The notes beneath the pieces were generated by a model. That model saw only the letters and a list, made by a program, of their open reading frames with translations. It searched no databases and was not told where the DNA came from. Below are positions 1-37,863 of a stretch of DNA of 37,863 nucleotides, one piece after another (position 1 is the stretch's first letter; every line of letters begins with the position of its first letter). This DNA is from an uncultured Alphaproteobacteria bacterium (GTDB lineage Bacteria > Pseudomonadota > Alphaproteobacteria > Bin95), in contig CALAHN010000119.1 in the NCBI GenBank assembly GCA_937891825.1, forward strand, positions 1 through 37,863, written 5' to 3'. A program made the translations under genes and the position numbers.

Positions 1-216
1 GCGCGCCGCCGATGCCGCGGCGGCGCTTGCCGTCGCCTCGCGGCCCGGCGGCAATTGTGGGCCGGAGAGGGCCGCCAGTTGCCCGGCGGAAATCAGGCCG
101 ACGGCCGTTGACGTGATCTCCCGCCGCTCCGGCTCCAGCCATGACGGCAAGCCGAACGCCATCACGGCGATCAGGATGCCATGGCCGATCAGGGATACGA
201 GGATGGCCGCCTGCAT
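1..216 (-). CDS. tolA: TolA, N-terminal fragment (cut by window edge)
   Basis: Only the first 72 codons are inside the window and the frame is still open at the left edge. The start ATG directly follows the tolR stop codon with no spacer. The visible part has one hydrophobic segment at about residues 4-24, as expected for the inner-membrane anchor of TolA. After it comes an Ala/Pro/Gly-rich stretch, fitting the start of the periplasmic stalk. TolA links the TolQR proton-driven motor to TolB-Pal at the outer membrane. The identification rests on the N-terminal topology and on its position after tolQ-tolR. A TonB-like energy-coupling protein is the only real alternative. Confidence 0.78.
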   Translation of the reverse strand, partial: MQAAILVSLIGHGILIAVMAFGLPSWLEPERREITSTAVGLISAGQLAALSGPQLPPGREATASAAAASAAR

Positions 217-675
217 CTAGCGCCGCGCCCCGTCCGGCGTTTCGGCGACCAGGGACAGCTTCGTGACCCCAGCGGCGACCAGCGCCCCCATGACGCGCAT
301 CACTTCGCCGTAAGCAATCCTGGTGTCGCCGCGCACATAGACGACCGCATCCGGCCGCTCGGCCCGGACTGCGTTCAGCGTCGAGACCAGGCTTTCCAGG
401 CTGCGTTCGGTTTCCTGCAGGTAGATCTTACCCTCGGCGTCGACGGAGACGATCAGCGGCTCATCCCAGTCGACCAGTTGCGCCGCGTCGGTCTTCGGCA
501 ATTCGATCGGCACGCCGACGGTCAGCAAGGGCGCCGTCACCATGAAGACGATCAGCAGCACCAGCATCACGTCGACGAAGGGCGTCACGTTGATTTCGGC
601 AAGCGGTCGATGCCGGACGCGCCGCCCCCGGCCGAGGCCGCCGCCCAATCCGCCGCCGATCATGCCGCCAGCCAT
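217..675 (-). CDS. tolR: TolR, ExbD/TolR-family biopolymer transport protein
   Basis: This 152-residue protein is a stator subunit of the Tol-Pal envelope motor. After a glycine/arginine-rich cytoplasmic N-terminus (residues 1-25) comes the ExbD/TolR signature NVTPFVDVMLVLLIVFMV, starting at about residue 29. It contains the transmembrane aspartate D35, equivalent to the proton-carrying Asp of the family. The C-terminal two thirds form the usual periplasmic domain. It starts three bases after the tolQ stop and ends one base before tolA, so it is part of a tolQ-tolR-tolA transcription unit. Length and order match Tol rather than Exb systems. Confidence 0.93.
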   Translation of the reverse strand: MAGGMIGGGLGGGLGRGRRVRHRPLAEINVTPFVDVMLVLLIVFMVTAPLLTVGVPIELPKTDAAQLVDWDEPLIVSVDAEGKIYLQETERSLESLVSTLNAVRAERPDAVVYVRGDTRIAYGEVMRVMGALVAAGVTKLSLVAETPDGARR

Positions 676-678
676 GGC

Positions 679-1392
679 TTACGCTCCCTCGTCGATCTGC
701 CGGGAGAGGATCGACTGGAAGTCGCCCGCGAAGATATCCAGCCGGGTCGCATAGCTGCCCATGTCGGCCGCGAACTTGTTGTAGGCGAGCGTCGCCGGGA
801 TGGCGGCGAACAGGCCCATCGCCGTCGCGAACAGAGCTTCGGCGATGCCGGGCGCCACGACCGCGAGGTTGGTGGTCTTTTCGGCCGCGATCGCGGTGAA
901 GCTGTTCATGATGCCCCAGACCGTGCCGAACAGCCCGATGAACGGGGCCGTCGATCCGGTCGAGGCGAGCACGGTCATGCCCCGCTCGATGGCCGACATT
1001 TCACGGCCGATCGACACGGTCATGGAGCGTTCCAGCCGCTCCTTCAGGCCGATGCCGAAGCCGCGCGACGATTCGCCGTTGGTCGTCTTCCGCCATTCCC
1101 GCATCGCGGCCGCGAACACCGCCGTCATCGGATCGTGGGCGTTGGCGCTGACCCGGTCATAGAGATCGTCAAGCGCCCCGCCGGACCAGAACGCATCCTC
1201 GAATGCGTCCGCTTCCCGCGCCAGCCGGCGCATGGTCCGCCATTTCATGAAGATCACGGCCCAGCACCAGACCGAAAGAATCATCAGGATCGCCATCACC
1301 GCCTTGACGACGATATCGGCCGCGAGGAACAGCGCCACGGGCGATAGATGCCCGCCCTGTCCCAATGCTTCTGTAATGATTGAACCGTCCAT
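679..1392 (-). CDS. tolQ: TolQ, MotA/TolQ/ExbB proton channel protein
   Basis: This 237-residue inner-membrane protein forms the proton channel of the Tol-Pal motor with TolR. The first transmembrane segment lies at about residues 19-48. The family core near residues 135-165, with the signature GSTAPFIGLFGTVWGIM, includes the conserved Thr/Ser-Gly positions of the second transmembrane helix, and a third segment follows. A GGAG ribosome site lies about eleven bases before the ATG. It follows ybgC after 33 bases, which is the standard ybgC-tolQ-tolR-tolA order of proteobacteria. Tol-Pal supports outer-membrane constriction during division. Confidence 0.95.
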   Translation of the reverse strand: MDGSIITEALGQGGHLSPVALFLAADIVVKAVMAILMILSVWCWAVIFMKWRTMRRLAREADAFEDAFWSGGALDDLYDRVSANAHDPMTAVFAAAMREWRKTTNGESSRGFGIGLKERLERSMTVSIGREMSAIERGMTVLASTGSTAPFIGLFGTVWGIMNSFTAIAAEKTTNLAVVAPGIAEALFATAMGLFAAIPATLAYNKFAADMGSYATRLDIFAGDFQSILSRQIDEGA

Positions 1393-1425
1393 GGGACCGT
1401 TATCTCCAGCGAAAAAGGGGCGGAA

Positions 1426-1836
1426 CTATGACGGCGGCGACGCCATCGTCGCGGCGCGCATCGCATCGGGCAGACGCGCCGGTTTCCCAGCAGCGTCTAT
1501 ACAAGCCACGCGCACGGTCAAGCGAGCGATCGGGACGCCGCCGCGCTCGACGATTTGCAGGAAGTCGAGACTGACCCGCCTGACCCGCGCGACGATGCTC
1601 TGCACGGTCAAAAGATCGTCCAGGAAGGCCGGCTGCAGGTAGTCGATCGTCAGCCCGGCGACGACAAAGCCGATGCCGGTTTCGGCGCGAAGCTTGCTTT
1701 GATCGACCCCAAGGGCGCGCAGGAATTCCGTCCGACCGCGCTCGGCATATTTCAGATAGGCGGCGTGATAGACAATGCCGCCTGCGTCGGTGTCTTCGTA
1801 ATACACCCGGACCGGCAGCGCGGCGGCGGCCGTCAT
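1426..1836 (-). CDS. ybgC: YbgC, Tol-Pal-associated acyl-CoA thioesterase
   Basis: This 136-residue hotdog-fold thioesterase has the 4-hydroxybenzoyl-CoA thioesterase signature [19 protein letters not shown] near the N-terminus. The catalytic aspartate is D17 and the supporting histidine H24. The family hydrolyses short-chain or phospholipid-linked acyl thioesters in the cytoplasm and is almost always encoded just upstream of tolQ. Its ATG overlaps the ruvB stop codon (ATGA, four bases), suggesting translational coupling between the ruv and tol blocks. Length is typical. Confidence 0.93.
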
Positions 1837-2873
1837 GGGCTGTCGTCCTCGAACAGATCCGGGGCCTGGCCGCCGCCTTTGGGCGCGGCCAGGCCGATCG
1901 CCTGATAGCCCTTCGCCGGCAGCACCCGCCCGCGCGGCGTCCGCAACACGAAACCCTGCTGGATCAGGAACGGCTCGATCACATCCTCGATCACGTCCCG
2001 CTGCTCGGCGAGCGCCGCCGCCAGGGCTTCCGCGCCGGCCGGGCCGCCGCCATAGCGCTCCGCCAGACAGCCCAGATAGCGCCGGTCCATCGCATCCAGC
2101 CCCTCGCCGTCGACCTCGAGCCGCAACAGCGCCTTGTCGGCGACAGCGACGTCGATTTCCGTGACGCCGTCGACCGCGGCAAAGTCGCGCACGCGCCGGA
2201 GCAGCCGTCCGGCGATGCGCGGCGTGCCGCGCGCCCGGCGGGCGATTTCGGCGGCGCCGGCTTGCGACATCGGCGCGCCCAGAATCTCCGCGCCGCGGAC
2301 GACGATGCGGGTCAGTTCCTCAACCGTGTAGAACTCCAGACGCAACGGAATGCCGAACCGATCCCGGAGCGGCCCCTGCACCAGGCCGGCCCGCGTCGTC
2401 GCGGCGACCAGCGTGAACGGCGGCAGATCGATCCGGACCGAGCGCGCCGCCGGGCCTTCGCCGATGATCAGGTCCAGATGAAAGTCTTCCATCGCCGGAT
2501 AGAGGATTTCCTCGACCGCCGGGCTCAGGCGATGAATTTCATCGATGAACAGCACGTCATGGGGCTGCAGGTTGGTCAGCAGCGCCGCTAGGTCCCCAGC
2601 GCGGGCGATCACCGGACCGGAGGTCGCCCGGAATCCCACGGCCATCTCGGTCGCGACGATCTGGGCGAGCGTCGTCTTGCCGAGGCCGGGCGGGCCGATC
2701 AGCAGCACATGGTCCAAGGCGTCGCCGCGGGCTTTCGCCGCCTGAATAAAAATTTCCAGATTGCCGCGCGCTTTCGCCTGCCCGACGAACTCGCTCAGCC
2801 GCTGCGGCCTGAGGGTCGTGTCCGGCGGGTCGTCCGCCCGGGCGAGCGCGTCGATCAGGCGGTCCTCGCTCAT
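1833..2873 (-). CDS. ruvB: RuvB, Holliday junction branch-migration ATPase
   Basis: This 346-residue AAA+ motor drives branch migration of Holliday junctions with RuvA. It shows the RuvB N-terminal motif [12 protein letters not shown] at residues 21-32, a Walker [11 protein letters not shown] at 60-69 and a Walker B DEIH further on. The sensor-1 region (VAATTRAG) and an arginine-finger-type segment (RDRFG) follow. The C-terminal winged-helix domain ends with the family segment TPRGR. The start overlaps the ruvA stop by four bases and the stop overlaps ybgC by four bases. Length and architecture are normal. Confidence 0.98.
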
Positions 2874-3487
2874 GCTTTCGCCGCCTCCTTGAGCGCCGCC
2901 GTGATCAGCGCCGGCAAGGGCGCGTCCGGCCCCAGCGCCGCTTCGGCGCGGCCGACGGCGGCATAGGCTTCCGAGCGGCCGTAGCCGAGGTTGGCGAGCG
3001 CCGAAAGCGCTTCCGCCGCCGCCCCGCCCGCCGGGGCGCCCCCAGCCGGGGCCGCAATCGCGCCCGGCCCAAGCGCCGGCATGTCGCCCGACGCGACCCG
3101 GTCCCGCAGGACGCTGATGATGCGCAAGGCGAGCTTCGGGCCGACGCCGTCCGCCCGGGAAACCGCCTTCTTGTCCTCCGCCAGGATCGCCTGGGCCAGT
3201 TCATCGAGCGTCAGGGCGGAGAGAATTTGCAAGGCGACCCGGCCGCCGACGCCCTGAACCGTCGTCAAAAGCTTGAACCATGCCCGTTCGCCCGGCAGCG
3301 CGAAGGCATAGAGAACGATGGCGTCCTCCCGCATCTGGGTTTCGACGTCGAGCCGCGTCACGCCCTTGCCCGTGGCGGCCGCAAGGCTTCTGGCGGAGCA
3401 ATGCACCAGATAGCCGACGCCCCCCACATCGACGATGGCGGCGTCGCCGCCGATCGCCTCAACGAGGCCGGTCAGGCGGCCGATCAC
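2870..3487 (-). CDS. ruvA: RuvA, Holliday junction DNA-binding subunit
   Basis: This 205-residue protein binds the four-way junction and loads RuvB. It has the N-terminal OB-fold opening [10 protein letters not shown], two helix-hairpin-helix segments ([15 protein letters not shown] and [15 protein letters not shown]) in the middle, and an Ala/Gly/Pro-rich flexible linker. A small C-terminal domain that contacts RuvB follows. The start codon is GTG and overlaps the ruvC stop (GTGA), so ruvC-ruvA-ruvB are chained by overlaps. The linker is somewhat rich in glycine and alanine but otherwise ordinary. Confidence 0.97.
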
Positions 3488-3999
3488 GTCGCGGCCGCCG
3501 CCGCCGCCCAGCGGTTCGAGACAGCGCTGGCATGGGCATGGGAGATCGCGACCGCGAGCGCGTCGGCCGCATCCTCATTGGCTATCTCGACCCCCGGCAG
3601 CAGGCGGGCGACCATACCGGCGACCTGCGCCTTGTCGGCCGAGCCATAGCCCACGAGGGATTTCTTGACTTCCTTGGCGGAATATTCCGCCACATCCAGC
3701 CCGGCCCTCGCCGGGGTGACGAGCACGACGCCGCGCGCCAGCCCAAGCTTCAGGGTGGTTCCAGGATTGCGGTTCAAGAAGGTCTCCTCTACCGCCGCTT
3801 CGCTGGGCGCGAACTCCGCGATCACAGCTTCAATGCCGACAGAGATCTGGCGCAGGCGCTCGGCCATCGGCGCCTTCGGGTCCGTCTGAATGACGCCGTT
3901 CGCGATATGCTTCAGGCGATTGTCGACGCTTTCAACGATGCCCCAGCCAGTCTTCTGCAGCCCTGGGTCCAAGCCGAGAATGCGTCGGATCCTGGTCAT
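3484..3999 (-). CDS. ruvC: RuvC, Holliday junction resolvase
   Basis: This 171-residue RNase H-fold endonuclease cuts Holliday junctions symmetrically. All four acidic catalytic positions can be placed: D11 in ILGLDPGLQKTGWG, E71 in AAVEETFLNRN, and the C-terminal pair D143 and D146 in EDAADALAVAISHAH. The gene begins two bases after the yebC stop codon and ends overlapping ruvA, the conserved alphaproteobacterial order. Length is typical. Confidence 0.97.
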   Translation of the reverse strand: MTRIRRILGLDPGLQKTGWGIVESVDNRLKHIANGVIQTDPKAPMAERLRQISVGIEAVIAEFAPSEAAVEETFLNRNPGTTLKLGLARGVVLVTPARAGLDVAEYSAKEVKKSLVGYGSADKAQVAGMVARLLPGVEIANEDAADALAVAISHAHASAVSNRWAAAAAAT

Positions 4000-4001
4000 C
4001 G

Positions 4002-4754
4002 CTATCCGGCCAGCGCCGTCATCGTCTCGTCGGAGATATCGTAGTTGGCGAACACGGTCTGCACGTCGTCATGCTCGTCCAGCACTTCCAGCAGCTTGAA
4101 CAGGGTCGCCGCCTTGTCGCCCTCAATCGGCGTCAGGGTCTGCGGCCGCCAGGCAAGCTTGGCGGAGGACGGCGCGCCGAACGCCGTCTCCAGGCCGTTG
4201 CGCACGGCCACCAGATCGTCGGGCGCAGTCGTGATCTCGTGGCTCTCGTCGCTCGACTGCACATCCTCGGCGCCAGCTTCGAGGGCGGCTTCGAACACGG
4301 CGTCCGCGTCCAGTTCCGGCCGCTCATAGACGATGGCGCCGATTCGGTCGAACATGAACGCGACCGAATTGGTTTCGCCGAGCGAGCCGCCATACTTGTT
4401 GAAGGCCGAGCGGACGTCGGCCGCCGTGCGGTTGCGGTTGTCGGTCAGGGTCTCGACGATCAGCGCGACGCCGCCCGGGCCATAGCCTTCGTAGCGGACT
4501 TCCTCGAAGTTCTCCGCCTCGCCGTCGGCGCCGGACGCGCGCTTGACGGCGCGGTCGATGCGGTCGTTCGGCATGTTGGCGGCGCGCGCCGCGATCATGG
4601 CCGAGCGCAACGCCGGATTGCCTTCCGGGTCCGGCCCGCTGGCCTTCACCGCGACCATGATTTCACGGCCGAGCCGCGTAAAGATCTTCGCCCGCTTGGC
4701 GTCCTGCGCGCCTTTGCGGTGCATGATGTTCTTGAATTGTGAATGGCCAGCCAT
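4002..4754 (-). CDS. yebC: YebC/PmpR family protein (TACO1-type)
   Basis: This 250-residue cytoplasmic protein opens with the invariant YebC motif [20 protein letters not shown]. It also carries the family stretches [18 protein letters not shown] and [14 protein letters not shown] and the C-terminal acidic region. Members act as transcriptional regulators or help ribosomes through difficult proline stretches. The gene is the head of the yebC-ruvCAB-ybgC-tol chain, and 134 bases separate it from the next gene downstream of it on the map (ymdB-like), enough for a promoter. Confidence 0.95.
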
Positions 4755-4831
4755 CGCGAATCCGTCTGCGTTCCCGGCGCGCCCCGCGCGCGTCCGGCGC
4801 CAAAATGACGAAATCCGAGGCTGGCGGCAAC

Positions 4832-4861
4832 CCGGCTGGCGAAATGCCCGAATCCAGCCGG
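4832..4861 (-). terminator. Possible hairpin downstream of the YmdB-like gene
   Basis: An eight-base perfect inverted repeat (4832-4839 CCGGCTGG with 4854-4861 CCAGCCGG) encloses a 14-base loop. It lies 28 bases after the stop codon of the metallophosphoesterase gene read on the minus strand. There is no T-tract on the 3' side, so a classical intrinsic terminator is not supported. It could be a weak terminator, an RNA stability hairpin, or chance in GC-rich DNA. The rest of the 4755-4888 gap shows no gene and should hold the yebC promoter. Confidence 0.25.
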
Positions 4862-4888
4862 TCCTGGCAGCTAATTCAGGCGGCAGGT

Positions 4889-5698
4889 TCAGATCGGCGC
4901 CGGGTCGAGGCCGAAGCCCTGGCGGAAGGGCCGCACCGTCACCGCGAGGCCGGTCGCGGGGTCGGTTTCGACGAAGATGCCGGAAAGCGAGGCCGGGCCG
5001 TCGGCGGGCGCCAGGCGTTCGCCAGGGCGTTTGGTGCGGAAGCGCTGGATTGAAAGCTCCTTCCGCATGCCGATGACGCTGTCATAGTCGCCGCACATGC
5101 CGGCGTCGGTCAGGTAGGCCGTGCCGCCTTTCATGATGTGGCCGTCGGCCGTCGGGACATGGGAATGGGTGCCGACGACCAGCGACGCGCGGCCATCGAG
5201 GAAATGCCCCATGGCGCGCTTCTCGCTCGTCGCCTCGCCGTGCATGTCGACCAGGATCGCCTTGACCTCACGGCCGAGCGCCGCGGTGTTCACGACCTGC
5301 TCCATCGCCGTGAACGGGCAGTCCAGGGGATCCATGAACAGGCGCAGCATCACATTGGCGACCAGCGCCTTGCCGGCCCGCTCGGTCTCGACGATGGCCC
5401 AGCCGCGGCCGGGCGCGCCTTCCGGGAAGTTGAACGGCCGCAGCAGGCGTTTGTCGTCGCCGATATGGGTCAGGATTTCGCGGTTATCCCAGACGTGATT
5501 GCCGGTCGTGATCACGTCGACGCCGGCGCCATAAAGCGCCTCGCAGATTTTCGGCGTGATCCCGAAGCCATGGGCCGCGTTTTCGCCGTTCACGACCAGC
5601 AGGTCGAGATCGAAGGCGGCGCGCAGGCCCGGCGCCGCTTCAACGACCGCATCCCGGCCGGCGCGGCCGACGATATCGCCCAGGAACAGGATGCGCAT
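4889..5698 (-). CDS. YmdB-like metallophosphoesterase (TIGR00282 family)
   Basis: This 269-residue protein belongs to the YmdB family of di-metal phosphodiesterases; in other bacteria these hydrolyse 2',3'-cyclic nucleotides. Metal ligands are visible in order: D8 ([13 protein letters not shown]), E39 and N40 (VNGENAAHG), N67-H68 (TGNHVWDN), then HGE and [10 protein letters not shown] in the second half. The start at 5698 is chosen because a GGAG site sits seven bases upstream and the family always begins close to MRILFLGD; a start five codons earlier lacks this support. It lies 76 bases downstream of the hybrid kinase on the same strand. The cellular substrate is not known. Confidence 0.9.
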
Positions 5699-5774
5699 GC
5701 ATAGGCTCCGCAAAAAGGGGAGCCATACCGCTTTGCGGCGGTTTCGGCTACCGCTCCGACGCCGTCGCCGCGTT

Positions 5775-7298
5775 TCAAGCGGCGCGCGGCGCCTTCAGCA
5801 AAAGCTCGACCTGCTCGACAAGGTCCGCCAACTGCACGGGCTTCGAAAGGACAATGTTCATGCCCGCCGCGAAGCAGTCAGCGACCGCATGCGCCGAATA
5901 CTGGGCGGTGACGCCGATGATCGGCGCCGCCGGCAAGCCTCTGGCAACTTCGCCATGACGGATTTGCTGGGACGCATCGACGCCATTCAGGACCGGCATG
6001 CGCAGATCCATCAGGATCAGATCGTAACGGCAGGCCGTTGCAGCTTCGACAGCCTCCCTGCCATTCGCCGCGATGTCGCATACGAAGCCCAAGGCCCGCA
6101 GCATTTCCGCCAGCACGAAGGCGTTCACCGCATTGTCGTCGACGCAAAGCGCCCGCATGGCCTGATTGGCTGCGACGCCGGCGGCGGCGGTCTCGCGTTC
6201 CATCGGCAGGTCGATTACGAACGTCGAGCCTTGCCCGACCGCGCTCTCGACGCTGATGCTTCCGTCCATGCCTTCGACGATCTGCTTGACGATCGACAGA
6301 CCGAGGCCGAGGCCTTCGGCGCAGGCTTCGTAACTTTCCTGACTGCGGGAGAAAGGTTCGAACGCCTGCTCCAAGAACGCGGCGGTCATGCCCGCGCCGG
6401 TATCGGCGACCGTTAGAATTAGCCGTCCGTCGACCCAGTCCCCGGTCATCGCGACCGAACCGGACTCGGTGTACCGCAATGCGTTCGAGCCGAGGTTGGT
6501 CAGGATCTGCTGCACCCCGACTGCGTCCCCGAAAAAGCGCCCGCGCGCCGCGTCGGATAGAACGGCGTCGAGCGGCAGCCATTTCTGCTCGGCCTGAGTC
6601 TGGAGCATCAGGCGGACGGTATTCAGGATTTCGCCGAGGTCGAACCAGTCGCTCTTGCGCGGCGCGGCGCCTTCGGCGGCCGCACCGGAGACATGCAGGA
6701 CGTTTTCGACCAACCGGAGCAGCGCCTTGCCGGATTCGTCGATGACGTCGATCAGTTGGCGGAGCGGCGCCGGCACGCTCCGCATCGACAACACCTGCGT
6801 CATGCCCAGAATGCCGTTCAGCGGCGTGCGCAGTTCATGGCCCATATGCGCGAGAAAGCGCGCCTTGGCCGCATCGGCCGCTTCCGCGCGCTCCTTTGCG
6901 ATCTTCAACTCCGCTTCCAGGGTCTTCGCTTCGGTGATGTCGATCATCACGCCCCGCAAATGGGTCACAACGCCGTCTTCGCGCGTCACCAGGGTGACGA
7001 TGTCCCGAAGCCAGATAAACGACCCGTCCTTGCGGCAGATGCGATAGTCGAACTCATGGTCGGCGCCCATCGCGGTTTCGCTGATGCAAAACTCCACGGC
7101 CGCCTTCCGATCGTCCGGATGGATCAGGTTCATCCAGAAGTCCGGCTCGAGCCACTGTTCGATCGGGAAACCGAGCAGACGCTCCGCATTCTGCGACACG
7201 AAGGTGAACCGCAATTCCGGAAGCTTCGCTTCCCAGATGATCGCGTTCGCACTTTCGATGATCTGCAGCAAATGTTCCGAATCGAGCGCAAAAGCCAT
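5775..7298 (-). CDS. Soluble PAS hybrid sensor histidine kinase with receiver domain
   Basis: This 507-residue cytoplasmic kinase has no transmembrane segment or signal peptide. A PAS domain occupies roughly residues 10-122 and includes HPDDR at 60-64, typical of PAS_3. The dimerisation helix carries the phospho-accepting H154 (HMGHELRTPLNG). The ATPase domain shows the N box (NLGSNALRY, about 268-276), DTGAGM (299-304) and GLGLGLSIVKQI. The C-terminal receiver has the acidic DD (387-388), phosphorylation site D431 (LMDLRMP) and K486 (LSKP). The ATG at 7298 was preferred to an in-frame GTG at 7307; neither has a strong ribosome site. No output regulator gene is adjacent, so phosphate probably moves to an unlinked phosphotransferase or regulator. 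Confidence 0.92.
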   Translation of the reverse strand: MAFALDSEHLLQIIESANAIIWEAKLPELRFTFVSQNAERLLGFPIEQWLEPDFWMNLIHPDDRKAAVEFCISETAMGADHEFDYRICRKDGSFIWLRDIVTLVTREDGVVTHLRGVMIDITEAKTLEAELKIAKERAEAADAAKARFLAHMGHELRTPLNGILGMTQVLSMRSVPAPLRQLIDVIDESGKALLRLVENVLHVSGAAAEGAAPRKSDWFDLGEILNTVRLMLQTQAEQKWLPLDAVLSDAARGRFFGDAVGVQQILTNLGSNALRYTESGSVAMTGDWVDGRLILTVADTGAGMTAAFLEQAFEPFSRSQESYEACAEGLGLGLSIVKQIVEGMDGSISVESAVGQGSTFVIDLPMERETAAAGVAANQAMRALCVDDNAVNAFVLAEMLRALGFVCDIAANGREAVEAATACRYDLILMDLRMPVLNGVDASQQIRHGEVARGLPAAPIIGVTAQYSAHAVADCFAAGMNIVLSKPVQLADLVEQVELLLKAPRAA

Positions 7299-7319
7299 AA
7301 ACCGCACCAGATTGATGGA

Positions 7320-7362
7320 GGACAGTGTCCACTATCCGCCGCCAGCGCTTAACCGGCGGTTA
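7320..7362. promoter_or_regulatory. Two short dyads in the leader of the hybrid kinase
   Basis: The 82-base gap between the alpha/beta hydrolase stop and the kinase start holds two dyads. One is an 11-base palindrome, GGACAGTGTCC (7320-7330). The other is a 13-base one, TAACCGGCGGTTA (7350-7362). Both have an odd centre. They could be half-operators for a regulator of the kinase gene, or coincidence. No clear -35/-10 pair is seen. Confidence 0.2.
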
Positions 7363-7380
7363 GCCGACGCCCGATCGCGC

Positions 7381-8286
7381 TCATGCCTTCAAGCCGAGGA
7401 TCGAGCCCGCCATCGCGCGCGGGTCGCGCGTCGGCCATGTGCCGGCGTCGACCTCCGCCAGGAAGCGGTCGAGGATGGCGTTGAACGCCTGGGGGTCCTC
7501 GATGTTGATCGTGTGGCCGCAGTTCGGCATGACCGCGAGCGCGGCGGTCGGGATGGTTTGCTTCATCATCAGGCCAGGCAGCAGGCAGGGCCAGTCCTCG
7601 TCGCCGGTCAGGATCAGGGTCGGCGTCTGGATCGTCGCCATGCGGTCCTTCAGTTCGAACAAGCTCGGCCGCTCGCGCTGCACGCCGAGCATGGTGCGCG
7701 CCGCGCCGTCGGTCGAGTGTTCGGCCAGTTGCTCCTGGAATTCCTTGAAGCCCCGCGGGTTCTTGTTCTGGAACTGCACCCGGGTCGGGCCGACGGAATA
7801 GGCGGCGGCGAACGCTTCGGCGCCTTCGCGCTCGATCAGCCGCGCGGTCGTCGCGGTCTCGTCGCGGAATTGCTCGCGCTTGTCCGGCTCGGCGCCGTAG
7901 CCGCAGCCCGCGACCGTGATCGAATGGGCGCGGTCGCCGTGGACCATGCCGAAATGCAGGGCCGCGAAGCCGCCCATCGACAGCCCGACGACATGGGCCT
8001 TCGCCGCGCCGACCGCGTCCAGCACCGCCAGGATGTCGTCCCGCGCCAGGTCCTGGGAATAGGCCCCAGCCGGCGGCACGTCCGAAGGCGGATAGCCCCG
8101 GGCGTTGAAGGATATGCACTGGTAGCGCCGCCCGAAATGCCGCATCTGCGGCTCCCAGGCCCGCATGTCGCCCGCGAATTCATGCACGAAGATGACGGGA
8201 ACGCCCGCCCCGTCCGCTTCGTAATAAAGCTTCACGCCGTCTTTGGCTGTCGCGTAGGGCAAGGGCTCGCACTCCTGATGGGGCAT
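7381..8286 (-). CDS. Alpha/beta-fold hydrolase
   Basis: This 301-residue protein has a standard alpha/beta hydrolase catalytic triad. The nucleophile is S103 in GLSMGG, the acid is probably D229 in LTGDED, and the base is H258 in MPNCGHTINIEDP. The oxyanion region reads HEFAGD (35-40) where many relatives have HGxxG. No signal peptide is present, so it acts in the cytoplasm. It follows the halogenase gene after 36 bases and is the last gene of a probable operon with it and the luciferase-like monooxygenase. Members include lactonases, esterases, C-C hydrolases and haloperoxidase-like enzymes; the substrate cannot be told from sequence. The ribosome site before the ATG is weak, so the start is tentative. 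Confidence 0.85.
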   Translation of the reverse strand: MPHQECEPLPYATAKDGVKLYYEADGAGVPVIFVHEFAGDMRAWEPQMRHFGRRYQCISFNARGYPPSDVPPAGAYSQDLARDDILAVLDAVGAAKAHVVGLSMGGFAALHFGMVHGDRAHSITVAGCGYGAEPDKREQFRDETATTARLIEREGAEAFAAAYSVGPTRVQFQNKNPRGFKEFQEQLAEHSTDGAARTMLGVQRERPSLFELKDRMATIQTPTLILTGDEDWPCLLPGLMMKQTIPTAALAVMPNCGHTINIEDPQAFNAILDRFLAEVDAGTWPTRDPRAMAGSILGLKA

Positions 8287-8322
8287 TCGGTTGGGGCGGG
8301 CGGCTTTTCGGGCGGCCGCCTG

Positions 8323-9933
8323 TTACAGCATTGCGGCGACGTCCCCGCCGGCGCCGCCGGTCGAGACGGCGCCGCGGATCGACGTGACGAGCGCCCGATG
8401 GTCCGGCAGTCCGGCGACGAGCCGCTTCTTCTGGGCCAGCAGATATTCCGAGAACTGCGACCATTCCAGCGGACTGGCGAACGTCTCCAGGCTGAGTTCC
8501 GGGCGGGCGACGATATCCGGCTGGGCCGCGCGCGGCGAATCGACGTCATAGAAACCCTTCCCGAACAGGCACATCTGGTTCGAGCTTGCCGGGAAAAGCT
8601 GCGCTTCAGGATGGTCGCGGTCGTTCGGCAGGGTCAGGCGCCAGCGCTCGAAATCCTCCCGGAGGCTATCGGGCGTCGGCAACTCCTTGCGGGCCGCCAC
8701 CCAATAGGGCTCGGACCGGTTGTTCAAGCGGTAGTGCAGGACGATGAAATCCCGCACTTCGTCCTGCAAGGTCATCATCACCTTGTTGTACTGATTGAGC
8801 ACGGCGTCCGGGAAATCCGAATCCGGCCAGAAGCCGATCAATTGGCGGTTGGCGACTTCGATCATGTAGATCGCGGTCGATTCCAGCGGTTCGATGAAGC
8901 CGCCGGACAAGCCGATGCCGACGACATTCTTGACCCAGGACCGCCGCATCCGGCCGATCCGCATCTGCAGCGTGCGCGGCTCCAGCCCGGCCGCCCGGTC
9001 GCCCAGATGCCGCATCAGTTCCTGCTTCGCTTCGTCGTCGCTCTTGAACTTCGACGAATACACATAACCAGTCCCGATGCGATGATAGAGCGGCACGTTC
9101 CAGGCCCAGCCCGCCGTCAGCGCGGTCGAGGTCGTGTAGGGCTGCAGCGGCTGGCCCTCGATATGGGGAATCTGCACGGCGCAGGCGCGGTCGTTCAGCA
9201 GGAATTCGTCATAGGAAATGAACGGCTCGCCCATCTCCTGGCCCAGCAGCAGGGAGCGGAAGCCGGTGCAATCGATGACCAGCTCGACCGGATGACGGCC
9301 GGTCCGCTCCAGGTTCAGGGCGGCGATAAAGCCCTTTTCGTCTTTTTCGACGGACATCATGTCGTCGCGGACATGCTCGACGCCGCGCTCGACAGAAATT
9401 TCCTTCAGGAACTCCGCGAGCAGACCGGCGTCTAGATGATAGGCATAGCGGAGATCCCGGTCGTAGTCGGCGGCGCCGATCTTGCGCGGCCCCAGGTTCC
9501 GGCCGACGACGGAGAGCACCGGCAACACGGAATCGCAGAAATCCCGCCGCCCGCCCGAGGCATATTGCCGGAAGTGATAGCCGGGATTGTGGCCGTTCAA
9601 AAACCGCGGCGCGGTGAAGGGATGGAAGAAATCCCTGGTCGCGCCATCCTCCCACTGGTTCCAGTTCGCGAACAGCACGCCGAGCTTGAAGGTCGCATTG
9701 CAGCGCGCGAAGAACTTCTGCTCGGGCACATCGAGCTGCTTCAGCAGCATGCTGATCGACGGCACCGTCGCCTCGCCGACGCCGATCGTCGGGATATTCG
9801 GCGATTCGATCAGCGTGATCTTGACGTCATCCCGCTGCGGCCGCCATTTCAGAACGGTGACAAGCGTGAGCGCGGTCATCCATCCAGCGGTGCCGCCGCC
9901 GACGATCGTGACGTTGGTGATGGGTTTGGCCAT
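8323..9933 (-). CDS. Flavin-dependent tryptophan-halogenase-family protein
   Basis: This 536-residue FAD enzyme of the PrnA/RebH superfamily oxidises chloride or bromide to a hypohalous species that is handed to a substrate. The FAD-binding GGGTAGW motif is at residues 12-18 and is followed by GVGEATVP (51-58). The catalytic lysine is K83 (NATFKLGVLF), equivalent to PrnA K79. The halogenase WxWxIP motif is present as WAWNVP (276-281), with Val for Ile, and separates it from plain monooxygenases. The EPLEST motif (348-353) contains the expected glutamate. It is 25 bases downstream of a luciferase-like gene. No flavin reductase, peptide synthetase or TonB receptor lies in the window, so substrate and reductase are unknown. 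A free indole/Trp substrate is only one possibility. Confidence 0.9.
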   Translation of the reverse strand: MAKPITNVTIVGGGTAGWMTALTLVTVLKWRPQRDDVKITLIESPNIPTIGVGEATVPSISMLLKQLDVPEQKFFARCNATFKLGVLFANWNQWEDGATRDFFHPFTAPRFLNGHNPGYHFRQYASGGRRDFCDSVLPVLSVVGRNLGPRKIGAADYDRDLRYAYHLDAGLLAEFLKEISVERGVEHVRDDMMSVEKDEKGFIAALNLERTGRHPVELVIDCTGFRSLLLGQEMGEPFISYDEFLLNDRACAVQIPHIEGQPLQPYTTSTALTAGWAWNVPLYHRIGTGYVYSSKFKSDDEAKQELMRHLGDRAAGLEPRTLQMRIGRMRRSWVKNVVGIGLSGGFIEPLESTAIYMIEVANRQLIGFWPDSDFPDAVLNQYNKVMMTLQDEVRDFIVLHYRLNNRSEPYWVAARKELPTPDSLREDFERWRLTLPNDRDHPEAQLFPASSNQMCLFGKGFYDVDSPRAAQPDIVARPELSLETFASPLEWSQFSEYLLAQKKRLVAGLPDHRALVTSIRGAVSTGGAGGDVAAML

Positions 9934-9958
9934 GGGCTTCGCTACCTGATGCTTCGGG

Positions 9959-11200
9959 TCAATCCTCGCCGGCGGCGGCGCGCGCCGCCTCCTTCGCCGC
10001 CATCTGCGCCTTGAGCTGTTCCGGCGTCAGGCGGACGATGTCCTCGTTCTGATGGCTGTAGAGATCGTATGGCTCGGTCGAGAGCTCCTCCAGCTCCAGG
10101 CGGCCGGACAGGACGTCGGCCTTCCACTGGGCATGCTCGGCTTCGCGGTCGTGGAATTCCGGCATGACCTCGCGCGCGAACAGCTCCAGGCTGTCGAGGA
10201 TATCCTGGTGGCTGGTCTTGCCGGCCTGGTTCAACAGGATCACCTGATCGACATGGGCGTCCTGGAAGGCCCGGAGCTTGCGGCGGATGGTTTCAGGCGA
10301 TCCGACGAGCGCGTTATCGACGGCCTGCCGCGCCTTGTCGGAATGGCGCCAGTCCTGATAGGCGGCCCAGAGGTCGCCCTCGCCCGGCGCGTCGACGCCG
10401 TGCCGGCCATAATAGGACAGCGCGAAAATGAAGAACGTCCAGCCGGCCGCCTTCTCCCGCGCTTCCTCGTCGGTTTCGGCGCACATGAAGCCGGAGACCA
10501 TGGCGATATTCGGGTTCGTCGGATAATCCGTGATCAGGTCCGAGCGATGCAGCAGGCAGTTGTAATAGCGATGCGCCCAGGCCTTCGCCGCTTCCGGCGA
10601 AATGAAGGTGAAGCCAAGCGCGCCCAGCCCCCAGGCGCCCGCCTGCGCGATCGTCTGGATATTCGAGCAGGCGACCCAAAGCGGCGGGTGCGGCTTCTGC
10701 ACCGGCTTCGGCACGACATTGCGCGCCGGGAACTTGTAGTATTCGCCGTCGAACGACCAATTGGTCTTGGTGAACATCGGGATCGTCGCCTTGACGGCCT
10801 CGATCCAGCGTTCCCGCTTGTCGCGAACGCGGATGTTGAAGGGATGCAGCTCCGCCGGCCCGGCGCCCTCGCCCATGCCGAACTCGACCCGCCCGCCGGA
10901 GACGAGATCCAGGGTCGCGACCTTCTCCGCGACCCGGTGCGGCTGGTTCGTGGTCAATTGCACGATGCCGTAGCCAAGCCGGATGTTCTTGGTGCGCTGG
11001 GACGCGGCGCCGAGAAAGACTTCCGGCGCGGCGGAGTGGGAATATTCCTCCAGGAAGTGATGCTCGACTTCCCAGGCATAGTCGTAGCCAAGCCTGTCCG
11101 CTGCTTCGACCTGGGCCAGCGCGTTCTGAAACAACGTGTATTCAGAATCCTCGCGCCACGGCCGCGGCAACTGCATCTCGTAAAAGACGCCGAATTTCAT
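9959..11200 (-). CDS. LLM-class flavin-dependent monooxygenase
   Basis: This 413-residue bacterial-luciferase-like (TIM barrel) protein begins MKFGVFYEMQLPRPW. It carries the family EHH motif (WEVEHHFLEEYSHS, about residues 43-56), as in alkanal and related two-component monooxygenases. The C-terminal portion (about 340-413) is charged and helical. FMNH2 from a separate reductase is expected as cosubstrate; no reductase is encoded nearby. A strong G-rich ribosome site precedes the ATG. It starts 17 bases after moaB and is followed by the halogenase after 25 bases, so the three are likely co-transcribed. Substrate unknown; Baeyer-Villiger or desulfonation-type chemistry are among the family's possibilities. 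Confidence 0.85.
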   Translation of the reverse strand: MKFGVFYEMQLPRPWREDSEYTLFQNALAQVEAADRLGYDYAWEVEHHFLEEYSHSAAPEVFLGAASQRTKNIRLGYGIVQLTTNQPHRVAEKVATLDLVSGGRVEFGMGEGAGPAELHPFNIRVRDKRERWIEAVKATIPMFTKTNWSFDGEYYKFPARNVVPKPVQKPHPPLWVACSNIQTIAQAGAWGLGALGFTFISPEAAKAWAHRYYNCLLHRSDLITDYPTNPNIAMVSGFMCAETDEEAREKAAGWTFFIFALSYYGRHGVDAPGEGDLWAAYQDWRHSDKARQAVDNALVGSPETIRRKLRAFQDAHVDQVILLNQAGKTSHQDILDSLELFAREVMPEFHDREAEHAQWKADVLSGRLELEELSTEPYDLYSHQNEDIVRLTPEQLKAQMAAKEAARAAAGED

Positions 11201-11217
11201 GGGTCCGTCCCCCCGGT

Positions 11218-11766
11218 TCAGCCGCCGCGCTGCGGCACATGCTCCAACAAGCGCGGCATGATCTCGACAAAGTTACAGGGTCGAAACCGGTTGTCCAGTT
11301 GATGCACGAGGATCTCGTCCCAGCCGTCGCGGCAGGCGCCGGAGGAACCGGGCAGCGCGAACAGATAGGTGCCGCCGGCGACGCCCGCCGTCGCCCGGGA
11401 CTGCATCGCCGAGGTGCCGATCTTCTGGAAGCTGATCCAGCGGAACGCCTCGCCAAAGCCGTCGATGCGCTTCTCATAGACCCTCTCGAACGCTTCCGGC
11501 GTGACGTCCCGGCCGGTGACGCCGGTGCCGCCGGTCGATATGACGCAATCGACCGACGGGTCCGCGATCCAGGCGCGCAACTGGGCGCTGATCACGTCGG
11601 CGTCGTCCTTCACGATCTCCCGGGCGACGATAGTGTGGCCTGCCGCCTTGGCCCGGTCGACCAGGGTCTGGCCGGAGGTGTCGTCGGCAAGCGAGCGCGT
11701 GTCGGAAACGGTCAGGATAGCGATATTGACCGGCACGAAGGGGCGGGTCGCGTCAAGCCCGGGCAT
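11218..11766 (-). CDS. moaB: MoaB, molybdenum cofactor biosynthesis protein
   Basis: This 182-residue molybdopterin-binding (MoCF) domain protein has the signature STGGTGVTGRDVTPE and the C-terminal FALPGSSGACRDGWDEI, both diagnostic for MoaB/Mog adenylyltransferases, which activate molybdopterin before metal insertion. The ATG at 11766 was chosen because AGGAG lies seven bases upstream and the protein then begins like other MoaB proteins. A longer open frame upstream would overlap the transglycosylase gene. It starts four bases after the transglycosylase stop. No other molybdenum genes are in the window. Confidence 0.93.
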   Translation of the reverse strand: MPGLDATRPFVPVNIAILTVSDTRSLADDTSGQTLVDRAKAAGHTIVAREIVKDDADVISAQLRAWIADPSVDCVISTGGTGVTGRDVTPEAFERVYEKRIDGFGEAFRWISFQKIGTSAMQSRATAGVAGGTYLFALPGSSGACRDGWDEILVHQLDNRFRPCNFVEIMPRLLEHVPQRGG

Positions 11767-11770
11767 GGCG

Positions 11771-13480
11771 TCACTCCTGTTTGGCGTAAATCGGCCAGCG
11801 GCCTTGCGCCACGTCATCGCGGCTGGGCGCCGGCTGGCCCATGCGGTCCCTGTAGATCCAATAGTTCGCGAGCACGCGCTCGACAAAGACGCGCGTCTCC
11901 CGGGATGGGATCGATTCGATGAACAGCAGCGGATCGTCGTTGTCCTTGATCTCGCGGCGCCAGCGGATCAAGTTCCCGATCCCGGCATTGTAGGCGATCG
12001 CCAGCCGGAACAGGCCGCCATTGACGGCTTCCTTCTCCAGCAGATAGCGAATGTAACGCGCGCCGATCTCGACATTCTGCTTCGGGTCGAACAAGCCGTC
12101 CCGCCGCGCGCCGATATAGCGATCCTCGCCGAGCACATAGTTCGCGGTCGTCGGCAGCACCTGCATCAGGCCGCGCGCTCCGGCGGGGCTGGCGGCGCGC
12201 GGGTTGAACTGGGACTCCTGCCGCATGAACGCGAACAGCAGCGCCTGATCGACGCCGGCATTCGATGACGGCTTCCACGGCGCGACCGGGAAATAGCCGG
12301 CCGCGATATACTCGCTGCCCCGGCCTCTCAGCTTGTGGGCGGCCTGGATGGCGGCGCGCGGCGTCTTATAGGCGATGGCGGCCGCCAGGATGGCCCGCAA
12401 CAAGGCCGGATTCGCTTCGTCGACCAGGGGCTGCAGTTCCTGATCGGCGCGCCAGTACTCCTTGATCTGCATCAGGGCAAGCGCCCGCTTGCCGGCCTTC
12501 ACCTGTTCCAGGCGCTTCAACTCCGCCTTGCCGACTTGCGGCTCGCGCCAGTCGAACGGGCTCGCCGCCTCCAGGGCATGCAACGCCAGTTGGCCGTAGA
12601 ACGTATGATCGTGGGTCGCGGCCATGGAGAGCCATTTCCGCGCCTTGCCGATGTCCTTCAGGGCCAGATGGATGCGGCCCGCCCAGAATGCCCCGGCGGC
12701 CGACGTCCACGAGGTCGCGCCCTCCGCCATCGCATTGGCTTCGAAGTGCCCGATGGCGCGGTCGATCCAGCCCTGGCGGTACGCCGCGAGGCCGGCGACC
12801 CAGTGGGCCTGGCCGACCGCCGCGCCGGAGCGTTTGGCCGCGATCGCCGCGATGCGGTAGGCATTCTGATCCTCGCCGTCAACGAAATAGCCCATGGCGA
12901 TCAGGGCCGCGAGCAGATCGTGCTGGCTGGCGGGCAGCGTCCGGCGGGCTTCCCTGCCGTTCAGAACACCTTCGGCGCCGGCATTATCGCCCTTGCGCAC
13001 CAGGCTTTTGATCGTGTTCGCGATCCGCTCCTGCTGGCCGACGAACGGCAAGGGCCGCGGCTGAATTTCGCCGACCAGCGCGCGAATGTGCTCCTTGCCG
13101 TAGACTGGCTGCGGCGGATTGCTCGCGTTGCCGGGCTTCCGCTTCATCGCCAGCGAAAATGCCCGAAACGCCTCCGGGTGGTCGTTATAGCGCTTCAGCC
13201 AGTCGCGAAGCTCGACGAAGCTCGACTTGTAGGCCGTTGGGTGCAGGTAGCGTTGAAACTGCACGTGCCCCAGCAGGATCTTGTTCTGCAGCTTGGCGAT
13301 CAGCCGGTCGGCCGCCTTGAAATCGCCGTCGTCCTGCAGCGCGAAGATCTGCTTGTAGCGGACGGCGTCATCCGCGCTCAGGATGGTGATTTCCGGCGCT
13401 GCGGCGCCTGCAGGCAAGGCGAAAATCGCCGCCAGCGCCATCAGGGCCGCAAGGCCAATTCGCCGTACATGATCGGTCAC
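11771..13480 (-). CDS. Soluble lytic murein transglycosylase (Slt70-like)
   Basis: This 569-residue periplasmic enzyme cleaves the MurNAc-GlcNAc bond of peptidoglycan, forming anhydro ends. It has a signal peptide (positively charged start, hydrophobic residues 8-24, cleavage near AGAAA) and a long alpha-helical superhelix to about residue 400. A C-terminal SLT domain carries catalytic E422 in MRQESQFNPRAASPAGARGLMQV and the later AYNAG motif. The start codon is GTG; an AGGA lies somewhat far upstream, but no better start precedes the signal peptide. It is directly followed by moaB. Confidence 0.93.
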   Translation of the reverse strand: MTDHVRRIGLAALMALAAIFALPAGAAAPEITILSADDAVRYKQIFALQDDGDFKAADRLIAKLQNKILLGHVQFQRYLHPTAYKSSFVELRDWLKRYNDHPEAFRAFSLAMKRKPGNASNPPQPVYGKEHIRALVGEIQPRPLPFVGQQERIANTIKSLVRKGDNAGAEGVLNGREARRTLPASQHDLLAALIAMGYFVDGEDQNAYRIAAIAAKRSGAAVGQAHWVAGLAAYRQGWIDRAIGHFEANAMAEGATSWTSAAGAFWAGRIHLALKDIGKARKWLSMAATHDHTFYGQLALHALEAASPFDWREPQVGKAELKRLEQVKAGKRALALMQIKEYWRADQELQPLVDEANPALLRAILAAAIAYKTPRAAIQAAHKLRGRGSEYIAAGYFPVAPWKPSSNAGVDQALLFAFMRQESQFNPRAASPAGARGLMQVLPTTANYVLGEDRYIGARRDGLFDPKQNVEIGARYIRYLLEKEAVNGGLFRLAIAYNAGIGNLIRWRREIKDNDDPLLFIESIPSRETRVFVERVLANYWIYRDRMGQPAPSRDDVAQGRWPIYAKQE

Positions 13481-13569
13481 GAGCCGTTAATATTCCTATG
13501 CATCGAAGGCAGACGCCGCATTCATCTATCGCAGCCCAGCCGCAAGCGGAAGATGGCCATGTCTGGGAC

Positions 13570-14466
13570 CTAGGCCGCCTCCTCGTCCGGTTGCAGCGCC
13601 GCCAGCGCGGCGAGGATCGGCTGCATGTCGCCTTTTGCGATCAAGGCATGATCCATGATCGGCTGGATCGCGACCTGATCCGCGCCTGCATCCAGGTGCA
13701 ACTGGATGCGCGCCCGGATCGCATCCGCGTCTCCCCAGGCGACCATCCCGTCCATGAACCGATCCGACCCCTCGCCGGCGAGGTCGGCTTCGGCGAAGCC
13801 AAGGCGCAGCCAGTTGTTCCGGTAGTTCGGCAAGGTCATGTAGCGGGTGAGCTCCATCCGCGCTAGCCGTCGGCCTTCGCTTGCGTCCTTGACCAGGGCG
13901 ACTTTCTGCTCGACCACCAGCCGCCGGTCCGGCCCGAGCGTGGCGCGGGCGAATTCGGTATGCTCTGGCGTGACATTGTAGGGCAGCGCCCCTTGCGCCA
14001 ACTCGCCCGAGAGCGCCAGCATCTTCGGCCCAAGCGCGCCCAGCATGATTGGGAGATTGGTCGACTGCCCAAGCTTGTGCTGGCAGGCATAGATCGCTTC
14101 CAGATACATCCGCATCGCCGCCAGGGGCTTCTCGTAGGCATGACCGCGCATGCCGGAGACAATCGGGGCGTGGGAGACGCCAAGCCCCAGCGTGAAGCGG
14201 CCGTCGGAGAGCGCATTCAGGGTCCTGACGCCATTGCCGGCGGACATGGGATCGCGGGCATAGATATTTGCGATCGAACTGCCGACTTTCATGGTCTTCA
14301 GGCGATGCAGCAGGGCCGCGCCCAGGGCCATCGATTCCGAAATCGCCGATTCCGGATACCAGAACGTGTCATAGCCCAGCGCTTCGGCGCGGGCGGCCAC
14401 GGCGAAGGCGTTCGCATAACCCAGACGATCGAGGGATTGCCAGACGCCCAGTTGCTCAGCGCGCAT
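13570..14466 (-). CDS. LLM-class F420-dependent-type oxidoreductase
   Basis: This 298-residue luciferase-like TIM-barrel protein resembles the F420-dependent subgroup (TIGR03620-like). It has the opening GVWQSLDRLGYANA, a central GRFTLGLGVSHAP and the compact length typical of single-subunit oxidoreductases. It lacks the EHH motif of the alkane/alkanal group. Either F420H2 or FMN could be the cofactor. The stop of the upstream esterase gene is 21 bases before its start, so esterase and oxidoreductase are probably one operon. Substrate unknown. Confidence 0.82.
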   Translation of the reverse strand: MRAEQLGVWQSLDRLGYANAFAVAARAEALGYDTFWYPESAISESMALGAALLHRLKTMKVGSSIANIYARDPMSAGNGVRTLNALSDGRFTLGLGVSHAPIVSGMRGHAYEKPLAAMRMYLEAIYACQHKLGQSTNLPIMLGALGPKMLALSGELAQGALPYNVTPEHTEFARATLGPDRRLVVEQKVALVKDASEGRRLARMELTRYMTLPNYRNNWLRLGFAEADLAGEGSDRFMDGMVAWGDADAIRARIQLHLDAGADQVAIQPIMDHALIAKGDMQPILAALAALQPDEEAA

Positions 14467-14487
14467 GCTTTTGCTTTCTCAAAATCG

Positions 14488-15597
14488 TCAGTTCAGGCCC
14501 AGGAACCAGTCCAAGGTAGGGCCAACCTCGTCCTCAGGGAAGACATGGGCGCGATCCGCGAGCTCGCGATAGATCACAGGCGCCTGCGCCTCGCGGAATG
14601 CCGCCGCCGCCGTGCGCGCCACATCGACCGGAAACATCCAGTCCCGGGCGCCATGGGTCAGCCGCACCGGCAGCGAGCGGAGCCGTGCTGGAGACGCGAA
14701 CTCCAGCAGCATCGGATGAAAGCTCGCGGCGAAGGGCGCGAGCGCCGTCGCCGGGCCGCCGTCCAGCAAGCCCGCGACATAGGCGAACGTGCCGCCGTCG
14801 CTCATGCCCGTCAGCAGCACGCGGCTCCGGTCGAGCGCCTGACCTTCCGCCGCCACGGCGTCGAGGATGCGCAGGAGGTTCGGGCTGTCCACATCGTCGC
14901 CCATGATCGCCCAGGTCTCGCCGAGCGCTGTCGGCGCGATCAGGACGACGCCGCGCGCCCGTGCGCCCGGCAGCCAGCTCCAGAGGAAATCCGGACCATT
15001 GCCGCGCCCGCCATGCAGCGCCAGCACGACCGGCGCCGGCGTCGACGGATCGAGATATTCCGGAATGTAGGCCGCATGGCCGCCGCGCGCCCCGCCCGTC
15101 GGCCCCGGCGCTTCGATCAGGCCGCCATGCCCGTTCCCGGCATCCGCCGCGGCATCCAGCCGGGCGAGCACGTCCGGCGCTTCGCGGCGGTCATGGGAGA
15201 GGAAATACTGGCTGATCGGCGGCGATAGCGCCGCCAGGGGATAAAGCGCCTGCTCCGCCGCCCGATGCTGGCGAAGCGCCCGGCGCGCGACGCGCAGGGC
15301 GTCGAAGCCGTCCGCCGCCGCCGCGGCCTTGAGGCCGTCCATCGCCGCCAGGGCGTCCCCGGCGGCTCCGTCGATCGCGTCCCGGAAGGCCGCCAGGGCG
15401 TCCGGCCAATCCGCCTGCCGGAACGGCGCAAGCGACGCCGCGAGCCCGGCCTCCGGTCCTTCGATCGCCTGAACGAGCGGCGCCATCCCGTATGGATCGA
15501 CCCGCTGCCGCGCCCAGGCAAGCAAATCCATGACATGCAGCAGCGGCAACACCGTATCGGCGACAGCTTGCAGTATTTCGGAATGGGCATTGGTCAT
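14488..15597 (-). CDS. Serine esterase of the phospholipase/carboxylesterase type
   Basis: This 369-residue protein consists of a mostly helical, alanine-rich N-terminal domain (about 1-150) fused to an alpha/beta hydrolase domain. The catalytic domain has LALHGGRGNGPDF (oxyanion loop near 195), nucleophile S266 in GMSDGG, acid D319 in HGARDW, and base H351 in DRAHVF. This resembles carboxylesterases and polyhydroxybutyrate-depolymerase-like esterases. No signal peptide is evident. It is transcribed away from the MFS transporter, with a 16-base palindrome between them. The N-terminal domain is not recognised and may serve substrate binding. Confidence 0.78.
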   Translation of the reverse strand: MTNAHSEILQAVADTVLPLLHVMDLLAWARQRVDPYGMAPLVQAIEGPEAGLAASLAPFRQADWPDALAAFRDAIDGAAGDALAAMDGLKAAAAADGFDALRVARRALRQHRAAEQALYPLAALSPPISQYFLSHDRREAPDVLARLDAAADAGNGHGGLIEAPGPTGGARGGHAAYIPEYLDPSTPAPVVLALHGGRGNGPDFLWSWLPGARARGVVLIAPTALGETWAIMGDDVDSPNLLRILDAVAAEGQALDRSRVLLTGMSDGGTFAYVAGLLDGGPATALAPFAASFHPMLLEFASPARLRSLPVRLTHGARDWMFPVDVARTAAAAFREAQAPVIYRELADRAHVFPEDEVGPTLDWFLGLN

Positions 15598-15641
15598 GGC
15601 CGCCAGCCTGACACAGCCGGCGGGCGGCCGAAAGCGGGCAG

Positions 15642-15657
15642 GCCAAGGCGCCTTGGC
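15642..15657. promoter_or_regulatory. 16-base perfect palindrome between divergent genes
   Basis: GCCAAGGCGCCTTGGC is a perfect 16-base palindrome with no spacer, in the 93-base gap between the esterase (minus) and the MFS transporter (plus). Its centre is about 41 bases from the transporter ATG and 52 from the esterase ATG. That position suits an operator controlling both directions, but no regulator gene is adjacent and no second copy was noticed in the window. Confidence 0.4.
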
Positions 15658-15690
15658 GGGGCTTCGATCTCCGGCCTAAGCTTCGCCGCA

Positions 15691-16917
15691 ATGACCAAGC
15701 CCGCCCCCTTCTTCGCCGCCTTCCGCTTCTCGAGCTTTCGGTTCCAGTGGCCTTCGGATCTCCTCGCCTCCTGGGCGCTTGAGATGGAAGTGCTGATTCT
15801 GAACTGGTTCGTCCTGATCGAAACGCAATCGGTGACGGCGCTCGCGCTGTTCGCGGGCCTGCAATATCTGGGGTCCCTGATCGCGCCGGCGATGGGCGCG
15901 CTCGCCGACCGTGTCGGCCGCAAGCGCACCCTCGCGACCCTGCGCGCGCTGTATGCCTGTCTGGCGCTGCTGGTGATGACGCTCGACCTCTCCGGCGGGC
16001 TTGAGGCGATCTACATCTTCATCATCGCCGCCGTCGCAGGGTTGATCCGGCCTTCCGACCTGGTCATGCGAAACGCGCTGATCGGGGACACCATGCCCGC
16101 CGACCGACTGGCGAACGCCATGGGCCTGTCGCGCATGACCATGGATTCGGCCAGGGTCGCCGGCGCGCTGATGGGCGCCGGGCTGCTGGTGACCCTGGGC
16201 CTGGGCTATGCCTATGCGTTCGTGGCGCTGCTCTATATCGCGAGCTTCTGCCTCACCCTCGGCGTCGCCCATGTCGCGACCGCGAACGAAAGCCAGACAC
16301 GCCCCAAGCCCTTCGCCCAGGTCATGGACGGCTTGCGGTATGTCGTGCGAACGCCCGCCGTGCTGGCCCTGATGTGGCTGGCCTTCCTGGTCAATCTGAC
16401 GGGCTATCCGCTGGTTTCGAACAGCGGGCTCCTGTCCTATGTCGCCCGGGAAATCTATGGGCTGGACGCGACCGGCCTGTCCCATCTGGCGACCAGTTTC
16501 GGCATAGGGTCGCTTGCGGCTTCGATCGTCATGGCGGCGACGGGCGGCGCGGCGAAGCCTGTGCGGCTGGCGTTTCTGGGCTCCGCCGTATGGCACCTGC
16601 TGTTGATCGCCTATGGCCTGTCGACCACAAAGCTGGAAGGCCTCGCGGTGCTTGGCCTGATCGGCTTTACCCAGGGCATCGCCATGATTTCCATGGCGGT
16701 CGCCTTGCTGCGGCTCGCGGACGCATCGGTGCGCGGCCGGGTGATGGGCGTGCGCATGCTCGCGGTCTATGGCTTGCCGCTCGGGCTCGCCGCGACCGGA
16801 TCGCTGACAGCGGCCCTGGGCTTCCAGGCGACCGTGCTGACAGCCTCGACGCTTGGGCTGGCGACGATCGCGCTGATCGCATGGCGGTGGCGCGCGGCGC
16901 TGTTCCGGGCGCCGTGA
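15691..16917 (+). CDS. Major facilitator superfamily transporter (DHA3/EntS-like)
   Basis: This inner-membrane exporter has 408 residues and about twelve hydrophobic segments. The cytoplasmic loop after the second segment has the MFS motif A as GALADRVGRKRTL (about residues 69-81). The even distribution of helices and overall length fit the DHA3 group of drug or siderophore exporters. The ATG at 15691 places the first membrane segment normally; a much longer frame upstream would run through the divergent esterase gene and is rejected. The substrate is unknown. Confidence 0.88.
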   Translation: MTKPAPFFAAFRFSSFRFQWPSDLLASWALEMEVLILNWFVLIETQSVTALALFAGLQYLGSLIAPAMGALADRVGRKRTLATLRALYACLALLVMTLDLSGGLEAIYIFIIAAVAGLIRPSDLVMRNALIGDTMPADRLANAMGLSRMTMDSARVAGALMGAGLLVTLGLGYAYAFVALLYIASFCLTLGVAHVATANESQTRPKPFAQVMDGLRYVVRTPAVLALMWLAFLVNLTGYPLVSNSGLLSYVAREIYGLDATGLSHLATSFGIGSLAASIVMAATGGAAKPVRLAFLGSAVWHLLLIAYGLSTTKLEGLAVLGLIGFTQGIAMISMAVALLRLADASVRGRVMGVRMLAVYGLPLGLAATGSLTAALGFQATVLTASTLGLATIALIAWRWRAALFRAP

Positions 16918-16993
16918 CGGCTTGCGCGGCGGCGGCTGTCTGACGTACCAGCAGGGTGCCAACCCGCCGCACGTCTCCGGAGCGCCCAACACG

Positions 16994-17641
16994 ATGTCGA
17001 TGCCGCTGAACCTGAAAGAAGGCTACCGCCAGTTCCGCACCGGCCGCTACACCCATGAGGTCGAGCGCTACCTGAAACTGGCCCAGGGGCAGAAGCCTAA
17101 GGCCATGATCATCGGCTGCGCCGACAGCCGGGTCGACCCGGCGACGATTTTCTCAGCCGGTCCGGGCGAACTGTTCGTCGTCCGCAATGTCGCGGCCCTC
17201 GCGCCGCCCTATGAGGAGACGCCCGGCTATCACGGCACGTCGGCGGCGCTGGAATTCGCGATCGAAGGCCTGGGCATCGAGGATGTGGTCGTCATGGGCC
17301 ACAGCTATTGCGGCGGCGTGCAGGCCGCGCTGACGGCAGCGACCGCTCAGCCGGTCGGCCGCTTCATCCGGCCCTGGGTCGAAATCATGGCGGCGGCGCG
17401 GGATGAAATGCTGCGCGACCCGAACTGCCCAGCCGACCCCGACGAGCGGCAATATCTGATGGAAAGCCTCGCGGTCGGCGTGTCCATTCAGAACCTGAAG
17501 ACGTTTCCGTTCATCCAGAAGGCGCTGGCCGAAGGCCGGCTGCGCATTCATGGCGCGCGTTTCTCGATCGCCGCCGGCGAACTGGAATGGCGCGATCCCG
17601 ATACCGGCGTCTTCGAAAAAGTCGATGTCGCAGCCGACTGA
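16994..17641 (+). CDS. Beta-class carbonic anhydrase
   Basis: This 215-residue zinc enzyme interconverts CO2 and bicarbonate. Zinc ligands and the active-site dyad are visible: C42, D44 and R46 in GCADSRVDP, then H103 and C106 in GHSYCGG. The start at 16994 gives the standard family N-terminus (MSMPLNLKEGYRQFR) and has GGAG eleven bases upstream. The protein is cytoplasmic. It follows the MFS gene after 76 bases on the same strand and ends nine bases from the convergent FIST gene. Confidence 0.95.
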   Translation: MSMPLNLKEGYRQFRTGRYTHEVERYLKLAQGQKPKAMIIGCADSRVDPATIFSAGPGELFVVRNVAALAPPYEETPGYHGTSAALEFAIEGLGIEDVVVMGHSYCGGVQAALTAATAQPVGRFIRPWVEIMAAARDEMLRDPNCPADPDERQYLMESLAVGVSIQNLKTFPFIQKALAEGRLRIHGARFSIAAGELEWRDPDTGVFEKVDVAAD

Positions 17642-17650
17642 ACCCTTCGC

Positions 17651-18805
17651 TCACCCGAACAGCGTCAGCACGCCTGTATAGCCATAGAGCCGGTCATGGG
17701 CGATTTCGCCATTTGCGAAGAAGCCCACAACCGGACAAGCGTCGCCGAGCGCCGCGCGCACGATGGCGACTTCCTCGCTGTTCGGCCCGAACAGGTTCGG
17801 CCCGCGCGCCAGACAGGAGACATAAAGCGCGCCGCGCGGCGGCTTCCCCAGGCGCTTCAACGTCGTCGTCGTCATCTCGCGGAGATCGACCGCGGCGCTG
17901 ATCGGGTCCCGGCGGCAGAAGAACGCGCCAGCCCCGTCGTTCACAATATCCGCGATGCCGATGAGACCTCTCGCCGCATCGATGCCGGTGATGTTCCGCA
18001 CGACATAATCCCGCCGATCGGCGCCTTTCACCGGCAACGCAATATGTACGCCCGCAAGCGCCCGCCGGAGCGCCGCCAGATCGGCCCCGTCTTCGACGTC
18101 CAGATCGTCCAGCAGCGCCTGCAACGCCGGCGCGCCGTCCAGCGCCGCGATGATCCCGACATCCGCCGTCGTCATGGTCCGAACCGGGCCGATGGGCGCG
18201 CAGCCCTGGCTGACGCCCGTCGCGACGCCGCTTTCCAGCGAGACCACGGCCCCCGTCGCCCCGCCCAGCGCCGGACCGCCGCTGGAGATCGCCGGCATCT
18301 GATCCTGGCCCGAACAGAGGCCGCCGACGAGGTAAAGCCCGCCGGCTTCCGCCAGCGCCGCCGGCAGCCCCGCGACGCCGGCGCCCGTCGGATCGCCCAT
18401 CGGGTCGACATGCAGGATGCCAAGCGCCGTGCCGAGCGCACCCGAGAACGCCTTCGCCTGCCCGCCGACGGCGCGGAGGCCGACCGCGCTGGTAATCGGC
18501 CCGAACGGCTGCGCCGCCCCATCCGGCAGGTCGAGCAGCATGGCGGCGAGCGCTGGCCGCCCGAAGCATTCATGGCCGCCCGCGATCACGCCCATGCCGA
18601 CGGCGCCGGTCCAGGCCTGCACCCCGGTCGCCGCCTTCAAGGTTTCGAGGATCGCGCCCGCCGCCTCGACGTAGTCAGCCGAGAGATACACCAGCCCAAG
18701 CGGCGCAGGCCTCGCCTGCTGCTCCGCCAAAGCCTGCCCGACGATCCGGGCGGCGTCGGTCGGGTGTTCGTCCATGGCATAGGCGAAGGGGAACGGGGCG
18801 GTCAC
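17651..18805 (-). CDS. FIST domain-containing sensory protein
   Basis: This 384-residue protein has a FIST_N domain (about 35-225) and a FIST_C domain (about 235-365). The pattern is seen in motifs such as WTGAVGMGVIAGG, GLYLVGGLCSG and the C-terminal GALYVSCLARGPNLFG with VVGFFANGEIA. FIST domains are thought to bind small ligands, possibly amino acids, and usually occur with signalling modules; here the protein is stand-alone. Translation starts at a GTG overlapping the tesA stop (GTGA), with AGGAG nine bases upstream, so it is coupled to tesA. Its ligand is unknown. Confidence 0.85.
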   Translation of the reverse strand: MTAPFPFAYAMDEHPTDAARIVGQALAEQQARPAPLGLVYLSADYVEAAGAILETLKAATGVQAWTGAVGMGVIAGGHECFGRPALAAMLLDLPDGAAQPFGPITSAVGLRAVGGQAKAFSGALGTALGILHVDPMGDPTGAGVAGLPAALAEAGGLYLVGGLCSGQDQMPAISSGGPALGGATGAVVSLESGVATGVSQGCAPIGPVRTMTTADVGIIAALDGAPALQALLDDLDVEDGADLAALRRALAGVHIALPVKGADRRDYVVRNITGIDAARGLIGIADIVNDGAGAFFCRRDPISAAVDLREMTTTTLKRLGKPPRGALYVSCLARGPNLFGPNSEEVAIVRAALGDACPVVGFFANGEIAHDRLYGYTGVLTLFG

Positions 18806-19488
18806 GGCCTTGGCTCCTGCTGCAACAAATGGAGGACCGAAGGCAGCAGGCCCGCGACGATCGCCTCGACGCCGGCCGCGTTCGGGTGGATGCCGTCCGC
18901 CTGGTTGAGCGCCGGGTCGAGCGCGACGCCCTCCAGGAAGAACGGATAGAGCGGCGCCGACATTTCGGCCGCCAGCGCGGGATAGATCGCGTCGAACTGC
19001 TCCACATAATCGTCGCCCCAGTTTCGGGGCGCGCGCATGCCGGCCAGCAGCACGGGGACGCCTGCCGCCGCCGTCGCCTCAAGGATAGCGGCGAGGTTCG
19101 CCTTCGCCGCTTCGGGCGGCAGGCCGCGGAGAGCGTCATTGGCGCCAAGGGCGATCAGCGCGTGGGTCGGCTTGTCGCCGAGCGCCCAGGCGATCCGCGA
19201 CCGCCCGCCCGCCGTCGTATCGCCGGATACGCCCGCATCCAGCACGACCGCGTCGACCCCGGCCGCATTGATCGCCCGTTCCAACTGGGCGACAAAGCCG
19301 TCCTCGACCGGCAAGCCATAGCCGGCGGTCAGGGAATCGCCGAAGGCCAGCAGCCGTAATTCCTTAGCCGCGGCCGGGAGGCTGAAGGCCAGCGCGAGCC
19401 CGATCGTCGCATTGAAAATCCAACGCTTCAGGCCATATCGCGATGAGCCGCCGCCGCTTCTCCGCCCTCGACATCTCAGGATCGCCAT
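18802..19488 (-). CDS. tesA: TesA-type SGNH/GDSL esterase (arylesterase/thioesterase I)
   Basis: This 228-residue periplasmic hydrolase has all SGNH blocks. S52 is in FGDSLTAGYG, the block II glycine is in AGVSGDTTAGG, and block III is GAND (115-118). D198 and H201 are in DGIHPN. A hydrophobic segment at about 25-41 ends in LPAAAKE, consistent with a signal peptide behind a rather long basic start. E. coli TesA hydrolyses acyl-CoA and aryl esters. The chosen ATG shares a CATG with the divergent ABC ATPase start; an AAAGG site lies upstream within the ABC gene. The gene is coupled to the downstream FIST gene. Confidence 0.9.
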   Translation of the reverse strand: MAILRCRGRRSGGGSSRYGLKRWIFNATIGLALAFSLPAAAKELRLLAFGDSLTAGYGLPVEDGFVAQLERAINAAGVDAVVLDAGVSGDTTAGGRSRIAWALGDKPTHALIALGANDALRGLPPEAAKANLAAILEATAAAGVPVLLAGMRAPRNWGDDYVEQFDAIYPALAAEMSAPLYPFFLEGVALDPALNQADGIHPNAAGVEAIVAGLLPSVLHLLQQEPRP

Positions 19489-20161
19489 GACTGACCTTTC
19501 AATCGACCTACGGGACGTGCGCCTGACATTGGGAAGCGAGGCGGGTCAGGTCAATGTCTTGCGCGGCGTTTGCCTGGCATTGCCGAAGGGCCAGACCGCG
19601 TCCCTGGTCGGTCCGTCCGGCTCCGGCAAGTCATCCCTGCTGCTCGTGGCGGCTGGCCTGGAGCCCGCGAGTTCAGGCCAGCTTGTCATGGGCGGGCAGG
19701 ATCTGGCGGGCATGAACGAGGATGCCCGCGCGCGCTTCCGTCGCGATCATATCGGATTTGTCTTCCAGGCGTTCAACTTGATTCCATCGATGACCGCGCT
19801 TGAAAATATCGCCATTCCCCTGGAGCTCGCCGGCGCCCCGGACGCATTCGAGCGCGCCGCCGCCGAGCTTGACGCCGTCGGCCTGAAGGACCGGGCGCGC
19901 CATCTGCCCAGCCAGCTTTCCGGCGGCGAACAGCAGCGCGTCGCGATCGCGCGGGCTTTCGCGGGCGACGCCGATATCCTGCTCGCCGATGAGCCGACCG
20001 GCAATCTGGACGGCGATACCGGCGCCGCCATTATCGCCTTGATGTTCGAGCGCGCGTCCCGCCGCGGCACGGCCTTGCTGCTGGTGACCCACGATACGGC
20101 GCTTGCGGCGCGCTGCGACAAGCAGTTTCGGATGACTGACGGTCTGGCGCACGCGGCATGA
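19487..20161 (+). CDS. ABC transporter ATP-binding protein (YbbA/LolD-like)
   Basis: This 224-residue ATPase has Walker A GPSGSGKS (42-49), the Q-loop glutamine Q94, the signature LSGGEQQ (144-150), Walker B ILLADEP (164-170) and the switch histidine H202. The subgroup is MacB/LolD/YbbA, whose partners are FtsX-type permeases involved in lipid, lipoprotein or tripartite export. The ATG at 19487 gives the usual short N-terminus and has an AGGA site upstream. It overlaps the permease gene by four bases (ATGA). Divergence from tesA mirrors the conserved tesA-ybbA-ybbP arrangement. Confidence 0.95.
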   Translation: MTDLSIDLRDVRLTLGSEAGQVNVLRGVCLALPKGQTASLVGPSGSGKSSLLLVAAGLEPASSGQLVMGGQDLAGMNEDARARFRRDHIGFVFQAFNLIPSMTALENIAIPLELAGAPDAFERAAAELDAVGLKDRARHLPSQLSGGEQQRVAIARAFAGDADILLADEPTGNLDGDTGAAIIALMFERASRRGTALLLVTHDTALAARCDKQFRMTDGLAHAA

Positions 20162-22701
20162 CCGGCCATCTGCGGGACCTCCGGATCGCCTGGGCCATCG
20201 CCCGGCGCGAGCTCCGCGACAGCCTGGGCCGCGGGCTGGGCGGCTTCCGCATCCTGATCGCCTGTCTGGCGCTTGGCGTCGCCGCCATCGCCGCTGTCGG
20301 CGCGACCCGGGCGGCGGTCGAGGACGGCATCGCGCGGGACGCGAAGCGCATCGCCGGCGGCGATCTCGAGGCCCGGCTCCTCTACCGCGAAGCGACGCCC
20401 GAACAGCAGGCCGCATTCCAGGCGCTCGGCCGGGTCGCGCGCATCGCGGAGATGCGCACCATGGCGCGGGTCGGCGAGCGCCGGCAGCTTGCGGCGCTGA
20501 AGGCGGTCGACGCGGGCTATCCGCTCTATGGCGGCCTGACGCTGGCGCCGGCGCTCACCCCCGAAGCGGCCTTTGGCGTTCGGGACGGGGCCTATGGCGC
20601 GGCGGTCGACCAGGCTTTCCTCGATGCGACCGGCTTGTCGCTCGGCGCGGCTTTTGTTCTGAACCGGACGCGCTTCGTGGCGCGCGCCGTCGTCACCGAG
20701 GAAGCGGATCGCAGCATCGGCTTGCTCAGCCTCGGTCCGCGCGTCCTGATCGATCACGCTGCCCTGGCGGCGACCGGCCTGACGGCGCCGGGCGCGCTCG
20801 TCACCTGGCGCTACCGGATCGCGCTGCCGCCGGAGCAAAGCGCGCTCGCCGCCAAGCAAACCCTGGCCGACGCCTTTGGCGATCCGGGCTGGCGGCTGAC
20901 GACCTACCAGGATGCAGCGCCCAACCTGCGCCGGACCATCGACCGGCTGGCGCTCTTTCTGACGCTCGCGAGCCTTGCGGCCTTGCTGGTCGGCGGCGTC
21001 GGCGCCGCCAACGCCGTCAAGGCCTATATGGACGGCCGGGCGCGAACCGTCGCGATCCTGAAATGTCTCGGCGCACCGGCGCATATCATCTTCAACGCCT
21101 ACCTCATGCAGATCGGCCTGATCGCCGGCGCGGCGACGTTGCTCGGCGCGCTCGCCGGCGGCCTGGCGCCCCTGGCGCTGGCAGGTCCGCTTGGCCAGAT
21201 GCTGGGCGTTCGGCTTGAGGTTTCGGCGGCGCTTTGGCCGCTCGTCCTCGCCTTCGTCTTCGGCATGCTGACGGCGCTGGTCTTCGCGCTCTGGCCGCTT
21301 GCCGCCGCCGAGCGGCTGCCGGCGGCGCGGCTGATCGGCGGCGCGGCGCTTGGCGTCTCCGGCATTCGCCCGAAGCGCAGCCGGATCGCGCTGCTGGCGC
21401 TTGGCGGCCTCGCGCTGGCGGGCCTCGCGGTCGTAACCGCGGCCGACCGCTGGGTCGCGGCCGGGTTCGCCGTCGGCGCCAGCCTCGCGGCCTTGGTCTT
21501 CCTCGGCGCGGCTTATGGCCTGATCCGCCTGGCGCGCCGCCTGCCCCGCCTCGGCGGGCCGCTCTGGCGGCTGGCGCTTTCAGGCCTCTCGCGGCCGGGC
21601 GCGCCGACGCTCTCGATCGCCGTCTCCCTCGGCCTCGGCCTCGCCGCCTTGACCGCGACGACCCTGACCGAGGCCTCCTTCCGGCATCAGCTCGACGGCG
21701 CGCTCGCGGCCGAGGCGCCGACCTTCTTCTTCATCGACATTCAACCGGATCAACGGGACGGGTTTCGCGCGATCCTGGCCGGCATTCCCGGCGTCACGGC
21801 GGAATCCGAAGCGCCGATGCTGCGCGCCCGCATCGTCAGGATCAACGGAACCCCGGCGGCCGAGGCGGTCATCGAAGACGACGTGAAATGGGCGATCCGG
21901 AACGAGCGCGGCCTGACCTTCGCCGCCGCGCCGCCCGCGAACGCCACGCTGACGGCAGGCGCCTGGTGGGCCTCCGACTATGCCGGCCCGCCCCTGATCT
22001 CGTTCGACGCAAATATCGCCAAGGGCTTCGGCATAGGCGTCGGCGATACGCTGACCTTCAACCTGCTGGGCCGTGAGATCACCGCGACGATCGCCAGCTT
22101 GCGCGATGTCGACTACGGCGCCTTCGCCATGAATTTCTCGACGATCTTCGATCCGGCGACGCTGGCGCCCGCGCCCCACACCATCCTTGCGACCGCATCG
22201 GCGCCGCCTGACCTGGAAACGCGCGTCACCCGGGAAGTCACTGACGCCTTCCCCAATGTCACGGTCATCCGCGTCAGCGACGCGGTGACGCTGGCGAAAT
22301 CGCTGCTCGGCAAGATCGGCGGCGCGCTCGCCGCCGTCGCCGGAGTCGCTGTCATCGCCGGGACGCTGACGCTGGCGGGGGCCGTCGTCGCCAGCCAGCG
22401 CCGCCGGACCCAGGAGGCCGTCCTGCTGAAGACGGCAGGCGCGACCCGCGGCCAGATCCTGGCCGCCCAGACGATGGAGTTCGCCCTGATCGGCGGCATG
22501 ACGGCCGTGCTCGCGGTCGCCGTCGGCGCCGCCGGCGCGTGGGCGATCGCGACCTTCCTGCTCAATGCCCCGTTCGCGCCGGAAATCGCAGCCGCCGCCC
22601 TGCCCGCAGCGCTGGCCCTTGTGCTGGCCGTCGCGGCGGGGGCGATCGGGGTCTGGCGGGCGCTTGGCGTTCCGGCGGCGCCGTTGCTCAGGAACGCCTG
22701 A
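20158..22701 (+). CDS. FtsX-type ABC transporter permease (YbbP-like)
   Basis: This 847-residue inner-membrane protein has an N-terminal membrane anchor at about residues 30-50 and a large periplasmic region. A first FtsX domain follows at about 260-385 with RTVAILKCLGAP. Further hydrophobic segments and a second periplasmic domain come next. A second FtsX domain occupies about 720-840 with the related TQEAVLLKTAGATRGQI. The duplicated FtsX layout and length match the YbbP/DUF214 family. It is translationally coupled to the ATPase. The transported substrate is not established; together with TesA a role in lipid or acyl handling at the membrane is plausible but inferred. Confidence 0.92.
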   Translation: MTGHLRDLRIAWAIARRELRDSLGRGLGGFRILIACLALGVAAIAAVGATRAAVEDGIARDAKRIAGGDLEARLLYREATPEQQAAFQALGRVARIAEMRTMARVGERRQLAALKAVDAGYPLYGGLTLAPALTPEAAFGVRDGAYGAAVDQAFLDATGLSLGAAFVLNRTRFVARAVVTEEADRSIGLLSLGPRVLIDHAALAATGLTAPGALVTWRYRIALPPEQSALAAKQTLADAFGDPGWRLTTYQDAAPNLRRTIDRLALFLTLASLAALLVGGVGAANAVKAYMDGRARTVAILKCLGAPAHIIFNAYLMQIGLIAGAATLLGALAGGLAPLALAGPLGQMLGVRLEVSAALWPLVLAFVFGMLTALVFALWPLAAAERLPAARLIGGAALGVSGIRPKRSRIALLALGGLALAGLAVVTAADRWVAAGFAVGASLAALVFLGAAYGLIRLARRLPRLGGPLWRLALSGLSRPGAPTLSIAVSLGLGLAALTATTLTEASFRHQLDGALAAEAPTFFFIDIQPDQRDGFRAILAGIPGVTAESEAPMLRARIVRINGTPAAEAVIEDDVKWAIRNERGLTFAAAPPANATLTAGAWWASDYAGPPLISFDANIAKGFGIGVGDTLTFNLLGREITATIASLRDVDYGAFAMNFSTIFDPATLAPAPHTILATASAPPDLETRVTREVTDAFPNVTVIRVSDAVTLAKSLLGKIGGALAAVAGVAVIAGTLTLAGAVVASQRRRTQEAVLLKTAGATRGQILAAQTMEFALIGGMTAVLAVAVGAAGAWAIATFLLNAPFAPEIAAAALPAALALVLAVAAGAIGVWRALGVPAAPLLRNA

Positions 22702-22734
22702 GAACGAGCAGCCGCAGCGCCGCCGCGCCCGCCG

Positions 22735-23760
22735 TCACTTGACGCCCGCCGTCCGTTGCAGAATGCCCTCGATGAACTCCGACGTCGTCACATTCTTGAA
22801 GCCGGCGTCGGACAGGTAGCCTTCGACTTCGGCGACGGAATGGGCGATGCCGGTGGTGTTGTTGATCGCCTGGGCCAGGCCCCACATCGCCGGGTCGGCA
22901 GGGCCGGAGCGATCCGCGTCCAAGGCCTCGCCGATCAGATGAAAGCTGCCGCCCGGCGCCATCGCCGCATGGGCCTTGGCGACGACCGCCGCGATCGCCT
23001 CGCGGCCGTACATCGGCAGATTGGAGGCCATCACCGCGACATCGGCGCCCTCGGGGAATGGATCGACGTTGAAATCGCACACCCTGGCCTCGATCCGATC
23101 CGTCAGGCCGTTCTCCTGGATGAACTCCTCGGTGACCGGAACGACCGCCGGCATCTCGAGGACGACCGCGCGCAGGTTGGGATAGCGCTTGCAAGCTTCG
23201 ATGCAGTAAGCGCCCGACCCGCCGCCGATATCCATCAGGAGCTTCTTGTCCGTCATATCGACGTGATTTAGAAACAGCCGGCCCGCGCCGCGCCCGATCG
23301 AATAGGTGCCGCGATGGTAGCGCCGCGCCTCCTCGATCGTTATGTTGGCGACGGTCTTGTTCTCCAGCACCGGCGGCGCCTGCTCGCGCAGGATGTCCGC
23401 AAGGCGGCCCCACTCGTTCCAGTCGGGCTTGGTGAACAGCATCCACTCGCCCGCATAGGTCGGCCGCCCCTTGACCAGAAAGCGCTCCGTATCGGGCGCC
23501 AGCGCCAGCTTGGCGCCGTCGCGGACGATCAGGCCAAGGCCCAGCATCGCCACGATGATCCGCTCGCCGTGCAAGGGCTGGAGGCCCATCGCCCTGGTCA
23601 ATGCAGCTTCGTCCTTGGCGCCGCCGGCGATGTGGGTGAAGAGCCCCAACTCGACCGCCGCCATCAGCGCCCCGGATTCCCGGTATGCCCGCACCATCTG
23701 TTGCAGCCGACGGGTCGTCGGCCGCTGTTCGCGCTCCGCCGCGCCCGCTGACTTAGCCAT
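22735..23760 (-). CDS. SAM-dependent O-methyltransferase with dimerisation domain
   Basis: This 341-residue protein resembles the O-methyltransferase family 2 (acetylserotonin or hydroxyneurosporene methyltransferase type). A helical N-terminal dimerisation/winged-helix domain spans about 15-100. The Rossmann domain with the SAM motif DIGGGSG lies at 177-183, an acidic residue in AVVLEMP after strand 2. [10 protein letters not shown] segment follows. The start at 23760 is the ATG eight bases inside the end of the upstream DUF169 gene. This overlap indicates co-transcription and coupling. The methyl acceptor is unknown, perhaps a small hydroxylated aromatic. Confidence 0.85.
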
Positions 23761-24583
23761 AGGACGCGCCCATCCCTTCCGACGGATCGACATGGGGGCC
23801 ATAGGGCGGGATCGGGTAACGCAGGCCGACCTTCGACAAAGTCTCCATGCCCTCGATGCCGCGCTTGAATTCATGGGGCGGCATGGCGATCAGCAGTTCG
23901 TCGTCCGCGACGCCGCCATAGCGGCGCTCGGCGAAGCAGGGGATGGAAATCGACGTATCCTTGGTCAGCAACGCCTTGCCCCAACTGTCGGCGCAGGCGC
24001 TTTCGCCCGTGATCGACATGTCATAACGCCGGTAGCGCTTGTTCTGCAGGCCGTTCACGAAAATGATGATCTGCGCCGGCGTGCCGTAGAACAGGATGAT
24101 GTCCGGGTCGAGGCGGCCGGTTCGGACCGGCGAGACCACGGTCGCCTGGTAGGTCCCGTAGACCTGCCGCGGCATTTCCGTCTGATGGGCGCAGGCGGCG
24201 GTCTGGTTCTCGAACCAGACGCCGGTCATGTGCGTGCCGTCGAGGGTCGCTTCATCCGGCAAGTCGATGCCGTGGACGCCGCCGCAGTTCGATTGCGGCC
24301 GGACGTTCTCCGCCGTGATGCCGAGGGTGAAGCCCGCCATCCGGCATTGGGTCACCAACTGGCACATGGTGTGGAAGCGGCCGGGCTTCGGGCGGCGCAG
24401 GCCCTGGACGGCGTTCATCTCATCCAGCGTGCGGAACTGCTTCATCGAAATTGGCAGCGTGCGCAATTTCAGCAAGCTTTGCAGGCGGTTATTCAGGTCC
24501 TGCAGTTCTGTCGCCGTGACATGTTCGTAGTCCGGATGCGCCTCGAGCGGGGTCGGCTCTGGGAACGCTGCGGAATCTGGCAT
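23753..24583 (-). CDS. DUF169 family protein (COG2043)
   Basis: This 276-residue protein matches the DUF169 pattern along its length: [12 protein letters not shown] near the start, a cysteine-containing [33 protein letters not shown] in the middle, then [15 protein letters not shown] and a closing [11 protein letters not shown]. Several cysteines (in the CQLVTQC, NCGG, ACADSW and PCFAERR segments) could bind metal or a cluster, but this is inference. The ATG at 24583 has a full AGGAGG site about eight bases upstream. The function of the family is unknown. Pairing with a methyltransferase and divergence from nitrile hydratase are the contextual clues. Confidence 0.88.
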
Positions 24584-24600
24584 GGTGTATCCTCCTGTTA

Positions 24601-24610
24601 TTTCCGGAAA
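24601..24610. promoter_or_regulatory. Short palindrome in the divergent DUF169-nitrile hydratase gap
   Basis: TTTCCGGAAA is a ten-base perfect palindrome in the 87-base gap between the two divergent operons, 18 bases from the DUF169 start and 61 from the nitrile hydratase start. It could be an operator. A weak -10-like TATGTT lies nearer the nitrile hydratase gene, without a convincing -35. A ten-base palindrome can occur by chance. Confidence 0.25.
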
Positions 24611-24670
24611 GCATGCCATGGCCGTCCAGGCTTTGCTATGTTGGGCAAGCACACCGCAAAGGACGCTTCG

Positions 24671-25300
24671 ATGCCCCATGATGGTCATGATCACGAGCAC
24701 GGCGAAACCTCCGAACTCTCGCCCCTGGAGCTTCGAGTCAGGACGCTCGAATCCCTGCTGGTCGAAAAGGGCTATGTCGATCCGGCGGCGCTCGACGCCC
24801 TGATCGAGACCTATGAGAGCAAGGTCGGGCCCCGTAACGGCGCCCGCGTCGTCGCCAAGGCCTGGGACGAGCCAGAATTCAAGGCCTGGCTGCTTGAAGA
24901 TGCCTCCGCCGCTATCGCGAGCCTGGGATATACGGGCCGCCAGGGCGAGGACATGGTTGCACTGGAGAATACGCCGACGGTCCATAACATGGTCGTCTGC
25001 ACGCTGTGCTCCTGCTATCCTTGGCCCGTGCTCGGTCTGCCGCCGACCTGGTACAAGGCAGCCCCCTACCGTGCCCGCGCCGTCGCCATGCCGCGCGCCG
25101 TCCTGGCCGAATTCGGCGTGACCTTGCCCGAGGGCAAGGAAATCCGCGTCTGGGATTCGACCGCCGAGACCCGCTATCTCGTGCTGCCCGAACGCCCCGC
25201 CGGGACCGAGGGCTGGCCCCAGGAGCGGCTCGCCGATTGCGTCACGCGCGACAGCATGATCGGAACCGGCGTCGCCGCGATCCCGGGAGAGACCCCATGA
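24671..25300 (+). CDS. nthA: Nitrile hydratase alpha subunit, cobalt type
   Basis: This 209-residue catalytic subunit converts nitriles to amides. The metal-binding loop [14 protein letters not shown] has cysteines C110, C113 and C115 with S114. Thr between the first two cysteines marks the non-corrin cobalt type (iron enzymes have Ser). In the mature family, two of the cysteines are oxidised to sulfinic and sulfenic acids. Other family segments are [28 protein letters not shown] and SRDSMIG-like TRDSMIG. The start at 24671 has AAGGA about eight bases upstream. The N-terminus [12 protein letters not shown] is unusually histidine-rich. The stop overlaps the beta gene. Confidence 0.96.
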
Positions 25301-25962
25301 ACGGCGCCCACGATCTCGGCGGCGGCCATGGCTATGGCCCCATCGCGCCCGATCCGCACGAGCCGCTGTTTCATGCGCCCTGGGAACGCCGCTGCTTCGC
25401 GGTGACGCTCGCCATGGGCTTCACCGGGCAATGGAACATCGACCAGGCCCGGTTCGCCCGGGAGAGCATGGCGCCCGGCCGCTACCTGGAGACGACCTAT
25501 TACGAACATTGGCTGCATGGCCTGGAAACCCTGCTGGCGGAGCGCGGCCTCGTCGCCCCGGACGAAATCGCGGCGGCCCGGCCGAACGGCCAGCCGAAGC
25601 CCTTGCCGAAGATCCTGAAGGCCGCGGATGTCGCGCCGGCGCTCGCCAGGGGCGGCAGCGCCCGCCGGGATACGGCGGCGGCCGATCCGCAGAAATTTGC
25701 GGTCGGCGCCCTGGTCGTCGCGAAGAACCTGAACCCGCCCGGCCATACCCGCGTCCCCCGCTATGTGCGCGGCGGGCGCGGCCGGATCGAAATGGTACAC
25801 GGCGTCTTCGTCTTCCCGGATACGAACGCGGCTTCCGCCGACGAACGGCCCCAGTGGCTCTACGCCGTCCGCTTCGAAGGTCGGGAGCTTTTCGGCCCCG
25901 ACGCCGAACCGGGGTCGGCTGTTTATGTCGATCTCTGGGATAGCTATCTTGATCCGGCCTGA
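25297..25962 (+). CDS. nthB: Nitrile hydratase beta subunit
   Basis: This 221-residue partner subunit forms the active site and heterotetramer with the alpha subunit. It begins [15 protein letters not shown], the classic beta-subunit start, and has the N-terminal helical region ending in [15 protein letters not shown]. The C-terminal SH3-like domain includes [18 protein letters not shown] and a closing YVDLWDSYL. The start ATG overlaps the alpha stop (ATGA). It lies between alpha and the accessory gene as in other cobalt-type operons. Confidence 0.96.
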
Positions 25963-26284
25963 CGCCCCGCCGGCGGAGCCGGTCTTCAAGGCGCCCTGGG
26001 AAGCCCAGGCGTTCGCCATGGCGGTAGAGAGCCATCGCCGCGGTGTCTTCGCCTGGCCTGAGTTCGCAGCAGCGCTCTCCGCCGAACTGCTCGCGGCCGG
26101 CGCCGGACAGGACGGCGACGATTATTATGAGCATTGGCTAACGGCGCTGGAGAAACTGCTCGCCGCCAAAGCCGCCATCCCGGAGGCGGAGCGCCTGACC
26201 CGCTATGCCGCCTGGGACGCCGCCGCGAAGGCGACGCCCCACGGCGAACCGATCGTGCTGGGACGCGGCGCGAAAGCCTCGTAG
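25925..26284 (+). CDS. Nitrile hydratase accessory/activator protein
   Basis: This small protein, about 119 residues, has the nitrile hydratase accessory domain homologous to the beta-subunit N-terminus: EPVFKAPWEAQAFAMAV and YYEHWLTALEKLL line up with the same segments of the beta subunit. In cobalt systems such proteins form a complex with alpha, insert cobalt and exchange into the alpha-beta enzyme. The start is uncertain: the ATG at 25925 overlaps the beta gene by 38 bases and lacks a good ribosome site. A TTG at 25949 overlaps by 14 bases, has GGGA upstream and would give 111 residues. Confidence 0.87.
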   Translation: MSISGIAILIRPDAPPAEPVFKAPWEAQAFAMAVESHRRGVFAWPEFAAALSAELLAAGAGQDGDDYYEHWLTALEKLLAAKAAIPEAERLTRYAAWDAAAKATPHGEPIVLGRGAKAS

Positions 26285-26308
26285 AGCTTGCCCCTCAAGG
26301 CCCTACGG

Positions 26309-27289
26309 TTACGCGCCGCCGCGCGCCGCCTCGGGATTGATGACGTTAATCGGGGCGCCAGCGGCGAAGGCGTTGATCTGGTCGAAGATGTCCGTGAATT
26401 GCAGATTGTATTCGTCTTCCGTCACGTAGCCGATGTGAGGCGTCGCGAGAAGGTTCGGGCAGGCCAGCAGGGGGTCGTCCGGATCGGTCAGGGGCTCGGC
26501 CTCGAATACGTCGATGGCGGCCTTGCCCGGCCGGCCGGCTCTGAGCGCCGCCAGAAGCGCCCCCGACGCCACGAGGCCGGCGCGCGAGGTATTCACGAAA
26601 AGCGCGTCCGCCCGCATCGCCGCCAGGTCCGCCGCCGTGATCAGGCCCATGGTCGCGGGCTTCAGGCGCACATGCACGCTGACGATATCCGCCTCGCGGA
26701 AGAAAGCGTCCCGGCTCGCCGCGACCGTGACGCCATCGGCTGCGGCCCGGGCGCGGCCATCGGGCGAGGCCCACCAGATGACCGGCATGCCGAAGGCCTT
26801 CGCATAATCCGCGACTGCGCGGGCGATCCGGCCATAGCCATAGAGGCCAAGCGTCCGGCCCCGGATCGAGCGGCCGACGCCCATCTGCCAGCCGCCCGCC
26901 TTCAGCGACGCCGCCTGTTGCGGGATCTGGCGCATGGCCGCCAGGATCAGCGCCCAGGTCAGCTCCGCCGTCGCGAAGGAGGGCGTGTCCGCATGCTGGC
27001 TGGAGCACAGCAGAACGCCCTGCGCCGTCAGGGCGTCGACATCGATATGCGGGTAGACGCTGCGTTGGCTGACGAGTTGCAGGCGCGGCAAGCGGGCGAT
27101 CAACGGCGCCCGGATCGCCGTCCGCTCCCGGAACAGGCAGACGGCCTCGGCATCGGCAAGGCGGTCCGCCAGAATGTCGACATCTTCAACATGGTCCGTC
27201 CAGACCGTGACGTCATGGCCCTTCAGCTTGGCGAAGCACGGCAGGCCGCGCAGCGTGTCATACCAATCGTCGAGAATATGCACCTTCAT
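26309..27289 (-). CDS. D-isomer-specific 2-hydroxyacid dehydrogenase family protein
   Basis: This 326-residue NAD(P)-dependent dehydrogenase has the Rossmann motif GLYGYGRIA (about 148-156). The family catalytic positions are present: Arg in NTSRAGL, Glu in DVFEAEPL and His in TPHIGY. The phosphoglycerate dehydrogenase group is the closest general match, but it lacks the ACT domain of SerA and the substrate is not predictable. A G-rich ribosome site precedes the ATG. It starts 16 bases after the luciferase-like gene, so the two are one operon, and it ends 24 bases from the convergent nitrile hydratase accessory gene. Confidence 0.88.
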   Translation of the reverse strand: MKVHILDDWYDTLRGLPCFAKLKGHDVTVWTDHVEDVDILADRLADAEAVCLFRERTAIRAPLIARLPRLQLVSQRSVYPHIDVDALTAQGVLLCSSQHADTPSFATAELTWALILAAMRQIPQQAASLKAGGWQMGVGRSIRGRTLGLYGYGRIARAVADYAKAFGMPVIWWASPDGRARAAADGVTVAASRDAFFREADIVSVHVRLKPATMGLITAADLAAMRADALFVNTSRAGLVASGALLAALRAGRPGKAAIDVFEAEPLTDPDDPLLACPNLLATPHIGYVTEDEYNLQFTDIFDQINAFAAGAPINVINPEAARGGA

Positions 27290-27305
27290 CCGGTCGGTCC
27301 CCCTG

Positions 27306-28385
27306 CTACAGACGCGCCATCACATGGCGGGCGAAATCTGAGAAATTCTCGCGCATCCGGGCCGCCGGCGGTAACAGCACGACTTCCTTCAAACCCGCCG
27401 CCGCCAGTTGCCCAAGCCGCTCGACGATCGCATCCGGCTCGCCCACGAGGCCGCCCGCGACCTGGATCAGCTCCGGCGTCACGAAGCGGCGTTCGGCTGG
27501 CGGGCAGAAGGCGCAATGGCCTTCATGCAACGTCAGGTGACGCCGCTCCGGCGGCATCGTCGTTTCGACATAGCGCTTGTAATCTTCCCAGACGCCGCGG
27601 GCGCGGTCGGAGACGAACCGGTCGTGGCCGCGTTCCTGATACAGCTCGAACCAGTAATGCAGCGTCGAGACGACGGCGCTGTCGATTTGATCGATCACCC
27701 GCTCGCTCTTCAGCGTCTCGCCCGGCCGCAGCACGCAGGCGAAGGTCAGGGCGGACGTGTGATAGTCCGCCGGCCAGTCGCGGCCCGCCGCCGCCGCTCC
27801 AGCTCGGGCGATATCGAGATTGCGGGCGAGCACGCCAAGCGGCTCGTTGCCGGCGCAGATGCGGCCGTCGCCATACGCGCCCGCCGCCGCCAGGGCTTTC
27901 GGCCCGTTCGCCGCGACATAGATCGGCGGCGGTTCGTCGAGGTTGAGACACCCCAACTGCCGGTCCAGAAAGCGGATCGGCTTCGGGCCATGGCCCGCGT
28001 CGTACTCGACCTCCTCGCCGGCCAGCAGGCCGCGCACGACGCTGAGATAGTCCCCGAACGCCGCCGCCCCGATCGGCCGCGCGCCCATGATGCGCATGGC
28101 CGTGTGGCCCGTGCCGATGCCGAGGAAGGCGCGGCCGGGCGCCAGCGCGTTGATCGAGGCGATGGAATGGGCCGTCACCGGCGCCGGCCGCGTCCCGGCG
28201 ATGGCGACGCCCGTGCCGAGCTTGATCCGGCTGGTATGATGCGCCGCAAGCGCCAGGGTCGCGTAGGCGTCGGACCAGATCATCTGGCTGTCGGGCGCCC
28301 AGCCGCGATCGTAGCCCAGATTCTCAAGCTCCTTAAAAATCCGCCAGTCGTCGATCTTCGTCGCGACCATGCCGCCGAATTGCAT
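27306..28385 (-). CDS. LLM-class oxidoreductase (methylene-H4MPT reductase-like)
   Basis: This 359-residue luciferase-like TIM-barrel protein resembles the F420-dependent reductase branch: RIKLGTGVAIAGTRPAPVTA and GRAFLGIGTGHTAMRIMG are the usual core segments, with PPIYVAANGPKALAAAG in the second half. The start at 28385 has an AGAGGAG site six bases upstream; a longer frame exists but has no such site. FMN or F420 may be the cofactor. It is the first gene of a two-gene operon with the 2-hydroxyacid dehydrogenase. The 110-base gap upstream of it holds no gene and presumably its promoter. Confidence 0.84.
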   Translation of the reverse strand: MQFGGMVATKIDDWRIFKELENLGYDRGWAPDSQMIWSDAYATLALAAHHTSRIKLGTGVAIAGTRPAPVTAHSIASINALAPGRAFLGIGTGHTAMRIMGARPIGAAAFGDYLSVVRGLLAGEEVEYDAGHGPKPIRFLDRQLGCLNLDEPPPIYVAANGPKALAAAGAYGDGRICAGNEPLGVLARNLDIARAGAAAAGRDWPADYHTSALTFACVLRPGETLKSERVIDQIDSAVVSTLHYWFELYQERGHDRFVSDRARGVWEDYKRYVETTMPPERRHLTLHEGHCAFCPPAERRFVTPELIQVAGGLVGEPDAIVERLGQLAAAGLKEVVLLPPAARMRENFSDFARHVMARL

Positions 28386-28495
28386 GTCATGCTCCTCTGC
28401 CGAAACCGTAAGGGCGGCGACAGGCGCGCACAAGCGCGAGAGCAAGCCCGGATGGAACAAGGGCGATCAAGCGATGCGGTTCAGGGATATAGCTC

Positions 28496-28792
28496 TTATA
28501 ACTCGAGATTTCTTGCGACATCCATTCGCTGATGCAGGATGCGCACAATGACGATCAAACCGTCCGCTTCGGTTCTAAAATACAGCGTATGCGAGCCGAC
28601 ATGGAGTTTGCGATACCCCGAACGGACATCGACGGGACGGCTCTGGCGCATGCCTGCGGCTAGCGCTAGGCAGGCGTCGCGAATTTGATTAATGTACCGC
28701 TCCGCCTGATCGACATTCGAATTGGCGGCGGTGTAGTCCCAGATTGCATCCACATCGCCTGCCGCGGCAGGCGTCAGGACATAGCCGGTCAC
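28496..28792 (-). CDS. parE: ParE-family toxin of a type II toxin-antitoxin module
   Basis: This 98-residue RelE/ParE-superfamily protein has AAAGDVDAIWDYTAANSNV and the central RSGYRKLHVGSHTLYFR. It ends in IVIVRILHQRMDVARNL, the ParE C-terminal pattern. ParE toxins poison DNA gyrase. Its ATG overlaps the parD stop by four bases, the usual antitoxin-first order. Length is normal and the frame is intact. Confidence 0.93.
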   Translation of the reverse strand: MTGYVLTPAAAGDVDAIWDYTAANSNVDQAERYINQIRDACLALAAGMRQSRPVDVRSGYRKLHVGSHTLYFRTEADGLIVIVRILHQRMDVARNLEL

Positions 28793-29037
28793 TTTGCCGC
28801 CTTGGCCGCGCGCTTGCGCGCCGTGAATGCGTCGAAGTCAAAGGGTTTGGGTTTGCCGGACGCCTCGCCGGCGATCAGTTCCGCCTGGAGGGCTTTGACC
28901 TTTGCCTCATGTTCTTCAAGCAATCTCAGGCCCGCCCTGACGACATCGCTGGCGGACCCGTAACGGCCGCCCTCCACCTGTGCGTCAATAAATGCGACGA
29001 AATGATCGCCGAGGGAAACCGATGTATTGCGCGGCAT
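28789..29037 (-). CDS. parD: ParD-family antitoxin
   Basis: This 82-residue ribbon-helix-helix antitoxin carries the N-terminal pattern NTSVSLGDHFVAFIDAQVEGGRYGSASDVVRAGLRLLE in shortened form (NTSVSLGDHF, then GRYGSASDVVRAGLRLLEE). A charged C-terminal tail binds and neutralises ParE. The start at 29037 has AGGAG about six bases upstream; a longer frame has no support. ParD normally represses its own promoter, and an AT-rich promoter-like stretch lies just upstream. Confidence 0.93.
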   Translation of the reverse strand: MPRNTSVSLGDHFVAFIDAQVEGGRYGSASDVVRAGLRLLEEHEAKVKALQAELIAGEASGKPKPFDFDAFTARKRAAKAAK

Positions 29038-29063
29038 GACACGCTCCTCTGCACTGATGCCAA

Positions 29064-29092
29064 CATATACCAAAATCCCGTATTTCTAAACT
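29064..29092 (-). promoter_or_regulatory. Putative parDE promoter/operator
   Basis: Reading the minus strand, TATATG (29069-29064) is a fair -10 element. It lies 27 bases before the parD ATG, giving a short leader containing the AGGAG site. The region is much richer in A and T than the surroundings. An ATAC/GTAT inverted pair overlaps the -10 (ATACCAAAATCCCGTAT on the plus strand) and could be part of the ParD operator. The -35 is weak. The remaining gap to 29206 contains no gene; the promoter of the acyl-CoA dehydrogenase operon should be there. Confidence 0.35.
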
Positions 29093-29206
29093 GCGGCTTG
29101 CATGCGCATTTGACGCGACGGCTCGGCGCCCCGCCGATTGCAACGGCGGCAGCGATGTTGGAAACTAGGGTTCATTCCAATTCACCGGACCAGAAGCGAA
29201 GATCGA

Positions 29207-30307
29207 ATGCAATTCACGCACTCAGAAGAACAAGAAGAGTTCCGGACCGCGCTCCGGCGGTTCCTGGAGGCCAAGTCCCCGACGGCCGAGGTGCGCAGGC
29301 GCATGGCGACCGATGCGGGATATGACGAAGCCGTTTGGAAAAGCCTCGCCCAGGACCTGGCGCTGACGGCGCTGCATATCCCGGAGGCCTATGGCGGCGC
29401 CGGTTTCGGCGTGACGGAGCTTGGCATCGCCTGCGAGGAAATGGGCCGCGCCTTGCTCTGCGCGCCGTTCTTCGCGACGACGGTGATGGCCGCGACCGCC
29501 ATCCTCGAAGGCGGCTCGGACGATCAGAAGCGCGCGCTATTGCCGGCGCTCGCGGCCGGCGACCGCATCGCGACCCTCGCCGTCGCGGAGCCCGGCGGCG
29601 ACTGGGACGCGGCCAATATCACGATGACAGCGACCGCCGACGGCCTGACCGGCGCCAAGTCCTATGTCCTGGACGGCATGACGGCGGATCTGATCGTCGT
29701 CGCGGCGAAGCAGCCCGACGGCGCGCTTGGCTTGTATCTCGTCGAAGGCGGCGCAAGGGGCCTCACGCGGCGGGCGCTCGCGTCGGTCGATCCGACCCGG
29801 AAGCTGGCGCGGCTCGACTTCGATCGGACGCCCGCGGCGCTGCTGGCCGGCGACGGGGCGGCGGCATACGAAAAGACCCTCGACACGGCGCTCGCCTGCC
29901 TCGCCCATGAAATGGCCGGCGGAGCCGAGCGGCTCCGCGAGGATGCCCTCGAATATGTGTCGATGCGCATGCAGTTCGGCCGCTCCATCGCCTCCTTCCA
30001 GGTGACGAAGCACAAGGCCGCCGACATGCTGCTGGAAGTCGAACTGGCGAAAGCGGCGGCCTATAGCGCCGCCTCCGCCATCGACGACGGCGACGCGGAT
30101 GCCTCAGGCGTCGCGTCGCTCGCCAAGTCGGCCGGGTCGGATACCTATATCCAGACCGCGATCCACGCCGTGCAGATGCATGGCGGCATCGGCTTCACCG
30201 CCGAGAACGACACCCAACTCTGGTTCAAGCGCGCGAAAGCCAGCGAGGCCTTCCTCGGCACGGCGACGCGCCACCGCGAACGCATGCTCGCCCATTGGAG
30301 CGCCTGA
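29207..30307 (+). CDS. Acyl-CoA dehydrogenase, alpha-like (FAD-binding) subunit
   Basis: This 366-residue acyl-CoA dehydrogenase has EAYGGAGFGVTELGI in the N-terminal domain and AVAEPGG in the middle strand domain. The FAD-binding RMQFGRSIASFQVTKHKAADM and the C-terminal MHGGIGFTAENDTQLWFKRA follow. It oxidises an acyl-CoA at the alpha-beta bond, passing electrons to ETF. It starts at 29207, where the open frame gives the canonical MQFTHSEEQEEFR opening. The next dehydrogenase begins two bases after its stop, suggesting a heteromeric enzyme. Confidence 0.9.
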   Translation: MQFTHSEEQEEFRTALRRFLEAKSPTAEVRRRMATDAGYDEAVWKSLAQDLALTALHIPEAYGGAGFGVTELGIACEEMGRALLCAPFFATTVMAATAILEGGSDDQKRALLPALAAGDRIATLAVAEPGGDWDAANITMTATADGLTGAKSYVLDGMTADLIVVAAKQPDGALGLYLVEGGARGLTRRALASVDPTRKLARLDFDRTPAALLAGDGAAAYEKTLDTALACLAHEMAGGAERLREDALEYVSMRMQFGRSIASFQVTKHKAADMLLEVELAKAAAYSAASAIDDGDADASGVASLAKSAGSDTYIQTAIHAVQMHGGIGFTAENDTQLWFKRAKASEAFLGTATRHRERMLAHWSA

Positions 30308-30309
30308 AG

Positions 30310-31572
30310 ATGACTGACGCAGATATGACTGAAGCCCAGGTCCGCGCCGATGTGCGCGCCTACCTCAAGGCGAATTGGGACCCGAACCGCAGCCTGGTCG
30401 ACTGGCGCAAGATGCTGGCCGAGTCCGGTTGGGGCATGCCCCATTGGCCGAAGCAATGGTTCGGGCGCGGCCTGCCATCGGGCATGACGCCGATCGTCGA
30501 TGAGGAATTCGAAGCCGTCGGCGCCGTCGGCGTCGCCAAGATGGGCATCCGCGTGCTGGCGGCGGCGACCATCCTCGCCCACGGCACGGACGCGCACAAA
30601 GCCAGGTTCCTGCCCGGCATCCTGACCGGCGAGGAAACCTGGTGCCAGCTTTTCAGCGAACCCGGCAGCGGCTCCGACCTGGCCGGCGCCGCGACCAGGG
30701 CCGATCTCAAGGACGGCAAGTGGATCGTCAACGGCCAGAAGGTCTGGACGACCAGCGCCCATCACGCCCATTTTGGCTTGCTGCTGGCCCGGACGGACTG
30801 GGACGCGGTTAAGCACAAGGGCCTCAGCTACTTCCTCATCGACATGCATCAGCCCGGCATTCAGGTGCACCAGTTGGCGCAGATGAACGGCCATGCCTCG
30901 TTCAATCAGGTGTTCCTGACGGACGCCGTGGTCGAGCCGGAAAACCAGTTGGGCGAACTCGGCGAAGGCTGGAAAGTCGCGACCACGACCCTGATGAACG
31001 AGCGACGCGGCGCCGATTCGGCCCGCAAGTATGAAGGCGGCAGCGACCGGCCCGGACGCATATACGAGGAAGAGCGGGCGGAGATCGCGACCGTCATGGC
31101 GCCCTACACCTGGTATCCCCAGCGCACCGGCCGGGTCGATCTGTTGATCCCCCATGCGAAGGCCAAAGGCGTTTACGACGACCCTGAAGTCCGCCAGGAA
31201 GTCGCCCGCGCGCTGACGCTGGCGAAATCGGCGGAGTGGACCGCCCGCCGCGCCCGCGCGGCCCAGGCGCTTGGCCGCCCGCCAGGGCCGGAAGGCTCTA
31301 TCGGCAAGCTGGCGGCGAGCCATGTCGCCCGCGCCATGAACAAGGCCCACACGCTGATCGCCGGCGCCGACGCGATGCTGACCGGCGCGGACGGCCATAT
31401 GGACGGCGTCATCGCGGAAATCCTGGTCTCGACCCCAGCCATCTCGATCGCCGGCGGCACGGACGAAATCCAGCGGAACATCATCTCCGAGCGCATTCTG
31501 CAGATGCCCAAGGAGAACCGCACCGATACCGACCGGCCCTTCCGAGACGTGCCGCGCAACCAGGTCGGGTGA
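30310..31572 (+). CDS. Acyl-CoA dehydrogenase, beta-like partner subunit
   Basis: This 420-residue acyl-CoA dehydrogenase of the longer FadE-type partner class has WGMPHWPKQWFGRGL, LFSEPGSGSDLAG and NGQKVWTTSAHHA, and a C-terminal GGTDEIQRNIISERIL. The RxQFG flavin-binding motif present in the preceding gene is absent. This is the pattern reported for alpha2beta2 dehydrogenases that share one FAD site between two proteins. The ATG at 30310 has GGAG nine bases upstream; an earlier in-frame ATG overlaps the previous gene. Substrate unknown. Confidence 0.9.
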   Translation: MTDADMTEAQVRADVRAYLKANWDPNRSLVDWRKMLAESGWGMPHWPKQWFGRGLPSGMTPIVDEEFEAVGAVGVAKMGIRVLAAATILAHGTDAHKARFLPGILTGEETWCQLFSEPGSGSDLAGAATRADLKDGKWIVNGQKVWTTSAHHAHFGLLLARTDWDAVKHKGLSYFLIDMHQPGIQVHQLAQMNGHASFNQVFLTDAVVEPENQLGELGEGWKVATTTLMNERRGADSARKYEGGSDRPGRIYEEERAEIATVMAPYTWYPQRTGRVDLLIPHAKAKGVYDDPEVRQEVARALTLAKSAEWTARRARAAQALGRPPGPEGSIGKLAASHVARAMNKAHTLIAGADAMLTGADGHMDGVIAEILVSTPAISIAGGTDEIQRNIISERILQMPKENRTDTDRPFRDVPRNQVG

Positions 31573-31588
31573 GCTTGAAGGACCGCCC

Positions 31589-32755
31589 ATGAGCATCGAT
31601 TTCACCGAGGAACAGGTCCAGATCCGGGAAAGCGTCGCCCGGCTCTGCGCCGACTTCGGGGACGAGTACTGGCTGAAGCGCGATAGCGACGGCCAGTTCC
31701 CGGAGGATTTCTGCCAGGCCATCGCCGACCAGGGCTTCATGGGCATCGCCATGCCGGAAGCTTATGGCGGCTCCGGCCTGGGGATCACGGAAGCGGCGAT
31801 CCTGATGCAGGCGATCTCCCAGTCCGGCGCCGGCAATGGCGGCGTCTCCTCCGTCAGCCTCGGCATTTTCGGGCTGAACCCGGTCGTCCGGTACGGCACG
31901 GAAGCGCAGAAAGCGCGCATGCTGCCGCCGGTCATCAGCCGGCAGGACATCGCCTGCTTCGGCGTGACGGAGCCGAATACCGGCCTCGACACCACGCGCC
32001 TCAAGACCAAAGCCGTGCGCAAGGGCGACCGGTATATCGTCCATGGCCAGAAGACCTGGATGAGCACGGCCCAGGTCGCGAACAAGGTGCTGCTGATCGC
32101 CCGGACGGCGGACGAAAGCGCGACCGCCCGGCCGATGGACGGGCTGACCCTGTTCTTCACGGACCTGGACCGGTCGAAGGTCGAAATCCGCGAAATCGAC
32201 AAGATGGGCCGGAAATGCGTCGATTCGAACCAGGTCTTCATCGACGGCCTGGAAATCCCGGTCGAAAACCGGATCGGCGACGAGTGCAAGGGGTTCCGCT
32301 ACCTGCTGGATGGCATCAACCCCGAACGCATCCTGATCGCCGCCGGCCTTGTCGGCCTCGGCCGCGCCGCCCTCAAACGCGCGACGGACTATGCCAAGCA
32401 GCGCGAGGTCTTCGGCCGCCCGATCGGCATGAACCAGGCGATCCAGCATCCCCTGGCTGAAAACTGGGCCGAGCTTGAGGCGGCCAATCTGATGGCGTTC
32501 CGGGCCGCGCAGCTCTACGACCGGGGCGAAGACGCCGGCGCCATGGCGAACGCCGCGAAATACCTGGCGGGCGAGGCGACGTTCAAAGCCTGCAATACCG
32601 CGATCCTGACCCATGGCGGCATGGGCTACGCTAAGGAATATCATGTCGAACGCTATCTCCGGGAAGCGATCATCCATCGCATCGCGCCGATCACGCCGCA
32701 CCTGATCCTCTGCTACATCGCCGAGCGCGTGCTCGGCCTGCCCAAGTCCTACTAG
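31589..32755 (+). CDS. Acyl-CoA dehydrogenase (homomeric type)
   Basis: This 388-residue acyl-CoA dehydrogenase is of normal architecture, with AMPEAYGGSGLGITEAA, the FAD/substrate segment FGVTEPNTGLDTT and NGQK-like HGQKTWMSTA. REVFGRPIGMNQAIQHPLAE and a C-terminal THGGMGYAKEYHVERYLRE follow. It starts 16 bases after the second dehydrogenase with GAAGGA upstream and is followed by the carboxyltransferase after 11 bases. It is probably a separate step in the same acyl-CoA pathway. Confidence 0.93.
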   Translation: MSIDFTEEQVQIRESVARLCADFGDEYWLKRDSDGQFPEDFCQAIADQGFMGIAMPEAYGGSGLGITEAAILMQAISQSGAGNGGVSSVSLGIFGLNPVVRYGTEAQKARMLPPVISRQDIACFGVTEPNTGLDTTRLKTKAVRKGDRYIVHGQKTWMSTAQVANKVLLIARTADESATARPMDGLTLFFTDLDRSKVEIREIDKMGRKCVDSNQVFIDGLEIPVENRIGDECKGFRYLLDGINPERILIAAGLVGLGRAALKRATDYAKQREVFGRPIGMNQAIQHPLAENWAELEAANLMAFRAAQLYDRGEDAGAMANAAKYLAGEATFKACNTAILTHGGMGYAKEYHVERYLREAIIHRIAPITPHLILCYIAERVLGLPKSY

Positions 32756-32766
32756 GATCAAGCGCC

Positions 32767-34338
32767 ATGACTGACGGCCCGCCGACCGCCCGCAATCGCG
32801 CCGCCGCAATAACCGCCGCCAAGGCGGCCCTCCAGGACGACGCCCGGCCGGACGCCATGGCCAAACGCCGCCGCGACGGCAAACTCTCGGCCCGCGGTCG
32901 GATCGAAGCCTTGGTCGATCCTGGCAGCTTTCTGGAAGCCGGCGGCCTTGCCGGGCCGCATCGCGACAATCCCTGGAACGCCGCCATCGAGGCGCCGTCG
33001 GACGGCAATGTCACAGGCATGGCGCGGATCGACGGTCGCCCGATCAGCCTCGTCGCCCATGACTTTACCGTCCTCGGCGGGTCCGTCGGCGTCGCAGGCA
33101 GCCAGAAGAACAACATGGCGATCGAACGGGCGACCAAGGCAGGCGCGCCCCTGGTCATGCTGGTCGAAGGCGGCGGCCACCGCATTCAGGACGGCCAGAA
33201 CTCCCGGCATTTCGCGGCAGGATCGCGGGTCTTCCATCTGCTCGGCCTGAATTCCGGCTGGACGCCGATGGCGGTCGCGGTGCTCGGCTCCGGCTTCGCC
33301 GGGCCGACCAACTACGCCAGCATGGCGGATTTCGTCGTCATGCTGCGCGAGAACGCGGAAATGGGCATGGCCGGTCCAGCGCTGGTCAAAGCCGGGATCG
33401 GCGAGGATATCGACAAGGCGGCGCTCGGCGGGGCCGCCCTCCAGGTCGACAAGCACGGCATCGCCGACCTGGGCGTCGCCGATGAGGCGGAAGCTTTCGC
33501 CGCGATCCGCCGCTTCCTCTCCTACCTGCCGTCCAACGCCAATGCGCCGCCGCCCGTCCAGGCGAGCGCGCCGCCGAGCCTGGACCAGGAAGCCTTGCTC
33601 GACATTGTCCCGGCCGATCAACGCAAGGCCTATGACGTCCGGCAGGTCATCGAGGCGATTGTCGATGGCGGCAGCGCGTTCGAGCTGAAGCCGACCTATG
33701 CCCGCAATGTCGTGACCGCCCTGGCGCGGCTCGACGGCCGCCCGGTCGCGATCCTGGCGAACCAGCCCAAGGTCCGGGCGGGCATGCTGGACGCGCCGGG
33801 CTGCGAGAAGGCGGCGCGGTTCGTGGGCCTGGCGGACGCCTTCGGCCTGCCGCTCGTCACGCTGATCGATGTCCCGGGCTTCGCCATCGGCTCCAAGGCG
33901 GAGGCGTCGGGCCTGGCGCGGCGGAGCGGGCGCCTGTTCTTCGAGATGGCGCACCTGACGGTGCCGAGGATATCTGTGGCGCTGCGCAAGGGCTTCGGCT
34001 CGGGCTATATCGCCATGGGCGGCGGCCGCAGCTTCGACGCCAGCTTCGCCTTCGCTTGGCCGACAGCGGAGATTTGCGCCATGTCGGTCGAGGGCGCCGT
34101 CGATGTCGCCTTCAAGCGGGACGTGATGTCCGCTCCGGACCCGGCCGCCAGACGCGCCGCGCTGATCGCGGAGACGCGAGCGCGCATCGGCGCCGCCCAG
34201 GCGGCCGAAGGCTTCGGCATCGATGACGTGATCGATCCCCGCGAGACCCGGAGCGCCCTGATCCGCGGCTTCGCCCTGCTGCCGCCGCGCATGCCCGACC
34301 CCGGCCCGCCGAAGCGGCGCGGCCTCTCGCCGATCTGA
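32767..34338 (+). CDS. Acyl-CoA carboxylase carboxyltransferase (beta) subunit
   Basis: This 523-residue protein has the tandem crotonase-like carboxyltransferase halves (N-half about 30-265, C-half about 280-500). Segments such as KLSARGRIEALVDPGSFLE, VLGGSVGVAGSQKNNMAIE, FAIGSKAEASGLARRSGR and FGSGYIAMGG are characteristic of propionyl-, methylcrotonyl- or geranyl-CoA carboxylase beta chains. The enzyme needs a biotin carboxylase/biotin carrier subunit, which is not encoded in the window. With three acyl-CoA dehydrogenases upstream, a role in branched-chain or isoprenoid acyl-CoA catabolism is plausible. Its stop overlaps the next reading frame as TGATG. Confidence 0.92.
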   Translation: MTDGPPTARNRAAAITAAKAALQDDARPDAMAKRRRDGKLSARGRIEALVDPGSFLEAGGLAGPHRDNPWNAAIEAPSDGNVTGMARIDGRPISLVAHDFTVLGGSVGVAGSQKNNMAIERATKAGAPLVMLVEGGGHRIQDGQNSRHFAAGSRVFHLLGLNSGWTPMAVAVLGSGFAGPTNYASMADFVVMLRENAEMGMAGPALVKAGIGEDIDKAALGGAALQVDKHGIADLGVADEAEAFAAIRRFLSYLPSNANAPPPVQASAPPSLDQEALLDIVPADQRKAYDVRQVIEAIVDGGSAFELKPTYARNVVTALARLDGRPVAILANQPKVRAGMLDAPGCEKAARFVGLADAFGLPLVTLIDVPGFAIGSKAEASGLARRSGRLFFEMAHLTVPRISVALRKGFGSGYIAMGGGRSFDASFAFAWPTAEICAMSVEGAVDVAFKRDVMSAPDPAARRAALIAETRARIGAAQAAEGFGIDDVIDPRETRSALIRGFALLPPRMPDPGPPKRRGLSPI

Positions 34339-34794
34339 TGGCGGCGCCAGGAGCGCATCGCCGACGCACGATCTATCTGGCCGGGCCGGACGTGTTTCTG
34401 CCCGACGCCGAAGCCATACTTGAGGCGAAATGCAGGATTGTCGAAGCCGCCGGGTTCAGCGGCCTCTCGCCGCTCGCCGGCGATCCGCCGGCGGACGCCA
34501 TGGGCATATTCAGAAAGTGCGAGGCGGCGATGGATCGGGCCTGGCGCTTATCGGGACCGGGCGGCCAACGCGCGGCAGACCAAGTCCGGGCTATGAGACG
34601 CGTGCGGCGTCAGCGTCGAGGATTTCGGCTTGCCCGAGAACCTGATGCTGGCCGGGGCGGCGTCAGCGTCAGGCTTGTCGATATTTACGCCGGATGAGGC
34701 GCCGGCGGACCCGGACCGCGATCTCGCCACGTTCGAACGGGCGGTCGCCGCGATCCGGGAGCGGTTCAGCTCATCAGTTCTTCGGGATTGCTGA
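34338..34794 (+). pseudogene. Decayed nucleoside 2-deoxyribosyltransferase
   Basis: The frame begins normally with TIYLAGPDVFLPDAEAILEAK and FRKCEAAMDRA, the N-terminal half of a COG3613 nucleoside 2-deoxyribosyltransferase. After about 34540 this frame loses similarity. In the +1 frame a C-terminal half resumes: YRDRAANARQTKSG, an in-frame TGA at 34594-34596, then VEDFGLPENLMLAGA up to a stop at 34792-34794. The central segment expected between DRA and YRDRA (a typical ANLTPFRGPSAD-GTAFELG region) is missing. This indicates an internal deletion with frameshift plus a nonsense codon. It overlaps the CT stop (TGATG) and runs 29 bases into rpoH on the opposite strand. Sequencing error could explain a frameshift but not the missing core. 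Confidence 0.75.
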
Positions 34795-35632
34795 AGGACG
34801 TGCGGAACTGCTCGCGCAGTTTGCCGAGCGCCCGCTTTTCAAGCTGGCGCACGCGCTCCTTGCTGACGCCCAGTTCCTCGCCGAGGGCTTCCAGGGTCAA
34901 CGTATCGTCTTGCAAGAGCCGCGCGCGGATGATGCGCGCCTCTCGCTTCGGCAAGGCCGCGAGCGCGCCCTTGACCCAGTTCGCCCGGGTCTCGCCGTCC
35001 TTCGACGCGATCGTGCTGGCTTCCGGGCTCGGACGGTCGTCTACCAGAAAATCCTGCCAGGAAAGATCGCCATCCTCGCCGATCGGCGCGTTCAGCGACT
35101 GATCGGACGCGGCGAGGCGGGACGACATGCCATCGACATCGCGCTTCGAAACCTTGAGCTCGTCGGCGATGGCCTGACGGCCGACATCGTCGAGCAGACC
35201 GCCGGTGCGGCCCTCGATCCGGGCGCGCAAGCGGCGCAGGTTGAAGAACAGCGATTTCTGCGAGGAGGTCGTGCCCGTCCTGACGATCGACCAGTTGCGC
35301 AGGATGTAATCCTGCATCGCCGACCGCACCCACCAGGATGCATAGGTCGAAAAGCGGATATCGCGCTCGGGCTCGAACCGGCTCGCCGCCTGCATCAGCC
35401 CGACATTGCCTTCCTGGATCAGGTCGGCGATCGGCAGGCCGTAATTGCGGAACTTGACCGCCATGCCGGCGACAAGCCGTCCATAGGCGGTGATCAATTC
35501 ATGCAGGGCCGCCTCATCGTCCTGGTCTCGCCAGGCGCGGGCCAATTGCTGTTCGCGTTCGCGGGTCAAGAGCGGCGTGCTCATGGCCGACCGAACCAGC
35601 CGCATGCCATTATTCGCGCTAATATGCGTCAT
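34766..35632 (-). CDS. rpoH: RpoH, sigma-32 family RNA polymerase sigma factor
   Basis: This 288-residue heat-shock-type sigma factor has region 2 with DLIQEGNVGLMQAASRFEPE and RFSTYASWWVR (93-103), and the RpoH box QKSLFFNLR at 125-133, which distinguishes sigma-32 from sigma-70. The region 4.2 helix-turn-helix is at about 246-268 (LEALGEELGVSKERVRQLEKR). The start at 35632 has a GGGAG/AGGG site upstream; a 14-codon longer frame is unsupported. The gene has a leader of more than 150 bases back to the carD terminator hairpin, so it likely has its own promoter. Alphaproteobacteria often carry two rpoH genes; which one this is cannot be told. Confidence 0.95.
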   Translation of the reverse strand: MTHISANNGMRLVRSAMSTPLLTREREQQLARAWRDQDDEAALHELITAYGRLVAGMAVKFRNYGLPIADLIQEGNVGLMQAASRFEPERDIRFSTYASWWVRSAMQDYILRNWSIVRTGTTSSQKSLFFNLRRLRARIEGRTGGLLDDVGRQAIADELKVSKRDVDGMSSRLAASDQSLNAPIGEDGDLSWQDFLVDDRPSPEASTIASKDGETRANWVKGALAALPKREARIIRARLLQDDTLTLEALGEELGVSKERVRQLEKRALGKLREQFRTSFSNPEELMS

Positions 35633-35800
35633 TTGCCCTGCTCCCTTCGCAGCGGTTGGCGCTTGACGCCCCATGGCGCGCGGCCCCTGACCGCCGATAA
35701 CCCGTTTAGACCTTCGCTACAGTTTATTACGGTTCAAATGTAGATTTGGATCACTGGGCGGCGAGAGCAAGTGAATTTATTGTGCAACGCACGCAAAGCA

Positions 35801-35833
35801 GAACGGCCCCCGACGCGGAGTCAAGGGCCGTTC
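35801..35833 (-). terminator. Hairpin terminator downstream of carD
   Basis: A perfect nine-base stem (35801-35809 GAACGGCCC with 35825-35833 GGGCCGTTC) has a 15-base loop. It begins 27 bases after the carD stop on the minus strand. The following minus-strand bases TGCTTTGCG form only a poor T-tract, so termination may be partial, and some read-through into rpoH is possible. Between it and the rpoH start (35633-35800) the sequence is AT-richer and holds no gene; it must contain the rpoH promoter, but no consensus was convincing. Confidence 0.6.
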
Positions 35834-35860
35834 AAGAAATAATACTTTAGAATGAGTGTG

Positions 35861-36364
35861 TTAGGCCGCTTCGGCGCGCAGTTGGGAGACGACCTTTTCC
35901 TCGGCTGCCGCTTCGTCGATCTTCTCGACGACGGCAAGCTCGCGGGACAGCCGCTCCAACGCCGATTGATAGATCTGCCGTTCGCTATAAGACTGATCCG
36001 GCTGATCGGCATTGCGATGCAGGTCCCGGACGACTTCGGCGATCGAAACCGGATTGCCGGAATTGATCTTCGCTTCGTATTCCTGGGCGCGACGGCTCCA
36101 CATGGCGCGCCGGACGCGCACCTTGCCGTTCAACGTCTTCATGGCAGCCGCCATGTCTTTCTTCGTCGACAGGCTGCGCAGGCCCGCGGAATCGACCTTG
36201 GTGGTCGGAATCCGCAAGGTCATTTTCTCTTTATCGAACTCGACGACCAGAAACTCCAGGGCTTCGCCGGCGATTTCCTGGGTCTGGATCGCCTTGATCT
36301 GACCGACGCCGTGGGCCGGATAGACCACATAATCCCCGGTGCGATGCTTCATTGGCTTGTTCAT
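35861..36364 (-). CDS. carD: CarD family transcriptional regulator
   Basis: This 167-residue protein has the CarD/TRCF RNA-polymerase-interacting domain at its N-terminus (GDYVVYPAHGVGQI, residues 10-23, and EFLVVEFDKEKMTLRIP) and a helical, charged C-terminal half with RRAQEYEAKINSGN. CarD proteins bind the RNA polymerase beta subunit and modulate open-complex stability, often at rRNA and stress promoters. A G-rich site lies about 14 bases upstream of the ATG, a long spacing; a second ATG four codons in has no site. It is bracketed by terminators and so probably monocistronic, placed between ridA and rpoH. Confidence 0.95.
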   Translation of the reverse strand: MNKPMKHRTGDYVVYPAHGVGQIKAIQTQEIAGEALEFLVVEFDKEKMTLRIPTTKVDSAGLRSLSTKKDMAAAMKTLNGKVRVRRAMWSRRAQEYEAKINSGNPVSIAEVVRDLHRNADQPDQSYSERQIYQSALERLSRELAVVEKIDEAAAEEKVVSQLRAEAA

Positions 36365-36432
36365 AGTAATATGCCGCGCTCCCTCAAGGTTGATCAGCGG
36401 ATAGCGACACGCGCATTACTCGGCGCCCCATG

Positions 36433-36459
36433 AAAAAGACGCCAACCTGAGTTGGCGTC
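36433..36459 (-). terminator. Intrinsic terminator of the mtnA-ridA operon
   Basis: Read on the minus strand, GACGCCAAC-TCAG-GTTGGCGTC forms a perfect nine-base stem with a four-base loop, followed at once by TTTTT. This is a textbook Rho-independent terminator, 102 bases after the ridA stop codon and 69 bases before the carD start. Confidence 0.88.
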
Positions 36460-36503
36460 CATTATCTGCGGCCGATCAATGCGACGCGTGTGCTGAGCAT
36501 ATC

Positions 36504-36545
36504 ACATTTTTCATGCGAATCGAAGAGATACCGTCAGAAAAATGT
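36504..36545. repeat. AT-rich inverted repeat in the ridA-carD gap
   Basis: ACATTTTTC (36504-36512) and GAAAAATGT (36537-36545) form a perfect nine-base inverted repeat separated by 24 bases, in a noticeably AT-rich stretch between the ridA stop and the terminator. It could fold in the ridA mRNA 3' end or be a protein site. Nothing else is seen in the 36365-36561 gap except the terminator and the carD upstream region. Confidence 0.45.
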
Positions 36546-36561
36546 CATGCGCCGCGCCGCG

Positions 36562-37029
36562 TCAAGGCCGGATCAGGACGACGCCTTCGATTTCGACCGA
36601 AATATTGCGCGGCAAACTGCCCATGCCGACGGCCGAACGCGCTGGCTTGCCCAAGTCGCCGAACACCTCGACCAAGAGATCGGTGCAGCCGTCGATGACT
36701 TTGGGGTGCGCTTGAAAGTCCGGCGTCGCATTGACCATGCCGAAGACTTTCAACACGCCAGCGATCCGGTCCAGGTCGCCGACCGCCTCCTGCATGATCG
36801 CGAGCATATTCAAACCGCAGAGACGCGCATGGCCATAGGCCGCCTCGACCGAGACATCCAGGCCGACCTTGCCGGTTTCGATGCCGCCATCGTGCCGGCG
36901 CGGCCCGACGCCCGAGAGATACAGCGTGTCGCCGCCGATCCTGAACGGCGCGTAATTCCCGATCGGCGCCGGCAACGGCGGCAATTCGATGCCGCGTTCG
37001 ATCAATCGTCGTTGTATGGATCCGGTCAT
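36562..37029 (-). CDS. RidA family (YjgF/YER057c) protein
   Basis: This 155-residue RidA-superfamily protein has LYLSGVGPRR in the N-terminal half and a C-terminal KPARSAVGMGSLPRNISVEIEGV. The conserved arginine of the enamine/imine deaminase site is that of PARSAV. RidA proteins hydrolyse reactive enamine intermediates, but not all subfamilies are active. It starts 12 bases after the mtnA stop and ends the operon. The length is a little above the usual 130 residues because of an N-terminal extension (IQRRLIERGIELPPLP), common in this subfamily. Confidence 0.9.
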   Translation of the reverse strand: MTGSIQRRLIERGIELPPLPAPIGNYAPFRIGGDTLYLSGVGPRRHDGGIETGKVGLDVSVEAAYGHARLCGLNMLAIMQEAVGDLDRIAGVLKVFGMVNATPDFQAHPKVIDGCTDLLVEVFGDLGKPARSAVGMGSLPRNISVEIEGVVLIRP

Positions 37030-37041
37030 TCGAGCGCTCCT

Positions 37042-37863
37042 CTATTCGGCCGCCGCCTGGCGCAGTCGCGCGAGGCCGGCCTTGCTGGCGGGGACGATCC
37101 CCGCCTCCGTAATCAACGCCGTCACCAACCGGGCCGGCGTCACGTCAAAGGCGTCGTTCCGCGCAGGACTGCCCGCCGGCGTGATCCTGACGGTCGTCCT
37201 GACGCCCGCCGCGTCGACGCCGGTGACATGGGTCACTTCCTCGGCCGCGCGCTGCTCGATCGGGATTTCGGCGACGCCATCGTCCACGGTCCAATCGATC
37301 GTCGGCGTCGGCAGGGCGACAAAGAAGGGCACGCCATTGTCCCTGGCCGCAAGCGCCTTCAGATAGGTGCCGATCTTGTTGCAGACATCGCCCGAAGCCG
37401 TCGTCCGGTCGGAACCGACGATGCAGAGATCGACCAGTCCATGCTGCATCAGATGGCCGCCGGCATTGTCGACAATGACGTGGTGGGGCACGCCGTGCGC
37501 GCCCAGCTCCCAGGCGGTCAGCGCGGCGCCCTGGTTGCGCGGCCGGGTTTCATCGACCCAGACATGGACGTTCAGACCGGCGTCATGGGCGCGATAGATC
37601 GGGGCAAGCGCCGTGCCCCAGTCGACCGTGGCGATCCACCCGGCATTGCAATGGGTCAGGATATTGACCGGCGCGCCGGCTGGCTTCCCGGCGGCGGCGG
37701 CTTCGATCAGGCCCAAGCCATGACCGCCGATGGCAGAGTTGATCGCAACGTCCTCGTCCGCCAGCCGGTCGGCTTCCGCCATGGCGGCGGCGGCGCGGGC
37801 GGGCGGCGCGAGCGGCCGGAGCACGCGGCCCATGCGCGCCAGCGCCCAACTCAGATTGACCGC
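37042..37863 (-). CDS. mtnA: MtnA, S-methyl-5-thioribose-1-phosphate isomerase (N-terminus cut)
   Basis: The C-terminal 273 residues are in the window; the frame is open through the right edge with [14 protein letters not shown], an internal part of the family, so the true start lies beyond it. MtnA isomerises methylthioribose-1-phosphate to methylthioribulose-1-phosphate in methionine salvage. The catalytic cysteine is in NILTHCNAG (codon 37648-37650) and the catalytic aspartate in [19 protein letters not shown]. The C-terminal [17 protein letters not shown] is also typical. It forms an operon with the ridA-type gene. Confidence 0.95.

Follow-up and report, generated by a model that had tools for sequence, protein, structure and literature searches.

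Flavin-dependent halogenases pass HOX through a catalytic lysine, luciferase-like monooxygenases (LLMs) act through a flavin C4a-(hydro)peroxide and alpha/beta hydrolases use a Ser-His-Asp mechanism, steps that are well established for the respective families. Among the halogenases, those acting on free tryptophan carry a motif termed Trp4 that is missing from group C, and the metagenomic group C enzymes MHal2-4 halogenated indole, not tryptophan, and favoured bromide (PMC8269204). The group C enzymes (BrvH, Xcc4156 and MHal2-4; PMC8269204, PMC5945002, PMC7336383) have in common with the halogenase described here an FAD motif, the catalytic Lys and Glu, Trp1/Trp2-like motifs and the absence of Trp4. 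Class C monooxygenases of the RslO1, MsnO8 and bacterial luciferase types share their fold and EHH region with the LLM of this locus, and PcaD-like hydrolases and esterases share the catalytic triad pattern of its hydrolase. High LLM numbers have been described in SAR202 Chloroflexi, in which each genome carries many FMNO/LLM paralogues (PMC5395668). A literature search on the present gene combination and on the lineage that carries it returned nothing relevant.

Gene layout of the locus

The window, a 37,863-nucleotide stretch of DNA from an uncultured alphaproteobacterium, was described in an initial annotation as containing a cassette of three same-strand genes, encoding an LLM, a halogenase and a serine hydrolase and separated by gaps of 25 and 36 bases. 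Coordinates, strand and spacing were confirmed (36 bases between hydrolase and halogenase, 25 between halogenase and LLM), all three ORFs were intact, and Pfam clearly assigned each of the three proteins to the enzyme class that had been proposed (Table 1). The hydrolase may start at a TTG near 8262, because its orthologues align from there. A further 17 bases separate the end of moaB from the LLM gene, and the same-strand run extends upstream through moaB and the lytic transglycosylase. Given this tight packing and shared direction, the three genes may well be co-transcribed in the window genome. A sigma-70 scan of positions 7000-14000 found no promoter-like site, with terminators at chance level. 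In base composition (GC3 0.85-0.90) no member of the trio stood out as foreign. As the annotation had also stated, no NRPS, PKS, TonB receptor or flavin reductase was present among the approximately 20 window proteins scanned, a set smaller than an exhaustive annotation would give. Elsewhere in the window, positions 22735-23874 encode a methyltransferase that weakly resembles the BchU/CrtF family model, and several ORFs in the surrounding region matched no NCBIfam model.

Table 1. Genes at and around the moaB-downstream site of the window.
Feature	Coordinates	Strand	Basis and remarks
Hybrid sensor kinase	5775-7307		downstream of hydrolase
Alpha/beta hydrolase	7381..8286	minus	301 aa; Pfam Abhydrolase_1 3e-20; genus alignment
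Two-component-type flavin-dependent halogenase (PF04820)	8323..9933	minus	536 aa; Trp_halogenase 5.4e-127
Luciferase-like monooxygenase (LLM, class C)	9959..11200	minus	413 aa; Bac_luciferase 7.3e-51; EHH
moaB (molybdopterin biosynthesis)	11218..11775	minus	TIGR02667 above cut-off; upstream anchor of variable site
Soluble lytic transglycosylase	11771..13480	minus	SLT domain; upstream anchor, overlaps moaB start

Composition of the moaB-downstream site across the genus and class

The window genome (G000) was compared with four congeners (G001 to G004), some of the five genomes being incomplete. The hydrolase lay downstream of moaB in all five and was the constant gene of the locus, with 79-83% identity across the genus. 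The interval between moaB and the hydrolase held the LLM and the halogenase in G000, the halogenase only in G001, the LLM only in G002, the halogenase together with a stretch of ~1.25 kb in G003, and no gene (~80 bases) in G004. The two LLMs were 88% identical; the G000 halogenase was ~79% identical to that of G001 and 77-85% identical to the two contig pieces that carry the presumably continuous G003 gene (L013/L059 and L003/L058). The additional G003 stretch carries an unrelated PRC-barrel gene between moaB and the halogenase (L013 651-1493), so unrelated genes enter the site too.

As a check on its cassette, the initial annotation had named a comparison of gene order across alphaproteobacterial genomes, to be decided against it if the three genes were not neighbours in relatives, and this is what the comparison returned for the trio: it was complete in G000 only, the four congeners carrying subsets at the same locus. 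The notion of a conserved three-gene cassette was accordingly abandoned. What recurred were pairs, the halogenase lying beside the hydrolase in three of the five genomes and the LLM occurring with the hydrolase in two, and a functional linkage between gene pairs at the locus is possible.

Outside the genus, the lytic transglycosylase upstream of moaB was conserved in the family members examined, other genera included, and the 1.5 kb downstream of moaB in those other genera contained no hydrolase, LLM or halogenase. In a sample of 385 Alphaproteobacteria genomes, 18 (G000 and G001 counted) encoded a halogenase match at E <= 1e-100. No homologue of the window LLM or hydrolase was found within 1.5 kb of the fetched halogenase loci from outside the genus, and a scan of genome contigs matched G001 and G003 contigs only. 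Across the class we found no recurrent partner gene of the halogenase. Its neighbours were mixed: one locus (L004) adjoins a 2OG-Fe(II) oxygenase that has a homologous counterpart in another (L089), and L094-L096 are flanked by an amidase and by an alpha/beta hydrolase other than that of the window. The remaining neighbours were a variety of genes.

Trees of moaB plus transglycosylase and of the hydrolase agreed with each other, recovering (G001,G003) and (G002,G004) with 99-100% support and grouping G000 weakly with (G001,G003) (59 and 69%, respectively). In the LLM tree the window copy fell beside that of G002, followed by those of G006 and G024, a topology compatible with vertical descent within the family. 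Because moaB plus transglycosylase and the hydrolase share one topology, the LLM and the halogenase need separate gains or losses; on that topology a single gain suffices for the halogenase, and the LLM would have arrived either once, with two subsequent losses, or twice.

We consider it probable that the genes accreted independently downstream of moaB and do not constitute a dedicated pathway cassette; the LLM orthologues of other genera (73-82% identity), which sit elsewhere than at the moaB site, fit this reading. According to this model, the hydrolase would be a resident gene of the genus, the LLM and the halogenase would have been gained or lost independently of each other, and the enzymes would act separately, with no more than a transcript in common. 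The halogenase and the LLM would obtain their reduced flavin from unlinked reductases encoded elsewhere; two flavin reductases are present on other contigs of the window genome (C31 and C113). The locus would then be an unstable neighbourhood populated by ordinary enzyme families, possibly an LLM-esterase pair into which a stand-alone halogenase has dropped.

The luciferase-like monooxygenase and the hydrolase

The Bac_luciferase domain and luciferase-type fold place the LLM among the class C monooxygenases. Its EHH motif at residues 46-48, which we take to be as in luciferase alpha, was invariant in 20 homologues and suggests that the enzyme may use FMNH2. By the chemistry of its family, FMNH2 and O2 would give rise to a flavin C4a-(hydro)peroxide in the LLM, and the enzyme would probably oxidize a ketone, an aldehyde or a related substrate. 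The best matches in sequence and fold were RslO1, the Agrobacterium monooxygenase 2i7g and luciferases; the window LLM differs from RslO1, MsnO8 and luciferases in its low identity (16-26% over the fold match) and an extra C-terminal tail, and it scored below the MsnO8 family cut-off.

The window genome encodes at least 30 LLMs (PF00296), with all 30 scored candidates passing the Pfam cut-off out of 75 first-look candidates. Every member of the family had 29 or 30 scored matches, G024 and G040 were similar, and most other Alphaproteobacteria sampled had 0-4. Assuming about 4000 genes, an LLM neighbour would be expected by chance for ~1.5-4% of genes. With dozens of paralogues per genome, and two more in the window itself, an LLM neighbour is unremarkable, and gene order in one genome of such a lineage can mislead. 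The two further window LLM genes lie at 13570-14466 and 27306-28460, and the first exceeds the cut-off of the F420-dependent family TIGR03620. CofD, a protein of F420 biosynthesis, is encoded in the window genome (C33, 22072-22881) and in six other family members; among the family members searched it was not found in G004. This distribution suggests that the alphaproteobacterial family uses F420, and use of F420 by the window LLM itself is possible. An LLM-rich, F420-capable family is the more interesting by-product of this analysis. With numerous LLM paralogues in each genome, this alphaproteobacterial family may parallel the expansion described in SAR202.

In the hydrolase, Ser103, a GDED motif at 228-231 and His258 were conserved, and the enzyme would cleave an ester or lactone by the Ser-His-Asp mechanism. 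The best NCBIfam model was 3-oxoadipate enol-lactonase (TIGR02427), but the protein scored 106.8 bits where the cut-off is 255.85, which rejects an identity as PcaD. A TauD-type dioxygenase is among the genes that lie beside the hydrolase in other genera, and more distant genomes have M20 peptidases, an aminotransferase and an SDR protein there; none was a constant partner among the genomes compared.

The context of the LLM hints that it serves in oxidative catabolism, where a ketone might be oxidized and an ester then cleaved. In the corresponding alternative model, the LLM would be a type II Baeyer-Villiger-like enzyme converting a ketone to an ester or lactone, the hydrolase would open the product, and the halogenase would be an unrelated insertion. 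The gene order moaB-LLM-hydrolase in G002 is consistent with such a pair, as are the LLM and hydrolase orthologues lying ~7 kb apart on one G024 contig, the zinc-binding alcohol dehydrogenase that adjoins the LLM orthologue in seven sister-genus genomes (L041 being the seventh), the occurrence of 3,6-diketocamphane monooxygenase among the structural matches of the LLM, and the precedent for reading LLM expansions in this way in SAR202 (PMC5395668). However, type II Baeyer-Villiger enzymes rank behind RslO1 and the luciferases, and the fold does not give the reaction. Moreover, the sister genus does not have the LLM next to the hydrolase, and three congeners keep the hydrolase while lacking the LLM. 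We regard the pair as a tentative reading, one that overlaps with independent accretion because the LLM and the hydrolase may cooperate within an accreted site.

A route in which LLM, halogenase and hydrolase successively tailor one small molecule, as the initial annotation had suggested, would require a trio ancestral to the genus that has decayed in four relatives, and we judge it unlikely. Tight same-strand packing is what such a route would predict, all five locus states could be derived from an ancestral trio by losses, and the pairing of the window LLM with that of G002 agrees with it. Nevertheless, the trio is intact in only one of the five congeners and was found nowhere else among the 385 sampled Alphaproteobacteria with 1.5 kb flanks, and loci missing the LLM or the halogenase keep their remaining genes intact. 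The gaps of G001, G003 and G004 contained no convincing LLM remnant; two matches in the G003 gap (20 and 41 bases, E 0.002-0.007) were short and non-collinear and were rejected as remnants. Whether the trio was ancestral and decayed or was assembled stepwise, it has not been maintained. We judge similarly unlikely a modular locus, in which the resident hydrolase would be joined by an oxygenase, a halogenase or both according to species; if this were true, related bacteria would make variously decorated forms of one small molecule from the site downstream of moaB.

The halogenase

The PF04820 protein is probably a stand-alone two-component halogenase, and it was the single halogenase match in the window genome. 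It contains a GxGxxG FAD motif (GGGTAGW at 12), a conserved Glu (E351) and the catalytic lysine recognized in the initial annotation (K83). The WxWxIP-type motif noted there holds in a relaxed form: it reads WAWNVP (at 276), retaining both Trp and the Pro and replacing Ile with Val. Across 28 homologues K83, E351 and W276 were invariant, and Trp278 and Pro281 nearly so. The halide motif Fx.Px.Sx.G reads FIEPLESTA, with Ala354 at the position of the last Gly, where homologues have Ala, Ser or Gly; this residue sets the protein apart from the group C systems. The predicted structure (pLDDT 90) matched tryptophan halogenases, among them AbeH, Tar14 and SttH, at 31-37% identity and a TM by query of 0.85-0.87. 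It is very unlikely that the protein resembles QhpG or LodB relatives in being a flavin monooxygenase that does not halogenate. In favour of that reading are NCBIfam matches to LodB and QhpG, weak and far below their cut-offs, and a halide site of Thr-Ala, not Thr-Gly. Against it, Lys83, Glu351 and WxWxxP are retained, verified tryptophan halogenases are the best matches, and BrvH and Xcc4156, which have Ser and Asn, respectively, in place of this Gly, nevertheless halogenate (PMC7336383).

The substrate motifs point away from free tryptophan. Trp1 (ATVPSI) and Trp2 (HPFTA) resemble those of the group C enzyme MHal3 (ATVPGM and HPFNS), and Trp4 is absent, the aligned position reading EAQLFPASS versus HYHGFESYS in AbeH. 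Assignment to the free-tryptophan halogenases (groups A/B of PMC8269204) was rejected on the missing group A Trp4 motif. Because Trp4 is lacking and Trp1/Trp2 resemble group C, a group C-like, indole-type enzyme is the better guess from these motifs, although, unlike group C, the protein scores best in sequence and fold with tryptophan 5/6-halogenases (35-37% identity). The halogenase would form HOX from FADH2, O2 and halide at the FAD and hand it on by way of Lys83. The acceptor would be an electron-rich aromatic, with an indole-type compound more likely than free tryptophan; by analogy the enzyme may prefer bromide. Several alphaproteobacterial families contribute uncharacterized members to the group C-like halogenases. 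One alphaproteobacterial genome (G025) encodes eight PF04820-type homologues (L008, L014, L019, L021 and L023-L026), several of them in tandem.
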